A stretch of DNA of 64,000 nucleotides from Mycobacterium sp. KBS0706 (GTDB lineage: Bacteria > Pseudomonadota > Alphaproteobacteria > DSM-16000 > Inquilinaceae): assembly GCF_005938675.2 (NCBI RefSeq), contig NZ_VCCH02000008.1:1-64000 (forward strand), in the 5' to 3' direction. A program made the translations under genes and the position numbers. The notes beneath the pieces were generated by a model that worked only from the letters and a program-made list of their open reading frames with translations, ran no database searches and was not told the origin of the DNA. This document shows, piece by piece, positions 1 to 64,000 of this stretch; within the stretch, counting starts at the first letter, position 1, and each line of letters begins with the position of its first letter.

Positions 1-246
1 TTCCGCGGCGAGCTGGTCGAGGGCGTGCTGCCGGCCGGCGCCGTGGTCAGCTACGACACGCCGCCGATCCACGGCATCGAGCAGCATGTCTGGATGCTGG
101 ACGGGGCGCTGGAGCTGCTGGTCGACGACGTCGTCCACCGTCTCGGTCCGGGGGATTGCCTGCGCTACCGCCTGTTCGGGCCGACCCGCTTCCACTGCCC
201 CGGCCCGCAGCCGGCCCATTACGTCATCGCCCTGTGCAAGCCATGA
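1..246 (+). CDS. Cupin-domain C-terminus of a probable XRE-family regulator (5' truncated by window edge)
   Basis: Open from the first base to a TGA at 244–246, so only the last 81 residues are present. The segment reads as a small cupin beta-barrel: HGIEQHVWMLDG, then a turn with LGPGDCLRYRLFGP and PAHYVIALCKP at the end. This arrangement is typical of the C-terminal sensor half of HTH_XRE–cupin regulators, which often sit in front of a GNAT gene as here. The HTH half lies outside the window, so the regulator call is an inference; a stand-alone cupin is the alternative. The stop overlaps the next start (ATGA), implying translational coupling. Confidence 0.6.
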   Translation, partial: FRGELVEGVLPAGAVVSYDTPPIHGIEQHVWMLDGALELLVDDVVHRLGPGDCLRYRLFGPTRFHCPGPQPAHYVIALCKP

Positions 247-797
247 GCGCCGCCATGCCCGACACCGCCTTGTCTCCGGTCACCCTGGCGGAGGTCGCCC
301 CTGACGGCCTCGCCGCTCATCTCGACGACCTCGCCGAAGTGCTGCATGGCTGCGTGCTGGACGGTGCCAGCGTCGGCTTCGTGCTGCCCTTCTCGGTCGC
401 AGCGGCGCGGGAGTTCTGGCTGGGGCTGGAGCCCGCCTTCTGCAGCGGCGCCCGGCGGCTGATCGTGGCCCGGCTGGACGGGCGCACGGTCGGGACTGTG
501 CAGCTCGTGCTCGGTATGCCGGCCAATGGCCGCCATCGGGCCGAGATCGCCAAGCTGCTGGTGCATCCGTCGGCGCGGCGCCGCGGCATCGCCCGGCGGC
601 TGATGCTGGCGGCCGAGGAGCTGGCGCGCCGGCACGGCCGCACCCTGCTGCTGCTCGATACCAGGCGCGGCGACAGCGGCGAGGCGCTGTATGCGAGCCT
701 CGGCTTCCGCCTGTTCGGCATCGTCCCCGGCCATGCCTGTTCCCCGGCTGGCGTGCTGGAGGAAACCAGTTACATGCTGAAGGAGTTGTGGTCGTAG
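243..797 (+). CDS. GNAT family N-acetyltransferase
   Basis: A 184-residue protein. The start chosen is the ATG at 243, which overlaps the upstream stop as ATGA; longer in-frame starts would run deep into the upstream gene. The GNAT fold is visible: a beta-4 strand with AEIAKLLVHPSARRRGIARR, where the R-R-x-G-x-A/G loop binds the acetyl-CoA pyrophosphate, followed by helix 3 (LMLAAEELARRHG) and the LLLLDTRRGDSGEALYASLGF motif that closes the fold. The substrate cannot be deduced. Coupling to the upstream cupin regulator suggests the two act on the same small molecule or are co-regulated. Confidence 0.85.
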   Translation: MSAAMPDTALSPVTLAEVAPDGLAAHLDDLAEVLHGCVLDGASVGFVLPFSVAAAREFWLGLEPAFCSGARRLIVARLDGRTVGTVQLVLGMPANGRHRAEIAKLLVHPSARRRGIARRLMLAAEELARRHGRTLLLLDTRRGDSGEALYASLGFRLFGIVPGHACSPAGVLEETSYMLKELWS

Positions 798-864
798 GCG
801 GGTTCGCCGCGACGCCCCCAATGCGCACGCTGTTTTGCCCCGCCGGCTCGGCTAGACTGGCAGG

Positions 865-3800
865 ATGGCGCGCTTTATTCCCCGTCGCCGCTGGACGATC
901 GGCATCCTCGCTCTGCTCGCGACCCTGGTCGGGGTCGCGGTCGCGGCGCGCGGGCTGCTGCCCGGCTGGATCGAGGCGGAGGCGATCTCCCGCCTCAGGG
1001 CTGAGGGCGTGCCGGTGGAGCGGCTGACCGTGTCCAGCGTCGATCTCGGCTCGGCCGAGATCGGCGGCATCGCCGTGGCCGAAGGGCGGATCACGATCGA
1101 CCGCATCTCGCTCGGCTTCAACCCCTGGACCCTGATCCGCCAGGGCCACCTGACCTCGATCGCGTTGTCCGGCGTGTCGATCCGCCTCGGCATCGACCGG
1201 TCCGGCTCGCTGGACCTGCCGCGGATGGAGGTGCTGGAGGGCGGTGGCGGCGGCGGGCTGGGTGCGATCCCATTCCGGACCATCTCGGTCAGCGACAGCA
1301 CGATCGTGATCGACACGCCCTGGGGCCGGATCCGCACCCCGGTCGAGGCCGAAGGCGCGGTCAACGAGCTGGGCCGGCTGGTGTGGAAGGGGCAGCTGCG
1401 CCCGGCCGGCGCCGGCGGCGCGGCCCAGGCCAAGTTCGATCTGACCAACACCCCCGAAGGCCAGATCTATGGCGGCGTGCAGCTGGAACGGGCCAGCTTC
1501 CGGTCGGACCAGCTGTCGCTCGACGGGGTCACCGGCTGGATCGCCTATGGCGGCGAACGCGACAGCAGCGGCGAGATCCAGGGCGCGCTGACGGTCGCCG
1601 AGGTCGAGCGCGGCACGGCCCGGTTCCACGATTTCGGTGTGCAGGGCAATGGGACGCTGGAGCAATTGCAGCAGTTGATCGTCGGCGCCAAGATCGGCAC
1701 CGGCGATGGCAGCCTGGGGCTGCAGTTGCAGGGCGCAAAGCAGGGCGGGGGCACCGACCTGGCGGTGCAGGTCGCCGCCGACAATCTCGCCGCGGTGGCG
1801 CCGGCCCTGGGCTTCGAGGGCGGGGTGACCGGCAAGGCCAGCGTCAACGCCTGGCTGACCCTGCGCACCCCAGGCCTGCCCAGCCTCGACGAGCTGCCGC
1901 AGCTCCTGGCCGACGGCTTCATCCGGGTCTCGACCGACGGCGTCCAGGCCGGCAGCGGCGTGGCGCTGCAGACCGGACAGTTGAGCGCCGCCATCGACCT
2001 GTCCGGCGGCACACTGACCCTGGCCGGCAGCCGGCCCTGGAAGGTGGCGGGCCGCTTCGCCTCCGGCAAGCTCGCGGTCGACCTGGACTGGCTGCCCGGC
2101 GACGGCGGGCCGCAGCGGCTGGAGTTCAGCCGTGAGGCCGACACCTGGTGGACCCGGCTGGCCGGCGCGACCAAGGGCAATGTCGCCGGCTTCGACGTCG
2201 CCGGCTCGATCGACGCCGAGCTCGGGCTGAACGATGCCGGCCAGGCCAAGGTCCGGGTGCCGGAGGCGGTGCTGGACCTCGACCCGTTCGAGGCGATCGG
2301 CCTGACTATCGACCCCGGCCCGATGACGGTGTCGGGCGAGACCACCGATGCCGGCTGGACCGCGACGCTGTCGGGCAGCTCGGCGATCGGCCTGCCGGGC
2401 AAGGCGGGCGGCAACGCCACGGCGCAGGGCACGGTCCGGGTCGACACGGTCGGCCAGCATCTGACGGTGCGGCCGGTGCAGGGCGGATGCCTGTCGCTGG
2501 CCGTTCCGGCGCAGGATTTTACGCCGCGGCTGCGCCTGGCCGAGCCGGCGGCGGCGCAGCTGTGCCCGGATGCCGAGGGCCGGCCGCTGCTGGAGACCGA
2601 TCTCGACAGCGACCGGCCACCGCTGGTGCGGGCGTCGATGCCGGCCCTGGCACTGGACCTGTCGATCGGCGCCGGCGCGGACGCGACCCGGCTGACCGCG
2701 ACAACGCCGGTTCTCGCCATCGCGCCGGCGGCGCAGCCCGAGGGCAGCTATCGCCTGACCGCGGCGGACGGCAAGCTGGCTTTGCCCGGTGCCGGGTTGA
2801 CGGTCGAGGATGTCGACGCCGAGGTCGCGGTCGTCCCCGGCGCCGCGGTTCCGTTCGACGCCAGCCTGACCGCGGCGCGGCTGGCGATCGAGGGCAATCC
2901 GGTGGTGCCGATGAAGGCGACGCTGCGCAGCCGGCTCGACGCCGCCACCGACATCCTGTCGCTGGACGCCGAGCTGACTGATCCGGAAGGCCGGGCCCGC
3001 GCCGCCGGCACCGGCCAGCACGACCTGACCACCGGCGACGGCGGCCTCGACCTGGTGCTCGACCCCGTGCGGTTCCGCCGCCGCGGCCTGCAGCCGAAAG
3101 ATGTGGTGCCGGCCCTGGCCGCGCTGCCGCTGGCCTGCGTCGACGGCCGGATGGAGGGCAGCGGCCGGATCGCCTGGGGCAGCGCCGCGGAGACCGCGCT
3201 GGATCTGCGGCTGCGCAACGCCGCCTTCCGCACGCCCTGGGGCCGGGCCGAGGGGGCGACGGCCCAGCTGCGGCTCGACCGGTTCTCGCCGCTGCGGCTG
3301 CCGGCCGGCCAGCGGGTCCGGATCGGCCGGTTCCTCCTGGATGGTGAGATGCCGCCTTTGACCGATGTCGACGCCCGCTTCGGCTGGAGCCCGGCCGGCG
3401 GCGTCGATCTGCGGCGGGCGGCGCTGGACTGGACCGGGGCCAAGGTCAGCGTCGAGGGCGGATCGGGCCGGCGGCGGCCCTCGGTGCTCAGGATCGAAGG
3501 GCTAGACCTCGCCCGCGCCGTCGCCGCGGCCGGGCTGGACGACGTGCGCGCCACCGGCATCGTCGACGGCACCATCCCGTTCCGCCTCGACCGCGACACG
3601 ATCGTGGTCGAGAACGGCGTGCTGGCGACGCGCGGCCCGGGCGAGATCCGCTATGGCGGTGCGACGGCGCCGGACGAGATCAAGGCGGCCGCGGCTGCCG
3701 AACCGGGCATGGACACGCTGATGGCGGCGCTGCGCAACTTCCAGTATCAGTCGCTGCGGGCGACGCTGGACGGCCGCAGCGACGGCGAGGCGAATGTGAA

Positions 3801-3981
3801 GCTGGCGGTGCGCGGCTCCAACCCCGACCTCTATGGCGGCTTTCCGATCGCGCTCAACGTCAACCTGTCGGGCGAGCTCTACGTCATTGCCCGCCGCAGC
3901 CTGGCGCTGGCGCGGATCGGCGACCGGATCCGGGATTATTACGTGGAGCGGCTGGGGCGCCGGACCGATCCGCGATGCTGA
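865..3981 (+). CDS. ydbH: YdbH family AsmA-like intermembrane lipid-transport protein
   Basis: A 1038-residue protein with one N-terminal membrane anchor (about residues 10–32) followed by a long, repetitive beta-rich region with few cysteines, as in AsmA-like bridge proteins (TamB, YhdP, YdbH). The C-terminal 150 residues, including FQYQSLRATLDGRSDGEANV, NPDLYGGFPIALNVNLSGEL and a terminal RIGDRIRDYYVERL, match the domain that defines YdbH. In enterobacteria these proteins form a periplasm-spanning groove carrying phospholipids to the outer membrane, with the lipoprotein YnbE as outer-membrane partner. A ynbE gene follows 16 bp downstream, which strongly supports the call. No ydbL-like third gene follows. 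Confidence 0.85.
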   Translation: MARFIPRRRWTIGILALLATLVGVAVAARGLLPGWIEAEAISRLRAEGVPVERLTVSSVDLGSAEIGGIAVAEGRITIDRISLGFNPWTLIRQGHLTSIALSGVSIRLGIDRSGSLDLPRMEVLEGGGGGGLGAIPFRTISVSDSTIVIDTPWGRIRTPVEAEGAVNELGRLVWKGQLRPAGAGGAAQAKFDLTNTPEGQIYGGVQLERASFRSDQLSLDGVTGWIAYGGERDSSGEIQGALTVAEVERGTARFHDFGVQGNGTLEQLQQLIVGAKIGTGDGSLGLQLQGAKQGGGTDLAVQVAADNLAAVAPALGFEGGVTGKASVNAWLTLRTPGLPSLDELPQLLADGFIRVSTDGVQAGSGVALQTGQLSAAIDLSGGTLTLAGSRPWKVAGRFASGKLAVDLDWLPGDGGPQRLEFSREADTWWTRLAGATKGNVAGFDVAGSIDAELGLNDAGQAKVRVPEAVLDLDPFEAIGLTIDPGPMTVSGETTDAGWTATLSGSSAIGLPGKAGGNATAQGTVRVDTVGQHLTVRPVQGGCLSLAVPAQDFTPRLRLAEPAAAQLCPDAEGRPLLETDLDSDRPPLVRASMPALALDLSIGAGADATRLTATTPVLAIAPAAQPEGSYRLTAADGKLALPGAGLTVEDVDAEVAVVPGAAVPFDASLTAARLAIEGNPVVPMKATLRSRLDAATDILSLDAELTDPEGRARAAGTGQHDLTTGDGGLDLVLDPVRFRRRGLQPKDVVPALAALPLACVDGRMEGSGRIAWGSAAETALDLRLRNAAFRTPWGRAEGATAQLRLDRFSPLRLPAGQRVRIGRFLLDGEMPPLTDVDARFGWSPAGGVDLRRAALDWTGAKVSVEGGSGRRRPSVLRIEGLDLARAVAAAGLDDVRATGIVDGTIPFRLDRDTIVVENGVLATRGPGEIRYGGATAPDEIKAAAAAEPGMDTLMAALRNFQYQSLRATLDGRSDGEANVKLAVRGSNPDLYGGFPIALNVNLSGELYVIARRSLALARIGDRIRDYYVERLGRRTDPRC

Positions 3982-3997
3982 AAAGGGAAGGGGCCCG

Positions 3998-4195
3998 ATG
4001 ACCGACCGATCCCGCGCCGCTGGCGCCGGCCTCTGCCTTGCCGCGCTGCTCGGCGCCTGCTCGCCGGTGATCCGGGTGGTGCCGCCGGACAAGCCGATCG
4101 AGATCAACCTCAACGTCCGGGTCGAGCAGGACGTCAAGGTCCAGGTCGACCGCGACCTGCAGAAGGTGGTCGGCAAGAACCCGGCGGCGCCTTAG
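3998..4195 (+). CDS. ynbE: YnbE-like lipoprotein, partner of YdbH
   Basis: A 65-residue lipoprotein. The signal peptide ends in a lipobox (LLGAC), with the mature Cys near residue 20, followed by SPVIRVVPPDKPIEINLNV and a Lys/Asp-alternating tail. This is the signature of YnbE, which stacks on the YdbH groove at the outer membrane. The ATG at 3998 follows a purine-rich AAGGGAAGGGG; a longer upstream frame exists but would overlap ydbH and lack a signal peptide at its start. It sits directly behind ydbH in the same order as in enterobacteria. Confidence 0.88.
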   Translation: MTDRSRAAGAGLCLAALLGACSPVIRVVPPDKPIEINLNVRVEQDVKVQVDRDLQKVVGKNPAAP

Positions 4196-4206
4196 CCACG
4201 AAAAAA

Positions 4207-4237
4207 GGGATGCGCGGTTGGCAGCACCGCGCATCCC
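4207..4237 (-). terminator. Intrinsic terminator for the porin gene
   Basis: An 11-bp perfect stem (GGGATGCGCGG, 9-nt loop, CCGCGCATCCC) preceded on the + strand by six A residues at 4201–4206. Read on the minus strand this is a stem followed by a U-run, the arrangement expected at the end of the porin transcript. It can also fold in ynbE mRNA, but without a U-run in that direction. Confidence 0.75.
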
Positions 4238-4241
4238 CGTC

Positions 4242-4312
4242 GACCGGACGCGATCTTTCAGTCTAGGAGGGAACGAGACAGAGACCTTAGGAGCGATCTG
4301 TCGCGTCCGGTC
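4242..4312. repeat. 12-bp inverted repeat with 47-nt spacer between convergent genes
   Basis: GACCGGACGCGA at 4242–4253 is exactly complementary to TCGCGTCCGGTC at 4301–4312. It lies between the 3' ends of ynbE and the porin gene. The + strand right arm is followed by TTCTC, so it may be a weak terminator for the ydbH–ynbE transcript or the base of a structured 3' RNA. The function is not established. Confidence 0.5.
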
Positions 4313-4344
4313 TTCTCGGGCCAACCGCCGGTTTGGCCTGGGCC

Positions 4345-5511
4345 TCAGAAGGCCAGGTTGATGCCGGTCAGCAGGTTGGCGTTCTCGAAATCCTTGCCCT
4401 CGCGGAAGTTCTGCCTCTCGTAGATCACTTCCGCATAGGTGTTCAGGCCTGGCGCCAGCGTATAGGTCAGGTTCACGCCGGCGATGTGGTTGTCCTGCAG
4501 GTCCGTGGCGCCGGTATAGGGCTGTGTCAGCCCGTTGTTGCTGCCGGCCCAGGTATAGGCATAGGACACCGAGGTCAGGAACGGACCCCACTGGTAGCTC
4601 AGATCGCCGATGACCGTGTCCACCGACTTGTCGGTCAGGTACAGGGTCGAGTAGTGGGTCCAGTTCACGCTGGCGGCGATGCCGCCCGACTTGACCCGGC
4701 CGCCAAGGGTGTAGGCCTCGAGGTCGTGGTGCTCCGGGTTGTTGTCGGTGGTGACGCCGTTGCCATAGGCAGCCGTGGCGGCCAGGCGCAGGTCGGTGCC
4801 GCCGCCGATGTCGCCGTCCCAGCCGACGCCGCCGGTGACGACGTTCTCGTACAGCGTGCTGCTGTCGTTGACCAGGTCATTGCGGCCGCCGGGGCCGGCA
4901 TGGGTCGAGCCGCCCACGACCGGAGTGAAATCGACGCCGAAGCTGAAGCCGTTGATCGTCGGCGAGGTGTATTTGATGCGGGTATCGTCGTTCGCCAGCC
5001 CGCCGAGATAGGTGGCATCGATCGAGTAGAAGTTGCCGCCGCCCAGCGGGAAGTCGCCGTCCAGCAGGTCGCCGAAATCCATGCCGCCGGCCCCGACGGC
5101 CCCGGCCAGCTCGTCATGGGCGTAGACATAGCCGAAATCGTCGGCGACGGTCGGCCCGTCACCGAAGGTGATGGTGCCGAAGCTGCCCTTCACATAGACA
5201 TAGGTGCGGTCGACCAGGACGTTGTCGCGGCGGTTGATCGAGTCGAAGCGGATGCGGCCGCCGTATTCGAGGCCGGAATCAGTGACGTTCTTGACGTCGA
5301 ACTGCATCCGCGCATTGGTCTGGAAGTCGTAATCGCGGTCGAAGTCGCTGTGTTGGGTGTCGGTGAGCACCAGCGCGGATTGCGCGGCGACGAACCCGGT
5401 GATCTTCAACTGCAGACCGGACGTCACATTCGCATCGGCCGCCGATGCCGGCATGGCCCCGATCAACGCGGCAGCGGCCAGCGCCGTGCCTCCCAGCAAT
5501 ACCTGCTTCAT
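4345..5511 (-). CDS. Outer-membrane porin (Porin_4 type)
   Basis: A 388-residue protein. The signal peptide MKQVLLGGTALAAAALIGAM ends at ASA, followed by alternating beta-strands with many aromatic residues, glycines and short acidic turns. It ends with the Phe-terminated strand LLTGINLAF expected of outer-membrane barrels recognised by BamA. The FGTITFGDGPTVADDF segment with an adjacent acidic loop resembles the constriction loop of alphaproteobacterial general porins. The start at 5511 is fixed by GAGGGAGG just upstream; an in-frame extension to 5595 would bury the signal peptide. Monocistronic, with its own terminator and a palindromic upstream site. The specific solute is unknown. Confidence 0.85.
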   Translation of the reverse strand: MKQVLLGGTALAAAALIGAMPASAADANVTSGLQLKITGFVAAQSALVLTDTQHSDFDRDYDFQTNARMQFDVKNVTDSGLEYGGRIRFDSINRRDNVLVDRTYVYVKGSFGTITFGDGPTVADDFGYVYAHDELAGAVGAGGMDFGDLLDGDFPLGGGNFYSIDATYLGGLANDDTRIKYTSPTINGFSFGVDFTPVVGGSTHAGPGGRNDLVNDSSTLYENVVTGGVGWDGDIGGGTDLRLAATAAYGNGVTTDNNPEHHDLEAYTLGGRVKSGGIAASVNWTHYSTLYLTDKSVDTVIGDLSYQWGPFLTSVSYAYTWAGSNNGLTQPYTGATDLQDNHIAGVNLTYTLAPGLNTYAEVIYERQNFREGKDFENANLLTGINLAF

Positions 5512-5667
5512 TCTGCCTCCCTCTACCCGCACCGACGCGGGGCGATACACGCAAGACGCCCGCCTGTCGGCCGAGCTCTGTGTCGTCGAAGGCACAGTCG
5601 ATTGGGCTTGGTGGGTTGCTTTAATCGTGTGCCTGAGACAGCAAAAACCCTAGCCTCGGCCAAATTC

Positions 5668-5700
5668 GTAACATACATACAAAAATGTATAGTTTGTTAC
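5668..5700. promoter_or_regulatory. Imperfect palindrome upstream of the porin gene, candidate operator
   Basis: GTAACATACATAC, a 6-nt A/T-rich centre, then GTATAGTTTGTTAC. The arms match apart from one inserted base and one mismatch. It lies about 160 bp upstream of the porin start in a pocket far more A/T-rich than its surroundings, which suits a regulator-binding site controlling porin expression. The regulator is unknown. Confidence 0.45.
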
Positions 5701-5711
5701 AGTGCCGATCC

Positions 5712-5843
5712 GTTGCCGGCGGGCCACACCCGCTGCCGGGACGGCACCAGCACTATTTCGCCGACAGCTCGCTCCCGTCCTATGACGCGGAGGCGACGGC
5801 GCTGCTCACCCGGCGGGTGCTCGCCTTCCTGGGTCGCATCTGA
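5712..5843 (+). pseudogene. Decayed C-terminal remnant of a dienelactone-hydrolase-like gene
   Basis: This frame carries no start codon but reads about 43 residues to a TGA at 5841–5843. They include RHQHYFADSSLPSYDAEA, then a helix with TRRVLAFLGRI. That is the arrangement at the C-terminus of dienelactone hydrolase-family proteins: catalytic His region, F-x-[ND] loop, S-Y-[ND]-x-x-A, then a helix ending in R-x-L-x-F-[FL]. Nothing upstream continues it, because the DNA immediately before is the porin promoter region. The likely origin is a gene cut by a deletion or rearrangement. A chance similarity of a short frame cannot be excluded. Confidence 0.4.
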
Positions 5844-5867
5844 CCTGGACTCTGGCGACGCCGGCCA

Positions 5868-6896
5868 TCAAGCGTCCTCGCCATCCCAGTATCGCCGCAG
5901 TCCCGACATGTCGAAGATGTCGTCCTGGCTGCGCAGCGCGCCGACCGCCATCTTGTTCGAATCCGGATAGACGCAGACCTCGTTCGGGTTGCGCTGGCCG
6001 ATCATCAGGGTGCGGCAGGGGCCCGGGCCGCTGTTGATGAAGGAATGGCCGACCTTCCGGCCGGCGGGGAAGCAGACATAGTCGCCGGCTTCCAACTCGT
6101 GGCGCTCGTCGCCGAGGATCAGCGTCACCTGGCCTTCGAGGACCAGCGCGTGCTCCTCCTCCAGCATGTGGTAGTGTGTCGGGCACAGGCGCTTGCCGGG
6201 CGCCGGGGATTCGATCAGCACGCCGACACGGTAGCCAGGCCCGACCGCCGCATGGGTCAGGTGCTTCGACCGGCCGCCGAACCGCGCGCTGCCGGGCACG
6301 CCGTCCTCATGCCAGTCGACCGCGGCTTCGGAGATCGGCGGCTTCGGCACGACCGCAGCCTCGGTCACCGCGGCATCGGTGGGCGGGGCGACGCCGGCCG
6401 GCAGGCCGGTGTCCTCGCCGTCCCAGTAATTGCGCATCGCCGCCATGTCGAAGATCGCCCGCCGCCCCAGGGGGCGCACCAGCACCTTGCTGGTGTCGGT
6501 GTAGACGCAGACCTCGTTCGGGTTCTTCTCGCCCACCACCACGTAGCGGCAGGTCGTGTTGCCGGTGTTGACCAGGCAATGCCCGGCCTGCTGCCCGGCC
6601 GGGTAGCAGATATAGTCCCCGGCCTTCATCTCATGGGTGTCGGTGCCGAGCCGCGCGGTGACCGTGCCCTCGAGGATGTAGACATGCTCCTCCTCGAAGA
6701 TGTGGTAGTGCGCCGGCGAGCTCTGCTTGCCCGGGCCCAACTCCTCGATGGCGACGCCGACATGATAGTCGTCGCCGACCGCGGCCCGGGTCAGGTGGCG
6801 GTAGCGCATGGTGAAGCGTGGGATGTCCGACCATTCCTGCCACGGCACGTCGTCCGACGAGATCGGACTGGCCGGCGCGACGGTCTCGCTCGCCAT
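5868..6896 (-). CDS. Bicupin (two-cupin-domain) protein
   Basis: A 342-residue protein with two homologous cupin_2 halves of about 130 residues. Each half has the metal-binding pattern: first half PAHYHIFEEEHVYILEG with AGDYICYPAGQQAGHCL; second half PTHYHMLEEEHALVLEG with AGDYVCFPAGRKVGHSF. The two His and one Glu of motif 1 and the His of motif 2 are intact in both, so both barrels should bind metal. Each half ends with the same MxxxRxYWDGED tail, indicating internal duplication. The start at 6896 follows GGGGGAG. Possible roles include a dioxygenase, a sugar isomerase or small-molecule binding; the sequence does not decide. Confidence 0.8.
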   Translation of the reverse strand: MASETVAPASPISSDDVPWQEWSDIPRFTMRYRHLTRAAVGDDYHVGVAIEELGPGKQSSPAHYHIFEEEHVYILEGTVTARLGTDTHEMKAGDYICYPAGQQAGHCLVNTGNTTCRYVVVGEKNPNEVCVYTDTSKVLVRPLGRRAIFDMAAMRNYWDGEDTGLPAGVAPPTDAAVTEAAVVPKPPISEAAVDWHEDGVPGSARFGGRSKHLTHAAVGPGYRVGVLIESPAPGKRLCPTHYHMLEEEHALVLEGQVTLILGDERHELEAGDYVCFPAGRKVGHSFINSGPGPCRTLMIGQRNPNEVCVYPDSNKMAVGALRSQDDIFDMSGLRRYWDGEDA

Positions 6897-6960
6897 GTGT
6901 CTGCTCCCCCTTGCGATCAGGCCGCCCGATCCTGGACCGGAAGCGGCAGCGGTCAAAGCC

Positions 6961-8091
6961 TCACGGTTCCGCCGGCCGGCGATGCGCCAGGGCCAGGGAG
7001 CGGGCGAGTGCGGCGCCCAGCGACAGGCCGTAAGCATCACGCAGATAGGTCTGGAAGTCGTAGATCGTCACCGCCGGGCAGGTCTCGAACTCCAGGATCC
7101 TGACGTCGCCGTCCTCGCCGGCGCGGAGGTCGACCGAGAAATAGTCGCGCAGGCCGAAGATCTCGGCCAGGCGGGGCACCAGCGCCTCGGCCGCGGCGAC
7201 GGTCCGGGCCGCCGCCGGGCCGGCCTCGGCGCGCAGATCCGACAACCGCGGGACAAAGGCGCGGTCCTGCGTCTCGCCGAAGCCGGTGCGGCCGCCCTCG
7301 GTGTCGCGGCTGCCGGAGAGGCTGGCATTGTCGCGCATGGTCATGAAGGCGCCGCCGGTCTCGCTGCCGGGGTCGCGGCCCAGCCGGGCGATGCCCAGCG
7401 ACGCGGCCAGGGGGCGGCCGGTGTCCATGAAACTGACCCGGACGTCGTGGCCCGGCAGGAAGGGCTGGATCACCGCCCGGTCGCGATAGCGGTCCCACAG
7501 CCTCGTGGCAGCCTCCAGCGCCGCCGCCGCATCCGCGGTCCGGGAATCGGCGAAGATGCCGATCTTGGCGCCGAGCGTGTTCGGCTTGACGAAGAATGGC
7601 CCCGGCCCGTCCAGCACTGCGGCGCCGGCAATGATCCGCCGCCCCTCCGCCAGGGCGGTCGGCGGCACCGGCAGGCCGGCCGCCGCGGCTAAAGCGGTGC
7701 ATTTGAACTTGTCCTGGCACAGATGCTGGGCTTGCGGCGGGCTGCCGTAGGTTGGAATCCCGGCCAGCCGCGCCAGGGCGCTGACGGCGCTGCCGCGGTA
7801 ATAGGCGATGCCGTCGGTCTGGCACCACAGGATGGTGTCGTCGCGCCGGGCGACGAGGCCGGGCAGGGCGCCGATCAGCCCGTCGATCTCGATGAACTCG
7901 GCCTCCAGCCCGGCCTCGCCGAGCGCTGCCGTGAGCTCCGGCCGGATCGCCTCCAGGTCGGTCGCCTGGGCCAGATAGCAGGCGATTTCCGCCGTGACGG
8001 CGGGATCGAATCCGGCCGCCTGCAGCCGCGCCCGGCACGCCGCCTCGGGTTCATAGGTGATGACCACGCGGCGGAGCGGGGAGGGCGGCAT
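6961..8091 (-). CDS. ATP-grasp ligase, D-alanine–D-alanine ligase-like
   Basis: A 376-residue protein of the ATP-grasp superfamily. The middle region has the lid/ATP-binding strand FFVKPNTLGAKIGIF, and near the C-terminus YFSVDLRAGEDGDVRILEFE supplies the metal-binding Asp/Glu pair. The pattern LCQDKFKCTALAAAAGLPVP is the helix-plus-strand entry typical of Ddl-like proteins. It is longer and more divergent than a true Ddl and is not near mur/fts genes, so a peptide or amino-acid ligase of unknown substrate is more likely. The start at 8091 follows GAGGAG. It lies 14 bp after the coiled-coil membrane gene on the same strand, indicating an operon. Confidence 0.7.
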   Translation of the reverse strand: MPPSPLRRVVITYEPEAACRARLQAAGFDPAVTAEIACYLAQATDLEAIRPELTAALGEAGLEAEFIEIDGLIGALPGLVARRDDTILWCQTDGIAYYRGSAVSALARLAGIPTYGSPPQAQHLCQDKFKCTALAAAAGLPVPPTALAEGRRIIAGAAVLDGPGPFFVKPNTLGAKIGIFADSRTADAAAALEAATRLWDRYRDRAVIQPFLPGHDVRVSFMDTGRPLAASLGIARLGRDPGSETGGAFMTMRDNASLSGSRDTEGGRTGFGETQDRAFVPRLSDLRAEAGPAAARTVAAAEALVPRLAEIFGLRDYFSVDLRAGEDGDVRILEFETCPAVTIYDFQTYLRDAYGLSLGAALARSLALAHRRPAEP

Positions 8092-8105
8092 CGTCGGCTC
8101 CTCGA

Positions 8106-8840
8106 TCAGGGAAACGCGCAGACCTCGTTGGTGACGCGGACGAAGCTGCGCTCGCCCTCGACCAGGCTGAAGCGGTACTCCTTGTCGCCGACCACGATGG
8201 TCTGGAACAGTGGCAGCACGCCGGTGGCGGTGGCCTGCTTGCCGTCGATGCCGCGGAAGTTGACGGTCACGCTCTTGGCCGGGTCGAACCAGGACTGCGC
8301 CTTGTTGTTGTCGTCCACCGCGCTCTCGCCGCGGCCGGTCACGGCGATGGTGTTGTTGGCGAAGGCGACCGAGCTGTTCGATCCCGCCGCGTTCTGGGTC
8401 GGCAGGATGAAGCGCTTGCTCTCGCCCGGCTTGCAGTCGCGCGGCGCCGCAGCCTGGTCGATGTAGAAGGCCAGGCGCTGCGGGTCGAGCCCGGACTGCA
8501 GGCGCTGCGCCACCTTGTCGGCCATCTCGCGATAGGTGCCGGTCGGCACCTCGCGCTCGAATCGGGCCATCAGCTCGCGATACTGGATCTGCGCCGTCTG
8601 CGCCGCCGCCTGCAGCTGCACCCGCTGCTGTTCCCACCCGCTCTTGTCCTGGGTCAGCGTGCCGACCTGGGCCTGCAGCGTCGCGATCTGGCCGCGGGTC
8701 CGCTCGACCCCGATCTGATAGGCGAAGGCCGCCACCACCACCAGCACGGTGATCGAGAAGAAGACGCGGATGATCGCGCCCCAGACGCGCCGCCGGTAGC
8801 GACTCTCCGGATCGTAGAGACCGAGACCCATGAACCCCAT
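8106..8840 (-). CDS. Membrane-anchored coiled-coil protein of unknown function
   Basis: A 244-residue protein. A short cytoplasmic N-terminus (YDPESRYRRRVWG) is followed by one transmembrane helix (about residues 20–43), then a coiled coil with heptad-like Gln/Leu/Arg spacing (about 45–95). A C-terminal beta-rich domain contains two Cys that could form a disulfide in the periplasm (PRDCKPGES and TNEVCAFP). The start at 8840 is favoured by AAAGGA seven bases upstream; a second ATG at 8831 is also possible. Co-oriented with, and 14 bp from, the ATP-grasp gene, it may tether or regulate that enzyme; this is inferred from position only. Confidence 0.65.
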   Translation of the reverse strand: MGFMGLGLYDPESRYRRRVWGAIIRVFFSITVLVVVAAFAYQIGVERTRGQIATLQAQVGTLTQDKSGWEQQRVQLQAAAQTAQIQYRELMARFEREVPTGTYREMADKVAQRLQSGLDPQRLAFYIDQAAAPRDCKPGESKRFILPTQNAAGSNSSVAFANNTIAVTGRGESAVDDNNKAQSWFDPAKSVTVNFRGIDGKQATATGVLPLFQTIVVGDKEYRFSLVEGERSFVRVTNEVCAFP

Positions 8841-8990
8841 CCAAATCCTTTGCCGGCGGACGTTGCCGCCGTAGCATGGCCGACAGTTACGACAGGGGCC
8901 CCCCGGCCGCCAAGCCCGTCGCGAGGGGCGCGGCAAATCGGCGGCGTTTAAACTGTCGTCTAAACAGAGTTCCGTTTGGAGGAGCGCAGC

Positions 8991-10484
<1,494 letters not shown>

Positions 10485-10490
10485 GCGGCC

Positions 10491-10533
10491 CCCGCAAGGT
10501 TGGGTTCGCGCTTCGCGAACCCAACCTTGCGGG
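10491..10533. terminator. 20-bp perfect hairpin between convergent mmsA and azoR
   Basis: CCCGCAAGGTTGGGTTCGCG at 10491–10510 is followed by a 3-nt loop (CTT) and its exact complement at 10514–10533. It starts 6 bp after the mmsA stop and ends 9 bp before the azoR stop, so it can fold in both transcripts and serve as a shared terminator. There is no clear U-run on either strand. Confidence 0.75.
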
Positions 10534-10542
10534 CGATGATCC

Positions 10543-11166
10543 TCAAGCCGCCGCAGCCAGACCCGGCGAGGCCTTGGCCTGCTGATGCGCCTCGGCGACG
10601 GCGCGGTCGCGGTGTTCCGGGCCGTAGCCCAGGCCTTCGGCGCGGACGAAGTCGATGTCGGTGACGCCGATGAAGCCGAGGATGGCGCGCAGATAGGCCT
10701 CCTGGTGGTCCAGGGCCTCGAGGCCGGCGGTGTAGATGCCGCCGCGCGAGGAGGCGATGATCACCTTGCGGCCGCCGGCCAGGCCGACCGGGCCGGTCTC
10801 GGTGTAGCGGAAGGTGCGGCCGGCCTGGGCCAGCCGGTCGATCCAGGCCTTCAGCTGGGTCGGGACGGTGAAGTTGTACATCGGCGCGCCGATCACCACG
10901 ACGTCGGCCGACAGGAACTCACCGACGATCGCGTCGATCAGCGCCCGCTCCTCGGTCTGCGCCGGGGTCAGCTCGGCATCCTTGCCGAACTTCACCACCG
11001 CCACGCGCTCGGCGTCCAGGTGCGCGGGCGCGTCGACGACGAGGTCGCGATACACCAGCTCGGCCTGCGGGTAGTGGGCGCGCCAGGCCTCGACAGTGGC
11101 ACGGGTCAGCTGGCGCGACACCGAGGCGTCGCCGAGCGGGCTGGAATCGATCTGCAGGATCTTCAT
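10543..11166 (-). CDS. azoR: FMN-dependent NADH-azoreductase
   Basis: A 207-residue flavodoxin-like protein of the AzoR family. The N-terminus MKILQIDSSPLG supplies the FMN phosphate loop; APMYNFTVPTQLKAWID is the flavin-contacting motif and SSRGGIYT the second flavin loop. It reduces quinones and azo compounds with NADH in the cytoplasm. The start at 11166 is chosen for GGAGGGG directly upstream. It is divergent from a LysR gene across a 114-bp gap, the usual arrangement for an inducible azoR, and shares a terminator with mmsA. Confidence 0.9.
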   Translation of the reverse strand: MKILQIDSSPLGDASVSRQLTRATVEAWRAHYPQAELVYRDLVVDAPAHLDAERVAVVKFGKDAELTPAQTEERALIDAIVGEFLSADVVVIGAPMYNFTVPTQLKAWIDRLAQAGRTFRYTETGPVGLAGGRKVIIASSRGGIYTAGLEALDHQEAYLRAILGFIGVTDIDFVRAEGLGYGPEHRDRAVAEAHQQAKASPGLAAAA

Positions 11167-11280
11167 GGACCCCTCCGTGAGTGCAAATGACATCGGCATT
11201 GTATTTACGGATGGTGGCAATCTGCCTGTAGTCTGGATTTTTGCGATGGATCGTTCTATGTGTGAGACAATTCACTACGA

Positions 11281-12306
11281 GTGACGGCCATGCTCGACCT
11301 CAACGACCTCCGCCTCTTTGCCAAGGTGGCGCAGCTGGGCGGCTTCACCGCCGCCGGCCGGGCGCTCGGCCTGCCCAAGTCGCGGCTCAGCCGCCGGATC
11401 GCGGCGCTGGAGGAGGGGCTGGGAGTCCGGCTGCTGCAGCGCTCGACCCGCCGGTTGTCGCTGACCGATGTCGGCGAGACCTTCCTGCGCCATTGCGAGG
11501 CCCTGCTGGCCGAGGCCGAGGCGGCGGAGCAGGCGGTGGCCCAGGCACGGTCCGAGCCGAGCGGGCTGATCCGCGTTACCTGCCCGCACATCCTGGCGCA
11601 GACCATGATCGCGCCCCTGATCAACAGCTTCCTGGCAGCCCATCCCGCGGTGCGCATCGCCATGGAGCTGACCGGCCGCCGCGTCGACGTGATCGACGAG
11701 CGCGTCGACCTGGCCTTCCGCGTGCGCCGGCCGCCGACCGAGCCCTCCGATGTCGTGGTGCGGGTGCTGTCCCAGACCCGGGCGGTGGTGGTGGCGGCGC
11801 CGGCGCTGCTCGATCGCGTCGGCCGCCCCGCGGAGCCGGTCGACCTGATCCGCCTGGGCACGCTCGACCTGCACCATGCCGATGGCCGCCATGTCTGGAC
11901 CCTGGTCGACGCCGCCGGCGCCCCGCAATCGGTGCCGCATGTGCCGCGGCTGGCCAGCGACGACATGTTCACCCTGCGCCAGGCCGCGATCGACGGGCTC
12001 GGCGCCGCGCTGCTGCCGGACTATATCTGCCGGCCGGCGATCGAGGCCGGGCTGCTGGAGCATGTGCTGTGGGGCTGGCGGGTGCCGGAGGGCGAGGTGC
12101 AGGCGGTGTTCGCCTCGCGCCGCGGCCTGGTGCCGGCAGTGCGCGCCCTGGTCGACCATGTCGTGCGCTGGGTGCCGCGGATGGTGGCGATCTGCGACAG
12201 CGACCTGCGCGAAGAGGACCGGTTGCCGCCCTATCGGGATTCCGGCGCCAACGCCGCCGCGCTCGGCCTTGATGCGCTGTTGACCGCCCGGCCGGCCGCC
12301 CATTAG
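11281..12306 (+). CDS. LysR-family regulator divergent from azoR
   Basis: A 341-residue LTTR. The winged HTH occupies about residues 8–65 (FAKVAQLGGFTAAGRALGLP, RLSRRIAALEEGLGVRLLQR), then a linker helix and a periplasmic-binding-like effector domain starting near LIRVTCPHILAQ. The frame starts with GTG at 11281; the ATG at 11290 is an alternative. Given the divergent layout it probably controls azoR in response to a quinone or electrophile (inference). The C-terminal 25 residues are longer than usual and low in complexity. The importer gene follows after only 10 bp, so read-through is possible. Confidence 0.85.
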   Translation: MTAMLDLNDLRLFAKVAQLGGFTAAGRALGLPKSRLSRRIAALEEGLGVRLLQRSTRRLSLTDVGETFLRHCEALLAEAEAAEQAVAQARSEPSGLIRVTCPHILAQTMIAPLINSFLAAHPAVRIAMELTGRRVDVIDERVDLAFRVRRPPTEPSDVVVRVLSQTRAVVVAAPALLDRVGRPAEPVDLIRLGTLDLHHADGRHVWTLVDAAGAPQSVPHVPRLASDDMFTLRQAAIDGLGAALLPDYICRPAIEAGLLEHVLWGWRVPEGEVQAVFASRRGLVPAVRALVDHVVRWVPRMVAICDSDLREEDRLPPYRDSGANAAALGLDALLTARPAAH

Positions 12307-12316
12307 CGTCGCGGCG

Positions 12317-13147
12317 ATGCGCCGTCCCGCCGCGATCCCGCTGCTCCTGGCCCTCGGGCTCGCGGCGCCCGCCATGGCCGGACCGCATCGGATCGTCTCG
12401 CTCAACCTCTGCGCCGATGCGCTTGTGCTGCGCCTGGCCGACCGCGCCGCTGTGCAGTCGGTGAGCTGGCTGGCGCGTGACCCGGAGAATTCGATAGTGG
12501 CGGAAGAGGCGGCCTCCGTGCCGGTCAATCACGCGCTGGCGGAGGAGGTGGCGGCGCTGGAGCCGGATCTGGTCGTGGTTGGCGCCTTCACTGCCCGCAG
12601 CACGGTGGCGCTGTTGCGCCGCCTGGGAATGCCGGTGCTGGAGCTGGGCGTGCCGCAGGACCTGGACGGCGTCCGCGCCCAGATCCGCGAGGTGGCGGCG
12701 GCCCTGGGCCGGACGGAGCGCGGCGAGGCTATGATCGCAGCGATGGACGAGAAGCTCGCGGCGGTCCGGAGACCGGCATCGCCACCGCTGGCGGTGGTAC
12801 TGCGCCCGAACGGCTTCACCGCCGGCCGCGGGTCCCTGGTCGACGAGATCCTGCGCCGGGCCGGCGTCCGCAACCTCGCCGCCGAGCAGGGGCTGGAGAA
12901 TTACGGCGAAATCCCGCTGGAGCGGGTGGCGCTGGCCGGGGTGCGGCTGTTGATCCTGAACCAGCCGGAGAACCGGGCGCCGTCGCTGGGCGAGGCGGTG
13001 CTGGACCATCCGATCCTGTCCGCCCTGCCGGATCTGCGCCTGGTCCGGGTGCCAGCGCGGCTGTGGACCTGCGGCGGGCCCGAGGTCGCCGACGCCGCGG
13101 CCCTGATCGCCGCCGCTGGCCGTGAGGCAGCAGGAGAGTCGCCATGA
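12317..13147 (+). CDS. BtuF-like ABC transporter substrate-binding protein
   Basis: A 276-residue periplasmic binding protein with a cleavable signal peptide (residues 1–21, ending AMAG). HRIVSLNLCADALVLRL and ALEPDLVVVGAFT are the opening strands of the class III (helical-backbone) fold used for cobalamin and ferric chelates; the Leu-Cys-Ala-Asp motif is common in BtuF-like members. Encoded with a FecCD permease and an ATPase with 4-nt and 1-nt overlaps, giving a complete importer. No TonB-dependent receptor or cobalamin riboswitch is visible, so the ligand (vitamin B12, heme or a siderophore) is undecided. Confidence 0.82.
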   Translation: MRRPAAIPLLLALGLAAPAMAGPHRIVSLNLCADALVLRLADRAAVQSVSWLARDPENSIVAEEAASVPVNHALAEEVAALEPDLVVVGAFTARSTVALLRRLGMPVLELGVPQDLDGVRAQIREVAAALGRTERGEAMIAAMDEKLAAVRRPASPPLAVVLRPNGFTAGRGSLVDEILRRAGVRNLAAEQGLENYGEIPLERVALAGVRLLILNQPENRAPSLGEAVLDHPILSALPDLRLVRVPARLWTCGGPEVADAAALIAAAGREAAGESP

Positions 13148-14166
13148 CTGCCGAGACCACGGATCGCCGAGCCTCGGCGGCATCCTATCCGCTTCTGCTC
13201 GCCGGCCTCGCCGTGGCGGCGCTGGCCTGTCTCGCCGGGTCGGTCGCCACCGGATATGCGTCGCTCGACCTGCCGGCCGCGATCGGCGACCTGCTGGCCG
13301 GGCGGCGGAGCCTGCCGGCGCTGGTGCTGCTGGAGCTGCGGCTGCCGCGGGCGCTGCTGGGCCTGCTGGTCGGGTTCAGCCTCGGCCTCGGCGGCGCCGC
13401 GATGCAGGGGCTGCTGCGCAACCCTCTGGCCGAGCCCGGCGTGATCGGCGTCTCGGCCGCGGCGGCGCTCGGCGCCGTGCTGGTGTTCTACACGGGCCTC
13501 GCCGGCAGCTTCGCTTTGGCCCTGCCGCTGGGCGGCATCGCCGGGGCGGTGCTGGCGACGCTGCTGCTGCTCACGCTGGCCCGGCGCGGCGCCGGCACCA
13601 TGACCGTGATCCTGGCCGGCGTCGCCATCAGCAGCGCCGCCGGGGCCCTGACCGCCCTGGCGCTGAACCTGTCGCCGAACCCCTATGCGGCGCTGGAGAT
13701 CGTGTTCTGGCTGATGGGGTCGCTGGCCGACCGCAGCCTGGAGCATGTCTGGCTGGTGCTGCCGCCGATGGCGGTCGGCTGGGCCTTGATCCTGGCCGGG
13801 ACGCGGGCGCTGGACGCGCTGACCCTGGGCGAGGACACCGCGACCAGCCTGGGCTTCGACCTCGGCCGGCTGCGGCTGCAGCTGATCGCCGGCACCGCGC
13901 TGGCGGTCGGCAGCGCGGTGGCGGTGACCGGGGCGATCGGCTTCGTCGGACTGGTTGTGCCGCATCTGCTGCGCCCGTTGGTCGGGCACCGGCCGGGGCG
14001 GCTGCTGCTGGTCAGCGGCCTGGGCGGCGCCGTGCTGCTGCTGCTGGCCGATATCGGGCTGCGGCTGGTGCGGGTGCAGCCGGAGCTGAAGCTGGGCGTG
14101 GTCACCGCGGTGATCGGCGCGCCCTTCCTGTTCAGCCTGATCTGGCGGCTGCGGCGGAGCGCCTGA
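13144..14166 (+). CDS. FecCD-family ABC permease
   Basis: A 340-residue, very hydrophobic protein with about ten predicted transmembrane segments. FecCD hallmarks are present: LRLPRALLGLLVGFSLGLGG AAMQ near residue 75, RNPLAEPGVIGVSAAAALGA, and the C-terminal TGAIGFVGLVVPHLLRPLVG loop that contacts the ATPase. It begins 4 nt inside the binding-protein gene (ATGA) and its stop shares one base with the ATPase start, so the three are translated as a unit. It forms the inner-membrane channel of the importer. Confidence 0.92.
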   Translation: MTAETTDRRASAASYPLLLAGLAVAALACLAGSVATGYASLDLPAAIGDLLAGRRSLPALVLLELRLPRALLGLLVGFSLGLGGAAMQGLLRNPLAEPGVIGVSAAAALGAVLVFYTGLAGSFALALPLGGIAGAVLATLLLLTLARRGAGTMTVILAGVAISSAAGALTALALNLSPNPYAALEIVFWLMGSLADRSLEHVWLVLPPMAVGWALILAGTRALDALTLGEDTATSLGFDLGRLRLQLIAGTALAVGSAVAVTGAIGFVGLVVPHLLRPLVGHRPGRLLLVSGLGGAVLLLLADIGLRLVRVQPELKLGVVTAVIGAPFLFSLIWRLRRSA

Positions 14167-14951
14167 TGCGGATCGATGCGACAGGGCTGCACCTTGCGCT
14201 CGGCGGCCGCCCGGTCCTCGCCGGCATCGACCTGGCGCTGGCGCCGGGCGCGCTGGTCGGGCTGATCGGGCCGAACGGCGCCGGCAAGACCACGCTGCTG
14301 CGCGTGCTGGCCGGGCTGCAGGCGCCGGATGCCGGCACGGTGCGCTATGACGGGCTGTCGGCCCGGCAGCTCGGCCGCGACCGGCTGGCCGGGGGCCTGG
14401 CGGTGCTGATGCAGGGCGACGAGGTGCAGTGGCCGCTGCGGGCCGACCATCTGGTGGCGCTGGGGCGGCTGCCGCACCGGCGGGCGCTCGGCGGGATGTC
14501 GGCGGCGGACCATGACGCGGTGACGCGGGCGCTGGAAGCGGCGGATGCGGCGCATCTGCGGCGGCGCACGGTGGGCACCCTGTCGGCCGGCGAGCGGATG
14601 CGGGTGCTGTTCGCCCGGGCGCTGGCCGTCGAGGCGCCGATGCTGTTCGCCGACGAGCCGGTGGCGGCGCTGGATCCATTCCACCAGCTGCAGATCATGG
14701 AGCTGCTGCAGGCCCGTGCCCGGGCCGGCGCCGGCGTGCTGGTGGTGCTGCACGACTTGGCGCTGGCCGGTCGGTTCTGCGACCGGCTGGTGCTGCTGCA
14801 GGACGGGGCGGTGCTGGCCGACGGCCCGCCGCACGAGGTGCTGACCGACGATCACCTGCGCCGCGCCTATGCGGTCGAGGTGCAGCGCGGCGAGCGCGAC
14901 GGGATCGGCTATGTCCTGCCCTGGTCGCGCATCGCCACGCCGGAGCGGTGA
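14166..14951 (+). CDS. ABC transporter ATP-binding protein (FecE/BtuD type)
   Basis: A 261-residue ATPase. Walker A is GPNGAGKTT near residue 36, the signature motif reads LSAGERMR (instead of the usual LSGGQ), Walker B is MLFADEP, and the H-loop is VVLHDLAL. It matches the ATPases that energise FecCD permeases. Last gene of the importer operon; it ends 13 bp before the converging lptD gene, with no terminator visible in that gap. Confidence 0.92.
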   Translation: MRIDATGLHLALGGRPVLAGIDLALAPGALVGLIGPNGAGKTTLLRVLAGLQAPDAGTVRYDGLSARQLGRDRLAGGLAVLMQGDEVQWPLRADHLVALGRLPHRRALGGMSAADHDAVTRALEAADAAHLRRRTVGTLSAGERMRVLFARALAVEAPMLFADEPVAALDPFHQLQIMELLQARARAGAGVLVVLHDLALAGRFCDRLVLLQDGAVLADGPPHEVLTDDHLRRAYAVEVQRGERDGIGYVLPWSRIATPER

Positions 14952-14964
14952 GATCGGCCGCCGG

Positions 14965-17343
14965 TCAGGTGCCCGGTGTGCGGCTCTGCTCGCCGCTCAG
15001 CTTCAGCGGCACCTCGCCGAGATTCTTCAGGTTCAGCGTCAGGAAGACGGAGTAGCCTTCCTTCTGGTCCTCGGCCGTGGTGAAGCGGCGCTGCACCGTG
15101 ACGCCGAAGGTGAAGCACTCGTCCATATACTGCGCGCCGGCGCTGTAGGTGAACGGCCGCATGTTCTGGATGTCGTAGGTCATCCCGGTCGACAGCGACC
15201 AATAGTCCGAGATCTTGGCGGTGCCGCCGGCGCCGAGCTGCTGCTGGTTGAAGGTGTTGCCGTCGTCGTCCGGGCCCTTGTCGTCGAGCAGGCTGTAATT
15301 GACGTTCAGGTTCAGCCAGTCCGCCGGGGTGGTGGTGGCCTGGACGAATTGCCGGCGGCTATAGAAGTTGTCCTTGTCCAGCCGGAACCGCCAGTCGAGG
15401 TTCAGATATGGCGCCGGATGCAGGGTGACGCGGCCGACATAGTCCGACACCTTGTCGCGCAGGCCGGAGCTCTCCGGGAAGTCGTCATCCTTCTCGAACC
15501 GGTAGCTCTGGCCCAGGAAGAAGGTGGCGTTGGCGCCGTCCGGCGCGTAGAGGCCGTAGCGGAAGCCGTAGGAGACGTGCTGGCCGCCCTCGACCCGGTC
15601 GAGGCCGGGGAAGCGGTTCTCGCTGAACAGGTTGATCTCGTCGAACTCGATGTCGGCGCTGTCGTTGTTCGGGATCTTGTTGCCGTTGCTGATCCCCGGC
15701 GCGACGCTGAAACTGACGATCGGCTCCAGCAGTTGCTGGTAGGTGCCGATCTGGCCGACGAAGGGGTAGCGCGCGGTCAGCGTGGCGACAGGGAACAGGC
15801 GGGCGGCACTGGCGTCCTCGGTCAGAACCTCGTCGGGCCCGCCATTGATCACCTTGGTCCCGTCTGGCATGTCGTTCGACTGGTACAGGTCGCCGCGCAG
15901 ATAGCCGCGTGCGTTCAGCACGATGCCGCTGTCGGTGTAGAAGTCGCGCTGCCAGCCGACCTGGCTGGACAGGCGGCGGGTGTCGATGCCGCGGGTCGGG
16001 TCGCTGGTCACCGGGTCGAAGTCGCGCAGCAGGCTGATGGCGCTGGCGTTGACGAACCACTGGCCGCCGAACAGGGTGTTCGGCTCGCTGACATAGTTGG
16101 CCTGAGCCCAGGGCAGCACGGTGGGCGAGAAGCCCTTGTTGCCGATCCCGGTGCCGGGGGTGCGCAGATCCTGCCAGTCCAGCGCCTCGACCGAGATGTA
16201 GTTCAGTCCATAGAAGCCCTCGGCATAGGCCCGGCTCTGCAGCACGTCGGCGCTGGAGATGTTGAAGTTGTCGAGATAGGTCCGGTCCGATGTGCGCTGG
16301 ATGTCGGTCCCGAACCGCCAGTTCTGATCGAAGTCGTAGCGGGCGGACCCGAAGAGGTGCCAGCGGACCTGCTGCGAGCGGAAGTTGAGGTTGCTACCGT
16401 TGAAGCCTGAATTGTCGTTCAGGATCTTGTCGTAGCCGCTCTGGTTGATGCTGCCGTTGAGGGTGACCAGGCCCTTATCGAAACGCTTGCGGTACTCGCC
16501 GCTGAACAGCGTGCCGGCATCCCGCGTGGTCATGGCGCCGACCGTGGCGTCCTGGTCCGGCGAGATGTCGAAATAGTATTGCAGCCCGAAGAACGGCCCG
16601 ACATCGGAGGTGGCGCCGAAGGTCGGGAACAGGAAGCCCTGGCGCCGGTCGACCGAGGGGTCGGGCATCGAGAAGTAGGGCGTGTAGAACAGCGGCACGC
16701 CGAACAGGTCGATGAAGGCATCGTGGTAGATGATGTCCTTCGACACCGCGTCGTTGGTCACCCGCACGGCCCGGATCTGCCACAGCGGCGGCGCCGTGGG
16801 ATCGTCCTTGCACAGGTTGCAGGGCGAATAGACGGCGCGGTCGATGGTGGTGATCTCGCCGCGCTCGCGCACCGCGCTGTTGCCGACCATGCGCGAGTTG
16901 TCGGACAGGATCAGCGACACCTGCTGGATGAAGCCGTCCTTCAGGTCGTCGGTCAGCTCGGCATAGTCGCCGAACATCACCTCGCCGCCCGGCTGCACCA
17001 TGGTGACGTGGCCGCTGGCGGCGACCACCTGGGTCTTCTGGTTGTAGGTGACCTGGTCGGCCCGCACGATCTGGTGATTCTGGTGAATCTCGACCTTGCC
17101 GCGGGCGGTGACCAGACCGAGGGTCTGGTCGTAGATCAGCTCATCGGCGCTGATCACCGGGGGCTGCTGCTGCCCGGCCGGCGTGTCGGGCCGCGAGGGA
17201 ATCTCCGCGGCCGCTGCGGCTGGCGGCGTCTGCTGCGGGCCCTGCTCCTGGGCCGATGCGCCGATCGCCGACAGCATGGCGATTGCGGAAACGGCGCTGA
17301 GAAAGATCGATAACCGATTGATTCGCTTCACTGCCGCTTCCAT
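14965..17343 (-). CDS. lptD: LPS-assembly protein LptD
   Basis: A 792-residue outer-membrane protein. The signal peptide ends at GASAQ near residue 32, followed by a Pro/Gln-rich stretch, then the OstA/LptA-like jellyroll (ISADELIYDQTLGLVTARG, VRADQVTYNQKTQVVAASG). The large 26-strand barrel follows, with PLFYTPYFSMPDPSVDRRQG and FGLQYYFDISPDQD in its conserved entry. It inserts lipopolysaccharide into the outer leaflet with LptE. Only three Cys are seen (SPCNLCKDD near residue 176 and DECFTFG near 743), fewer than the four of E. coli, so the disulfide pattern must differ. The surA/pdxA neighbours common in other proteobacteria are absent. Confidence 0.93.
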   Translation of the reverse strand: MEAAVKRINRLSIFLSAVSAIAMLSAIGASAQEQGPQQTPPAAAAAEIPSRPDTPAGQQQPPVISADELIYDQTLGLVTARGKVEIHQNHQIVRADQVTYNQKTQVVAASGHVTMVQPGGEVMFGDYAELTDDLKDGFIQQVSLILSDNSRMVGNSAVRERGEITTIDRAVYSPCNLCKDDPTAPPLWQIRAVRVTNDAVSKDIIYHDAFIDLFGVPLFYTPYFSMPDPSVDRRQGFLFPTFGATSDVGPFFGLQYYFDISPDQDATVGAMTTRDAGTLFSGEYRKRFDKGLVTLNGSINQSGYDKILNDNSGFNGSNLNFRSQQVRWHLFGSARYDFDQNWRFGTDIQRTSDRTYLDNFNISSADVLQSRAYAEGFYGLNYISVEALDWQDLRTPGTGIGNKGFSPTVLPWAQANYVSEPNTLFGGQWFVNASAISLLRDFDPVTSDPTRGIDTRRLSSQVGWQRDFYTDSGIVLNARGYLRGDLYQSNDMPDGTKVINGGPDEVLTEDASAARLFPVATLTARYPFVGQIGTYQQLLEPIVSFSVAPGISNGNKIPNNDSADIEFDEINLFSENRFPGLDRVEGGQHVSYGFRYGLYAPDGANATFFLGQSYRFEKDDDFPESSGLRDKVSDYVGRVTLHPAPYLNLDWRFRLDKDNFYSRRQFVQATTTPADWLNLNVNYSLLDDKGPDDDGNTFNQQQLGAGGTAKISDYWSLSTGMTYDIQNMRPFTYSAGAQYMDECFTFGVTVQRRFTTAEDQKEGYSVFLTLNLKNLGEVPLKLSGEQSRTPGT

Positions 17344-17417
17344 GCTCCGACGCGAGCCGCTGCCCCTTGTGCCGAATGCGAAGGGGCGAAGTCAACGTCG
17401 GTTACGGCCGTGCGAAG

Positions 17418-18971
17418 CTAAGCGGCGGTTTCGGTGACCTCGGCGGTGTTGCGCTTGCGCTGCGGCACGGGGCGCAGCAGGAAGGCCGGGACGTGATCGC
17501 CGAGGCCGAGCACCGGCGTATCGTCATGATCGTCGCGATGCTGCCGCCGGTCACGGCCGCGATCGTCGCCACGGTCGCCACGGCGGGGAGCGTCCCGGCG
17601 CGGCCGATCGCCGCCCCGTCGCGCGTCGTCGTGGCGCGGCCGATCCTCGGCGTGGGAAGGCACCGCCTCGACGCGATCCTCGCGGGGGGTATCCCGGCGC
17701 GGCCGGTCCTCGGCAGGACGCGGCGCCGCCTCGGCGCGCTCCTCCGGTGCCGAGTCGCGACCACGGCGCTTCGGCGCGTCGGCGCGCTCGCCGCGCCGGC
17801 GGGACTTGCCGCGCTGCTTGATCTCGTCCTCGGACAGGAAGCCCTCGAGCCCGATCTCCGGCAGCACCAGCAGCGGGATCGGCTTCTTGATCAGGCTCTC
17901 GATCGTCTTGACGAAGCGCCCTTCCTCGGGCGTCGCGATCGAATAGGCCGTGCCGGTCTTGCCGGCGCGGCCGGTGCGGCCGACGCGGTGGACGTAGTCG
18001 TCGGCATGGATCGGCACGTCGAAGTTGAAGACATGGCCGATGTCGCTGACGTCGATGCCGCGGGCGGCGACGTCGCTGCACACCAGCGTGGTGATCTCGC
18101 CGCGCTTGAACTTGTCGAGCGTCTCGTTGCGCACCGACTGGACCAGGTCGCCATGCATCTGCCCGGCATTGAAGCCATGGCTCTGCAGCGACTTGAACAC
18201 CACCGAGACGTCGCGCTTGCGGTTGCAGAACACGAAGGCGCTCTTGACGTCCTCCTGCCGCAGCAGGTGGCGCAGCGCCTTGCGCTTGTCCTCGGCCTCG
18301 ACGATGACGATGTGCTGCTCGAGCTTCTCGCCGGTGGTCGCCGGCGGCGCCACCGAGATCTGCTTCGGATTGCTCAGGAAGGCGTCCGACAGGCGCCGGA
18401 TCTCCGGCGGCATGGTGGCGCTGAAGAACAGGGTCTGCCGCAGCGGCGGCAGCAGGCCGACGATGCGCTCGATGTCCGGAATGAAGCCCATGTCGAGCAT
18501 CCGGTCGGCCTCGTCGATCACCAGGATCTTGACGTCGGCCAGCAGGACCTTGCCGCGCTCGAACAGGTCGAGCATGCGACCGGGCGTGGCGATCAGCACG
18601 TCGACGCCGCGGTCCAGCTTCTTGATCTGGTCCTCGAAGCTCTCGCCGCCGATCAGGAGGGCGTAGGACAGCTTCTCGTACTTGCCGTACAGCTCGAAAT
18701 TCTCGGCCACCTGGGCGGCCAGCTCGCGAGTCGGCTCCAGGATCAGCGAGCGCGGCATGCGCGCCCGGGCCCGGCCGGAGGCGAGGATCTCCAGCATCGG
18801 CAGGGTGAAGCCGGCGGTCTTGCCGGTCCCGGTCTGCGCAATGCCGAGGACGTCGCGGCCCATCAACACGTAAGGTATGGCCTGGGCCTGGATCGGCGTC
18901 GGCGTGGTGTAGCCGACATCGTCCACGGCACGCAGGATTTCGGGCTTCAGCCCAAGATCCGAAAAGAGCAT
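17418..18971 (-). CDS. DEAD-box RNA helicase, RhlE type
   Basis: A 517-residue helicase with all DEAD-box motifs in order: Q-motif region GYTTPTPIQAQAIP, motif I AQTGTGKT (about residue 46), PTRELA, TPGRMLDL, DEAD in VIDEADRMLD, SAT in FFSATMP, VFCNRKRD, ARGIDVSD and HRVGRTGR. From about residue 385 the tail is strongly basic and low in complexity, rich in Arg/Asp/Glu/Pro repeats (RPRRD, EDRP), as in RhlE-like helicases where it binds RNA. It is expected to unwind RNA in ribosome maturation or mRNA decay and is often cold-induced; a long leader and a promoter-like element lie upstream. Confidence 0.92.
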   Translation of the reverse strand: MLFSDLGLKPEILRAVDDVGYTTPTPIQAQAIPYVLMGRDVLGIAQTGTGKTAGFTLPMLEILASGRARARMPRSLILEPTRELAAQVAENFELYGKYEKLSYALLIGGESFEDQIKKLDRGVDVLIATPGRMLDLFERGKVLLADVKILVIDEADRMLDMGFIPDIERIVGLLPPLRQTLFFSATMPPEIRRLSDAFLSNPKQISVAPPATTGEKLEQHIVIVEAEDKRKALRHLLRQEDVKSAFVFCNRKRDVSVVFKSLQSHGFNAGQMHGDLVQSVRNETLDKFKRGEITTLVCSDVAARGIDVSDIGHVFNFDVPIHADDYVHRVGRTGRAGKTGTAYSIATPEEGRFVKTIESLIKKPIPLLVLPEIGLEGFLSEDEIKQRGKSRRRGERADAPKRRGRDSAPEERAEAAPRPAEDRPRRDTPREDRVEAVPSHAEDRPRHDDARRGGDRPRRDAPRRGDRGDDRGRDRRQHRDDHDDTPVLGLGDHVPAFLLRPVPQRKRNTAEVTETAA

Positions 18972-19024
18972 CGTACAGGAATCTTTACTAATGGGGGCGC
19001 GCCGAGCGGCCCGCCGCAGGCCCT

Positions 19025-19053
19025 TTAAATGGGAAAAACCCTCGTCAAGTCAA
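19025..19053 (-). promoter_or_regulatory. Candidate sigma-70 promoter for the DEAD-box helicase gene
   Basis: On the minus strand TTGACT (19053–19048) is followed by a 17-nt spacer and ATTTAA (19030–19025). The spacing is ideal; the -35 is close to consensus and the -10 is weaker. The surrounding DNA is the most A/T-rich for a kilobase, and it implies a leader of about 45 nt before the helicase start. Confidence 0.4.
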
Positions 19054-19139
19054 TTGAAACTATCGAGACATCAGGGCATGGCTCACCCTAGCGCGGCGCG
19101 AGTCATGCCACCGCGGTGATGATTGGGAAGAGGTGACGA

Positions 19140-19682
19140 ATGCTGCTCGACCGGAATGACGGCGTCCTGCTTGTGGTCGATGTGCAGGAGAAGCTGGTGT
19201 CGGCGATGCATGATTTCGCGGCGGCGCGGAAGGGGATCGAGACGCTGATCCGCAGCGCCGTGGCGCTCGACGTGCCGGTGCTGTTCGCCGAGCAATATCC
19301 GAAGGGCCTGGGCCCGACGCTGCCCGACCTGGTGGCGCTGGCGCCGGACGCGCCGGTGGTGCCGAAGGTCCGGTTCTCCGCCGTCGGCGAGCCGGCGCTG
19401 CTGGACCATCTCGAGGGCATCGGCCGCCGCACCATCGTGCTGTGCGGGCTGGAGAGCCATGTCTGCGTGCTGCAGACCGCCTTCGACCTGCATGACGCCG
19501 GCTTCCGGCCGGTGGTCGCGATCGATGCCACCACGGCGCGGGCGCCGCGCAGCACGGCGGTGTCGGAGCTGCGGCTGGTGCAGGGCGGCATCGAGATCGT
19601 GACTGCCGAGATGGTCTGCTTCGAGTGGCTGGGCGAGGCCGCCACCGAGGAGTTCCGCACGGTCAGCGCCTTCCTGCGATGA
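19140..19682 (+). CDS. Isochorismatase-family cysteine hydrolase
   Basis: A 180-residue protein of the isochorismatase-like superfamily. The catalytic triad is visible as Asp14 in VVDVQEK, the Lys in VVPKVRFSA, and Cys109 in CGLESHVCVLQTAFDL, the YcaC/nicotinamidase-type nucleophile. The preceding Gly-Leu-Glu-Ser-His matches members of unknown physiological substrate. GGGAAGAGG lies upstream of the start. Its TGA overlaps the ATG of the alpha/beta hydrolase by 4 nt, so the two hydrolases are probably made together. Confidence 0.88.
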   Translation: MLLDRNDGVLLVVDVQEKLVSAMHDFAAARKGIETLIRSAVALDVPVLFAEQYPKGLGPTLPDLVALAPDAPVVPKVRFSAVGEPALLDHLEGIGRRTIVLCGLESHVCVLQTAFDLHDAGFRPVVAIDATTARAPRSTAVSELRLVQGGIEIVTAEMVCFEWLGEAATEEFRTVSAFLR

Positions 19683-20383
19683 CACTGCCGGTCCTGTTCC
19701 TGCCCGGCCTGCTGTGCGACGCCGATCTGTGGACGGCGCAGCTCAACGCCTTTTCAGCCGGGCGGCCGGTGGCGGTGGCCAACCTCGCCGGCGCTGATTC
19801 GGTGGCGGGGCTGGCTGAGGCCGCCCTGATCGCGGCGCCGCCGCGCTTCGCCCTGGCCGGGCTGTCGATGGGCGGCTATGTCGCGCTCGAGATCATGCGC
19901 CGGGCGCCCGAGCGGGTGGCCGGGCTGGCGCTGATCGACACCTCGGCCCGGCCGGACACCGAGGAGCAGAGCCGCCGCCGGCGCGGCCTGATCGCGCTGG
20001 CCCGGACCGGCAAGTTCAAGGGCGTGACGCCGCGGCTGCTGCCGCTGCTGCTGCACCCCGCCCGGCTCGAGGACCCGGTGCTGACCGGGCGGGTGATGGC
20101 GATGGCCGCGCGGATCGGCCGCGACGCCTTCCTGCGGCAGCAGACCGCGATCCTGGGGCGGCCGGACAGCCGGCCAGACCTGCCGCGCATCGGCTGCCCG
20201 ACGGTCGTGATCTGCGGCCGGCAGGACGAACTGACCCCGCTGCCGGTGTCGGAGGAGATGGCCGGGCTGATCCCTGGCGCCGGGCTGGCCGTGGTCGAGG
20301 ACAGCGGCCATCTCTCGACCATGGAGCGGCCCGAGGCGGTCAACGCCGCGCTGGCCGCCTGGCTCGGGCGTCTCGCGGCCTAG
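19679..20383 (+). CDS. Alpha/beta-fold hydrolase
   Basis: A 234-residue alpha/beta hydrolase. The N-terminal LPGLLCDADLW forms the oxyanion region, the nucleophile elbow is GLSMGGY with Ser near residue 64, an acid is likely in CGRQDELTPL, and the catalytic His lies in EDSGHLSTME near the end. It resembles the short esterase/lactonase-like members such as the 3-oxoadipate enol-lactonase group, but the substrate cannot be read from sequence. Translationally coupled to the isochorismatase-like gene. Its last 4 nt overlap the convergent lipoprotein gene. Confidence 0.88.
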   Translation: MTLPVLFLPGLLCDADLWTAQLNAFSAGRPVAVANLAGADSVAGLAEAALIAAPPRFALAGLSMGGYVALEIMRRAPERVAGLALIDTSARPDTEEQSRRRRGLIALARTGKFKGVTPRLLPLLLHPARLEDPVLTGRVMAMAARIGRDAFLRQQTAILGRPDSRPDLPRIGCPTVVICGRQDELTPLPVSEEMAGLIPGAGLAVVEDSGHLSTMERPEAVNAALAAWLGRLAA

Positions 20384-20922
20384 CCGAAATCCGGACGGCC
20401 GAAGGGCACCGGTGAGACGTAGGGGAAGAGCTGGATGGTGAGGTTGCGGATCAAGCTGGTGAAGTTCGGGTCATCCGGCCCGGTCGCCTGGTCGAGATAG
20501 CCCGTCACGGCCGATTGCTCGCCGCCGAGGATGCAGAAGGCGGCGCGCACCACGATCGGCCGCATCGCGGGCGCCGTGGTCCAGGTCTTCTTGTCGCACA
20601 GGTCGAAGGGGTTGACCGCGGGCTGGGCGTTGAACACCACCGAGACGTAGTAGTTCCGGTTCTCCGTCGGCCCTGGCGTGGTGGTGAAGCGGGTGCGTGG
20701 CCCGATATAGGTGGCGGTCATGATCTCCGTCACCAGCTGGTCGAAGCGGGGCGTGCCGAAAGGGTTGCCTTGAACCACGGTGCGCAGGTCGCGGCCATCG
20801 GCGGCGGCGAACAGCTCGCCGGTCGAATACATCATGCCGAGATCGCTGCGCACGATCCGCGGCCCGGAACAGGCGGCCAGCGCCAGCACCGCAACGGCAA
20901 GGGCGCATCGAAGCAGGATCAT
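20380..20922 (-). CDS. Putative lipoprotein, tandem paralog A
   Basis: A 180-residue protein with a lipoprotein signal (LALAACSG, lipidated Cys at about residue 18) and no recognised domain. The body is strongly similar to the next gene upstream: AAADGRDLRTVVQGNPFGTP, a TTTPGPTENRNYYVSVVFN strand, AAFCILGGEQSAVTGY and GPDDPNFTSLI are shared position for position. Two further Cys (DLCDKKTW, AAFCILGG) may form a disulfide. GAAAGGGGG is positioned before its ATG. Probably an outer- or inner-membrane-anchored periplasmic protein; function unknown. Confidence 0.75.
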   Translation of the reverse strand: MILLRCALAVAVLALAACSGPRIVRSDLGMMYSTGELFAAADGRDLRTVVQGNPFGTPRFDQLVTEIMTATYIGPRTRFTTTPGPTENRNYYVSVVFNAQPAVNPFDLCDKKTWTTAPAMRPIVVRAAFCILGGEQSAVTGYLDQATGPDDPNFTSLIRNLTIQLFPYVSPVPFGRPDFG

Positions 20923-20980
20923 GGCGTTTCCCCCTTTCAGATCTCCCGCAGGGGGCCGGGCAGGCCGGCGCCCATGACGG

Positions 20981-21505
20981 TCAGTACGGGAACATCGCGA
21001 GCATCATGTGCTGGATCATGCTGACGAAGTTCGGGTCGTCCGGCCCTTTGACGTTGCTGACATAGCCGGTGACGGCCGTGGCCTCGCCGCCGGTGATGCA
21101 GAAGGCGGCCCGGGCGGTGATCCGGCCTGGGTTCGGCGCCGCGGTCGGGATCGGCGCGTTGCATAAAGCGAAGGGCGTGACGTCCGGGGACGGGTTGAAC
21201 ACCACCGAGACGAAATAGTCGCGCTTGGCCGTCGGGCCGGGCGTGGCGGTGAAGTTGGTCTTCGGCCCGACATAGGTCCGGTTCATGATCCCGAGCACCG
21301 CCTGGTCGAAGCCCGGCGTGCCGAAGGGATTGCCCTGGATCACGGTGCGCAGGTCGCGGCCGTCCGCGGCGGCCGAGAACTCGACCCGGGAGTAGCGGAC
21401 ACCGATGTCGTCGACCACCACCCGGTCGCTGGCACAGCCGGCGAGCATCGGGACGGCCGCGGCAAGGGCGGCGAGGGAAGGAAGGCGGAGGCGATGCAGG
21501 ATCAT
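20981..21505 (-). CDS. Putative lipoprotein, tandem paralog B
   Basis: A 174-residue protein with a lipobox (MLAGCASD) and the same body as paralog A (AAADGRDLRTVIQGNPFGTP, TATPGPTAKRDYFVSVVFN, AAFCITGGEATAVTGY, GPDDPNFVSMI), ending in FPY. A start at 21505 places the signal peptide at the N-terminus; longer in-frame starts do not. It lies upstream of paralog A on the same strand, 58 bp apart, so the pair arose by tandem duplication and is probably co-transcribed. Function unknown. Confidence 0.75.
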   Translation of the reverse strand: MILHRLRLPSLAALAAAVPMLAGCASDRVVVDDIGVRYSRVEFSAAADGRDLRTVIQGNPFGTPGFDQAVLGIMNRTYVGPKTNFTATPGPTAKRDYFVSVVFNPSPDVTPFALCNAPIPTAAPNPGRITARAAFCITGGEATAVTGYVSNVKGPDDPNFVSMIQHMMLAMFPY

Positions 21506-21631
21506 ATCGGTTCTCGATGCTGCGGCCGGCCCGGATGTATGCAGCGGCTCGGGGCGCCGCCAATCGGCCGGCACCATCGATATAGGCCGCCCCGCCCCGC
21601 CTAGCTTGTGCCCAGGGTCACATGCCGCAGG

Positions 21632-23611
21632 TCAGATGTCGAGTTCGGTCGCCTTATCCGCGTTCTGCTGGATGAAGCGCAGCCGCAGCTCCGGCTTGCG
21701 GCCCATCAGCTGCTCGACCAGGTCGGCGGTGCGGCGGCCATCGATCTCGTCCTCCGGATCGTCCGTCAGCTCGACCCGCAGCAGCGACCGCTTGGCCGGG
21801 TCCATGGTGGTGTCGCGCAGCTGCGCCGGCATCATCTCGCCGAGGCCCTTGAAGCGGCTGATCTCGACCTTCTTGCCGGCGAACTGCTTGGCCAGCACCT
21901 CGTCCTTGTGGGCGTCGTCGCGGCAATAGACGGTGGTGGTGCCGGCCTGCACCCGATACAGCGGCGGCTGCGCCAGGAACAGGTGCCCCTCGGCGATCAG
22001 GCCGCGCATCTCCTTGTAGAAGAAGGTCATCAGCAGCGAGGCGATGTGGGCGCCGTCGACATCGGCGTCGGTCATGATGATCACCCGCTCGTAGCGCAGC
22101 CGGTCGCTGGAATACTGGCTGCGGGTGCCGCAGCCCAGCGCCAGGGTCAGGTCGGCGACCTCCTGGTTGCCGGCCAGCTTGTCGGCCGAGGCGCTGGCCA
22201 CGTTCAGGATCTTGCCGCGCAGCGGCAGGATCGCCTGGGTCTCGCGGCTGCGCGCCGCCTTGGCCGAGCCGCCGGCCGAATCGCCCTCGACCAGGAAGAT
22301 CTCGGTGCCCTCCGGCGCGTTGCGGCTGCAATCGGCCAGCTTACCGGGCAGGCGCAGGCGCGCGGTCGGGGTCTTGCGGCCGTTCTCCTTGGCCTGCTTG
22401 CGGCGCAGCCGCTCCTCGGCCCGGTCGGTCAGGAACTCCAGCAGCCCTTCGGCCGATTTCGGGTCGGCCGACAGCCAGTGGTCGAAATGGTCCTTGATGG
22501 CGCCCTCGACCAGCTTGGTCGCCTCGGGCGAGGACAGGCGGTCCTTGGTCTGGCTCTGGAACTGCGGGTTCGGGATGAAGATCGACAGCAGCACCGCGAC
22601 GCCGGACATCACGTCGTCGGCGATGATCTGGCCGGCGCGCTTGTGGTTGGCCAGCTCGGCGAAGCCGCGCAGGCTGCGCAGCAGGCCGCTGCGCAGGCCC
22701 TGCTCATGGGTGCCGCCCTGCGGCGTCGGGATGGTGTTGCAGTAGGTGTGGACGAAGCCCTCGTCGTCCTCCGGCCAGGCCACCGCCCATTCGATCTGGC
22801 CGCCGCCGTCGGGGAAGGTGGCGGTGCCGGCGAAGGCGGTCGGGGTGCGCATCGCCCGGTCGTCCAGCGCCGCCTTCAGATAGTCGGACAGGCCGCCGGG
22901 GAAATGCAGCACTGCCTCGGCCGGGGTGCGGTCATCGCCCGCCACCAGCGCCGGGTCGCAGCGCCAGCGGATCTCGACGCCGCGGAACAGATAGGCCTTG
23001 GACCGCGCCAGCCGGTACAGCCGGCCGGGCTGCAGCCGGGCGTCGGCGCCGAAGATCTCCGGGTCGGGGTGGAAGCTGATGGTGGTGCCGCGCCGGTTCT
23101 GCACCGCGCCGCCGCGCTCCAGCGCCCCTTGCGGCAGGCCGCGGGAATAGCGCTGGAGATAGACCTGGCGGTCGCGCGCCACTTCGATCCGCAGGTCGTC
23201 CGACAGGGCGTTGACCACCGACAGGCCGACGCCGTGCAGGCCGCCCGAGGTGGCGTAGACCTTGTTCGAGAACTTGCCGCCGGAATGCAGCGTGGTGAGG
23301 ATCACCTCCAGCGCCGACTTGCCGGGATATTTCGGATGGTCGTCGACCGGGATGCCGCGGCCGTTGTCGCGGACGGTGACGAAGCCGTCGGCGTCGAGCG
23401 ACAGGTCGATCGTGTTGGCGTGGCCGGCCACCGCCTCGTCCATGGCGTTGTCCAGCACCTCGGCCACCAGATGGTGCAGGGCGCGGTCGTCGGTGCCGCC
23501 GATATACATGCCGGGCCGGCGGCGCACCGGTTCCAGCCCTTCCAGGACCTCGATGTCGCTGGCGGTGTAGCGGTTGTCGGTCTTGCTGCCGGGAGCGAAC
23601 AGATCTGTCAT
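21632..23611 (-). CDS. parE: DNA topoisomerase IV subunit B
   Basis: A 659-residue type IIA topoisomerase B subunit. The GHKL ATPase is N-terminal (LEGLEPVRRRPGMYIGG, EVLDNAMDEAVAGHA, VRDNGRGIPVD, GGLHGVGLSVVNALS). The TOPRIM region has EGDSAGGSAKAARSR and MTDADVDGAHI with the metal-binding Glu and DxD, followed by RFKGLGEM and PAKRSLLRV. The short N-terminus and the overall length fit ParE rather than GyrB. It decatenates chromosomes with ParC, which is not in this window. The start at 23611 gives MTDLFAP; an upstream in-frame ATG adds only a basic, unlikely extension. Confidence 0.93.
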   Translation of the reverse strand: MTDLFAPGSKTDNRYTASDIEVLEGLEPVRRRPGMYIGGTDDRALHHLVAEVLDNAMDEAVAGHANTIDLSLDADGFVTVRDNGRGIPVDDHPKYPGKSALEVILTTLHSGGKFSNKVYATSGGLHGVGLSVVNALSDDLRIEVARDRQVYLQRYSRGLPQGALERGGAVQNRRGTTISFHPDPEIFGADARLQPGRLYRLARSKAYLFRGVEIRWRCDPALVAGDDRTPAEAVLHFPGGLSDYLKAALDDRAMRTPTAFAGTATFPDGGGQIEWAVAWPEDDEGFVHTYCNTIPTPQGGTHEQGLRSGLLRSLRGFAELANHKRAGQIIADDVMSGVAVLLSIFIPNPQFQSQTKDRLSSPEATKLVEGAIKDHFDHWLSADPKSAEGLLEFLTDRAEERLRRKQAKENGRKTPTARLRLPGKLADCSRNAPEGTEIFLVEGDSAGGSAKAARSRETQAILPLRGKILNVASASADKLAGNQEVADLTLALGCGTRSQYSSDRLRYERVIIMTDADVDGAHIASLLMTFFYKEMRGLIAEGHLFLAQPPLYRVQAGTTTVYCRDDAHKDEVLAKQFAGKKVEISRFKGLGEMMPAQLRDTTMDPAKRSLLRVELTDDPEDEIDGRRTADLVEQLMGRKPELRLRFIQQNADKATELDI

Positions 23612-23704
23612 GATCCGGAGTCGGGGCCGTCTCGTGGATGTGCGGGCTGCCTCCATCATATAGACACTTCCGATCTCAACGTAACCAAATCTGGGGATCC
23701 ATCG

Positions 23705-24106
23705 GTGACCACCCTGCTGCTGCCGTCCGGGATGCCGGCCCTCCGCACCATCGCCATGCCGAAGGATGCCAATCCGAACGGCGACATCTTCGGCGGCTGG
23801 CTACTGTCGCAGATGGACTTGGCCGGCGCGGTGGTGGCCCATGAGCGGGCGCGGGGCCGCACGGCAACGGTGGCGGTGGAGGCGATGAGCTTCCTGGCCC
23901 CGGTCAGGATCGGCGACACCGTGTCCTGCTATGCCGAGCTGGTGTCGAATGGCCGCAGCTCGATGAAGGTGCGGATCGAGACCTTCGTGCAGCGGCGCAC
24001 CGACCACAGCGTGGTCAAGGTCACCGACGGCACCTTCACCTATGTCGCGATCGATGGCGAGGGCAAGTCCCGGCCCCTGCCGCCGGAGCCCACGGCGATC
24101 GGCTAG
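23705..24106 (+). CDS. Acyl-CoA thioesterase, YciA-like hotdog fold
   Basis: A 133-residue single hotdog domain. The GTG start at 23705 has GGGGA upstream. MPKDANPNGDIFGGWLLSQMD is the signature of the YciA/acyl-CoA hydrolase group: the Asn-x-Asn-Gly-Asp-x-Phe-Gly-Gly helix carries the catalytic residues. The second conserved region is TVAVEAMSFLAPVRIGD. These cytoplasmic enzymes hydrolyse a broad range of acyl-CoAs. It is divergent from parE across about 90 bp. Confidence 0.9.
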   Translation: MTTLLLPSGMPALRTIAMPKDANPNGDIFGGWLLSQMDLAGAVVAHERARGRTATVAVEAMSFLAPVRIGDTVSCYAELVSNGRSSMKVRIETFVQRRTDHSVVKVTDGTFTYVAIDGEGKSRPLPPEPTAIG

Positions 24107-24119
24107 GGCGGGGCCTGCC

Positions 24120-24218
24120 TCACAGCCCCCAGGCGTAGCCGAACACGGCCAGGCCGTAGCACATGCCGAACAGCAGGGTGAGGGTCACGGTCTCGCGGAT
24201 GAAGGTCCAGTTGCTCAT
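24120..24218 (-). CDS. 32-residue single-span membrane peptide (new small gene)
   Basis: ATG at 24218 with a near-perfect ribosome-binding site (GTAGGAGGAAC, six bases before the start) and a TGA at 24120–24122. The peptide begins MSNWTFIRETVTLTLLF, and its C-terminal half is hydrophobic with Gly/Tyr/Trp (GMCYGLAVFGYAWGL), a single membrane helix with a short polar N-terminus. This resembles small accessory subunits of membrane complexes, but no family is recognised. The Shine–Dalgarno lies inside a large palindrome (24220–24268), which suggests controlled translation. It is short enough to be missed by gene callers. Confidence 0.6.
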   Translation of the reverse strand: MSNWTFIRETVTLTLLFGMCYGLAVFGYAWGL

Positions 24219-24219
24219 G

Positions 24220-24268
24220 ATGTTCCTCCTACGTTCTTTCTGGAAAGAAAAGAACATAGGAGGAACAT
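24220..24268. promoter_or_regulatory. 49-bp near-perfect palindrome covering the RBS of the 32-aa gene
   Basis: ATGTTCCTCCTACGTTCTTTC at 24220–24240 mirrors the right arm ending in AGAACATAGGAGGAACAT at 24268. In the small-gene mRNA the upstream arm contains CCTCCT, exactly complementary to the AGGAGG Shine–Dalgarno, so the leader can hide its own ribosome site. As DNA it could equally be a dimeric operator. It is A/T-rich against a G/C-rich background. Confidence 0.6.
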
Positions 24269-24332
24269 GCGGTCAAGCGGGATCGTTGGCCCGGGTCAGG
24301 GCGCGCTGCCGGGGCGATCATGATGGAGCCTC

Positions 24333-25061
24333 TCAGCGATCGGCGGCGAGCAGCAGGAAGGGCGGGCGCTGCCGCTCGATGGCGTATTCCGGATGCACGG
24401 CGATCTGGTCTCCAGTCGGGCCCCATTCCTCGAGATGCGACAGGGTGAAGCCGGCGCGCAGCAGCAGCCCGGCATAGCTGCCGATGGTGCGGTGCTGCTT
24501 GACCACGCCCCTGGCCAGCCAGTCGGTGACGCGCGGCCCTTCGTCCAGGTAGCGGTCGACCGGCCAGACATCGCGCCCGGCCTCGTCCCGCACCCATTTC
24601 GGATCGGACGGGGCCGAATAGATCGGGTGCTCGACCGAAGCGACCAGCCGGCCGCCCGGGGCCAGCGCCCGGTACAGCCGCGTCAGCAGCCCCTCCAGGT
24701 CGGCGATGTAGTGCAGCGCCAGCGAGCTGTATGCGAGGTCGAAGGCGGCGGATGGCAGCTCCAGCCGCTCCAGATCCTCACGGCGATAGGTGACGGCGGC
24801 GTCCGGATCGGTGGCCCGGGCGCGGGCCAGCATGTTCTCCGAGACGTCGAGGCCGAGCACCTCGGCGGCGCCGGCCTGCCGGGCCCAGCGGCAGAACCAG
24901 CCGAAGCCGCAGCCGAGATCGACCACGCGGCGGCCCGCCAGCCCCGGCACCAGGGCGCGCAGAGCGGGCCATTCCGGGGCGCCGTCCAGGCCCTCGACCG
25001 ATCGGCGCAGCCGGCTGTATTCGGCGAAGAAGGCGGGGTTGTCGTAGATGTTCTGGGGCAT
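24333..25061 (-). CDS. Class I SAM-dependent methyltransferase
   Basis: A 242-residue methyltransferase with a Rossmann fold. Motif I is VVDLGCGFGWFCRWA near residue 46, motif II is VLGLDVSENMLARAR, the acidic residue before motif III is in RREDLERLELP, and motif IV is FDLAYSSLALHYI. The downstream part (SVEHPIYSAP, W-x-V-D-R-Y-L-D-E-G, W-x-x-x-G-x-x-K-Q-H-R-T) matches the UbiE/Tam-like group acting on small molecules. The substrate is not predictable. A leader with an intrinsic terminator and a short ORF lies directly upstream. Confidence 0.88.
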   Translation of the reverse strand: MPQNIYDNPAFFAEYSRLRRSVEGLDGAPEWPALRALVPGLAGRRVVDLGCGFGWFCRWARQAGAAEVLGLDVSENMLARARATDPDAAVTYRREDLERLELPSAAFDLAYSSLALHYIADLEGLLTRLYRALAPGGRLVASVEHPIYSAPSDPKWVRDEAGRDVWPVDRYLDEGPRVTDWLARGVVKQHRTIGSYAGLLLRAGFTLSHLEEWGPTGDQIAVHPEYAIERQRPPFLLLAADR

Positions 25062-25121
25062 GCTGCGAACTCCATCTGAGAGGGGCGGACGGGGTGCGCG
25101 GCAGCCGGGAATGCGGCCAAG

Positions 25122-25151
25122 AAAAAAGCCCCGTCCGTTTCCGGCGGGGCT
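25122..25151 (-). terminator. Intrinsic terminator in the methyltransferase leader, candidate attenuator
   Basis: On the minus strand AGCCCCG, an inner CGG/CCG pair and CGGGGCT form a G/C-rich stem with a small loop, followed directly by six U residues (25127–25122). It stands 60 nt before the methyltransferase ATG and about 27 nt after the stop of a 26-codon ORF. A GGCGGG inside that ORF (minus strand) can pair with CCCGCC of the terminator's 5' arm, which would give an alternative fold. Confidence 0.7.
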
Positions 25152-25177
25152 GCGTGGGGATGGTGCGCCGACCGGGG

Positions 25178-25258
25178 TCAGCGCACACGGAGTCCGGGCG
25201 TCCCGCCGACGGCGATGCGGCTGCGTCTGACGACCATGCGGGATGCGATCACGGACAT
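25178..25258 (-). CDS. Candidate 26-codon leader peptide upstream of the methyltransferase
   Basis: ATG at 25258, TGA at 25178–25180, 26 residues. The sequence begins MSVIASRMVVRRSRIAVGG and is rich in Arg (6) and Val (5). It ends just before the terminator hairpin, the position of leader peptides in transcription attenuation. There is only a weak purine stretch (GAGAG) upstream. If real, ribosome stalling at its Arg or Val codons could control read-through. It may also be a chance frame. Confidence 0.35.
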   Translation of the reverse strand: MSVIASRMVVRRSRIAVGGTPGLRVR

Positions 25259-25350
25259 GCTCTCTGTATCGCGGGTGGCCGGCGCCGCGTCAAGGACGGG
25301 CTTCGCTGGAATGGATTTTTATCCTAGACCTTGCCCTTGAGCGGGGAAGC

Positions 25351-25372
25351 GGCCCGGCCTGGCGGCCGGGCC
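25351..25372 (-). terminator. G/C hairpin after the first glycine-zipper gene
   Basis: GGCCCGGCC, loop TGGC, GGCCGGGCC: a 9-bp perfect stem starting 8 bp beyond the stop of the glycine-zipper lipoprotein on the minus strand. No U-run follows, so Rho may be needed. The rest of 25062–25379 holds the methyltransferase leader elements and no other gene. Confidence 0.55.
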
Positions 25373-25379
25373 TCAATCC

Positions 25380-25604
25380 TCACCAGTAGCCCTTGCCCTT
25401 CAGGTTGCCGGCAACGGCGCCGGCTGCACCGCCGACCAGCGCACCGACGCCGGCATTGCCGCCGGCGATCGCGCTGATCGCGGCACCACCGGCGGCGCCG
25501 ATCGCCGCGCCGCTCAGCGTGGTCTGTTGTTCATGGGTCATGTTGCTGCAGGCGGTCACGGCCAGCGTGCCACAGAGCAGGACGGGCAGGAGAAGCTTCC
25601 TCAT
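25380..25604 (-). CDS. Glycine-zipper lipoprotein, paralog 1
   Basis: A 74-residue lipoprotein. The lipobox TACSN follows a 20-residue signal peptide, and the mature part is an Ala/Gly-rich glycine zipper (GAAIGAAGGAAISAIAGG, GGAAGAVAG), ending NLKGKGYW. The start at 25604 has GAGGGAG upstream. It is nearly the same protein as the gene at 26134–26358. Such small zipper lipoproteins reside in the envelope and resemble YMGG/17-kDa-antigen-like proteins; function unknown. It is 11 bp downstream of the secreted 127-aa protein gene, so likely co-transcribed. Confidence 0.8.
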   Translation of the reverse strand: MRKLLLPVLLCGTLAVTACSNMTHEQQTTLSGAAIGAAGGAAISAIAGGNAGVGALVGGAAGAVAGNLKGKGYW

Positions 25605-25615
25605 GGCGATCTCCC

Positions 25616-25999
25616 TCACTTCTTGACGTGCCGGGTGGGCTGGATCTTGGCCACGTCGGTGACGATGACCTCGATCACCGCGCGAGAGCTCTGGTCCGGA
25701 TGGGCGGCGTAGTAATCGTCGACCGCCTTGGAGATGTCGGTCAGCGACATCGGCTGCAGGTTGGTGACCAGGGCATTGATCATGTCCGGCTGGGGGCGGC
25801 GGTCGTTCCTGCGCAGCTCGTACTGGATCGAGATGACATTGGCGGCGCCGACCAGGAAGGCCTTCTTCTCGGCCTCCGAGGCCTTGGTCCAGTGCTCGCC
25901 GGTGACCAGCGGGACATCGCCGGCCCGGGCCGGCATCGCCGCCGCGGCGGCGATCAGCACCACCCCCACCAGCAGGGGTTTAATGGACAATGCAACCAT
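25616..25999 (-). CDS. Secreted protein of unknown function
   Basis: A 127-residue protein with a cleavable signal peptide (ending PARAG near residue 27). The mature part has SEAEKKAFLVGAANVISIQYELR and a Pro-x-x-x-Asn-x-x-Val helix, then DISKAVDDYYAAHPDQSSRAVIEVI; all-alpha and without Cys. GGGAGG stands seven bases before the ATG at 25999. The E-K-x-A-F-L-x-G pattern is reminiscent of small periplasmic immunity-like (Rap1a-type) proteins, but the match is weak. First gene of a two-gene unit with glycine-zipper paralog 1. Confidence 0.65.
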   Translation of the reverse strand: MVALSIKPLLVGVVLIAAAAAMPARAGDVPLVTGEHWTKASEAEKKAFLVGAANVISIQYELRRNDRRPQPDMINALVTNLQPMSLTDISKAVDDYYAAHPDQSSRAVIEVIVTDVAKIQPTRHVKK

Positions 26000-26133
26000 T
26001 ATTTCCTCCCGACTGAAATGACGGAACTATTCTTCCGCCAACCGGGAGCATAATCAAATGCTAGATTGCACCGGGGAGGATCTGCCGCGTCCGGATATGG
26101 CGAGCGGCGGGGATCGGCGCCCGCCGGGCCGGA

Positions 26134-26358
26134 CTACCAGTAGCCCTTGCTCTTCAGGTTGCCGGCCACGCCGCCGGCCGCGGCGCCGATCACGCCGCCG
26201 GCCAGCAGGCTGCCGCCGGTGAGGGCGGTCAGGGCGACCCCGCCGGCCGCGCCGATGCCGGCGCCGCCGAGCGTGTCGCGGGCCTCGCGGTTCATGTTGG
26301 AGCAGCCGGCGGCGAGCAGGGCGGCGGCGAGGGCGATCGGCAGGAGGCGGCGGGTCAT
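26134..26358 (-). CDS. Glycine-zipper lipoprotein, paralog 2
   Basis: A 74-residue lipoprotein built like paralog 1: signal peptide with lipobox AAGCSN, then MNREARDTLGGAGIGAAGG, a glycine zipper, and the C-terminus GNLKSKGYW. The conserved tail with terminal Tyr-Trp suggests a recognition role. The two genes flank the 127-aa secreted protein gene. No terminator is obvious directly downstream. Confidence 0.78.
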   Translation of the reverse strand: MTRRLLPIALAAALLAAGCSNMNREARDTLGGAGIGAAGGVALTALTGGSLLAGGVIGAAAGGVAGNLKSKGYW

Positions 26359-26369
26359 CGGGCTCTCGG

Positions 26370-26429
26370 GGCAGGACGGGACGAGGCAGGCAACCCGCGG
26401 TGTCGCGGTTTGTTCCGTCCCGCCCTGCC
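26370..26429 (-). terminator. Nested inverted repeat downstream of the first RTX gene
   Basis: Outer arms GGCAGGACGGGACG (26370–26383) and CGTCCCGCCCTGCC (26416–26429) pair with one mismatch. Inside them AACCCGCG and CGCGGTTT form a second short stem. It begins 7 bp past the RTX stop and looks like a strong hairpin terminator without a U-run; it could also affect the glycine-zipper gene's upstream region. Confidence 0.6.
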
Positions 26430-26436
26430 GCCGGTG

Positions 26437-27420
26437 CTACAGCACGAAGTCGCCGGCGACCGGGGTCACGCCGCCGAGCAGCGCGATCGACAGGTCGGCC
26501 TGGCCGTCGCCGTCGATGTCGGCGCCGATCACGGTGAGCCCGCCGGCGGCGTCGAAGCGCAGCTCGCCGGCCTGGCCGGAGAAGGCGGCGCCGCCGATGA
26601 AGCTGAAGGCGGTGTCGCCGTTGCCGGCGTTGCCGTCGGCGTCGATGCCGGCGAGGTCGATCCTGTCGCCGTCGGCCGAGGAGAAATCGGCGATGACGTC
26701 GCGGGTGTCGAGGCCGGTGCCGGTGTCGCCGGCCGCGGCATAGACGAAGCGGTCGGCGCCGCTGCCGCCGATCAGCGTGTCGGCGCCAGCGCCGCCCGTG
26801 ATCCGGTCGCTGCCGTCGCCGCCGACCAGGCGGTCGGCGCCGCCGGCCCCGGCCAGCGTGTCGTCGCCACCCAGGCCGCGCAGGATGTCGCCGCCGTTGT
26901 CGCCGGTCAGCGTGTCGCCGAAGCGGCTGCCGTGAATGGTCTCGATATCGCCGGCGATGACGTCGCCCCCGGCGTTGCCGCCTTGGTTCACATGGGTGCC
27001 CAAGTTGATCGAGACCGCGGCGTCGCTTTCGGCGTAGCTGGCGATGTCGATGCCGTCGCCGCCGCTGAGGATGTCGGGGCCGGCGCCACCGCGCAGCAGG
27101 TCGTTGCCGGCACCGCCGTCGATCGTGTCGGCGCCGTTGCCGCCGGCGATCCGGTCGCGGTCGGCGCCGCCGGTGATCACGTCGCCGCCATTGCCGCCGC
27201 GCAGCCAGTCGAGGCCGGCGCCGCCATCGATGACGTCGAAGCCTTGGCTACCGTCGACGATGTCATCGCCGTCGCCGCCGGTGATCACGTCGAAGCCAAT
27301 GCCGCCGTCGATGATGTCGTCACCACCGCCGCCGCTCACCACATCGTTGCCGTTGCCGGCGTCGATGATGTCGTCGCCCGGCGTGCCGATGATGATGTCG
27401 GAACCGTTGGTCGCAGTCAT
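26437..27420 (-). CDS. RTX calcium-binding repeat protein 1
   Basis: A 327-residue protein made mostly of nonapeptide repeats of the G-G-x-G-x-D-x-U-x type from about residue 8 to 235 (GNGNDVVSGGGGDDIIDGG), which form calcium-loaded beta-rolls. The C-terminal 90 residues resemble the serralysin-type domain (RFVYAAAGDTG, DVIADFSSADGDRIDLAGID) and end in GDFVL, a type I secretion tail. There is no signal peptide, as expected for type I export. The start at 27420 is preferred because AAGGGGG is 8 bases upstream. No catalytic domain or transporter genes are nearby, so it is probably a structural or adhesive secreted protein. Confidence 0.85.
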   Translation of the reverse strand: MTATNGSDIIIGTPGDDIIDAGNGNDVVSGGGGDDIIDGGIGFDVITGGDGDDIVDGSQGFDVIDGGAGLDWLRGGNGGDVITGGADRDRIAGGNGADTIDGGAGNDLLRGGAGPDILSGGDGIDIASYAESDAAVSINLGTHVNQGGNAGGDVIAGDIETIHGSRFGDTLTGDNGGDILRGLGGDDTLAGAGGADRLVGGDGSDRITGGAGADTLIGGSGADRFVYAAAGDTGTGLDTRDVIADFSSADGDRIDLAGIDADGNAGNGDTAFSFIGGAAFSGQAGELRFDAAGGLTVIGADIDGDGQADLSIALLGGVTPVAGDFVL

Positions 27421-27618
27421 GTCCATGTCCCCCTTGCATGTCACACGCGATGTCCGAAGACGATGCCCGTCGCGGGGCAGGGGCCCGAAGGCCGCCGCTC
27501 GCCCGACCGGGGCGCGGCCCTGCCGAAGGCAAAGGCCGCAAACGGCCGCGAAAGTTCGTCGAGCCGGAGCGTCTTCAAAGGTTTCGCCGGCTTCTGTCTG
27601 ATTTCGCAACCGATTCGA

Positions 27619-27647
27619 AGTCTATATAGACTCGATCCTCTGAGGAT
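27619..27647. promoter_or_regulatory. Two adjacent palindromes upstream of RTX gene 1
   Basis: AGTCTATATAGACT (27619–27632, perfect) is followed at once by ATCCTC-T-GAGGAT (27635–27647). They lie about 200 bp upstream of the RTX start in an A/T-rich 390-bp intergenic region (27421–27816) that holds no convincing gene. Candidate operators; the regulator is unknown. Confidence 0.45.
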
Positions 27648-27816
27648 TGGGAGTGGATTCTGGCGATTGGAGTCTGATTTTCTGACGCAACGAAATTAAA
27701 GAAAATGGTCCGGATCGGATTTCAGACATGCGCCAGCATAAATCAGTAATATTTATTTGAAGCAATTGCCGGAGGAATGCCGAAGGTCTTGGGGCGATCG
27801 TGCCCGGCCCCCGGGC

Positions 27817-28470
27817 TCACCGCAGCGCGGTGCGGCGGGCGAGGGTCTTGCCGAGGCGCTCGATGGCGAAGTTGACGACGAAGTAGATTGCCGCGGCCAG
27901 CAGGTAGAATTGCAGGCTCATATAGTTGCGGCTGATCACCTCCTTGGTCGCCAGCAGCAGCTCGGTCACCCCGATCACCGACAGCAGGGTCGAGGCTTTG
28001 ACCATCTCGGTGCCGGTGTTGACCCAGCTGGGCAGGATCTGGCGCAGCGCCTGGGGCAGCAGGACCAGGACGACGGTCTGGCGGAAGCTGAGACCGAGAG
28101 ATTTCGCCGCCTCGGTCTGGCCGGGCGGGATCGCCTGCAGCGCGCCGCGCACGATCTCGCCGACATGCGAACTGCAGAACACGGCCAGCGCGAAGATGCC
28201 GGCTTGCACCGCGGTCAGCTGGATGCCGATGACGGAGAGGATGTAGAAGGCGGCCAGCACCAGGACCAGCACCGGCGTGCCGCGGATGAAGTCGACGAAC
28301 AGCCGCGCCGGCCAGCGCAGGGCGCGGCCGCCATAGGTCAGGGCCAGGCCGACCAGCACGCCGAAGACGGTGCCGGCGGCGATCGACAGCACCGAGATCT
28401 GCACCGTCAGCCAGGCCCCGTCGAGCAGGGCCCAGCGCGCCACCCAGATCTGCTGCAGGAAGGCCCCCAT
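27817..28470 (-). CDS. Polar amino-acid ABC permease (second)
   Basis: A 217-residue permease of the HisM/GlnP family with about five transmembrane segments. LFVDFIRGTPVLVLVLAAFY is the N-terminal family motif, and VGEIVRGALQAIPPGQTEAAKSLG with the EAA loop contacts the ATPase. Its start overlaps the preceding permease stop (ATGA on the minus strand), so the two form a heterodimeric channel. The operon (binding protein, permease, permease) lacks an ATPase gene. Confidence 0.92.
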   Translation of the reverse strand: MGAFLQQIWVARWALLDGAWLTVQISVLSIAAGTVFGVLVGLALTYGGRALRWPARLFVDFIRGTPVLVLVLAAFYILSVIGIQLTAVQAGIFALAVFCSSHVGEIVRGALQAIPPGQTEAAKSLGLSFRQTVVLVLLPQALRQILPSWVNTGTEMVKASTLLSVIGVTELLLATKEVISRNYMSLQFYLLAAAIYFVVNFAIERLGKTLARRTALR

Positions 28471-29141
28471 CACCGGGCTCCTCCGGGCAGCCGCAACCGC
28501 GCCTCGAGCCGGCGCAGCAGGAAGGCGATCAGGGTGCAGACGCAGACATAGAGCAGGGCGGTCACCAGCCAGGTCTCGATCACGCGGAAGCTCTCGGTGT
28601 TGATCTTGCGCGCGTAGAAGGTCAGCTCCGGCACCGCGATGGCGGCGGCCAGCGAGGTGTCCTTGAACAGCGAGATGAAGTTGCTGCCCAGCGCCGGCAG
28701 GATGTTGCGCAGCATCAAGGGCGCCACCAGCAGCCGGCGGATCTGCATCGGCTTGAGGCCGAGCGCGGTGCCGGCCTCGATCACGCCCTTCGGCACCGAC
28801 TGGATGCCGGCGCGGAATACCTCGACCAGATAGGCCCCGGCATAGACCGACAGCGAGGCGACGAAGCTGTCGATCTTGTCCAGCCGGATCCCCGCCCGCG
28901 GCAGAGCGAAGAACACGAACAGCAGGATCACGAGGATCGGCAGGTTGCGGAAGAAGGTGACGTAGCCGGAGGCGAGGCCGCGGGCGACCCGGCTGCGCGA
29001 GGTGGCGGCGAAGGCGCCGACCAGGCCGATGACGCAGCCGATCAGGATCGACACCACCGCCAGGCCGAGCCCGAGCGCCAGGCCGCTCAGCAGCAGGTCG
29101 CGGCTGTCCCAGACCACGCCGAAATTGAACTGATAGTTCAC
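28470..29141 (-). CDS. Polar amino-acid ABC permease (first)
   Basis: A 223-residue permease of the same family as the next gene, with FFRNLPILVILLFVFFALP and the EAA-type loop YLVEVFRAGIQSVPKGVIEAGTALG near residue 115. It is translationally coupled to the second permease. Separated by about 200 bp with a palindromic repeat element from the binding-protein gene upstream; the spacing and repeat may reduce its expression relative to the binding protein. Confidence 0.92.
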   Translation of the reverse strand: MNYQFNFGVVWDSRDLLLSGLALGLGLAVVSILIGCVIGLVGAFAATSRSRVARGLASGYVTFFRNLPILVILLFVFFALPRAGIRLDKIDSFVASLSVYAGAYLVEVFRAGIQSVPKGVIEAGTALGLKPMQIRRLLVAPLMLRNILPALGSNFISLFKDTSLAAAIAVPELTFYARKINTESFRVIETWLVTALLYVCVCTLIAFLLRRLEARLRLPGGAR

Positions 29142-29174
29142 CCGCGTCTCCGTTGGTGCCGTGGCGGAGGGGCC

Positions 29175-29318
29175 GGTGCCACCCCCTCACCCGAAATCGC
29201 GTCGCGATTTCGACCTCTCCCCAGGGAGAGGTGTAGGGCAGCCACTCTTTTTTCCCTCTCCTCGGGGAGAGGGAGGGGCCCGGCCCGTCGGGGCCGGGAG
29301 GGTGAGGGGGCTGGCACC
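29175..29318. repeat. Intergenic palindromic element, family 1 copy A
   Basis: Terminal arms GGTGCCA-CCCCCTCACCC and GGGTGAGGGGG-CTGGCACC flank an inner hairpin pair (GAAATCGCGTCGCGATTTC and CCTCTCCCC…GGGGAGAGG-type stems). The same core, in opposite orientation, is found at 58633–58760 near another ABC binding-protein gene. G/C-rich, noncoding, and located between binding-protein and permease genes of the amino-acid importer. Confidence 0.75.
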
Positions 29319-29337
29319 GGCCTTTGTCGCCAGAGCG

Positions 29338-30180
29338 TCAGCGCATTTCCGTGGGGAAGCCGATGGCGGGCGCCGGCGGGCGCTGGCCGAACCATTGCTC
29401 GAAGGAGGCAGCGTAGGTCTCGTATTCGACCCCGGTCATCGCCTCGTGCAGCGCGGTGTTGACGAAGTTCAGCCAGTCCTGGTCGCCCTTCTTCACGGCG
29501 CAGGAATAGGTCTGCGGTTGCCAGCCGTAGCCGGCGTCGAGATATCGGTCCGGGTTCTGCTTCATGAACCAGCGCAGCGACGACACGTCGGTGGCGGCGG
29601 CGTCGGCACGGCCGGAGTTGAGCGCCTCATACATCAGGTCGGTGCTCTCATACTGGTCGACCGCCGCCTGCGGCAGCGCCGCATGCACCATGTCCTCGGC
29701 ATAGACGTTCTGCAGCACCGAGACGGTGACGCCGCTGCCGGCCGCCTTCAACTCGTCATAGCTCTTGTACTTGCCGTCCTTCATCAGCAGCAGGCCGACG
29801 CCTTCCCGGTAATAGGGGATGGTGAAGTTCACCTGCTGCGCCCGGGCCGCAGTGACGGTGATGAACTGGCAGGTGATGTCGACCTTGTCGGTGGTCAGGT
29901 TCGGGATGCGGGCGTCGGAGGACTGGACCACGAACTCGACCTTGCTCGGGTCGTTGAACAGGCCCTTGGCGATGATCTTGGCCATGTCGATGTCGAAGCC
30001 GGCGAGGTCGCCCTGCTCGGTCTTGAAATGCCAGGGCGGGTTGGTGCTGCCGGTGCCGACGATCAGCTTGCCGCGGCTCAGCACCTCCTGGAGCTTGTCG
30101 GCCGCAAAGGCGCCGCCGGCGGTGCCCAGCAGCAGGGCGGCGGCGCTGACCGAAAGCAGCGTCCGGGTCACGATGCGCAT
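29338..30180 (-). CDS. Polar amino-acid ABC transporter binding protein
   Basis: A 280-residue periplasmic binding protein (SBP_bac_3 type). The signal peptide ends GGAFA near residue 28. LSRGKLIVGTGSTNPPWHF begins the mature domain, followed by GDLAGFDIDMAKIIAKGLF and TDKVDITCQFITVTAARAQQVNFT, the pattern of His/Gln/cystine-type proteins. GGAGG stands five bases before the ATG at 30180; an ATG at 30192 is possible but lacks it. Divergent from an IclR gene across a region with two palindromes, so probably IclR-controlled. The amino acid transported is not evident. Confidence 0.9.
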   Translation of the reverse strand: MRIVTRTLLSVSAAALLLGTAGGAFAADKLQEVLSRGKLIVGTGSTNPPWHFKTEQGDLAGFDIDMAKIIAKGLFNDPSKVEFVVQSSDARIPNLTTDKVDITCQFITVTAARAQQVNFTIPYYREGVGLLLMKDGKYKSYDELKAAGSGVTVSVLQNVYAEDMVHAALPQAAVDQYESTDLMYEALNSGRADAAATDVSSLRWFMKQNPDRYLDAGYGWQPQTYSCAVKKGDQDWLNFVNTALHEAMTGVEYETYAASFEQWFGQRPPAPAIGFPTEMR

Positions 30181-30198
30181 CTCAGCCTCCATGTTTTC

Positions 30199-30238
30199 TG
30201 TCCAGTATATCGGACAATGGTCTTGTATGTCGGACAAG
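30199..30238. promoter_or_regulatory. Paired TGTCCGA-type palindromes, candidate IclR operator
   Basis: TGTCC-AGTATATC-GGACA at 30199–30216 and CTTGT-ATGTCGG-ACAAG at 30222–30238 lie 23 bp apart, centre to centre, in the 113-bp gap between the divergent ABC and IclR genes. Both carry a CGGACA half-site (ATCGGACAA and GTCGGACAA). The same core recurs at 45696–45714, before the epimerase gene. Confidence 0.55.
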
Positions 30239-30293
30239 CGATACGATAGGCTCGGCTTGGGACAAATGCAATCGACCCAACGGAGGAGAGCCA

Positions 30294-31064
30294 ATGGCCG
30301 GGGCGACCAGCCGGGAGCGGGGCATCGATCGGGCGGTGGCGATCCTGGAGCATCTGCAGGCGCGGCGCGGGCCGGTGCGGATGGGCGAGCTGGCCAAGGC
30401 GATCGGCGCTCCGCGCTCGACCCTGTACGAGATCGTCGGCCGGCTGACCGCGGCCGGGATCCTGGAGCCGGCGGGCGAGGGCGGGGCGGTGTTCTTCGGC
30501 CGTGCCGTGCATTACTACGCCCAGACCTATGTCGCCGGCGTCGACCTGTTGAGCCGGGCCCGGCGCGAGGTGCTGGGGTTGGCCACAGAGACCGGCGAGA
30601 CGACACAGTTCTGCATGCTCGACGGCGACAAATACGTGGTGATGCTGAACGAGCCCGGGCGGCGCACCTTCCGCATCACCTCCGAGGTCGGGATCCGGCT
30701 GCCGATCCCCTGGACCGCCTCCGGCCGCCTGCTGGTGGCCCATCTGGACGCCGCCGGCATCGCCGGCTTCATTCCGGCGGAGGATTTCACGCTGCCCTCG
30801 GGCGAGCGGATCGAGCTCGCTGCCTTCGTCGCCGAGACCGAGGCCGCGCGGGCGCGCGGCTATGCCGTGACCGAGGAGCTGGTCGACCGCTTCACCTGCT
30901 GCCTGGCGGCGCCGGTGGTGGACCATGACGCGCGGGCGGTGGCGACCTTGTGCCTGGTCACCCCGCTGGACACGCCGGAGGCACGGCGGCAGGCGCTGCT
31001 CGACACCCTGATCGCCGCCGCCCGCCGCCTGTCCCTCGCGCCGCCAGGGGCGGTGGGGCTGTAG
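30294..31064 (+). CDS. IclR-family regulator of the amino-acid importer
   Basis: A 256-residue IclR protein. The winged HTH is at about residues 10–70 (AVAILEHLQARRGPVRMGEL, PRSTLYEIVGRLTAAGIL), followed by the GAF-like effector domain from about 85. This contains LATETGETTQFCMLDGDKYVVM and the PWTASGRLL motif typical of the family; EELVDRFTCCLAAPVVDHD is the conserved end. GGAGGAG lies 6 bases before the ATG. Divergent from the SBP gene with two palindromes between, it most likely represses or activates that transporter. Its ligand is unknown. Confidence 0.9.
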   Translation: MAGATSRERGIDRAVAILEHLQARRGPVRMGELAKAIGAPRSTLYEIVGRLTAAGILEPAGEGGAVFFGRAVHYYAQTYVAGVDLLSRARREVLGLATETGETTQFCMLDGDKYVVMLNEPGRRTFRITSEVGIRLPIPWTASGRLLVAHLDAAGIAGFIPAEDFTLPSGERIELAAFVAETEAARARGYAVTEELVDRFTCCLAAPVVDHDARAVATLCLVTPLDTPEARRQALLDTLIAAARRLSLAPPGAVGL

Positions 31065-31147
31065 GGTCGGGGCGCCGGAGAGCATCGATCTCCGCGGGAT
31101 CTGGCTCCCAGTGTGCTATCCTGCGAGGCGCAGGGGAGCACACATCC

Positions 31148-31459
31148 ATGACTTCGAATGAGCGGCTGCCAAGAAAAGGTGATCGCTACGTGGTTCACAC
31201 AGCCTTCAAGGGCATTGTCACCACCCAGTGGTTCGCTCCCTACTCCGGTGGAGAACTAAGGGATTTTCCGCATTCCTTGGAGTTCGAAGTGATGGCGGAT
31301 CTTCCGGAAGGTGCGACAGCCATCATCGCCAACCCGCTCGAATACGAAAGCTGGCAACGGGAATTGGTGAGTGAAGATGAGTATACTGACGACCTTTACG
31401 GTGGGTATGGCTTGACCATCACCCTGGATCAATTGGCAGCGAACTGCAGGAGCCTGTAG
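31148..31459 (+). CDS. Orphan 103-residue protein, low-GC compared with neighbours
   Basis: ATG at 31148 with GGGGAG about 11 bases upstream; the stop abuts the stop of the convergent VOC gene exactly. The protein is acidic and compact (RYVVHTAFKGIVTTQWFAPY, SLEFEVMADLPEGATAII, LVSEDEYTDDLYGGYGLTIT), with no signal peptide or Cys pair. The gene is near 50% G+C with A/T-ending codons, well below its neighbours. This suggests recent acquisition and fits small immunity- or antitoxin-like orphans, but no partner gene is adjacent. The function is not recognised. Confidence 0.65.
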   Translation: MTSNERLPRKGDRYVVHTAFKGIVTTQWFAPYSGGELRDFPHSLEFEVMADLPEGATAIIANPLEYESWQRELVSEDEYTDDLYGGYGLTITLDQLAANCRSL

Positions 31460-31858
31460 TCAGGCGACGGCCTCATTTCGATGGCACACCGCCTCGATGC
31501 GGTTGCCGTCGGGGTCGAGCAGGAAGGCGGCGTAGTAGCTCGGGTGGTATTCCAGCCGCAGGCCCGGGGCGCCGCCGTCGCGGCCACCCTGGGCCAGGCC
31601 GGCGCGCCAGAACGCGTCCACCGCCGCGCGGTCCGGCGCCTTGAAGCACCAGTGGCGGCGCGGCGCGTCCTCCGGCCGGTCACCGGGCAGGATCGACAGG
31701 TAGCTGCGCTCCGGATGCGCCGCGTCGCAGCGCGCGCCATAGCCGATCCAGCCCCGGCTGGAGCCGACCTTGGTGACGCCGAGCGCCGCCAGCACCGCAT
31801 CGTAGAAGCGCTCCGCCGCGGCGAGGTCGGAGACGGTGATCGAGACATGGTCGAGCAT
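31460..31858 (-). CDS. VOC-superfamily (glyoxalase-like) protein
   Basis: A 132-residue protein with two beta-alpha-beta-beta-beta modules. MLDHVSITVSDLAAAERFYDAVLAAL is the first module with a metal-type His4. HWCFKAPDRAAVDAFWRAGL begins the second, and YYAAFLLDPDGNRIEAVCH ends it with a conserved Glu. This group of small VOC proteins includes lyases and resistance-type binders; the substrate is not predictable. It lies 8 bp after the cyclase gene on the same strand, so co-transcription is likely. Confidence 0.85.
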   Translation of the reverse strand: MLDHVSITVSDLAAAERFYDAVLAALGVTKVGSSRGWIGYGARCDAAHPERSYLSILPGDRPEDAPRRHWCFKAPDRAAVDAFWRAGLAQGGRDGGAPGLRLEYHPSYYAAFLLDPDGNRIEAVCHRNEAVA

Positions 31859-31866
31859 GGCGGGCC

Positions 31867-33723
31867 TCAGGGCTGGCCGGCCGGAGACGGATCCTCCAGC
31901 CGGAAGATCTCGATCTCGGTCCGCCGGCCCGGCACGGCCTGGACGCCGAGGCTGCGCAGGCCGGACCGATCGGCCGCCAGCGCCACGGTCTCGCCGCTGG
32001 CCAGCACCACAATCTCGTCCGTCGGCGCCACCGCCTTGCCCAGCTGCTCCAGCCGGTTGCCGAGATTCACCGCGTCGCCGACGATGGTATAGCCCGACCG
32101 GCCGCTCATGCCGATGTTGCCGGCCACCACCCGGCCGCTGTGGATGCCGATGCGCAGGCGCAGCGGCGCCAGGCCGCGGCCGCGCCGGGCGGCGTTGTCC
32201 GCCGTGATCGCCGCGGCGATGGCGCGGGCGGCGCGCAAGGCTCGGTCGGCATGGTCCGGCTGGTCGTCCGGCGCGCCCCAGAAGGCCATGACGCAGTCGC
32301 CGATGAACTTGTCGATGGTGCCGCCCTCGGCCTCGACGCAGCGGCCCAGCAGGTCGAAATGGGCGTTCAGCATGGCGGCGACCTCGGCCGCCGGCATCCG
32401 CTCGGCCGCGGCGGTGAAGTCGACGATGTCGGTGAACATCACCGTCACCAGCCGCTCCGCCGACGGCACGGCTCCGCCGCTGCGCAGCAGGCGCCGGACC
32501 AGCGATTTCGGCACATAGGTCTCGAGCCAGCGCAGCCCGGTCAGCATGGTGTTGTAGGCGCGGGCCTGCTCGTTCAGCTCGGAGAACAGGCTGCCGGGCA
32601 GCGGGCGCAGGGCGGCGAAGTCGAGCGAGCCGACGGCGCGCACCTCCCGCGCCATGGCGCCGACCGGGCGGGCGATGGCGCGGCTGACCGCGATCGCGAC
32701 CAGGATGGCGATCGCCAGCACGGCGAGGCCCGCCAGGGCGGCGCGCAGCAGGTCGTCGTCCGGCTTGTCCAGCACCGCCACCGGCACCTCGACGCCGACG
32801 ATCAGCGGCACCGGGTCGAAGTTTGGGATGGTCCGGGTCAGGACGACGCGGCCATCATCGCCGAGCCGCACGATTCGGGCCTCCAGCCCGGTCTCGCCGA
32901 CCGTCTCGGCCTCTCCCTCGGCCCACAGCGAGGCCAGGAACGGGTCGCCGATCTCATCCAGCCGGGGCAGAGGGTGTTCGGGCGACAGTGCCGGCCGCTG
33001 CGCCGCCATGGCCGGATGGGCCAGCACCCGGTCGCGGCCGTACAGGATGAAGGGCGTGGTGCCGGGGTTGCTCGCCGCGATCGTCTGCAGGTGGTCGGAC
33101 AGGGCGTCGATCGTGATCGTGGCCCGCAGCACCCCGGCGAAGCGGCTCCCGGCCTGGACCGGCCGGCTGAGATTGGCGACCGAGGTGCGCATCGATTCCG
33201 CCGGCACGAAGTAGACCGGGCCCCAGACGGAGTCGTCGCGGCCGCGTGCCTGCTCGATCTCGCGCCGCTCCTGGTCGGTGTGGATCTTGTCGGTGAAGGC
33301 AAAGACGCCATGCGGGCCCTGGGTGACGCCGCGGATCGTGCCGTCGGGCGCGGTCAGGGACAGGACGCGGACCTGCGGCGTGCCGGCCAGGGCGCCGGTC
33401 AACAGCCGGTCCAGCGCCGCGCCATCGTTCGGATTGATCTCTCCGGAGGCGATCTGCCGCGACAGGAAGGCCAGCTGGTCCTCGACCGGGGTGAAGCGGT
33501 CGCCGATCCGGGCCTGGACCGAATCGAGCCCCAGCTGCGCCGTCCGGGCCAGCAGGTCGCGGGTGGTGCCGGCGGTCATGAACCAGAACACGGCCAGCAC
33601 GTCGATCGTGGTCAGCGCCACCAGCCCGGCCATCACCACGGCCAGCGTGCCGGACAACGGGATGGTGCGGCGCCGGGCGGGCGCGGCGCGCCGATCCGTC
33701 GTGGTCTCCGCCTCTGTCGCCAA
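31867..33723 (-). CDS. Membrane class III adenylate/guanylate cyclase with periplasmic sensor
   Basis: A 618-residue protein from a TTG at 33723, chosen because GGAGG lies six bases upstream; a longer GTG start at 33750 has no such site. Two membrane spans (about residues 25–50 and 335–355) bracket a periplasmic CACHE-like sensor (TDKIHTDQERREIEQARGRD, FVPAESMRTSVANLSRPV). A short HAMP-like linker is followed by the class III catalytic domain (about 430–610). Metal-binding Asp residues sit in FTDIVDFTAAAERMP and FIGDCVMAFWGAPD, and the Asn/Arg transition-state pair in VGDAVNLGNRLE. It should turn an external signal into cyclic nucleotide synthesis. Upstream of the VOC gene. Confidence 0.88.
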   Translation of the reverse strand: MATEAETTTDRRAAPARRRTIPLSGTLAVVMAGLVALTTIDVLAVFWFMTAGTTRDLLARTAQLGLDSVQARIGDRFTPVEDQLAFLSRQIASGEINPNDGAALDRLLTGALAGTPQVRVLSLTAPDGTIRGVTQGPHGVFAFTDKIHTDQERREIEQARGRDDSVWGPVYFVPAESMRTSVANLSRPVQAGSRFAGVLRATITIDALSDHLQTIAASNPGTTPFILYGRDRVLAHPAMAAQRPALSPEHPLPRLDEIGDPFLASLWAEGEAETVGETGLEARIVRLGDDGRVVLTRTIPNFDPVPLIVGVEVPVAVLDKPDDDLLRAALAGLAVLAIAILVAIAVSRAIARPVGAMAREVRAVGSLDFAALRPLPGSLFSELNEQARAYNTMLTGLRWLETYVPKSLVRRLLRSGGAVPSAERLVTVMFTDIVDFTAAAERMPAAEVAAMLNAHFDLLGRCVEAEGGTIDKFIGDCVMAFWGAPDDQPDHADRALRAARAIAAAITADNAARRGRGLAPLRLRIGIHSGRVVAGNIGMSGRSGYTIVGDAVNLGNRLEQLGKAVAPTDEIVVLASGETVALAADRSGLRSLGVQAVPGRRTEIEIFRLEDPSPAGQP

Positions 33724-33796
33724 ACCGTCGCCTCCTCGCGCTGGCGGCACCTTACACCACGCCGACGGAAATCCCCGCCGGGGTGTTGACTGCAGG

Positions 33797-34522
33797 ATGA
33801 CCGATACTCCGACCTATATCGGCACCGCCGGCTGGAGCATGCCTTCGCGCTACGCCGAGCGGTTCCCGGCCGAAGGCTCGCATCTCGAGCGCTATGCCCG
33901 GCGGCTGAACGCGGCCGAGATCAACACCTCGTTCTATCGCCCGCATCGCCGGGCCACCTATGAGCACTGGGCCGCCAGCGTGCCGGCGGATTTCCGCTTC
34001 GCTGTCAAGCTGCCGCGGACCATGACCCATGAGCAGCGTCTGAAGGATTGCGGCGACCTGCTGGACCGTTTCATCGGGGAGGCGACGGGGCTGGGGCCGC
34101 AGCTCGGTGTGCTGCTGGTGCAGCTCCCGCCGAGCCTGCCCTTCGAGGCGGAGGCGGTGGAAGGGTTCTTTGCCGAACTGCGCCGCCGGATCGATGCGCC
34201 GGCCGCCTGCGAGCCGCGCCATGCCAGCTGGTTCGGGCCGGAGGCGGAGGAGTTGCTGGCGGCGCTGCAGATCGCTCGCGTCGCTGCCGATCCGGCCCGT
34301 GCGACCGGGGCAGGGGCGCCGGGCGGCTGGGGCGGGTTGGTCTATTACCGGCTGCACGGGTCGCCGAAGATCTACTATTCCGACTATGACGAGGCCGTGC
34401 TGGCCGGGATGCGACGACGGCTGCAGAAGCATCGGGCGGCGGGCGTTCCGGCCTGGTGCATCTTCGACAACACCGCCGCCTTCGCCGCCCTCGGCAACGC
34501 CCTCGCCGTCACGGGGCTGTAG
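33797..34522 (+). CDS. DUF72-family protein
   Basis: A 241-residue TIM-barrel-like protein of the DUF72 (YecE) family. The N-terminus YIGTAGWSMPSRYAERFP is diagnostic, followed by EINTSFYRPHRRATYEHWAASVP, FAVKLPRTMTHEQRL, VLLVQLPPSLPFEAEAV and YYRLHGSPKIYYSDYDEAVL. The family has conserved acidic/His surface residues, but no established enzymatic role. It is divergent from the cyclase gene, and its 3' end overlaps the convergent sortase gene by 14 bp. Confidence 0.9.
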   Translation: MTDTPTYIGTAGWSMPSRYAERFPAEGSHLERYARRLNAAEINTSFYRPHRRATYEHWAASVPADFRFAVKLPRTMTHEQRLKDCGDLLDRFIGEATGLGPQLGVLLVQLPPSLPFEAEAVEGFFAELRRRIDAPAACEPRHASWFGPEAEELLAALQIARVAADPARATGAGAPGGWGGLVYYRLHGSPKIYYSDYDEAVLAGMRRRLQKHRAAGVPAWCIFDNTAAFAALGNALAVTGL

Positions 34523-35198
34523 AGGCGTCCGCGACGACCGGGCCTGCCTGGCCCCGCTGCCGGATCTCCTCCGCCTCCACCAAATAGCGGTAGGGGCCGC
34601 GGGCGGTGGCGTCGAAGGGCCAGCAGGTGGCCAGCACCAGGTTGCGGCCGGGCGCCCGCGGGTCGATGCCGGAGACGTCCCAGGTTGCCACCCGCGTGCT
34701 GGTCACCCGGAAGCTGACGCGGCGTCCGTCGCGGCGGGTGACGTCGATCTCGTCGCCCGGCTTGACGTCGCGCAGGATGCGGAAATGGGTGTCGCGATGG
34801 GCGGCATAGACCGCGGTGCCGGGGTCTCCGGCCTCCGGCGTGTCCTGGACGTGGCCGGGGCCGAAGGCCAGGGCCTGGCCGCTGGCGCCGGCCAGGGCGA
34901 TGGCGCTTTCGCCCAGCCGCGGCAGGTCGATCCGCGCCACCGGCCAGGTGTCGGCCCAGGGCCAGGGCTTCACCGCCCGGCCGGTCGCCAGGGTCTCGGC
35001 GAAGGCCCGGTCCAGCAGCACCTGGGCCAGCTGCGCCTTGGCGTGGATCCAGACGCCCTGGCCGGCCAACACGAGGCCGGCCAGGACGAGGAGGAGGGCG
35101 ACGAGCCGGGACTTCGGCCGGCGCTGCCGCGGCAGGCGCTGCCTGCCGGGCGGGCGTTGCCAGGCCAGCGGGTGGGACAGTGACAGGGTCTCGCTCAT
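34509..35198 (-). CDS. Class GN (Gram-negative) sortase
   Basis: A 229-residue transpeptidase with one N-terminal membrane span (about residues 31–52). The catalytic His is in AVYAAHRDTHFRIL, and the catalytic Cys and Arg are in LVLATCWPFDATARGPYRYLV, the C-W-P-F-x-x-x-x-R-G-P-x-R-Y motif that distinguishes class GN sortases. It cleaves the LPxTxT sorting signal of its target protein in the periplasmic face of the inner membrane. The target is encoded immediately upstream with a 4-nt overlap (ATGA), a two-gene system dedicated to one substrate. Confidence 0.93.
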   Translation of the reverse strand: MSETLSLSHPLAWQRPPGRQRLPRQRRPKSRLVALLLVLAGLVLAGQGVWIHAKAQLAQVLLDRAFAETLATGRAVKPWPWADTWPVARIDLPRLGESAIALAGASGQALAFGPGHVQDTPEAGDPGTAVYAAHRDTHFRILRDVKPGDEIDVTRRDGRRVSFRVTSTRVATWDVSGIDPRAPGRNLVLATCWPFDATARGPYRYLVEAEEIRQRGQAGPVVADASTAP

Positions 35199-37459
35199 GC
35201 CCGGCCTCCCATCGTCCGGCGGCCGAAGGCGAGGACCGCCAGGCCGGCCAGCAGCAGCGCGATGCCGGCGATGATCCGCAGCTCGGCATCGGTCGCGGTC
35301 TGCGGCAGCACCACCTCCTCGACCGGCGCCGGCTTGTTCGCGGCGGCCGGAGTGTCGGCGCGGGCGGCGGCTGGCAGCAACAGGGCGGCCTCACGGAACT
35401 CCGGCCGCGGCTCGGCCTTGGGCTTGCCGAAGACCTTGTCGAAATCCCAGCCGGCGGGGAGGTTCAGCGGAATGTCGTTGCGGCTCAGCGCCGCCCCGTC
35501 CGGCCGGCGCGGCGTCCGGTCGACCGCGACCAGGCTGGTCAGCCGGGTCACCAGATGGTGCTGCAGCGCCAGGGCGAGAATCCGCTGGTCGGCCTGCTCC
35601 GGGCCGATCTGGCCCAGGGTCTGCGCCACCTCGGCATCGGCGATCCGGCGCCGCGCCCACAGCTTCGACAGGCCTTCGCCCTTCGCCGCCTGGGCCACCG
35701 GCAGGGTGACGATCCAGGGCCGGTCGCCGATCATGCCCTTGACCTCGATGGTGCCGGACAGCGCGGCCAGCTTCGCCGCCAGCACCACCGGCTCGCCACG
35801 ATACAGGTCGGGCAGCGTCTCCGGCGTCGCATCGGCGGCGCCGGCCGAGAAGCTGGCCGACAGGTTGGTGACGACCGGGCTTTCCAGCTTCTCGAACAGG
35901 CTGCGCATCCGCTCCTGCACCTGGTCGGGCGCACCGATCTGGGTGAAGGTGCCGCGGCCCAGCTCGGCGGCACGGCTCATCAGGAAGGTGTTGGGGGCGG
36001 AGCCGATGCCGACCATGAACACCCGGGACCGGCCGCGCATGCCGGCGATGGTGTCGAACAGCTGCTGCTCGTTGCCGATGGCGCCGTCGGTCAGGAACAC
36101 CACCTGGCGCAGGCGCGGCGCGCCGTCAGCCCCGTTGTGCTCCGTAAGGGCGGCCCGCATCGCCGGCACCATCTCGGTGCCGCCCGTGGCCTCCAGCGCG
36201 GAGACGAAGCTCCTGGCACGGCCGACATGCTCGGCGTCGGCCGGCACCACGTCCGGGAACAGCACGTCGAGCGTGTCGTCGAAGCGCACCACGTTGAAGC
36301 GGTCGGCGGGGGCCAGGCGGCCGAGGGCGTAGAGCAGGCTGGCCTTGGCCTGGTCCATCGAGGCGCCGCCCATCGAGCCGGAATTGTCGATCACGAAGAC
36401 GACGTCGCGCGGCCGCTTGTCCTCGGTCTGCGCCAACGCCGGCGGGGTGACGAAGGCCAGGAGATAGTCCTCGCCGGCGACCTTCTCGCGGAACAGCCCG
36501 ACCGAGGGCACGGCGCCGGCGGCCGGGGTCCAGCTCAGCTCGAAGTCGCGATTGGCCGGAACCGGGCCTTTCATGGTGACGACGCGGCTGTCCGGGCCTT
36601 GCGTCTCGATGTCGACGGCATGGTTGGCGCTGACCACCTCGCCCAGCGGGAAGCCGGCCTGCAGCCGCACCTTCAGCGTCACCGGGTTGGTCGGCGCAGC
36701 GCGGCGCGGGTCCTGCACCGGCGGGGTGATGCGGTCGCGGTCCGGCACCGGATCGGTGCTCGCCTGCCCCCAGCCGCCCTGGCCGGGCCTGAAGTCGACC
36801 GACTGCGTCACCGCCGCCGGGGTGTAGCGCGGCGCCACCACCAGCGGCACGCGCAGCGAGAACCGGTCGCCCGACTGGTGCACAGTCTCCTGGTACTCGA
36901 TCCGGATCAGCACGGTCTCGCCGGGGCCGACATTGGCGACCGAGGTGGTGAACAGGTTCGGCCGCTCCTCCTCGACCAGGCCTGCGGTCTGGCCGGCCTG
37001 CTTCGCCGCCTCATAGGTGCGGCGCGCTTCCTCGCGGGCGGCGATGTCGCCGGTGATGACGCGGTCGCCGACCACCATCTTCAGCGTGTCGACCGCGCCG
37101 TCCTCCGGCAGCGGATAGACATAAACGGCCTCGACCCACTGGTCGGTCGGGTTCTGGAACACCTGGGTGACATGGGCCCGCGCCGTCGGGCCGCTGACCG
37201 TCAGGTCGACATCGGTGCCGAGGCGCGGCGCCTCGACATAACGGCCCTTCTCATTGGCGCGGAACAAGAGGGCGCCGGACTGCATCTCGCCCGGCGTCAC
37301 CAGCACCGGCCCGAGCTCGGCCCGGGCGGCCCGCCCGCCGACCGCCAGGGTCAGCACGGCCAGCAACAGGGACAGCAGCAGCAGCGGCGCCGCATGCCCG
37401 AACCGGGACTGGAGCGCCGGCCACAGCCCCGCCGGCGCGTCCTTCGTCATGGATGTCAT
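35195..37459 (-). CDS. Sortase-anchored VIT/vWA-domain protein (marine proteobacterial sortase target type)
   Basis: A 754-residue protein. The N-terminal membrane segment (residues 24–45) serves as a signal. A VIT domain follows (AHVTQVFQNPTDQWVEAVYVYPLPED, EEARRTYEAAKQAGQTAGLVE), then a vWA domain with an intact MIDAS (VFVIDNSGSMGGASMDQAK, TGGTEM, LTDGAIGN) at about 355–540. At the C-terminus the sorting signal VVLPQTATDAELRI, a membrane helix and GRRTMGGRA form an LPxTxT-TM-basic module. The start is set by GGAGGG at 37459. MIDAS proteins bind ligands through a metal, so an adhesive or matrix role is plausible. Confidence 0.92.
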   Translation of the reverse strand: MTSMTKDAPAGLWPALQSRFGHAAPLLLLSLLLAVLTLAVGGRAARAELGPVLVTPGEMQSGALLFRANEKGRYVEAPRLGTDVDLTVSGPTARAHVTQVFQNPTDQWVEAVYVYPLPEDGAVDTLKMVVGDRVITGDIAAREEARRTYEAAKQAGQTAGLVEEERPNLFTTSVANVGPGETVLIRIEYQETVHQSGDRFSLRVPLVVAPRYTPAAVTQSVDFRPGQGGWGQASTDPVPDRDRITPPVQDPRRAAPTNPVTLKVRLQAGFPLGEVVSANHAVDIETQGPDSRVVTMKGPVPANRDFELSWTPAAGAVPSVGLFREKVAGEDYLLAFVTPPALAQTEDKRPRDVVFVIDNSGSMGGASMDQAKASLLYALGRLAPADRFNVVRFDDTLDVLFPDVVPADAEHVGRARSFVSALEATGGTEMVPAMRAALTEHNGADGAPRLRQVVFLTDGAIGNEQQLFDTIAGMRGRSRVFMVGIGSAPNTFLMSRAAELGRGTFTQIGAPDQVQERMRSLFEKLESPVVTNLSASFSAGAADATPETLPDLYRGEPVVLAAKLAALSGTIEVKGMIGDRPWIVTLPVAQAAKGEGLSKLWARRRIADAEVAQTLGQIGPEQADQRILALALQHHLVTRLTSLVAVDRTPRRPDGAALSRNDIPLNLPAGWDFDKVFGKPKAEPRPEFREAALLLPAAARADTPAAANKPAPVEEVVLPQTATDAELRIIAGIALLLAGLAVLAFGRRTMGGRA

Positions 37460-37594
37460 CGAACCCTCCGTGGACCTCGGCCGGCGTCCGTCCGGCCTGG
37501 TTTTTTGTCGGTCCGAGGGGATCTGTCCGGCCACGGTGATGATCCGGCTTGTTCCGCAGGCGGTGGCCGGGATAGGTCTTGCTGCGCACCGCCC

Positions 37595-37624
37595 TGTGCG
37601 GATCGGTGCGGATCTGTGCGGAGG
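37595..37624. promoter_or_regulatory. Three consecutive 10-bp repeats between the sortase target and XRE genes
   Basis: TGTGCGGATC, GGTGCGGATC and TGTGCGGAGG follow one another without spacing (37595–37624), immediately upstream of the XRE start at 37633. Repeats at one-helical-turn spacing (10 bp) are typical of regulator-binding arrays where dimers bind the same DNA face. The array lies in the divergent gap (37460–37632). This is the best candidate control site for the sortase operon. Confidence 0.5.
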
Positions 37625-37632
37625 AGGGCGCC

Positions 37633-38436
37633 TTGGTCGGGTTGACGACGCACCCAGCCGACCACGAGCTGTCGGAGGAGCAGAGCCACGCCGTTGCCGG
37701 GCTGGTGCGGGAGGAGCTGGCCCGCCGCCGCATCTCCCGCCAGTTCCTGGCCGACCAGGCGAAGATCAGCCTGTCGACGCTGGAGAAGGCGCTGTCCGGG
37801 CGCCGGCCCTTCACCCTGGCGACGCTGATCCGGCTGGAGGAGGCGCTGGGCGTCAAGCTGCGTCATCCGGAGCCGAAGCCGGCCGCCGCCGCTGCGCCTG
37901 TAACGCTGGCCGGGCCGGTCGGAGTGGCGCCGGAGGGGCTCGGCTCCTATTCCCGGCCGGCCGTGTCCTGGATCGAGGGGGCGTATCTGACGCTGCGGCC
38001 GTCCTTCGGCGACCGCCGCGCGATCTACGCCTACCGCACCGAGATCCGCTGGGACGAGGCCGGGTCGCACCTGGCCTTCCATGAGGCGGAGCGGGTGGAC
38101 GCCGCCTTCACCCAGCACGGCACCGTCTCGGTGCCGCACCAATCCGGACATATCTACCTGGTGACCAACACCCACGGGCAGTACCGGATGGCGGTGCTGG
38201 GCCGGCCGACGATCACCGGCGAGATGCACGGCATCCTGACCACGCTGCAGGCCGGACCCGGGTCGCAGCTCACCCCCGTCGCGTCGCCGATCGTGCTGGT
38301 GCCGATGGCGGCGGCGGGCGCGCCGGAGTTCGGCCGCATCGCCGCCGACCATGCCTGCCACGCCCGCTATCGCGACATCCTGCGGCGGACGGTGGAGGAA
38401 TCCTTCGCCCGCTTCTTGCCGGTCTCGGCGGAGTAG
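37633..38436 (+). CDS. XRE-family transcriptional regulator divergent from the sortase system
   Basis: A 267-residue regulator. The TTG start at 37633 has GAGGAGGG five bases upstream. The HTH_XRE is at about residues 25–75 (VREELARRRISRQFLADQAK, LSTLEKALSGRRPFTLATLIRLE), followed by a Pro/Ala linker and a C-terminal sensor-like domain with a YSRPAVSWIEGAYLTLRPSF opening. This C-terminal domain is shared by some standalone XRE regulators; its ligand is unknown. Divergent transcription and the three 10-bp repeats upstream suggest it controls the sortase/vWA genes and itself (inference). Confidence 0.82.
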   Translation: MVGLTTHPADHELSEEQSHAVAGLVREELARRRISRQFLADQAKISLSTLEKALSGRRPFTLATLIRLEEALGVKLRHPEPKPAAAAAPVTLAGPVGVAPEGLGSYSRPAVSWIEGAYLTLRPSFGDRRAIYAYRTEIRWDEAGSHLAFHEAERVDAAFTQHGTVSVPHQSGHIYLVTNTHGQYRMAVLGRPTITGEMHGILTTLQAGPGSQLTPVASPIVLVPMAAAGAPEFGRIAADHACHARYRDILRRTVEESFARFLPVSAE

Positions 38437-38445
38437 CCCGTTGTC

Positions 38446-39348
38446 CTATCGACCGGCCGTCCTGCCGAAGCACTCCACCAGCCACTGAACGAAGACCGTC
38501 AGCCTGGCGCTCTGATGCCGGCCGGGCGGGTAGACGACATGGAACGGCAGGGGCGGGTGGCTCCATTCGCCGAGAACCTCGACCAGCCGTCCCGACTGCA
38601 GATGGGGCAGGACGAACGGCTTCAGGCATTGCCCCACGCCCGGCCCGGCCAGCAGCATCGCGATCTGGCCGTTGTCTTCGTTGGTCGAGAACTGCAGGTC
38701 GCCGACCGCGTGTCTGTGACCGGGCTTCTCGAACAGCATGGGTTTCGTCCTGCCGTCGGCGTGGGAGAAGAAGCCGACCTTGCAGTGCCTGCCGTCGAGG
38801 TCTTCCGGACTCACCGGCGTCCCCATCCGCTCCAGATAGGCCGGCGACGCGCAGGTGATCATCCCGGCGTCGAACAGGTGCCGTGCGACCAGGGATTCGT
38901 CGCCGATCTCCCCGGCCCGGATGGCGCAGTCGACGCCTTCCCCGACGATGTTCGCCGTCCGATTGCTGACGCCCAGGGCGATGGAGACATGCGGATACTG
39001 CCGATGGAAATCCGGCAACTGCGGGATCAGCATGGTCTGCGCGAAGGTCGTGGCGGATTCGACGCGGAGATGTCCGCGTGGCGTCAGCTTCCGGCCGCGC
39101 GCGGCAGCATCGGCCTCGTCGACCTCCGCCACCAGGCGGGCCGCGGATCGGTAATAGTCCTCGCCCTCCGGGGTCACCACGATGCTGCGCGTGGTCCGGT
39201 GCATCAGCCTGGTGCCGAGATGCTTTTCGAGATCGGTCACCAGCTTGCTGACGGTCGAGCGCGGCGCCCGGAGCTGGTTGGCGGCGCCCCGGAACGACCC
39301 TGAGTCGACGACCCGCACGAAGGCCCGCATCGCCAGCAACTGGTTCAC
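38446..39348 (-). CDS. LysR-family regulator divergent from the arginase-family gene
   Basis: A 300-residue LTTR from a GTG at 39348 with GGAGGG just upstream; MNQLLAMRAFVRVVDSGSF is the usual start of its subgroup. The HTH runs to about residue 60 (RGAANQLRAPRSTVSKLVTD, RLMHRTTRSIVVTPEG), followed by the effector domain (GHLRVESATTFAQTMLIPQL). It belongs to the CrgA/AaeR-like group. Divergent from the arginase-family gene across 120 bp with two overlapping palindromes, so probably its regulator. The two convergent genes to the left are only 9 bp apart. Confidence 0.88.
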   Translation of the reverse strand: MNQLLAMRAFVRVVDSGSFRGAANQLRAPRSTVSKLVTDLEKHLGTRLMHRTTRSIVVTPEGEDYYRSAARLVAEVDEADAAARGRKLTPRGHLRVESATTFAQTMLIPQLPDFHRQYPHVSIALGVSNRTANIVGEGVDCAIRAGEIGDESLVARHLFDAGMITCASPAYLERMGTPVSPEDLDGRHCKVGFFSHADGRTKPMLFEKPGHRHAVGDLQFSTNEDNGQIAMLLAGPGVGQCLKPFVLPHLQSGRLVEVLGEWSHPPLPFHVVYPPGRHQSARLTVFVQWLVECFGRTAGR

Positions 39349-39372
39349 CGGTCCCTCCAAGGGCAGGCAGAT

Positions 39373-39398
39373 TGTCCATGTGCATGGACAGCGCTGTC
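39373..39398. promoter_or_regulatory. Overlapping palindromes in the LysR–arginase gap
   Basis: TGTCCATG-TG-CATGGACA (39373–39390) is a palindrome with 8-bp arms. GACAGCGCTGTC (39387–39398) is a perfect 12-bp palindrome overlapping its right arm. It lies 25 bp upstream of the LysR gene start and 70 bp before the arginase gene, the expected place for a LysR-type operator. Confidence 0.5.
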
Positions 39399-39468
39399 AT
39401 ATCTCAGCTGTTTTGCTTCCGGTTTCAATCACCAGATCTGTCCTGCTCCTGACGGAAAGGATGAGACC

Positions 39469-40347
39469 GTGACGATCGATCCGACAAAGGTTCTGCGCCT
39501 GAACCTGCCGCAATGGCAGGGCGGCAACCATCCCGACTACAGAATCGGCGCCCGTGTCCTGGCCGCGATCGCCCCGGAACCGACCGGGCCGGAAGAGACC
39601 GTTGCCGTGCCGGAGGCCGATGGCGATGCGCGGCCGGTCGAGCAGGGCATCGTCTCCCGCCGGGCCCTCCTGAACGTGCTGGCGGCAGCCAGGTCGGCCA
39701 TCGCCCGGCACGATCCCGACGCTGTCGTCACCCTCGGCGGCGACTGCCTCGTGAATCTCGCGCCGACCGCCCATCTCAGCGAGCGCTATGGCGACGACCT
39801 GGCGGTGCTGTGGGTCGACGCCCATCCCGACATCATGGGGGCGCAGCAGTTCCGCCACGCCCATGCGCATGTCCTGGCCATGCTGATGGGAATGGGCGAC
39901 CCGGACTTCGTGGCTGCGGTGCCGAAGCCGGTACGGGCGGACCGGGTCCTCTATGTCGGTCTGACCGAGACCACGCCGTTCGAGACGGAGTTCATCGCCA
40001 GGCACGGGCTTGCGCGCCTGAGCCCGGAAGACCTAGCCGGCTCGGCGGAGCCCGTGCTGGCATGGCTGCGCGCCTCGGGCGCGAAGAAGGTCGCGGTGCA
40101 TTTCGACCTCGATGTGCTGGATCCCTCGCTCTACGACTTCCTGCTGCTCCAGGATCCCGCCGCCGCGCCGGGTGTATACGACGGCGTCGCCAAAGGCCGG
40201 ATGCGCTTCGAGGAGGTCGCCCGGATCCTCAGGGCGGTGGATGCCGAAGCCGACATCGTCGGGCTGGCGATCGCCGAATACATGCCATGGAGCGCGATCC
40301 GGCTGTCGAAGGCGCTGCGGACGCTGCCGCTTCTCGGCAGCCGGTAG
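39469..40347 (+). CDS. Arginase/agmatinase-family hydrolase
   Basis: A 292-residue protein of the ureohydrolase superfamily, start GTG at 39469 with AAAGGA upstream. The Mn-binding motifs are LWVDAHPDIMGAQQF (Asp-x-His-x-Asp) and VHFDLDVLDPSLYDF (Asp-x-Asp). The first motif reads TLGGDCLVNLAPTAHL, with Cys replacing the usual His of GGDHS. That makes one metal ligand unusual, so arginase activity is uncertain and another guanidino or formimino substrate is possible. Divergent from a LysR gene; no urea-cycle gene is adjacent. Confidence 0.82.
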   Translation: MTIDPTKVLRLNLPQWQGGNHPDYRIGARVLAAIAPEPTGPEETVAVPEADGDARPVEQGIVSRRALLNVLAAARSAIARHDPDAVVTLGGDCLVNLAPTAHLSERYGDDLAVLWVDAHPDIMGAQQFRHAHAHVLAMLMGMGDPDFVAAVPKPVRADRVLYVGLTETTPFETEFIARHGLARLSPEDLAGSAEPVLAWLRASGAKKVAVHFDLDVLDPSLYDFLLLQDPAAAPGVYDGVAKGRMRFEEVARILRAVDAEADIVGLAIAEYMPWSAIRLSKALRTLPLLGSR

Positions 40348-40454
40348 CGAAGGCCCCGTCTCGGCGTTTGCCGCACCGGCTCCGCGTCCTATCATCCCCG
40401 GATCGGCGCCCGAGTCTGCACGGCGATCCGCGGGCGCGGGGACACGGGGCCGAC

Positions 40455-43400
40455 ATGCGCTTTCACGCCGATCTGCACGTCCATTCCAAGCATTCGCGGG
40501 CGACCAGCCGGGACCTCGACCTGGAGCACCTGGCGCATTGGGCGGCGCGCAAGGGCATCGGCGTGGTCGGCACCGGCGATTGCGTCCACCCGGTCTGGCT
40601 GGCCGAGCTGAAGGACAAGCTGGTGTCGGACACGCCCGGCCTGTTCCGGCTGCGGCCGGACCTCGAGGCCGCGGTGATGGCGACGCTGCCGGCGCCGTGC
40701 CGCACGCCGGTGCGCTTCATGCTGTCGACCGAGATCTCGACCATCTACAAGAAGGGCGACCGCACCCGGAAGATCCACCACCTGATCTACGGGCCGGATT
40801 TCGACACGATCGACCGGCTGCAGGCCAGCCTGGCGCGGATCGGCAACATCGCCTCGGACGGGCGGCCGATCCTCGGCCTCGATTCCCGCGACCTGCTGGA
40901 GATCGCGCTGGCCTCGGGGCCGGACGCCTATCTGGTCCCGGCCCATATCTGGACGCCCTGGTTCGCGGCGCTGGGGTCGCAATCCGGCTTCGATTCCATC
41001 GGCGAATGCTATGGCGACCTGTCAGACCACATCTTCGCGGTCGAGACCGGCCTGTCCTCGGACCCGGCGATGAACTGGCGGATCTCCTTCCTCGACCGCT
41101 ACCGCCTGACCTCGAACTCCGACGCGCATTCGCCGGGCAAGCTGGGGCGCGAAGCCACCGCCTTCGATTGCGACCCGGACTATCACGCCATCCGCCGGGC
41201 GCTGGAGACCGGGGAAGGCTATGTCGGCACGGTCGAGTTCTTCCCGGAGGAGGGCAAGTACCACGCCGACGGGCACCGCAAATGCGATGTCCGACTGAGC
41301 CCGCAGGAAACGCTGGCGCGGGACGGCCGCTGCCCGGTCTGCGGCCAGCCGGTCACGGTCGGCGTGCTGCACCGGATTGAGAAATTGGCCGACCGCAGCG
41401 AGGAAGAGGCAGTGCCGCCGCCGACGGCCGGCGAGATCGTGAGCCTGGTGCCGCTGCCGGAGATCCTGTCCGAGCTGCTGGCGACCGGCCCTTCCAGCAA
41501 GGCGGTGGAGCGCAGCTACGACCGGCTGGTCGGCACGCTGGGGTCGGAGCTGGGCATCCTCGGCAAGATCCCGGTCGAGGACATTGCCAGGGCCGAGGGC
41601 GAGTTGCTGGCCGAGGCGGTGACCCGGCTGCGGCGGGGCCAGGTGATCCGCGACGCCGGCTATGACGGCGAATACGGCGTGATCCGGCTGTTCGAACCGC
41701 AGGAACTCAAGAGCCGCACCGCCGGCGGGCTGTTGTTCGACCTGCCGCAGAGGCGGGCGGAGGCCTCGCCCCAACCTACATCCCGTCATCCCCGCGAAAG
41801 CGGGGGGCTTGTCGCCCCCGAACCAGAGGGAGATTCCCGCTTTCGCGGGAATGACGATGAAAGGGAGGGGGTAAAGAGCCCGAATGTCCGCGACACAACT
41901 GCCGCCTCGACCGGCCTCCTCGACCGGCTCGACCCCGACCAGCGGGCGGCGGCGGAGCGGGTGGTGGGGCCGCTTCTGATCGTCGCCGGGCCGGGCTCGG
42001 GCAAGACCCGGACGCTGACCCACCGCATCGCCCATCTGGTGGCAGGCGGCGCGGCGCCGGAGTCCTGCCTGGCCATCACCTTCACCCGGCGCGCGGCGGC
42101 GGAGATGCGCGAGCGGCTGGAGGCGCTGCTGCCGGGTGCTGCGGCACGGATGCCGATCCACACCTTCCATTCGCTCGGCCTCGCCTTCCTGCGCGAGCAT
42201 GGCGAGGCCGCCGGGCTGCACCGCGATGCCCGGGTGGCGGGGGAGGTGGAGCGCGCCGCCCTGCTGCAGGAGGTGCTGGAGGTATCGCGCACCAAGGCCG
42301 AACGGCTGCTGCGCGCGATCTCGCGGGCCAAGCGCACCGGGGCGCCGGCCGATCTCGACCTCGCCGAGGCGCTGGCCCGCTACGACGAGGCCCTGGCGCA
42401 GCGCAACTGGATCGATTTCGACGACCTGGTCGGCAAGACCATCGCGGCGCTGGAGGGGGATCCGGGCCTGGTCGCGCTGACCCGCGACCAGTTCCGCCAT
42501 GTCTCGGTCGACGAGTTCCAGGATGTCGATGACAGCCAGGTGCGGCTGCTGTCGCTGCTGGTGCCGTCTGGCGGCAATCTCTGCGTCATCGGCGACCCCG
42601 ACCAGGCGATCTACGGCTTCCGCGGTGCCGATGCCTCCTGCTTCGACCGCTTCCACCGCGACCACCCCGGCGCCGCGGTGATCCGGCTGCGGCGCAACTA
42701 CCGCTCGACCGGCACCATCGTCACCGCCGCCTCGCGCTTCATCGGGGCCGACGGCCGCACGGAGCCGGCGGCCGAGATCGTGCGGGCGATGCAGGACCGC
42801 ATCTCGGTCCACGCGGCCGCCAGCGACAAGGCCGAGGCCGAGTTCGTGGTGGCGGAGATCGAGGCGCTGCTGGGCGGCCACAGCTTCTTCTCGATCGACA
42901 GCGGCCGGTCGGACGGCCGCGCGGACGACCAGCTGTCCTTCTCCGACATCGCCGTGCTGTACCGCACCGACGCCCAGGCCGAGGCCGTCGCGGAGGCTTT
43001 GGGCCGCGGCAGCATGCCGTTCAAGAAGAGCTCGCTGGTGCCGCTGTCGGAGGATCCGGCGGTCCGCGCGCTGCTGGCGGCGCTGGAGCCGGAGGAGGGG
43101 CCGCAGCAGCTGCAACAGGCGTCCGAACGGCTGCGCCGTGACGGCGCCGATCCGGCCTCGACCACGGCGGCGCTGCAGCGCCTGTCGCTGATCGCCTCGC
43201 GGCAGGGCACCGACGATCGCACCGCCTTCCTTGCCGCCGTGGCGTTGGCGACCGAGGCCGATTTCTGGGACCCGCGCGCCGACCGGGTCTCGCTGCTGAC
43301 CCTGCATGCCGCCAAGGGGCTGGAGTTCCCGGTGGTGTTCATCCTCGGCCTGGAGGACGGCGTGCTGCCGCTGCGCTTCGGCGAGGCCGACCCGGCGGCG

Positions 43401-43613
43401 ACGGCGGAGGAGCGGCGGCTGTTCTATGTCGGCATGACCCGGGCGATGGACCGGCTGCTCCTGTGCCGAGCGCGCGAGCGGCGCTGGCGCGGCGGCATGG
43501 TGCGGCTGGAGGCATCGCCCTTCCTCGGCGAGATCGAGGCCGAACTCTTGGCCCATCGCCGCCCGGACCCGGCACCCAGGCGTCCAGCCGAGCGGCAGCT
43601 CAGCCTGTTCTAG
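40455..43613 (+). CDS. Fusion of Endonuclease Q-like PHP nuclease and UvrD-type helicase
   Basis: A 1052-residue protein. Residues 1–440 carry EndoQ-type motifs in order: HADLHVHSKHSRATS, GTGDCVHPVWLAEL, STEISTIYKKGDRT with RKIHHLIYGP, PAHIWTPWFAALGS, ETGLSSDPAMNW, SNSDAHSPGKLGRE, EFFPEEGKYHADGHRKC and a Cys-rich zinc ribbon (GHRKC, CPVCG). Residues 490–1052 carry a UvrD helicase: Walker A GPGSGKTRT near 512, TFTRRAAAEMRERL, DEFQDVDDSQVRLL, GDPDQAIYGFRG, RRNYRST, HAAKGLEFPVVF, YVGMTRAMDRLL. EndoQ enzymes nick DNA next to deaminated bases; the helicase may open DNA at the nick (inference). The ATG at 40455 follows GGGG. A REP-like repeat is translated between the halves. Confidence 0.85.
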   Translation: MRFHADLHVHSKHSRATSRDLDLEHLAHWAARKGIGVVGTGDCVHPVWLAELKDKLVSDTPGLFRLRPDLEAAVMATLPAPCRTPVRFMLSTEISTIYKKGDRTRKIHHLIYGPDFDTIDRLQASLARIGNIASDGRPILGLDSRDLLEIALASGPDAYLVPAHIWTPWFAALGSQSGFDSIGECYGDLSDHIFAVETGLSSDPAMNWRISFLDRYRLTSNSDAHSPGKLGREATAFDCDPDYHAIRRALETGEGYVGTVEFFPEEGKYHADGHRKCDVRLSPQETLARDGRCPVCGQPVTVGVLHRIEKLADRSEEEAVPPPTAGEIVSLVPLPEILSELLATGPSSKAVERSYDRLVGTLGSELGILGKIPVEDIARAEGELLAEAVTRLRRGQVIRDAGYDGEYGVIRLFEPQELKSRTAGGLLFDLPQRRAEASPQPTSRHPRESGGLVAPEPEGDSRFRGNDDEREGVKSPNVRDTTAASTGLLDRLDPDQRAAAERVVGPLLIVAGPGSGKTRTLTHRIAHLVAGGAAPESCLAITFTRRAAAEMRERLEALLPGAAARMPIHTFHSLGLAFLREHGEAAGLHRDARVAGEVERAALLQEVLEVSRTKAERLLRAISRAKRTGAPADLDLAEALARYDEALAQRNWIDFDDLVGKTIAALEGDPGLVALTRDQFRHVSVDEFQDVDDSQVRLLSLLVPSGGNLCVIGDPDQAIYGFRGADASCFDRFHRDHPGAAVIRLRRNYRSTGTIVTAASRFIGADGRTEPAAEIVRAMQDRISVHAAASDKAEAEFVVAEIEALLGGHSFFSIDSGRSDGRADDQLSFSDIAVLYRTDAQAEAVAEALGRGSMPFKKSSLVPLSEDPAVRALLAALEPEEGPQQLQQASERLRRDGADPASTTAALQRLSLIASRQGTDDRTAFLAAVALATEADFWDPRADRVSLLTLHAAKGLEFPVVFILGLEDGVLPLRFGEADPAATAEERRLFYVGMTRAMDRLLLCRARERRWRGGMVRLEASPFLGEIEAELLAHRRPDPAPRRPAERQLSLF
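41784..41856. repeat. REP-like palindrome inserted in frame between the two domains of the fusion gene
   Basis: CGTCATCCCCGCGAAAGCGGG and, 28 bp on, ATTCCCGCTTTCGCGGGAATGACG are inverted copies of a repeat widespread in bacterial genomes. It spans 73 bp and contributes about 25 residues (around positions 443–468, including HPRESGG and SRFRGNDD) without a stop. It lies in the linker between the nuclease and helicase domains, where an insertion would be tolerated. Confidence 0.9.
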
Positions 43614-43749
43614 CCGTCCCGCCACGGGAAGACCGCAATTCGGCGCGAATCCATCGCCGCCCGGCGCGAATGCGGCCATGATTGTCTGCTTTGATGACGC
43701 CATTCATGCCGGCCTCGGCAGCAATCATATTTGAGAAGGTCCTTTCGAA

Positions 43750-44670
43750 GTGCGCACCTCTCCCCGTCAGATGCAGGGACTCGCGCTCTATGCCCTGGGC
43801 GTCGGCGCCTTCGCGACGATGGATGCCTTCGCCAAATATCTGAGCGGCAGCTACCCGGTCGCCGAGATCATCCTGATCCGCGCCCTGTTCGGATATCTGC
43901 CGATCCTGGTCCAGTACCGCATGGGTGAGGTCCGGGGGATGCAGGCGGTGCGCTCGACCAAGCCGCTGCTGCAGCTGATGCGCGGCGGCCTGGTGCTGGC
44001 GGCAGGCGCCACCTTCTTCCTCAGCCTGTCCGGCCTGTCGCTGGCCGACGCGACCGCAATCTCGCTGGCCGCGCCGGTGTTCATGGCGCTGTTCGGCATC
44101 ACCGTGTTGCGCGAGCCCGCGGGCCGCGAAACCTATGTCGCGATCGCCGTCGCTCTCGCCGGCGGGCTGCTGATCGTGCGGCCGACCGACGGGCTGAATG
44201 TCTGTGCCGCGATCGCGGTGCTGTCGGCGCTGTTCTACGCGCTCGGCGTGGTGGCGACGCGCCGGGCGGGGCAGGCGGATCCGCCGATCGTCACCGCGAT
44301 CTGGGGCAACACCGTCATGGTAGTGGCGTCCGCCGCATGGGTGCTGCATTCGGGCTGGGTCTGGCCGACGGCTGACGACTGGCTGCCCTTCCTCGGTGTC
44401 GGGCTGGCCGGCGGCCTGGCCAACCTGCTCTATATCGGCGGGCTGCGGCTCAGCGGCGTCTCCGACGTCGCGGTGATCGACTATTCGATCTTCGCCTGGG
44501 CGGCGGCCTTCAGCGTCCTCGTCTTCCACGAGGAGATCCCGGCCCTCAGCCTGGTCGGGGCCGCCCTGATCGTGTGCGGCGGGGTGTACAGCGCCCTGGC
44601 GAAATGGCTGCGGTCGCGCGACGAGCCGGCCGAGGCGCCGCTGGCCATCGGCATGGGCCCGACATCCTGA
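43750..44670 (+). CDS. DMT-superfamily (EamA) transporter
   Basis: A 306-residue membrane protein with about ten transmembrane segments formed by two EamA repeats. MQGLALYALGVGAFATMDAFAKYL opens the first, PVAEIILIRALFGYLP follows, and SDVAVIDYSIFAWAAAFSVLVFHEE ends the second. Start GTG at 43750; GAGAAGG lies about 14 bases before it. This superfamily exports amino acids, nucleosides or drugs; the substrate cannot be read. A terminator hairpin follows. It is separated from the fusion gene by 136 bp in which no gene is seen. Confidence 0.88.
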   Translation: MRTSPRQMQGLALYALGVGAFATMDAFAKYLSGSYPVAEIILIRALFGYLPILVQYRMGEVRGMQAVRSTKPLLQLMRGGLVLAAGATFFLSLSGLSLADATAISLAAPVFMALFGITVLREPAGRETYVAIAVALAGGLLIVRPTDGLNVCAAIAVLSALFYALGVVATRRAGQADPPIVTAIWGNTVMVVASAAWVLHSGWVWPTADDWLPFLGVGLAGGLANLLYIGGLRLSGVSDVAVIDYSIFAWAAAFSVLVFHEEIPALSLVGAALIVCGGVYSALAKWLRSRDEPAEAPLAIGMGPTS

Positions 44671-44700
44671 CGCACCAACATCCTGACGGCCAAACCACAA

Positions 44701-44719
44701 GGGGGCGCCAGGCGCCCCC
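44701..44719 (+). terminator. Terminator-like hairpin after the DMT transporter gene
   Basis: GGGGGCGCC, a single A, GGCGCCCCC at 44701–44719. The stem is fully complementary; the real loop must open a few inner pairs. It stands 30 bp past the DMT stop. No U-run follows (TCATCG). The remainder of 44720–44930 contains no gene and no other feature I can support. Confidence 0.55.
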
Positions 44720-44930
44720 TCATCGTGCTGTCGTCCCTGTCTGTCTTCCGCTGGGTCGCTGTAAAGACGCCCATCGAGTTCTGATTGCGGGCGAACGCAA
44801 TGCCCGTTTGACTATTCGACTGTCGATCCCCTCAAATCACTCTACTTGAAAATCGGGCCCTCACCAGGCTCGATGGGCGTACCGTCCGTGGGACAGTATG
44901 GACATCATAACCAGGCAGCGTGAATCCAAC

Positions 44931-44943
44931 GTGAATCGTTCAC
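44931..44943. promoter_or_regulatory. Short palindrome upstream of the GST gene
   Basis: GTGAA-TCG-TTCAC, 5-bp arms, preceded 10 bp earlier by another GTGAATC (44920–44926), giving a direct repeat with an inverted partner. It lies 31 bp upstream of the GST start. A possible regulator site; weak evidence because the arms are short. Confidence 0.3.
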
Positions 44944-44974
44944 GAGAGTGGAATCATGCGAAAGGATATTGCGA

Positions 44975-45694
44975 GTGACCTATGAGCTCTACTACTGGCC
45001 CGAGATCCAGGGGCGCGGCGAATTCGTACGGCTGGCGCTGGAGCAGGCCGGCGCCGACTATGTCGACGTCGCTCGCGGCGAGGATGACGACCTGCCCGGG
45101 CTGATGCATTTCCTGCAGGACAAATCGGTGGCCGAGCCGCCCTTCGCGCCGCCCTATCTCAGGGCCGGCGACCTGCTGATCGGCCAGACCGCCGCCATCC
45201 TGCTGTTCCTCGGCGACCGGCACGGGCTGGCGCCGGCGGACGAGGCGGGGCGGCTTTGGACCCACCAGCTGCAGCTCACCGTCGCCGACCTGGTGGTCGA
45301 GGTGCACGATACCCATCACCCGATCGGCAGCGGCCTGTACTACGAGGACCAGAAGCCGGAGGCGAAGCGCCGCACCGAGGACTTCCTGGCCCATCGCGTG
45401 CCGAAATATCTCGGCTACTTCGAGCGGGTGCTGGCGCGCAACCCGGCCGGCGACGCGCATCTGGTCGGGGACGGCGTCACCACCGCCGACCTGTCGATGT
45501 TCCAGATCATCGCCGGGCTGCGCTACGCCTTCCCGAAGGCGATGGCAAAGATCGAGCCGAAGCATCCGCGTCTCGTGGCGCTGCACGATCTCGTGGCTTC
45601 GCTGCCGCGGATCGAGACCTATCTGGCCTCGCCGCGGCGCATCCCGTTCAACCAGATGGGCATCTTCCGCCACTATCCCGAGCTCGATCCCTGA
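44975..45694 (+). CDS. Glutathione S-transferase-like protein
   Basis: A 239-residue protein. The GTG start at 44975 is placed by AAAGGA eight bases upstream. The N-terminal thioredoxin-like domain reads YELYYWPEIQGRGEFVRLALEQAGADYVD, and LIGQTAAILLFLGDRHGLAP supplies the Gln-Thr pair contacting glutathione. The helical C-terminal domain (LVVEVHDTHHPIGSGLYYED, TTADLSMFQIIAGLRYAFPKAM) follows with the N-capping Asp. It belongs to the sigma/alpha-like group with an active Tyr near the start. Detoxification role inferred; no pathway neighbours. Confidence 0.88.
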   Translation: MTYELYYWPEIQGRGEFVRLALEQAGADYVDVARGEDDDLPGLMHFLQDKSVAEPPFAPPYLRAGDLLIGQTAAILLFLGDRHGLAPADEAGRLWTHQLQLTVADLVVEVHDTHHPIGSGLYYEDQKPEAKRRTEDFLAHRVPKYLGYFERVLARNPAGDAHLVGDGVTTADLSMFQIIAGLRYAFPKAMAKIEPKHPRLVALHDLVASLPRIETYLASPRRIPFNQMGIFRHYPELDP

Positions 45695-45695
45695 C

Positions 45696-45714
45696 CTATC
45701 TTGTCGGACAATAG
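45696..45714. promoter_or_regulatory. IclR-type palindrome before the epimerase gene
   Basis: CTATCTTGTCGGACAATAG, with arms TTGT and ACAA about CGG extended by CTAT/ATAG apart from one extra base. It begins right after the GST stop and ends 20 bp before the epimerase start. The TTGTCGGACAA core also occurs in part at 30199–30238, upstream of the IclR-controlled ABC gene. Confidence 0.5.
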
Positions 45715-45733
45715 TTCGACGAGGGAGGACCAG

Positions 45734-46588
45734 ATGATCATCGTCACCGGCGGCAGCGGCCAGGCCGGGCGCGCCTGCCTGAAGGATCTGATCGCGCATG
45801 GCCACGATGTCTGCTCGGTCGATCTGGCACCGCCGGCCGACCCGTCGGTCCGGCACAGCCGCGTCGACCTGACCGACTACGGCCAGACCATCGCCGCCTT
45901 CTCGTCGATCGACGACCGGGTGTCGCGGGTCACCGGCATCGTCCATCTGGCGGCGATCCGCGCCCCCGGCCTGGCGCCGAACCACGTCATCTTCGAAACC
46001 AACACGGTCAGCACCTACAATGTGTTCGAGGCGGCGCGGCAGCTGAAGATCCGCAACATCGTCTGGGCCTCGAGCGAGACCGTGCTGGGCCTGCCCTTCG
46101 CCGACCCGCCGCCCTATGTGCCGGTGGACGAGGACTATCCCGGCCGGCCGGAGACCGCCTATTCCCTGTCCAAGCTGATGGGCGAGGAGATGGCCAAGCA
46201 GTTCTGCCGCTGGGACCCCACCGCCAAGATCATCGGCCTGCGCCTGTCCAACGTCATGGACCCGGAGCGCTACGCCGAGTTCCCCGGCTTCGACGACGAC
46301 CCGCGCAAGCGGAACTGGAACCTGTGGGCCTATATCGACGCCCGCGACGCCGCCCAGGCGATCCGGCTGGCGCTGGAATCGAAGCTGACCGGCGCCGATG
46401 TCTTCGTCATCGCCAATGCCGATTCGGTGATGAGCCAGCCGAACGACGCGCTGCTCGACGCCGTCTATCCCGGCGTGCCGCGCAAGCGCCCCTTCGGCCC
46501 GAACGAGACCCTGCTGTCGATCGAGAAGGCCCGTCGGGTGCTGGGCTACGAGCCGCGCCACAGCTGGCGCGATCCGCCGTCGCGGTAG
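45734..46588 (+). CDS. NAD(P)-dependent epimerase/dehydratase-family protein (extended SDR)
   Basis: A 284-residue extended short-chain dehydrogenase. The NAD-binding GGSGQAG is at residues 6–12, the catalytic Tyr-x-x-x-Lys in RPETAYSLSKLMGEEMAKQF, and a Ser for catalysis in WASSETVLG. The D-x-x-P-x-x-P-x-x-x-Y and KIIGLRLSNVM regions match sugar epimerase/uronate dehydrogenase-like members. GAGGGAGG stands four bases before the ATG. The palindrome upstream is the same type as the operators near the IclR gene at 30294, which hints at shared control in carbohydrate or amino-acid breakdown. Confidence 0.88.
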   Translation: MIIVTGGSGQAGRACLKDLIAHGHDVCSVDLAPPADPSVRHSRVDLTDYGQTIAAFSSIDDRVSRVTGIVHLAAIRAPGLAPNHVIFETNTVSTYNVFEAARQLKIRNIVWASSETVLGLPFADPPPYVPVDEDYPGRPETAYSLSKLMGEEMAKQFCRWDPTAKIIGLRLSNVMDPERYAEFPGFDDDPRKRNWNLWAYIDARDAAQAIRLALESKLTGADVFVIANADSVMSQPNDALLDAVYPGVPRKRPFGPNETLLSIEKARRVLGYEPRHSWRDPPSR

Positions 46589-46595
46589 GGGATCG

Positions 46596-46625
46596 CCATG
46601 GGACTCGCAGACGCGAGTCCCATGG
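46596..46625. terminator. 13-bp perfect hairpin between convergent genes
   Basis: CCATGGGACTCGC (46596–46608), loop AGAC, GCGAGTCCCATGG (46613–46625). It is placed 7 bp after the epimerase stop and 2 bp before the stop of the convergent secreted-protein gene, so it can terminate both. No U-run on either side. Confidence 0.7.
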
Positions 46626-46627
46626 GC

Positions 46628-47359
46628 TCAATCCTCGGAGACGAACCCATCCTCGGTCAGCGTCATGCCCGCGAGGTCCAGGTTCATCCCGCGCGCGCCC
46701 TGCGACACCGCCGTGGCGAGCTGATGGCCGAGTTCGGGATTGCCCTTGCTCTGTTGCACCGCCGCCTCGATCAGCATCGCCTGGATCAGCAGGCTCTCGG
46801 CCATTTCCTGCCTGGCGGCATCGCCCGCTCCGCGCAATGCGCCCGTGGACGCCATCACGCCGGCCACCTGGCTCCTGACCGCCGTCGCAGTGTGGCGGCT
46901 GATCTCGTAGTCGACGCCGCGGCTCGCCTGCCAAGCGTTGACCCAATAGACGGTGTAGGCATCGGCGACGTCGTCGACCCGCAACCCAACCTTGGCCAGC
47001 GGGGCCCGCATCTTCTCGATGACATCGCCCGACGCGAACAACCTGGCGAGATCGTCGGCGCCCCTGGGATCGTTCTGCCGGCTCTTGGCCACGAACTGCG
47101 CCAGGTTGGCGGCGCGGCGCTGCGGCGACGGGGTGTACCGGAAGGCCGCCGCGGAAGGGGTCCCGGGCACCGGGTTCGGCTGCGCGCGCCGCTGGCCCCC
47201 GTTCGGCTGCTGCTCTCTCAACTCGCGCAAATGCAGGCCGAGCGTATCCGTGCCCGTGATCGCGGGAAGGGTCGTCGACCAGAACATGTCCTGGGCGTGA
47301 CCTGCCGCCGGCCAGACCGCGGCCGTCCAGATGAAGGCGCAGAGCAGAATTTGCCGCAT
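46628..47359 (-). CDS. Secreted protein of unknown function (DUF6683-like)
   Basis: A 243-residue protein with a signal peptide (residues 1–23, ending AGHAQ). Start ATG at 47359 with GGGGGGAA upstream; upstream in-frame codons would bury the signal. The body carries FRYTPSPQRRAANLAQFVAK, NDPRGADDLARLFASGDVIE, VDDVADAYTVYWVNAWQASRG and AESLLIQAMLIEAAVQQSKG, mostly helical with a conserved D-A-Y-x-V-Y-W. This pattern resembles the DUF6683 family, known only as secreted proteins. A helical periplasmic role is likely; no enzymatic motif is seen. Confidence 0.75.
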   Translation of the reverse strand: MRQILLCAFIWTAAVWPAAGHAQDMFWSTTLPAITGTDTLGLHLRELREQQPNGGQRRAQPNPVPGTPSAAAFRYTPSPQRRAANLAQFVAKSRQNDPRGADDLARLFASGDVIEKMRAPLAKVGLRVDDVADAYTVYWVNAWQASRGVDYEISRHTATAVRSQVAGVMASTGALRGAGDAARQEMAESLLIQAMLIEAAVQQSKGNPELGHQLATAVSQGARGMNLDLAGMTLTEDGFVSED

Positions 47360-47516
47360 GATTCCCCCCGATCCAGCGCGAATGACTGTGGCACGGCAGA
47401 GCGGACGCGTCCTCACCGGCATCGACCTTCCTACCACCATCACATGGCAGTTTGTGGCCCGACGCCGGTGTCACGACAGGGCGGCGAACTCATGCTGCAG
47501 GCGACATAGCCCCTGG

Positions 47517-47539
47517 ATTGCCCGGTCAAGCCGGGCAAT
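47517..47539. repeat. REP-like hairpin, ATTGCCCGG family
   Basis: ATTGCCCGG-TCAAG-CCGGGCAAT, a perfect 9-bp stem with a 5-nt loop, followed by GAC. This hairpin is a widespread bacterial intergenic repeat. It lies in the 364-bp gap 47360–47723 that otherwise holds no gene; a similar C/G-rich stem follows at 47655. Confidence 0.75.
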
Positions 47540-47654
47540 GACAGAAAAGGGGAGGAACGCACTGGTCTCTGAAACTTGGATTCGGAGCCCTGGCGAGGGC
47601 AGGGCCGGGCTTGCCCAAAGTCTATGTTGCAGTGCACAATGATCGGATGCGGGC

Positions 47655-47672
47655 CCCGGCGAGCACGCCGGG
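47655..47672. repeat. Short G/C hairpin
   Basis: CCCGGCG, loop AGCA, CGCCGGG. It lies 50 bp upstream of the 74-residue ORF, in the same intergenic gap as the ATTGCCCGG element. Could belong to the same repeat cluster or be part of the ORF leader; no function is known. Confidence 0.4.
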
Positions 47673-47723
47673 CCTGCCGGAGGAAGCCCCCGGGTGGTGC
47701 GCAACCCAGGGAGCGGAAGCAGC

Positions 47724-47948
47724 ATGGACGTTTTCACCACCCTCATCCTCGTCTGCGCCACGGCGATGCCGCAGCACGACTGCAATCGGGACACTGCGGT
47801 CGACGTGGTCGCCGGCCCGGTGGCGCCGACGCCGCTCGGCTGCGGCTTCACCGGCCAGGCGATGCTGGCCAGCACCGCGCTGGGGCCAGAGCTGGGCGAG
47901 GGGCGCTACCTCAAGGTCGTCTGCGACCGGCGGCACGACGAAGGTTAG
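47724..47948 (+). CDS. 74-residue conserved-looking protein with four Cys
   Basis: ATG at 47724 with GGGAGCGGAAGC just upstream. The N-terminus MDVFTTLILVCATAMPQHDC has a short hydrophobic stretch without a clear cleavage site; the body has DTAVDVVAGPVAPTPLGCGF, a Gln-Ala-Met-Leu-Ala helix, and ends YLKVVCDRRHDEG. Four Cys (about residues 11, 20, 40 and 67) suggest one or two disulfides. It resembles small hypothetical proteins of Rhodospirillales, but the family was not identified. Its last 4 nt overlap the convergent pnkp gene. Confidence 0.6.
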   Translation: MDVFTTLILVCATAMPQHDCNRDTAVDVVAGPVAPTPLGCGFTGQAMLASTALGPELGEGRYLKVVCDRRHDEG

Positions 47949-50521
47949 AGCCGCGGGTCGATCGGCTCGCTCTCCAGCGCCAGCACGCCGAACACGCATT
48001 CATGCACCCGGCGCAGCGGCTCGCGGGCCACGAAGCGCCGCAGCGCCTCGTGCCCGAGGGCGAATTCGCGCAGGGCCAGGTTGCGCTTCCCGCCCAGCTT
48101 GCGCTCGCGCAGCCGGACCAGGTTCTCCGGCAGGTCGTATTCCGGGCCGTAGATGATGCGCAGATATTCCCGGCCGCGCACCTTCACCGCCGGCTGGATC
48201 AGGCCCTTCGGTCCGCGGGCGACGAAATCGCTCGGCTTCACCACCATGCCTTCGCCGCCTGACGCGGTCATCGCCTCCCACCAGGCGACGGCGTCGGCGC
48301 AGGCGGCGGCGTCGGCCAGATCGACCAGCCGCCAGCGCGTCGCGGCCACGGCTGGCCCCCCGGCCTGTGCCAGCCGGTCGGCCACGCTCATATGCCAGGC
48401 ATGGTCCCGGTCGAAGCAGACGCGGCCTTCCGCCGCCAGCAGGTGGAAGGGGGCGATGCGCAGGTCGTCGATGCCGGAGACCGGCCAGACATAGGGCGCC
48501 CAGGCCCGGCCATAGGCCTCGGCCCGGCCGCGCCGCCCGGCGACACGCTGTTGCAGATCCGCCAGAGGCAGGCCGCGTCCGACCGCCCGGGCCAGCGCGT
48601 CGCCGGCCGCCGTCAGTCCGGCCAGGCTGGAGGCGGCGACCGGGGCGTACTGGTTTTCGATCAGGGCGCCGGCCTTGGCCGACCACGGCATGATCTCGGC
48701 GTCGAACAGCAGCCAGCCGGTGTCCAGCTCCGCCCACAGCCCATCCGCCGCCGCCCGCAGCGTTTCGAGCACCGCCTCGGTGGTGGCGGCATCGGCGAAG
48801 AAGGCCCGGCCGGTCCGGGTCCAGATCGCCCCGGTCTCGTCCCCGGTCACGCCGAACCGCGCCCGGGCGACGGCAGCATCGCGGCACAGCGCGATCACGG
48901 CGCGCGAGCCCATGTGCTTCTCCTGGCACATGACCGTGGCGACGCCGCGCCCGCGAAAATGCTCGAACGCTTCCTCCGGCCGCTCCAGCCACTCCTGTCG
49001 CGCGCTGGTCTCGACCGGCGACATGGTCGGCGGCAGGTAGACCAGCCATTGCGGCGCGATGGCGAAGCGGCTCATCACCTCCAGCGCCGCGGCCGCGTTC
49101 TCGGCGGCCACCTCGATCCGGCCGCGCAGCTGGGTCTCGACCCAGCGCCGCCCGACCACATCCTCCATGTCGAGCAGGTCGTCGGCCTCGGCCTGGGCGC
49201 TGCGCTCCTCGGCGCGCGGCGCCAGCGGGCGGACCGGCTCGCTCCACACCCGCTCGGCCGGCACCGAGACCAGCTCCTTCTCCGGCCAGCGCAGCGCCGT
49301 CAGCCGGCCGCCGAAGACGCAGCCGGTGTCGAGGCAGATGGTGTTGTTGACCCATTCCGGGTCGAGCACCGGCGTGTGGCCGTAGGCGATCGACGTCGGC
49401 CCGCGATAGGCCGCGGCCCAGTCCAGCCGGACGGGCAGGCCGAACTCGTCGGTCTCGCCGGTGGTCTCGCCGTAGAGGGCGAATTCGCGCACCGCGGCCG
49501 AGGCCCGGCCGACCATCTCCGGCTTCAGTCCGGCATGGGCGACCGCCAGCTTGCCGCCGTCCAGCCAGACATGGCTCAGCAGCCCCTCCAGGAACGGCTT
49601 GATCGCGGCCTTGAAGGCCGGGCCCTCGGCCTCGAGCTGGTCGATCGACTGCTGCAGTCCATGCGCGATCTTGATGTCGCGGCCGTCCAGCCAGCGCGCC
49701 AGCTTGCGGTCGTGGTTGCCGTTGACGACATGGGCGGTGCCGGCCGCCGCCATGCTCATGGCGATGCGCAGCACGTCGGGCGTGCGCGGGCCGCGGTCAA
49801 CCAGGTCGCCGACGAAAACCGCCTTGCGGCCCGGCGGCGGCGTCACCGTGACCTGGCGCCCGCCCTCCGCCGCCTGCCAGTCGACGCCGTAGCCCAGGCG
49901 GCGCAGCAGCGCCTCGAGCTCGTCGGCGCAGCCATGGATGTCGCCGATGATGTCGAACGGGCCGGAATCGTCGCGCTTGTCGGTCCATAGCGGCCGGCGC
50001 TCGACCGTCGCGGCGTCGATGCCCTCGGCCGTGCCCAGCCGCCACACCTGGCGGAAGCCCTCGCGCTGCAGCCCGCCCAGGCCGCGCCGGATCTCCGACA
50101 CCATCCGCACCACCACCTGCGGGCCGAAGGGGCGGTCGGGCCGCGCCTTGTTGCGCTCGACGCAGAGATCGATGCCGGGGTCGAGCACGATGGCGACCGG
50201 CAGGGCGTGCCAACGTCGGGCCAGCGCGACCCAGTCCTTGCGGTCGGCGGCGCGGACATTGGTGGCGTCGATCACCGTCAGGCGCCGGTTCTTGAGCCGC
50301 TTCTCGGCGATGGTGCGGACCAGGTCGAACGCATCGGCCGTCGCCGACTGGTCGGTCTCGTCATCCGACACCAGGCCGCGGCAATGATCCGATGAGATGA
50401 CCTCGGTCGGCCGGAAGTGCCGCGCGGCGAAGCTCGACTTGCCCGACCCGGTGGCGCCGATCAGGACGATCAGGGCGAAATCGGGAATGTCGATGCGGAC
50501 GGGATCGGGAGCACGGCTCAC
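47945..50521 (-). CDS. pnkp: Bacterial polynucleotide kinase–phosphatase–ligase (RNA repair)
   Basis: An 858-residue three-domain enzyme. The N-terminal kinase has P-loop GATGSGKSS at residues 21–29 and DATNVRAADRKDW. The central calcineurin-like phosphatase has DIIGDIHGCADE near 194, FVGDLVDRGPRT and VNGNHDRK near 266. The C-terminal nucleotidyltransferase has the Lys-x-x-Gly-x-Arg motif in CQEKHMGSRAV near 534 and GEGMVVKPSDF. Bacterial Pnkp heals broken RNA ends and, with Hen1, ligates them after ribotoxin cleavage. The GTG start overlaps the preceding stop by 4 nt (GTGA). Last gene of the operon; 3' end overlaps a convergent small ORF. Confidence 0.95.
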   Translation of the reverse strand: MSRAPDPVRIDIPDFALIVLIGATGSGKSSFAARHFRPTEVISSDHCRGLVSDDETDQSATADAFDLVRTIAEKRLKNRRLTVIDATNVRAADRKDWVALARRWHALPVAIVLDPGIDLCVERNKARPDRPFGPQVVVRMVSEIRRGLGGLQREGFRQVWRLGTAEGIDAATVERRPLWTDKRDDSGPFDIIGDIHGCADELEALLRRLGYGVDWQAAEGGRQVTVTPPPGRKAVFVGDLVDRGPRTPDVLRIAMSMAAAGTAHVVNGNHDRKLARWLDGRDIKIAHGLQQSIDQLEAEGPAFKAAIKPFLEGLLSHVWLDGGKLAVAHAGLKPEMVGRASAAVREFALYGETTGETDEFGLPVRLDWAAAYRGPTSIAYGHTPVLDPEWVNNTICLDTGCVFGGRLTALRWPEKELVSVPAERVWSEPVRPLAPRAEERSAQAEADDLLDMEDVVGRRWVETQLRGRIEVAAENAAAALEVMSRFAIAPQWLVYLPPTMSPVETSARQEWLERPEEAFEHFRGRGVATVMCQEKHMGSRAVIALCRDAAVARARFGVTGDETGAIWTRTGRAFFADAATTEAVLETLRAAADGLWAELDTGWLLFDAEIMPWSAKAGALIENQYAPVAASSLAGLTAAGDALARAVGRGLPLADLQQRVAGRRGRAEAYGRAWAPYVWPVSGIDDLRIAPFHLLAAEGRVCFDRDHAWHMSVADRLAQAGGPAVAATRWRLVDLADAAACADAVAWWEAMTASGGEGMVVKPSDFVARGPKGLIQPAVKVRGREYLRIIYGPEYDLPENLVRLRERKLGGKRNLALREFALGHEALRRFVAREPLRRVHECVFGVLALESEPIDPRL

Positions 50522-51096
50522 GATGCGGCCCCCGTCAGCTCGGCGAAATAGCGGTCGAGAAACGCCACGTCGCCGACCCGGCCGGTCAGGTCCAGCCAGT
50601 AGTCGGCGACGATCGACGGCGCCAGCGCGTCGATCGCCAGCAGCGCGGCGCGCAGGGCAGCGAGCTGCGCCGGCTCGGCGCCGGAGGCCTCGAACCAGAT
50701 GCTGGCGACGAGGGCACCCTCGGGCTCGACCTTGACGAAGCAGGACCGCCCGAAGCCGAAGCAGACGGCGTTCTCCAGATAGGAGCCGAGCGGGTCGCGC
50801 CCCGCCCCCTTGGCCATGGCGCTGCCGATGGTGGCGTAGAACCGGCGGACGCGCGGCATCATCGGCTCGAGCACCGCGATCACCGCGGCGAGCGGAAGGC
50901 CGGCATCGGTGAAGTCGGTCTTGGGCGGCTGGATCACATGCATGTCGGTCCAGCCCCGGCCGTCCGGCGCGCGATTCCGCTCGCCGGCCTCGGCGGCTCG
51001 GGCGATGTCGTCCTGCGCCTCGTCCCCGGCCGCAGCCGGATAGAGGTTGCGCATGCCCCAGTCATCCTCATGAATGTGGATCAGCCCGTCGGTCAT
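50518..51096 (-). CDS. Unrecognised protein encoded between hen1 and pnkp
   Basis: A 192-residue protein, ATG at 51096 overlapping the hen1 stop by 4 nt and itself overlapped 4 nt by pnkp, so it is translationally locked into the RNA-repair operon. It begins MTDGLIHIHEDDWGMRNLYP, continues with GRGWTDMHVIQPPKTDFTDAG, then a helix-rich part (AVIAVLEPMMPRVRRFYATI, GSYLENAVCFGFGRSCFVKV, LVASIWFEASG) and ends LDLTGRVGDVAFLDRYFAEL. No motif I recognise and no signal peptide. The position implies a structural, regulatory or substrate-recognition role with Pnkp and Hen1 (inference). Confidence 0.75.
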   Translation of the reverse strand: MTDGLIHIHEDDWGMRNLYPAAAGDEAQDDIARAAEAGERNRAPDGRGWTDMHVIQPPKTDFTDAGLPLAAVIAVLEPMMPRVRRFYATIGSAMAKGAGRDPLGSYLENAVCFGFGRSCFVKVEPEGALVASIWFEASGAEPAQLAALRAALLAIDALAPSIVADYWLDLTGRVGDVAFLDRYFAELTGAAS

Positions 51097-52478
51097 GCGG
51101 TCCTCGTGAACACGGCCATCTGGCTCGGCGCGCCGTGCTCGGCATCGGCGGGACCGATATCGCCGAACTCGGCCGCATAGCCATGGGCGTCGGCGACGGC
51201 GGCCGCCCAGGCGCGGAACTCGGCACGGCTCCATTCGAAACGGTGGTCGGCGTGGCGGAAGGATCCGACGCCGAGCGTCGGGAACAGCACGTTGTAGTCG
51301 GCGTTCGGCGTGGTCACGACGACCAGCCGCGGCCGGGCCTCGGCGAACACGATCCGGGTCAGCGCCGGCAGCCGGTCGGGGTCGAGATGCTCGATGACCT
51401 CGACCAGGGCGGCGGCGTCGGCCTCGGCCCAGCGCCGGTCGCGATAGGTCAGGGCGCCATGCAGCAGCGTGATCCGCCCTTCGGGCGGGCCGCCGGGCTG
51501 GTCCAGCTTGAGGCGGCGCTGCGCCCGTTCGAGGTCGCGGGTCGAGGCATCGACGCCGATCAGGCGCTCGACCCAGCGCTCGCGCGCCAGCAGGGACAGC
51601 AGCCTGCCCTCGCCGCAGCCGAGATCGGCGACGACCCGGGCGCCATTGGCCTGCAGCGCCGCCGCCACCGTCGCCAGCCGCTGGTCGTGCAGCCGGATCG
51701 GCGCCTCCAGAACCTCCTCGTGGCTCGCGGCGCGCTCCGGCCCGGTCTCCTCCGCCGCTTCCTCCGGCACCAGCCGGGCCAGGGCCTGGCGGGCGAGCGA
51801 CCGGCGGTGGCCCAGATAGCGCCGGACGATCAGCTCCTGTGCCGGGTGGTCGCCGAGCCAGCCCTCTCCGCGGGCCAGCAGCTTGGCGACCTCGTCCTCG
51901 CCGACCCAGTAGTGCTTGTCGTCGTCGAGCACCGGGACCAGCACGTAGATGTGGTTCAAGAGCGCGCTCAGCCGGGCGGTGCCCGACAGGGTCAGGGCGA
52001 GGTAGCGGGGGCTGGCTTCGCCGTCGGGGCCGGGAACGGGCCCGGCCCGGACGGTCCACCCCAGCGGCTCGAACAGACGGCGCACCAGGGCCTCGCCGCC
52101 GCGCACGGGCAGCGGGCTGATCCGCGCCTCGAGCGGCATCGGCGCGGCGGCGAGCTCCGGCCGGTCCTTCGAGATGCCGTTCATCGCCGTCTTCACGCTG
52201 CGGTTCAGGGCGACGGAGAGGAAGGACGAGGCGGCATAGGGGCGGTCGTTGACATACTGGTCGACCATGCCCTCGGCTGAGCCGCGGCCGCGCACCAGAC
52301 CGACCGGGTCGATCTCCAGCAGCAGCACGGCCTCGCAGCGCACTGCCGTGGCTTCGGGATAGAACAGATGGGCCTTGCCGAAGGACAGTTCGGTCTCGTG
52401 CACCCGGTCTGGATGCTTGTGCAGCAGGAAGCCGAGATCGGTGGCCGGGTTATGAGTCGTTGAAATCGAGAGATACAT
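51093..52478 (-). CDS. hen1: 3'-terminal RNA ribose 2'-O-methyltransferase Hen1
   Basis: A 461-residue protein, the usual bacterial Hen1 length. The N-terminal Hen1_L domain (about 1–240) opens MYLSISTTHNPATDLGFLLH and activates the Pnkp ligase in known systems. The C-terminal methyltransferase has SAM motif VVADLGCGEGRLLSLLA near residue 284, and the metal-binding Glu-x-x-Glu-His with partner His in VEVIEHLDPDRL and FRHADHRFEWSRAEF. It methylates the 2'-OH at the cut before ligation, protecting the repaired site. AGAGG precedes the ATG. First gene of hen1–unknown–pnkp, 40 bp after the trypsin-like gene on the same strand. Confidence 0.95.
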   Translation of the reverse strand: MYLSISTTHNPATDLGFLLHKHPDRVHETELSFGKAHLFYPEATAVRCEAVLLLEIDPVGLVRGRGSAEGMVDQYVNDRPYAASSFLSVALNRSVKTAMNGISKDRPELAAAPMPLEARISPLPVRGGEALVRRLFEPLGWTVRAGPVPGPDGEASPRYLALTLSGTARLSALLNHIYVLVPVLDDDKHYWVGEDEVAKLLARGEGWLGDHPAQELIVRRYLGHRRSLARQALARLVPEEAAEETGPERAASHEEVLEAPIRLHDQRLATVAAALQANGARVVADLGCGEGRLLSLLARERWVERLIGVDASTRDLERAQRRLKLDQPGGPPEGRITLLHGALTYRDRRWAEADAAALVEVIEHLDPDRLPALTRIVFAEARPRLVVVTTPNADYNVLFPTLGVGSFRHADHRFEWSRAEFRAWAAAVADAHGYAAEFGDIGPADAEHGAPSQMAVFTRTA

Positions 52479-52518
52479 CGGGCCTCTGTAGCCGAAGGCC
52501 CTTGCACGGGAAAGGCCG

Positions 52519-53256
52519 CTACCGCAGCGCCGCGGCGAAGGCGGAGGCCGGGACCGCGAAGTTGAGGGTCAGCCGGTCGGTCGATCCGGCGACGGCGATG
52601 CCGACCACCTGCCATTCGCCCTCCTTCAGCGCCAGCAGCGGGCTGCCGCTGGTGCCGCGCGTGCCGTTGCAGTCGTGGATCAGCACCGGGCCCTTGGTGG
52701 TGCGGTCGGTGCCCAGCACCATGCAGGCGGTGTCGGCGGTGATGATCTGCGCCTTGTCCTGGCTGTAGCCGCCCAGCACGACCGCCGTGCCCGGGGCCGG
52801 CGCCGCCTCCGCGACCACCAGCGGCGGCGCCTGCGGCGGCGCGTCGGCGGCCAGCACCAGGATCGCCCAATCCGCCGCATATTCCTCGCGCGGCCGCAGC
52901 GGGTCGTAGGCGTCGGCGTGGATCACCTCGGCGACCAGGGAGTGCTCGATGAACTCGCCGCGCTCATAGCCGAACAGCACATGCAGCGAGGAGGCGGGCA
53001 GGAAGCGCTGCGTCCGCGGATTGAACAGGCAATGGGCCGCGGTCAGCACGCGGCGGGCGCCGATCAGTGCGCCGGTGCAGCGGCCGCCGATGCCGGTCTG
53101 CACCTTGGCCAGGCTGCGCCAGGGGGCCGCGGTGCCGTCCACCGGCACGCGCCGGTCGTCGGGGCCGAGCCCGGGCAACAGCGGCGCGGCCGCCGAGGCG
53201 GCCACGGCGGAGAGGGCGAGGAGCGCGCCCGCGAGCAGAGCTGATCTGAGCCGCAT
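52519..53256 (-). CDS. Secreted trypsin-like serine protease
   Basis: A 245-residue S1-type protease. The signal peptide ends ASAAA near residue 24. Catalytic His in VLTAAHCLF, Asp in EEYAADWAILVL, and Ser in CNGTRGTSGSPLLAL complete the triad. GGRCTGALIGARRVL is the usual lead-in to the His. The short length and the early activation-like region resemble V8-like proteases. It is followed by hen1 after 40 bp on the same strand with no strong terminator, so read-through into the repair operon is possible; a functional link is not established. Confidence 0.85.
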   Translation of the reverse strand: MRLRSALLAGALLALSAVAASAAAPLLPGLGPDDRRVPVDGTAAPWRSLAKVQTGIGGRCTGALIGARRVLTAAHCLFNPRTQRFLPASSLHVLFGYERGEFIEHSLVAEVIHADAYDPLRPREEYAADWAILVLAADAPPQAPPLVVAEAAPAPGTAVVLGGYSQDKAQIITADTACMVLGTDRTTKGPVLIHDCNGTRGTSGSPLLALKEGEWQVVGIAVAGSTDRLTLNFAVPASAFAAALR

Positions 53257-53366
53257 CCTGTTCCGTCTGTTCGGGCCGGTCCGTCCGCCGGCGCCCGGAC
53301 CCGAGTATCGCCGTCGAACCGGCCCGGGCCAAGCCGCTCCTATCGTCGCGGCGCGAAGGAGCGGAC

Positions 53367-53404
53367 AAAAAAGAACCCCACCCTGCCCGGGGGGCAGGGT
53401 GGGG
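53367..53404 (-). terminator. Strong intrinsic terminator after the large RTX gene
   Basis: CCCCACCCTGCCC, a 3-nt loop and GGGCAGGGTGGGG form a 13-bp perfect stem (53376–53404). On the minus strand it is followed by a U-run (six T opposite A 53367–53372). It stands 27 bp past the RTX stop and separates it from the protease promoter region. Confidence 0.88.
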
Positions 53405-53430
53405 GGATGCCCGACTATGTCCGAGGGGAC

Positions 53431-55461
53431 TCAGAGCACGAAGTCGCTGGCGGTCAGCGCGTGGTCGGACAGGACGACGATGGCGAAGTCCGGGTTCTTG
53501 TCGCCCGTGGTGTCGCCATAGACCACCTGGTAGCCGTTGGCCTGGGTCACCACCCGCAGCTCGCCCGCCACGCCGGTGAAGTTGCCGGTGCCGAGGGTGA
53601 AGGCGCCGCCAGCGCCGTTGGCGTCGATCACGGACAGGTCGATGTGGTCGCCGGTCGAGAAGTCGGTGATGGTGTCCCGGCCCGCCGCCGCCACGGTGCT
53701 CTCGCCGATCGCGGTATAGACGAAGGTGTCGTTGCCGGCGCCGCCCTTCAGCGTGTCGGCGCCGTTGCCGCCGGCGAGCTGGTCGTTGCCGGCCAGGCCC
53801 CAGAGCGTGTTGTTGCCGGTATTGCCGGCGATGACGTCGTTGAAGGCCGACCCCATCGCCTGCTCGACCCCGGCCAGGGTGTCGCCATCGGCATCGCCGA
53901 AGGTGCCGGTGCCGGACTGTAGGTTGACGACCACCCCCTCGGACGAATTGGCGTAGGACGTCGTGTCGATGCCGGCGCCGCCATCGATGTTGTCGGCCCC
54001 GGCGCCGCCTTCGATGTAGTCGTTGCCGTCATTGCCGTTGATCGTGTCGGTGCCGGCGCCGCCCGAGATGGTGTCGTCCCCGGCGCCGCCATTGAGGGTG
54101 TCGTCGCCGGTGCCGCCGTCGATCGAATCGTTGTTGGCCCCGCCATTGGCGACATCGGCGCCGTCGCCGCCGACGAGCCGGTCGTTGCCGTCGCCGCCGT
54201 CGAGGCCGTCATTGCCGGCCTCGCCCGAGAGCGAATCGTCGCCGCCATTGCCGACGAGCGTGTCGTTGCCGAGCTCGCCGCCGATGATGTTGCGGGCATT
54301 GTCGCCGGTCAGGCTGTCGTCGTTGCTGGAGCCGTACAGGTTCTCGATGCTGGTCAGCGTGTCGCCCGCTGCGTCGCCGCCGCTGGCGGTGCCCGCCAGC
54401 AGGTCAACGGTGACGGCTGTCGCCGAGCCCTGGTAGTTGGCGAAGTCCGAGCCGTTGCCGCCGTTCAGCACGTCGGCGCCGGCGCCGCCGCGAAGCGTGT
54501 CGTCGCTGTCGAGGCCGTTGAGGGTGTTGGCCGATGCGTCGCCATACAGGTGGTCGACGAAGGCCGTGCCGTTGATGTTCTCCATGCCGGTCAGCGTGTC
54601 GCCCTGGGCGTCGCCGCCCGTGCCGGTGCCGGCGGTCAGGTCGACGGTCACGCCGGCGCCCGAGCTGGAATAGTCGGCCGTGTCGACGCCGCCATTGCCG
54701 GTGAGCGCGTCGGCCCCGGCGCCGCCGATGAGGGTGTCGTTGCCGGCGCCGCCGGTGAGGGTGTCGTCGCCGGCCGACCCGATCACGCGCTCGATGCCGG
54801 TCAGGGTGTCGCCCTGGGCGTCGCCGCCGGTACCGGTGCCGGTGGTCAGGTTGACGGTCACGGGCGCGGCGGAGCCGGAATAATCCGCGGTGTCGTTGGT
54901 GCCGGCGCCGCCCTGCAGCGAATCGGCGCCGCCACCGCCGATGAGGATGTCGTCGGCGGCGCCGCCGAGGAGGATGTCGTTCCCGCCCTGGCCGTTGAGG
55001 GTATCGTTGCCACCCTGGCCGTTCATGGTGTTGGCGGCGGCGCTGCCGCTAAGGTTGTCGCCGCCGGTGTTGGAGCCGATCAGGTTGACGATGCCGGACA
55101 GATAGTCGCCCTGGGCGTCGCCGCCGAAGCCCTGCGAGGCGCCGGTGAGCTGGATGTTGATGCCGAGAATCGGCAGGGTCAGGCTGACCAGCACCGACAG
55201 GTCGATGGTCACGCCGTCGACCGAGGTGGTGTAGTCCGCCGCGTCGATGCCCGAGAGCGTGATGATGCCGGCCGCGTTGAGCAGGCCGCCGATGATCACG
55301 TCCGCACCCGCGCCGCCACGGATGACGTCGTCGCCGGACCAGCCGATCGCGACGTCGTCGCCGCCGAGCGCGTCGACGAAGTCGTTGCCGATACCCTGGA
55401 CGGGGCCGATGATGAGATCGGGTATGATTTCGGCGCTGTTGGAGCCGGTGAAAGTGGCCAT
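53431..55461 (-). CDS. RTX calcium-binding repeat protein 2 (large)
   Basis: A 676-residue protein. After a short N-terminus (MATFTGSNSAEIIPDLIIGP) it consists of RTX nonapeptide arrays (GGDDVAIGWSGDDVIRGGAG, GNDTLVGNGGDDSLSGEAGN) alternating with at least four longer modules of about 90 residues. Each module carries A-[DN]-Y-x(9)-VTV-[DN]-L, GTGTGGDAQGDTLTGIE and an N/G-S turn. The C-terminus (VIDANGAGGAFTLGTGNFTG…HALTASDFVL) ends in DFVL like RTX protein 1, indicating the same type I exporter. GGGGAGAAA precedes the ATG. No signal peptide and no catalytic domain; likely an adhesin or S-layer-like protein. Confidence 0.88.
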   Translation of the reverse strand: MATFTGSNSAEIIPDLIIGPVQGIGNDFVDALGGDDVAIGWSGDDVIRGGAGADVIIGGLLNAAGIITLSGIDAADYTTSVDGVTIDLSVLVSLTLPILGINIQLTGASQGFGGDAQGDYLSGIVNLIGSNTGGDNLSGSAAANTMNGQGGNDTLNGQGGNDILLGGAADDILIGGGGADSLQGGAGTNDTADYSGSAAPVTVNLTTGTGTGGDAQGDTLTGIERVIGSAGDDTLTGGAGNDTLIGGAGADALTGNGGVDTADYSSSGAGVTVDLTAGTGTGGDAQGDTLTGMENINGTAFVDHLYGDASANTLNGLDSDDTLRGGAGADVLNGGNGSDFANYQGSATAVTVDLLAGTASGGDAAGDTLTSIENLYGSSNDDSLTGDNARNIIGGELGNDTLVGNGGDDSLSGEAGNDGLDGGDGNDRLVGGDGADVANGGANNDSIDGGTGDDTLNGGAGDDTISGGAGTDTINGNDGNDYIEGGAGADNIDGGAGIDTTSYANSSEGVVVNLQSGTGTFGDADGDTLAGVEQAMGSAFNDVIAGNTGNNTLWGLAGNDQLAGGNGADTLKGGAGNDTFVYTAIGESTVAAAGRDTITDFSTGDHIDLSVIDANGAGGAFTLGTGNFTGVAGELRVVTQANGYQVVYGDTTGDKNPDFAIVVLSDHALTASDFVL

Positions 55462-55591
55462 GAATATTTCTCCCCACTATGATCAGGGCCCGATATGAAG
55501 TGGGCGCCGTAGTTGGACATTTCCTCTCATGAGGTTCAACAAAAATGCAAGCGTTGGCCGAAGGAAAGCTCGCGCAACCCATAATTGTCTG

Positions 55592-55622
55592 ATGATATCA
55601 TAAATTTTTATGCAGTTGCATA
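55592..55622. promoter_or_regulatory. Cluster of overlapping palindromes upstream of RTX gene 2
   Basis: ATGATATCAT (55592–55601), CATAAA-TT-TTTATG (55599–55612) and TATGCA-GT-TGCATA (55609–55622) overlap end to end. They lie about 130 bp upstream of the RTX start in an A/T-rich 375-bp intergenic region (55462–55836) with no other gene. A likely control region for the minus-strand RTX gene. Confidence 0.5.
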
Positions 55623-55836
55623 GATCGCGAGTGACCGTTAGGCCTGTTGCCGGCAAACGATTGCCATTGCCGCGATTTGATTTCAAAAATAACAAATGGT
55701 GATAATAAAATACCGGTGGCGTCATGACGGCCGTCGCCATGATCCTGTTGGGGAACGCCGCCGCGGATAAGCGCGTTTTCCGATCACCGACGTCGATGCG
55801 GCTGCGGCCGCATCCGAAACCGAGGGAGAGATCGCC

Positions 55837-56067
55837 ATGGATCGCGATTTCACACGCCAGGTGGCGCGGGCCAAGAACGCGGCGCAGGCGACCAGCCGGG
55901 CGCAGCGGGCCTTCCGCCACGACGACCCCGCCGCCCCGACCGGCATCACCGGCGCGGCCTATGTCGCGGAGAAGCGGCGCGCCCTGCGCATCGCGGTGGC
56001 GGAGGCTGCCGCCTTCGATCAGGTGGTGGATCCGGTCGCCCGCGACCTCGCCGCGCGGCGCCGCTAG
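55837..56067 (+). CDS. Short basic protein of unknown function
   Basis: A 76-residue protein, ATG at 55837 with GAGGGAGAG seven bases upstream. It is Ala/Arg-rich and helical (DFTRQVARAKNAAQATSRAQ, AAYVAEKRRALRIAVAEAAA) and ends RDLAARRR. No signal peptide, Cys or recognised domain; possibly a nucleoid- or regulator-associated helix. Converges with the IclR gene 9 bp downstream. The clear RBS argues it is real, but it has no neighbour to suggest a role. Confidence 0.6.
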   Translation: MDRDFTRQVARAKNAAQATSRAQRAFRHDDPAAPTGITGAAYVAEKRRALRIAVAEAAAFDQVVDPVARDLAARRR

Positions 56068-56076
56068 GTCACCGCT

Positions 56077-56871
56077 TCAGGCGGTCCAGCCCAGCAGCCG
56101 TTCGATCCGGCTGGCCGCTTCCTGCACCGCGACGCTGTAGGTCCGCTCCCGTTCGCGCGCCTTCTGTTCGGGCAGCACGACGCTGATCGTCGCGTCGCAA
56201 TCGCCGTTCGGGGTGCAGATCGGGGCGGCGATGCAGGCCACGGCGAAATCGGATTCGCTCAGCTGGATCGCCAGCTTCTCGGCCAGCGCGGTCTCGCCGG
56301 CCCGGCACAGCACCTCCGGGTCGGTCTCGGCCATGCCGGTGGGAGAGGGCAGGGCGGCCCGGCGCATCAGCTCGACTCGCTCGGCCCAGGGCAGGTGGCC
56401 GATCAGCAGGCGGCCGGAGGCGGTCCAGTTCAAGGGCACCCGGGTGCCGACCTTGGACGACACCCGGAAATGCCCGGACGGCTCGGCCATGGCCAGCACC
56501 ACCATATGGCCGTCGTCGCGGCCGCAGACCTGCACCGTCTCGCCCAGCAGGCGGCTCAATTCCCGCATCTCCTGCGACGCGGTCTCCAGCAGGTTCAGGC
56601 TGCGGCCATAGGCCAGGCCGTAATGGTAGAGGCGGGGGCCGAACCACAGCAGGCCGTCGCCGTCGCGCGACAGCAACTCCTGGCGTAGCAGCGAATCCAC
56701 CACGCCGTAGATCGTCGACATCGGCGCGCCCAGCGCCTTGGACACGTCATAGGCGGTGAGGGGCCGGCCCACGGCCAGCAGATGGTCGCAGATCTGCACC
56801 GCGCGCTCGATGCCGCTGACCCGGCTGCGCTCGCTCATCCTCTCGGCCTTGGCCGCCGCTGCTTCCGCCAT
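56077..56871 (-). CDS. IclR-family regulator of the peptide/opine-type transporter
   Basis: A 264-residue IclR protein. The HTH is at about residues 20–75 (AVQICDHLLAVGRPLTAYDV, GAPMSTIYGVVDSLLRQELL), followed by the effector domain (ELSRLLGETVQVCGRDDGHM, LNWTASGRLLIGHL, with a Cys-rich end FAVACIAAPICTPNGDCDAT). It is divergent from the ABC cluster across 225 bp that include a long inverted repeat, the classic layout for an IclR repressor of adjacent catabolic genes. The inducer is unknown, perhaps the transported peptide or opine. Confidence 0.88.
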   Translation of the reverse strand: MAEAAAAKAERMSERSRVSGIERAVQICDHLLAVGRPLTAYDVSKALGAPMSTIYGVVDSLLRQELLSRDGDGLLWFGPRLYHYGLAYGRSLNLLETASQEMRELSRLLGETVQVCGRDDGHMVVLAMAEPSGHFRVSSKVGTRVPLNWTASGRLLIGHLPWAERVELMRRAALPSPTGMAETDPEVLCRAGETALAEKLAIQLSESDFAVACIAAPICTPNGDCDATISVVLPEQKARERERTYSVAVQEAASRIERLLGWTA

Positions 56872-57024
56872 GGTCCCGTCCTGCCTGCTCCCGGCCGGTG
56901 CTCCGGCCGAGTGGTATAGCCCTCATGCCCTCGAAGCTAGGCTTTGTCCCGCATTGTGGTCAATCGCCGAGCGTTTCCGCCGTTCGGGTGCGATCGATGG
57001 GTTGACGTCCCGGTCGCGATGGCA

Positions 57025-57074
57025 CTAGCGTATTCCGCAACGGAAGATGTTGCTTCTTAATAACGGAATACTAG
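57025..57074. promoter_or_regulatory. Inverted repeat between IclR and the ABC cluster, candidate operator
   Basis: CTAGCGTATTCCG (57025–57037) and CGGAATACTAG (57064–57074) are complementary apart from one extra base pair in the left arm, separated by 26 bp. The inner TTCCG-CAA-CGGAA at 57033–57045 is itself a palindrome. It ends 22 bp before the first binding-protein start, where a repressor would block transcription. Confidence 0.6.
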
Positions 57075-57096
57075 AAGCTCACGACAGGGGGAGTCA

Positions 57097-58620
57097 ATGC
57101 TGCGAATCCTGTGTCTGATCGCGCTCGCGATCCTGCCGATCTCCTCGGGCGCGATGGCCGCCCCGGCCAAGGGCGGGACGATCACCGTGGCGACGATCGG
57201 CGAGCCGCCGACGCTGGACCCGATGGTCAGCACCGCCGACCTGGTCGGCATCATCACCCAGCACATCTTCGAGACGCTCTACACCTTCGACGCCAACTGG
57301 GCCGTTACGCCGCTGGTCGCGGAATCGATGCCGGAGATCAGCGCCGACGGCCGCGTCTACACCATCAAGATCCGCCAGGGCCTGACCTTCCACGACGGAT
57401 CGGCGCTGGACGCCGACGACGTCGTCGCCTCGCTGAAGCGCTGGACCGAGGTGGCGTCGCGCGGGAAGCTGGCCGCCGGCAACATCGAGGCCATCGAGAA
57501 GGTCGACGCCTCCACCGTCAAGATCTCGCTGAAGCAGCCCTTCGCGCCGCTCCTGGCCCTGCTGGCCTTCAACAACAGCGCCGCGGTGATCGTGCCGTCG
57601 GAGAAGATCGCGCCGGAGATGAAGGACCCGATCGGCAGCGGCCCCTACATGCTGAAGGCGCGGGTGCCCGACCAGTACATCCAGCTGGTCCGCTTCGACG
57701 GCTACAAGCCGCGCGAGGGCGACCCCAACGGCTATGGCGGCGCCCGCAAGCAGTATCTGGACGAGATCCGCTTCACCCCGGTGCCGAACCCGAACACCCG
57801 GGTCGAGGGCGCGGTCGCCGGCCAGTTCGACTACACCGATTCCCTGCCGGTCGAGGCCGTCGACAAGATCAAGGCCGGGGCGTCGGAGCCGATCATCCTG
57901 AAGCCCTTTGGCTGGCCGGTCTTCGTCATGAACACCAAGCAGGGCCTGCTCAGCGACGTGAAGCTCCGCCGCGCGGTGCAGCTGGCGCTGAACGAGGAGG
58001 ACATGCTCGCGGCAGCCTTCGGCAGCACCGATTTCTACGCCCTCGACGCCGCCATGTATCCGGAAGGCTACCCGTGGCGCACCGAGGCCGGCACCGAGGT
58101 CTACAACAAGGGCGATGCCGAGGGCGCGCAGAAGCTGCTCGAGGAGGCCGGCTATGACGGCAAGACGCCGATCCGGATCCTGACCAGCCGGCAATACGAG
58201 TTCCACTACAAGATGGCGCTGGTGGCGGCGGAATACCTGAAGGCCGCCGGCTTCCAGGTCCAGCTCGACGTCACCGACTGGGCGACGCTGACCCAGCGCC
58301 GGACCGACCCGGCCCTGTGGGAGATCTATATCAGCCACAGCCCGTTCCTGCCGGAGCCGGCGCTGATCGGCGCCCTGGCCAAGGGCTCGCCGGGCTGGTG
58401 GGACACGCCGGCCAAGGACAAGGCGGTCAGCGCCTTCAACCAGGCGCTGACGCAGGACGAGCGGGTGAAGCTCTGGGCCGGCGTGCAGCAGGTGATGGCC
58501 GACGAGGTGCCGCTGATCAAGGTCGGCGACTTCAACGCCCTCTCGGCCAAGTCGAAGGCCCTGCAGGGCGTGACCCCGGCCCCGTGGCCGTATTTCTGGA
58601 ACGCCTACGTGGAGAAGTAG
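57097..58620 (+). CDS. Family-5 ABC substrate-binding protein 1 (peptide/opine type)
   Basis: A 507-residue periplasmic binding protein. The signal peptide ends GAMAA near residue 21. KGGTITVATIGEPPTLDPMV is the SBP_bac_5 opening, followed by QHIFETLYTFDANWAVTPLVAESMPE, TFHDGSALDADDVVASLKRW, the hinge region, and near the end YLKAAGFQVQLDVTDWATLTQRR. Such proteins bind oligopeptides, nickel or opines in the periplasm. Its closest relative is the next gene. First gene of the IclR-controlled cluster; a palindromic element separates it from binding protein 2. Confidence 0.9.
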   Translation: MLRILCLIALAILPISSGAMAAPAKGGTITVATIGEPPTLDPMVSTADLVGIITQHIFETLYTFDANWAVTPLVAESMPEISADGRVYTIKIRQGLTFHDGSALDADDVVASLKRWTEVASRGKLAAGNIEAIEKVDASTVKISLKQPFAPLLALLAFNNSAAVIVPSEKIAPEMKDPIGSGPYMLKARVPDQYIQLVRFDGYKPREGDPNGYGGARKQYLDEIRFTPVPNPNTRVEGAVAGQFDYTDSLPVEAVDKIKAGASEPIILKPFGWPVFVMNTKQGLLSDVKLRRAVQLALNEEDMLAAAFGSTDFYALDAAMYPEGYPWRTEAGTEVYNKGDAEGAQKLLEEAGYDGKTPIRILTSRQYEFHYKMALVAAEYLKAAGFQVQLDVTDWATLTQRRTDPALWEIYISHSPFLPEPALIGALAKGSPGWWDTPAKDKAVSAFNQALTQDERVKLWAGVQQVMADEVPLIKVGDFNALSAKSKALQGVTPAPWPYFWNAYVEK

Positions 58621-58632
58621 CCGCCGGGACAA

Positions 58633-58760
58633 CCCCCTCACCCTCCCGTCGCTGCGCGCCGGGTCCCTCCCTCTCCCCTGGGGAGAGGGCAGGGGTGCCG
58701 AGCCGATACACCTCTCCTTGGGGAGAGGTCGAAATCGCGCAGCGATTTCGGGTGAGGGGG
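58633..58760. repeat. Intergenic palindromic element, family 1 copy B
   Basis: CCCCCTCACCC at 58633 and GGGTGAGGGGG at 58750 bracket inner stems. The last 50 bases (CACCTCTCC-TTGGGGAGAGG, CGAAATCGC-GCAGCGATTTCG) match the element at 29175–29318 in opposite orientation with a few changes. It separates the two paralogous binding-protein genes. Confidence 0.75.
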
Positions 58761-58798
58761 TGGCACCGCCGTCGACATAAGGAACCGAAAGCCAGCCG

Positions 58799-60316
58799 AT
58801 GCGCCGCCTGCTGCTCTCTCTTCTCGTTGCCGCCGCCCTGGTGCCGGGCGTGGCGGTCGCCGACCCGGTGAAGGGCGGCAAGATCGACGTCGCCACCATC
58901 GGCGAACCGCCGACGCTCGACCCGATGGCGAACACCGGCGACCTGCTGGGCATGATCACCCAGCATGTCTATGAGACGATGTTCACCTTCGACGCCGAAT
59001 GGCGGCTGCAGCCGCTGCTGGCCGAGGCGATGCCGGCGATCTCCGAGGACGGCCGCACCTATGACATCAAGATCCGTTCCGGCGTCACCTTCCATGACGG
59101 CGAGAAGCTGACTGCGGCCGACGTCGTCGCCTCGCTCGAGCGCTGGATGCGGGTCGCCTCGCGCGGCAAGCAGGCGGCGCCGATGATCGAGAGCGTGACG
59201 GCGACCGGCGACCTGTCGGTGCAGATCAGGCTGAAGCAGCCCTACGCGCCGCTCTTGTCGCTGCTGGCCTTCAACAACAGCGCCGCGGTGATCATGCCGA
59301 AGGCGCATATGGACCAGCCGCTGACCGATGTGGTCGGCACCGGCCCCTACAAGCTGGCCGAGCGCAAGCCCGACCAGTACATCCTGCTGATCCGCTTCGA
59401 TGGCTATGCCGCCCGGACGGAACAGCCGAGCCGCTATGCCGGCCGGCGCACCGCGTATCTCGACGAGATCCGCTTCATCCCGGTGCCGAACGCCAACACC
59501 CGGATCGAGGGCGCGGTCTCCGGCCAGTACGACTTCTCCGACCTGCTGCCGGTCGAATCCTACGACAAGCTGACCGGGAACACCGAGCCGGTGATCCTGA
59601 AGTCCTTCGGCTACCCGATCATGATGCTCAACACCAGGCAGGGCCCGCTGGCGAAGCTGGAACTGCGCCAGGCGGTGCAGGCGGCGCTGGGCGAGAGCGA
59701 CATGATGCTGGCCGCCTTCGGCAAGCCGGAATTCTTCACGGTCGACGGCGCCATGTATCCGGAGGGCTTCCCCTGGCGCAGCGATGCCGGGGTCGACACC
59801 TACGACCAGGGCGATCCGGAGAAGGCGCAGGCGCTGATGGAGAAGGCCGGCTATGCCGGCGAGCCGATCCGGATCCTGACCAGCCAGCAATACGAGTTCC
59901 ACTACAAGATGGCGCTGGTGGCGGCGGAATACCTGAAGGCCGCCGGCTTCAAGGTCGACCTGCAGGTGTCGGACTGGGCGACCTTGACCCAGCGCCGCAA
60001 TGACCCGGCGCTGTGGGACATCTTCTTCACCCACAGCCCGTTCCTGCCGGAGCCGGCGCTCAATCTCGGCATGTCCGAGAGCGGCCCGGGCTGGTGGTCG
60101 ACCGAGCGGCGCCGCACCGCTTTCGACGCCTTCAACGCCGCGTCCGACCCGGCGCAGCGGGTCAAGCTCTACGCCGACGTCCAGGCCGCGATCATGGAAG
60201 AGGTGCCGTTCATCAAGGTCGGCGACTTCAACGCCCTCTCGGCCAAGTCGCCGAAGCTGAAGGGCTACGACCCGTCGCCCTGGCCGTCCTTCTGGAACAC
60301 CTGGATGGAGAAGTGA
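58799..60316 (+). CDS. Family-5 ABC substrate-binding protein 2 (paralog)
   Basis: A 505-residue protein. Signal peptide ends VAVAD near residue 21; KGGKIDVATIGEPPTLDPMA is nearly identical to the opening of binding protein 1, and the two keep the same spacing of WRLQPLLAEAMP, TFHDGEKLTAADVVASLERW and YLKAAGFKVDLQVSDWATLTQRR. High similarity shows a recent tandem duplication; divergence in the mid-region suggests different ligands for one permease. The permease genes follow after a palindromic element. Confidence 0.9.
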   Translation: MRRLLLSLLVAAALVPGVAVADPVKGGKIDVATIGEPPTLDPMANTGDLLGMITQHVYETMFTFDAEWRLQPLLAEAMPAISEDGRTYDIKIRSGVTFHDGEKLTAADVVASLERWMRVASRGKQAAPMIESVTATGDLSVQIRLKQPYAPLLSLLAFNNSAAVIMPKAHMDQPLTDVVGTGPYKLAERKPDQYILLIRFDGYAARTEQPSRYAGRRTAYLDEIRFIPVPNANTRIEGAVSGQYDFSDLLPVESYDKLTGNTEPVILKSFGYPIMMLNTRQGPLAKLELRQAVQAALGESDMMLAAFGKPEFFTVDGAMYPEGFPWRSDAGVDTYDQGDPEKAQALMEKAGYAGEPIRILTSQQYEFHYKMALVAAEYLKAAGFKVDLQVSDWATLTQRRNDPALWDIFFTHSPFLPEPALNLGMSESGPGWWSTERRRTAFDAFNAASDPAQRVKLYADVQAAIMEEVPFIKVGDFNALSAKSPKLKGYDPSPWPSFWNTWMEK

Positions 60317-60356
60317 GGGGAATGGTGCCGACACGCGCCACTGCCGGCCAGTTTTC

Positions 60357-60488
60357 TCGAGTCCCCCCTCCCCCTGCGGGAGGGGGGCAGGGGGAGGGGG
60401 TTCGCGCCGCCGGAGCCGGCGCCTTCGTTCTCTTCGCTCGACAACCCCCTCCCCCTAGCCCCCTCCCGCGAGGGGAGGGGGGACTCGA
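60357..60488. repeat. Intergenic palindromic element, family 2
   Basis: TCGAGTCCCCCCTCCCC (60357–60373) pairs exactly with GGGGAGGGGGGACTCGA (60472–60488). Inner stems (GGGGGAGGGGGTT and AACCCCCTCCCCC) complete an arch of 132 bp. It sits between binding protein 2 and the permease, making a strong mRNA hairpin in mid-operon. Confidence 0.8.
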
Positions 60489-60517
60489 AGAGTGTGGTCC
60501 CGGAGCGCGCTGAACCC

Positions 60518-61459
60518 ATGCTCTCCTACATCGTCAATCGCCTGATCGGCATGGTCGCGGTGATGTTCATCGTGGCGACGGTCGTGTTCGTCATCATCCG
60601 GGTGACGCCGGGCGACCCCGCCGCGGTGATGCTCGGCCCCGACGCCCAGCCTCAGGACGTGGTCGAGCTGCGGGCCAAGCTCGGCCTCGACCAGCCGCTG
60701 CCGGTGCAATACGTCTCCTGGCTCGGCGAGATCGCGGTCGGCGATCTCGGCCAGTCGATCTTCCTGAACCAGCCGGTGCTGGAAGCGATCAGCGACCGGG
60801 CCGAGCCGACTCTGATGCTGACCGTGCTGTCGATGCTGATCGCGGTCGCCATCGCCCTGCCGGTCGGCATCGCCTCGGCGGTCTGGCGCGGCTCGGCGCT
60901 GGACCAATCGGTGCTGACCGTGTCGATGTTCACCGCCAGCATCCCCAGCTTCTGGCTGGGCCTGATCCTGATGCAGATCTTCTCGGTCAAGCTCGGCTGG
61001 TTCCCGGTGGCGGGCTATGGCGGGCCGGGCGCCAGCTTCCTCGACCGGATGAGCCATCTGGTGCTGCCGGCGATCGTGCTCGGCCTCGTCAACTCCGCCC
61101 TGATCACCCGCTTCACCCGGGCCAGCATGCTCGACGTGCTGAACGACGACTATGTCCGCACCGCCCGGGCCAAGGGCCTGCCGGAGCGGCGGGTGGTGCT
61201 GAAGCACGCGCTGAAGAACGCGCTGATCCCGATCCTGACCGTGATCGGCCTGACCACGGCGCTGCTGGTCTCCGGCGCGGTGGTGACCGAGACGGTGTTC
61301 GGCCTGCCGGGCGTCGGCAACCTCGTGGTCAACGGCGTGCTGCGGCGCGACTACCCGGTGATCCAGGGCGCGCTGCTGGTGATCGCCGCGCTCTACGTGC
61401 TGATCAACCTCGCCATCGATCTCCTCTACCTCTTCGTCGACCCCAGGGTGCGCACCTGA
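60518..61459 (+). CDS. DppB-type ABC permease
   Basis: A 313-residue permease with six transmembrane segments. MLSYIVNRLIGMVAVMFIVA and VVFVIIRVTPGDPAAVMLGP are the family hallmarks, and RASMLDVLNDDYVRTARAKGLPERRV is the EAA loop binding the ATPase. The ATG at 60518 is chosen over an in-frame 60494 start because the helix starts at MLSYI. The stop shares a base with the next gene. Forms the channel with the DppC-type permease. Confidence 0.92.
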   Translation: MLSYIVNRLIGMVAVMFIVATVVFVIIRVTPGDPAAVMLGPDAQPQDVVELRAKLGLDQPLPVQYVSWLGEIAVGDLGQSIFLNQPVLEAISDRAEPTLMLTVLSMLIAVAIALPVGIASAVWRGSALDQSVLTVSMFTASIPSFWLGLILMQIFSVKLGWFPVAGYGGPGASFLDRMSHLVLPAIVLGLVNSALITRFTRASMLDVLNDDYVRTARAKGLPERRVVLKHALKNALIPILTVIGLTTALLVSGAVVTETVFGLPGVGNLVVNGVLRRDYPVIQGALLVIAALYVLINLAIDLLYLFVDPRVRT

Positions 61460-62328
61460 TGGCCGCCACCGCCTCCATCTCCGTCGCCGGCGAGCGCATG
61501 AAGCTCGCCCGCCTGCTGCTGCGCCGCAAGACCGCGATGATCGGGCTGATCATCCTGGTCGTGCTGGTCCTGGCCGCGGCCTTCGCGCCCTACATCACCG
61601 GCTACGCGCCGCAGAAGCTGTCGATCGTGAACAGGTTGAAACCACCGAGCGCGGCGCATTGGTTCGGCACCGACGAGTTCGGGCGCGACGTCTTCACCCG
61701 CGCCGTCTATGGCGGTCGGCTGTCGCTGTTCGTCGGCTTCGCCGTGGTGATCCTGTCCTCGGTGCTGGGCATCGTGCTGGGCCTCGTCGCCGGCTTCTTC
61801 CGGCCGGCCGACAAGGTCGTGGCCCGGGTGATCGACGCGATGATGGCCTTCCCGGACATCCTGCTGGCGATCTCGCTGGTCGCGGCGCTGGGGCCGTCGC
61901 TGGTCAACGTCATCCTGGCGCTCGGCATCGTCTACACGCCGCGCCTGGCCCGCATCGTCCGCGCCTCGACCCTGGTGATCCGCGAGCTGCCCTTCGTCGA
62001 GGCGGCGCGGGCGCTCGGCGTCTCCACCTGGCGCATCGTCACCGCCCATGTCCTGCGCAACCTGTGGTCGCCGATCCTGGTGCAGGGCACCTTCATCTTC
62101 GCCTACGCCATCCTGGCCGAGGCCGGCCTGTCCTTCCTCGGCGTCGGCGTCTCGCCCGAAATCCCCACCTGGGGGACCATGATCAATGCCGGCCAGCAAT
62201 ATATGGGCTCGGCCGACTGGATGATGGTCTTCCCCGGGCTCGCCATCGTGCTGTCGGTGGTGTCGCTGCAGATGGTCGGCGACGGCCTGCGCGACATCCT
62301 CGACCCCCGCCTGCGCAAGGAACTGTGA
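61459..62328 (+). CDS. DppC-type ABC permease
   Basis: A 289-residue permease with a cytoplasmic N-terminus, a first TM (residues 27–47), then the OppC/DppC conserved HWFGTDEFGRDVFTRAVYGGRLSL and the EAA loop ELPFVEAARALGVSTWRIVTAHVLRNL. ATG at 61459 overlaps the preceding stop by one base, and its stop overlaps the next start (TGATG), so the cluster is tightly coupled. Confidence 0.92.
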   Translation: MAATASISVAGERMKLARLLLRRKTAMIGLIILVVLVLAAAFAPYITGYAPQKLSIVNRLKPPSAAHWFGTDEFGRDVFTRAVYGGRLSLFVGFAVVILSSVLGIVLGLVAGFFRPADKVVARVIDAMMAFPDILLAISLVAALGPSLVNVILALGIVYTPRLARIVRASTLVIRELPFVEAARALGVSTWRIVTAHVLRNLWSPILVQGTFIFAYAILAEAGLSFLGVGVSPEIPTWGTMINAGQQYMGSADWMMVFPGLAIVLSVVSLQMVGDGLRDILDPRLRKEL

Positions 62329-63478
62329 TGACCGTCCTGATCCGCTCGGCCCGGCCGGCCGGCTTCCCCGACCATCCCGACGATGGCCCGGTCGACATCC
62401 TGATCGCCGATGGCCGGGTGGCCGCGGTGGGGCAGGGGATCGATGCCCCCGCCGGGGCCGAGATCGTCGATGGCCAAGGCGGCTGGGTATCGCCCGGCTG
62501 GGCCGATCTGCATGCCCATGTCTATCACGGCGGCACCGACATCTCGATCCGCCCGTCCCAGGGCGGGCTGGCGCATGGCGTCACCACCATCGTCGACGCC
62601 GGCTCCTCCGGCGAGGGCAACTTCGTCGGCTTCCGCGAGTTCATCGCCGAGCCGGCGGCGGAGCGGGTGGTCGCCTTTCTCAACATCGGCTCGATCGGCC
62701 TGGTCGCCTGCAACCGGGTCAGCGAGTTGATCGACCAGCGCTCGATCGACATCACCCGCACCCTGGCGGTGATCGAGGCCAACCGCGACATCATCCGCGG
62801 CATCAAGTGCCGGGCCTGCAGCACGGTGACCGGCGCCTGGGGCATCACCCCGGTGAAGATCGCCAAGAAGGTGGCGAAGATCAGCGGCCTGCCGCTGATG
62901 GTCCATGTCGGCGAGCCGCCGCCGCTCTTGGAGGAGGTGCTGGAGGTGCTGACCCCCGGCGACGTCCTCACGCACTGCTTCCACGGCAAGCCCGGCGGCA
63001 ACATCCTCGAAGACGAGGAACTGTTCGGCATCGCCAGGCAGGTGGCCGAGGCCGGGGTGCGCCTCGATGTCGGCCATGGCGGCGCCTCCTTCTCTTTCAA
63101 GGTGGCGCGGGCCGGGATCGAGCGCGGGCTGCACCCGTTCTCGATCTCCACCGACCTGCATCTGCGCTCGATCGAAGGCCCGGTCTGGGACATGGCGACG
63201 ACCATGTCGAAGCTGCTGGCCGTCGGCATGCCCTTCGCCGAGGTGGTGGCCGCCGCCAGCACCCGCCCGCGCTCCGTCGTCGGGCTGCCGGCCGAGGGCA
63301 ACCTGAAGGTGGGGGCTGAGGCGGATTTCACCGTCTTCGGGCTGGAGCCGTCCTCGGTGACGCTGCCGGATTCCTCCGGCGACAGCGCCACGCTCGACCG
63401 GCTGTTCACGCCGCGCCATGCGGTGCTGGGCACGAAGTCGGTGAAGGCGGCCCGGCTGTTCGATCCGGCAGTGCACGG

Positions 63479-63482
<4 letters not shown>
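62328..63482 (+). CDS. Amidohydrolase/deacetylase-family metallohydrolase
   Basis: A 384-residue amidohydrolase. Metal-binding residues are visible: DLHAHVYHGGTD (His-x-His), the carbamylated Lys in RGIKCRAC, MVHVGEPPP, LTHCFHGKPGG, and Asp in FSISTDLHLRS. This pattern matches the EF_0837-type amidohydrolase/deacetylase group acting on N-acyl or cyclic amide substrates. Placed within the ABC cluster between permease and ATPase genes with 4-nt overlap to the latter, it probably processes the imported compound, e.g. a modified amino acid or opine-like amide (inference). Confidence 0.9.

Positions 63483-64000
<518 letters not shown>

Follow-up and report, generated by a model that had tools for sequence, protein, structure and literature searches.

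In the RepD-PcrA and MutL-UvrD systems one partner nicks DNA and an SF1A helicase unwinds it; nicking and unwinding are there divided between two proteins, and the nick is specific to an origin or a strand. AddA/RecB and AdnAB carry an SF1A motor and a nuclease in one chain, the nuclease being C-terminal and of the end-processing type. Endonuclease Q (EndoQ; PfuEndoQ, TkoEndoQ and Bacillus EndoQ; COG1379/TIGR00375) has been characterised as a standalone enzyme (421 aa in T. kodakarensis). For the events after its nick, passages by its discoverers present two models, strand displacement by a polymerase or, with EndoV, removal by a helicase (PMC4357722). An extract on the Thermococcales enzyme describes PCNA as binding and stimulating EndoQ via a C-terminal PIP box, and reports that bacterial homologs of EndoQ also carry clamp motifs (PMC4858679).

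Here we analyze a gene encoding an EndoQ-UvrD fusion in a window of 64,000 nucleotides, the whole stretch of DNA under study (Table 1). EndoQ, UvrD and links between EndoQ and the clamp are already known; their combination in one chain is what is added, and a search of the open-licence literature returned no description of an EndoQ-helicase fusion. The protein resembles characterised EndoQ in its whole-domain match, its zinc and pocket residues and its C-terminal sliding-clamp-type motif, and differs in the added helicase. Compared with RepD-PcrA and MutL-UvrD, a lesion-type nuclease is predicted in cis. As in AddA/RecB and AdnAB, nuclease and SF1A motor (matched here) share a chain, but the nuclease is N-terminal and a PHP-family lesion endonuclease.

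Table 1. Features of the fusion gene, in window coordinates
Feature	Position	Strand	Residues and remarks
EndoQ-UvrD fusion gene	40455..43613	+	1052 aa plus stop; open frame, family and structure matches
EndoQ domain (PHP core, zinc ribbon, helical part)	40455..41717	+	residues 1-421
Zinc ribbon ligands H274, C277, C293, C296	41274..41342	+	invariant in fused and standalone rows
Linker	41727..41909	+	residues 425-485; AlphaFold pLDDT below 50
LLFDLP motif directly after EndoQ domain	41730..41747	+	F428 in 81/95 fused rows
Dispersed palindromic repeat in linker	41784..41856	+	in frame; 21-nt arms, 31 nt between
SF1A UvrD-type helicase	41910..43574	+	about residues 486-1040
Walker A (motif I) GPGSGKT	41988..42008	+	residues 512-518; G512, K517, T518 in 95/95 fused rows
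Motif II DEFQD	42510..42524	+	residues 686-690; D686, E687, Q689, D690 in 95/95 fused rows
Family insert GGHSFFSIDSGR	42873..42908	+	residues 807-818, 2A part
Shortened 2B region	43032..43283	+	about residues 860-943
Beta-clamp-type motif QLSLF	43596..43610	+	residues 1048-1052, C-terminal end

Reading frame and nuclease half

The frame runs uninterrupted from ATG (40455) to TAG (43613). It sits within a longer open stretch, but the N-terminal start MRFHADLHVHSKHS is identical in four of five congeners and differs by one residue in the fifth. Domain and frame matches agree with the initial annotation, which had described an EndoQ-like nuclease fused to a UvrD helicase in one 1052-residue frame. 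Two separate genes in relatives or a frame break would have spoken against that annotation; the fused relatives are likewise single frames, and seven genomes with a standalone EndoQ have elsewhere only ordinary or partial UvrD-like matches. Five congeners, as well as isolates and MAGs of many phyla, carry the same fusion, which reduces to a negligible level the probability that sequencing or assembly joined two genes, a reading in whose favor nothing was found. Judged from alignment and model, one polypeptide holds an intact EndoQ catalytic center and base pocket, an SF1A motor, a linker and a clamp-type tail; the AlphaFold model (pTM 0.60) does not fix the mutual placement of the two halves.

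The EndoQ half matches the PfuEndoQ structure 5zb8 over the whole domain (E 1e-49) and has the EndoQ fold. Failure to match the EndoQ profile would have refuted the initial annotation, but the half does match NCBIfam TIGR00375 (E 2e-42). Its score of 145.7 bits stays under the curated cut-off (326.6 bits), a value reached in 0 of the 299 genomes of our phylum sample. Because of this score the fusion is not filed in TIGR00375 and is called EndoQ-like by domain, and its EndoQ chemistry is predicted from residues and fold.

The catalytic residue D193 of PfuEndoQ corresponds to D223 here. According to portions of a review, E76, H84 and H139 of PfuEndoQ are zinc residues, and G169 and S171, together with H139, form a pocket that excludes T and A (PMC8307549). 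The aligned counterparts of these five residues are E93, H108, H164, G199 and S201. The pocket residues H164, G199 and S201 are present in 95/95 fused rows, and E93 and H108 in 94/95, the exception (L023) being cut by its contig. The PHP zinc site is retained, with E93, H108, H164 and D223 conserved in all fused rows that have letters at those sites. H8 is replaced by Gln in five fused rows (four distinct proteins) and H109 by Asn in one.

The metal-binding residues and the zinc ribbon that the initial annotation had recognised are present. The ribbon is a zinc-binding domain of the type His-Cys-Cys-Cys (H274/C277/C293/C296) instead of four Cys, a His replacing Cys249 of the Pfu enzyme, and its ligands are invariant in 95/95 fused rows and in 8/8 rows labelled standalone, a label that L144, a row cut at a contig end, also bears in alignment and tree. 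These residues predict a nuclease that cuts beside deaminated bases.

Helicase half, linker and C-terminal tail

The helicase half passes both Pfam cut-offs (UvrD N-terminal domain, 4e-65; UvrD_C, 1e-35) and falls far below the NCBIfam equivalog cut-offs (pcrA, 363 of 911 bits; uvrD, 292 of 1144; rep, 294 of 951). Sampled residues of motifs I to III are present in 95/95 fused rows and those of motifs I to VI in 93 to 95 of 95, with the exceptions of R746 and R747 (variable) and G993 (85/95). The stretch that holds subdomain 2B falls some 80 residues short of its counterpart in the two UvrD-like proteins of the same genome (motif IVa to V, 115 residues versus 196 and 192), and a full-size 2B subdomain is absent. 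Measured in 77 fused proteins, this interval is short in every one (median 118, range 104-141); 16 further fused rows failed the regular expression and were left unmeasured. The part after motif VI is also shorter (68 residues versus 155 and 88). The motor further differs from UvrD, PcrA and Rep in its fused nuclease and in a GG...D.GR insert, GGHSFFSIDSGR, which the two other UvrD-like proteins of this genome lack when aligned with it. Within the insert, G807 and G808 are conserved in 95/95 fused rows, S813 in 84/95, D815 in 87/95 and R818 in 86/95, the others being variable; a regular expression for GGHSFFS proved too strict and matched only 53/93.

By alignment the motor is a motif-complete variant of UvrD in which the 2B region and the C-terminus are shortened, so that of the "complete UvrD motor" initially proposed the SF1A motifs stand and the full length does not. 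Parts of a study of Rep describe RepΔ2B as hyperactivated for unwinding and deficient in displacing proteins (PMC6158625). By analogy, trimming of 2B may reduce the motor's need to dimerise and let a monomer be active; given the poor protein displacement of RepΔ2B, it may also be a weakness.

The linker is probably disordered, as judged from the model, and measures 34-135 residues from anchor to anchor (median 71, 93 fused rows). At the site of LLFDLP, Q..LF occurs in 15/92 fused proteins and [LM]F in 56/92, making this a possible second or ancestral clamp motif. The palindromic repeat in the linker is an inverted repeat (fold z -5.7) found at 40 places in the genome (40/55 candidates scored). 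The linkers of congeners contain in-frame dispersed palindromic repeats of two families, which differ between congeners.

A C-terminal Q[L/M]xL[F/L/I] motif ends 81/92 complete distinct fused proteins versus 2/3840 neighboring background frames, and Q[LM]xL[FLI] occurs in 0.2% of shuffles. Left out of the 92 are L028 and L036, both truncated by the end of a contig, and L131, a protein identical to L014. The motif lies in a disordered region of the model (residues 1041-1052, pLDDT below 50) and is of the QL[S/D]LF type, listed as a clamp motif in sections of an earlier publication (PMC3919608). The tail probably docks on the replication clamp (DnaN). Since seven complete standalone relatives have neither helicase nor clamp motif, both are dispensable to EndoQ.

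Distribution, neighborhood and other repair genes

By record title among the matches listed, fused loci come from at least 11 phyla, many of them as MAGs; the initial annotation's "a few bacteria" is too narrow for this family, though its distribution is patchy. The loci retrieved with the fused query are the best 80 of 582, a biased set whose 80 of 80 fused we do not use as a frequency. Less biased draws, besides the phylum sample, are our class sample, with the fusion in 6/385 genomes, and our genus sample, with the fusion in all six searched, own genome included in each. The tree, from which several Micromonospora and congener rows as well as L023, L028, L036 and L131 are left out, has three changes of label between fused and standalone, one of them due to the contig-cut L144.

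We looked in the seven standalone-EndoQ genomes for a second gene encoding a corresponding helicase with a short 2B and saw none. The best helicase matches in five are ordinary UvrD-like frames (38-41% identity); those in the other two (G538 and G516, 75% and 80% complete) are weaker or partial. To find an operon partner, flanking frames of 120 aa or more were clustered for 102 loci (L011-L090 and L123-L144), the flanks of many ending at contig ends, and none was conserved. The clusters are chiefly shadow frames of the fusion gene itself; the rest are small (nine loci or fewer after merging kin) and by eye generic or lineage-local families. The absence of a conserved repair partner nearby is consistent with a gene working alone. 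A mobile-element or phage gene was also considered and rejected: the EndoQ half has no match among 50,697 phage records and 72,556 plasmids, nor in a viral-contig scan, in which none of 10 pattern hits was confirmed.

Among 32 carrier genomes, hand-picked from the best 80 of 582 loci, 31 contain UDG-family genes and 11 contain EndoV over the cut-off (five strong, the rest partial or weak). In the own genome, whose assembly bears 9.8% contamination, UDG gives six hits and EndoV none. Because carriers mostly retain UDG and some retain EndoV, we reject replacement of either by the fusion as a general rule; the fusion is at most a parallel repair route.

Proposed excision pathway and alternative readings

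We consider it reasonably probable that the fusion is a chromosomal gene for a clamp-tethered excision-repair enzyme of bacteria. The QLSLF tail would dock on DnaN, and the EndoQ domain would flip out uracil, hypoxanthine, xanthine or an AP site and nick 5' of the lesion, leaving a 3'-OH. The tethered motor would then load at the nick on the intact strand, travel 3'->5' (a direction borrowed from its helicase family) and peel the lesion-bearing strand off as a 5' flap, while a clamp-bound polymerase would extend the 3'-OH; ordinary Pol I/exonuclease and ligase would remove the flap and seal. We favor this reading because the zinc, pocket and motif I-III residues are near-invariant in 95 fused rows, because the clamp-type tail is conserved (81/92 versus 2/3840 in the background), and because, in the portions cited, PCNA stimulates Thermococcales EndoQ (PMC4858679) and RepΔ2B is hyperactive in unwinding (PMC6158625). 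It is weakened by the TIGR00375 match below cut-off, by the substitutions of H8 and H109 in a few rows and by the patchy distribution (6/385 class genomes). Of the self-contained machine first suggested, recognition, nicking and unwinding form the best-supported reading; the near-invariant tail, which the initial annotation had missed, suggests a device coupled to the replication clamp more than a fully self-contained one.

The two halves might instead be uncoupled, with EndoQ nicking lesions, the helicase doing ordinary UvrD-like work, the linker no more than a tether and the clamp recruiting both. A long linker that the model gives with low confidence, whose length varies and which accommodates inserted repeats is in keeping with this, as are standalone EndoQ relatives without a special partner helicase, but the maintenance of the fusion across at least 11 phyla (by record title among the matches listed) and family-wide changes in the motor, such as the short 2B stretch in all 77 fused proteins measured, make it unlikely. 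Alternatively, a clamp-tied strand editor linked to replication would nick new strands where dU or dI had been incorporated and start a resection resembling mismatch repair. The clamp-type motif, the PCNA binding of archaeal EndoQ in the extract cited (PMC4858679) and the UDG kept by 31/32 carriers, which already covers bulk uracil repair, would fit such an editor; the data contain no sign of strand bias and mismatch-repair genes did not stand out among conserved neighbor clusters, and we regard it as having a small chance.

Defense against foreign DNA containing uracil or other deaminated bases, marked by the nuclease and unwound by the motor, appears very unlikely. The motor does score with Gabija GajB profiles, and part of a review states that bacterial EndoQ may act in antiviral defense (PMC8307549), but the GajB matches lie over the UvrD core, which is generic, while the EndoQ half matches 0 PADLOC models. 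Of six window neighbors scanned, five have no PADLOC match and none matches a Gabija model that could supply a GajA partner; one helix-turn-helix neighbor weakly matches PDC-M64B/C (E 6e-6 and 9e-6). The lack of a conserved partner cluster around the loci, the presence of the fusion in all six genus genomes searched and the absence of EndoQ-half relatives from the phage records, plasmids and viral-contig scan also stand against defense.

Returning to the clamp-tethered enzyme, we tentatively propose, at somewhat less than even probability for the whole, a single-polypeptide, clamp-guided excision of deaminated bases distinct from glycosylase-led BER, EndoV repair and UvrABC. EndoQ would search for lesions on the sliding clamp and nick 5', and a 2B-trimmed motor freed from dimer control would peel the strand; the pathway would be old enough for many phyla and retained even by symbionts of the Endomicrobium type, whose genomes are close to 1 Mb.

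Where the discoverers of EndoQ, in the passages cited, left the fate of its nick as models (PMC4357722), fusion to a helicase and a clamp motif suggests one answer. A UvrD motor whose 2B region is shortened in nature is relevant to the current debate on 2B regulation, as outlined in parts of a recent account (PMC13238157). EndoQ-type domains are widened from a few bacteria to at least 11 phyla by record title among the matches listed, and the listed carriers include mesophilic isolates (Chelativorans, Micromonospora). The fused protein may amount to a base-repair machine in its own right, present across many bacterial phyla.

Domain architecture and conserved residues

The fused gene encodes an N-terminal half spanned over its full length by a match to PfuEndoQ (phmmer, 1e-49) and a C-terminal half that is an SF1A UvrD-type helicase (Pfam UvrD-helicase, 4e-65; UvrD_C, 1e-35). 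The context of its start ATG, MRFHADLHVHSKHS, is common to four of five congeners, with one residue different in the fifth. Because the NCBIfam scores of the fused protein lie below the cut-offs (TIGR00375, 145.7 bits against a curated 326.6; pcrA, uvrD and rep far under their equivalog cut-offs), both halves are clear relatives of the named equivalogs, yet distinct from them.

Features of the fused gene and its surroundings
Feature	Location	Strand	Description
EndoQ-UvrD fusion gene	40455-43613	+	open frame from ATG, 1052 aa
Palindromic element in linker	41784-41856		73 nt; 21-nt arms, 95% complementary
Family insert	residues 807-818	+	GGHSFFSIDSGR; absent from the genome's own UvrD-like proteins
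Helix-turn-helix gene	37579-38436		farther upstream of the fusion gene (Pfam)

PfuEndoQ numbering was derived from the phmmer alignment, in which the residues named in the literature landed on the correct letters. According to PMC8307549, E76, H84 and H139 of PfuEndoQ form a zinc site at which Ala substitution of each abolishes activity, and G169 and S171, together with H139, sterically bar T and A. The corresponding E93, H108, H164, G199 and S201 of the window protein are kept in all fused rows with letters there (n = 95; the window protein, the best 80 of 582 relatives and loci L123-L136), the sole gap row being L023, whose sequence begins at a contig edge. These residues also agree in the 8 rows labelled standalone, and the zinc ribbon H274-C277-C293-C296, in which His replaces Pfu C249, is present in 103/103 rows. 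H8, which opens the HxH motif of the PHP core, is Gln in five fused rows representing four distinct proteins (L013, L014 (= L131), L128, L129), a natural metal-site variant; H109 is Asn in the relative L077.

The sampled residues of helicase motifs I-III are present in 95/95 fused rows. In motif IV, N748 is found in 93/95 and Y749 and R750 in 95/95 each, with R746 and R747 at its start varying; T949 of motif V (94/95) and E985 (93/95) and G993 (85/95) of motif VI are the only other sampled residues below 95/95. We compared the motor with the genome's own two UvrD-like proteins (open frames of 807 and 735 aa). Between motifs IVa and V, where the 2B subdomain lies, the fused motor has 115 residues vs 196 and 192 (104-141, median 118, in the 77 fused proteins measured, 16 rows being left out), and from motif VI to the C-terminal end it has 68 vs 155 and 88. 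Within the family insert G807 and G808 are kept in 95/95 fused rows, S813 in 84/95, D815 in 87/95 and R818 in 86/95, and its aromatic pair varies. Some fused members, such as L040 (Endomicrobium) and L066 (Alphaproteobacteria), also have a trimmed 1B stretch (TFH to DExQD), of 76 and 61 residues vs 133 and 137. Deletion of 2B is reported to hyperactivate Rep unwinding but to weaken protein displacement (PMC6158625), and UvrD-family helicases to be activated by 2B-2B dimerisation (PMC13238157). The fused motor is predicted to be tuned for unwinding and less subject to dimer control.

C-terminal tail and linker

The window protein terminates in QLSLF; the beta-clamp consensus is given as QL[S/D]LF, in which positions 1, 4 and 5 seem most important (PMC3919608). 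Among 92 distinct complete fused proteins, 81 carry Q[LM]xL[FLI] within the last 12 residues and 36 the strict QL[SD]LF. Ten of the remaining 11 tails read QDSLF, QETLF (2), QRTLF, QKSLF, QLRLV, QLTLNWDD (2), QLAFKLE and QMSFDF, and the last (L030) has QLTLF farther from the C-terminal end. Of the remaining frames at the same loci with 120 aa or more, which are mechanical open frames rather than curated genes, 2/3840 have the looser motif and 0/3840 the strict one; shuffled tails match in 0.2%.

Archaeal EndoQ is reported to bind PCNA via a C-terminal PIP box (KD 55 nM in T. kodakarensis) and to be stimulated by it, and bacterial EndoQ homologs are reported to carry C-terminal clamp-binding motifs (PMC4858679). 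A link between bacterial EndoQ and the clamp was thus already suggested by these authors; what is new here is the near-universal retention of a clamp-type motif behind the helicase, at the C-terminus of the fused protein. The motif is absent from the 7 complete standalone proteins of the window's phylum, and one standalone row (L166) in the phylum sample around the Micromonospora locus L071 has EQLSLL directly after the EndoQ domain. In the linker, the EndoQ domain is followed by a weaker hydrophobic motif, LLFDLP in the window protein and ETLFDVP in Micromonospora, which may be vestigial or make an additional contact with the clamp.

Counting the linker copy, the palindrome (fold z -5.7 for 41775-41865) is present at 40 or more sites of the genome (70 matches over the two strands; 40 of 55 candidates scored). 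In the relative L125 this element recurs at the same position; L123, L124, L126 and L127 have a different one there, which in the case of L123 matches at least 40 places in the window genome (40 of 268 candidates scored). Within a single genus, different species have one or other of two unrelated families of dispersed palindromic repeats in this linker. Both elements preserve the reading frame, a situation resembling that of the Rickettsia palindromic elements, and they are a neat example of how repeats can colonise a flexible part of a protein. The linker therefore tolerates insertions and is probably a tether only.

Distribution and history of the fusion

By record title and taxonomy, the best 80 of 582 relatives of the fused protein belong to Pseudomonadota, Actinomycetota, Myxococcota, Planctomycetota, Verrucomicrobiota, Acidobacteriota, Chloroflexota, Elusimicrobiota, Melainabacteria, Binatota and Poribacteria. 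A large share of them are MAGs, with isolates in at least the first three phyla. Draws by class and phylum, whose counts include the centre genome, are less biased; fused and standalone forms were called by open-frame length, with a sequence check of the standalone proteins and of L092-L095 and L123-L136. EndoQ matches were found in 6/385 genomes of the class draw (5 in long frames, 1 cut at a contig end), in 18/299 of the window's phylum (10 frames >1000 aa, 7 standalone, 1 cut), in 8/296 of the L071 phylum (5 frames >1000 aa, 1 cut at a contig end, 1 standalone, 1 very weak) and in 6/6 genomes searched of the window's genus, its own included. No 2B-short partner helicase was seen in the 7 genomes with standalone EndoQ; the best helicase matches in five are UvrD-like frames of 38-41% identity, and those in G538 and G516 are weaker or partial.

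On a tree of 83 EndoQ domains, the fused and standalone labels change three times, once at L144, which is truncated by a contig end and not truly standalone. Without it, one helicase gain and one loss would suffice, the loss being placed in the lineage of the 7 standalone proteins of the window's phylum (L137-L143). This lineage nests in the fused set (13-row clade, support 98/92) and has neither helicase nor clamp motif, which suggests that the two were lost together. Because deep support is weak (86/34, 89/65, 94/64), the Pfu branch very long and several standalone branches long, a single fusion of the helicase to EndoQ is likely rather than certain.

We found no description of an EndoQ-helicase fusion in the open-licence literature on EndoQ, PHP domain/UvrD, TIGR00375 and COG1379. 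The word 'helicase' is absent from the main texts of PMC6202378, PMC11354406 and PMC4858679 and occurs once in that of PMC4357722; the EndoQ passages of PMC7776575 and PMC8307549 do not mention the fusion. Given the open-licence scope, and as this architecture very likely features in domain databases, such silence is no proof of absence.

Repair context and proposed mechanism

Pfam places a LysR-type regulator and an arginase-family gene upstream of the fusion gene, and an EamA transporter, a glutathione S-transferase and an NAD-dependent epimerase downstream, with no repair gene among the Pfam-named neighbours in the window. The helix-turn-helix gene weakly matches the candidate defence models PDC-M64B and PDC-M64C (about 1e-5). 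Across loci, shadow frames aside, each neighbour cluster is confined to 9 loci or kin groups at most. The genome itself has six UDG-family matches, and EndoV was not found in it; the assembly (8.97 Mb, 449 contigs) has 9.8% contamination, and some of these matches may be foreign to the organism. Among 32 carrier genomes selected from the best 80 of 582 relatives, UDG is present in 31 and EndoV in 11 (5 strong), and therefore the fused enzyme would work alongside these routes rather than replace them.

Domains, residues, motif conservation and distribution of the fused protein are observed directly. SF1A helicases translocate 3'->5', so a motor loaded on the intact strand would peel off the lesion-bearing 5' end, much as PcrA, after the Rep nick, peels the strand's 5' end. 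We infer every activity, how the activities are coupled, the direction of movement and contact with the clamp: the EndoQ domain would recognise a lesion and nick 5' of it, the motor would load at the nick and displace the lesion strand, and the clamp would keep the assembly in place for polymerase. The discoverers of EndoQ put forward two routes, one in which polymerase displaces the strand and one in which EndoQ acts with EndoV and a helicase activity carries out the removal (PMC4357722). Nick, motor loading and clamp hold are the most economical reading of the fused protein. By record title the fusion also occurs in Endomicrobium-type symbionts (L040, genome ~0.9 Mb; L068, ~1.0 Mb; both MAGs), in whose genomes EndoV was not found, and carriage in genomes of this size suggests that the fused enzyme is worth keeping.
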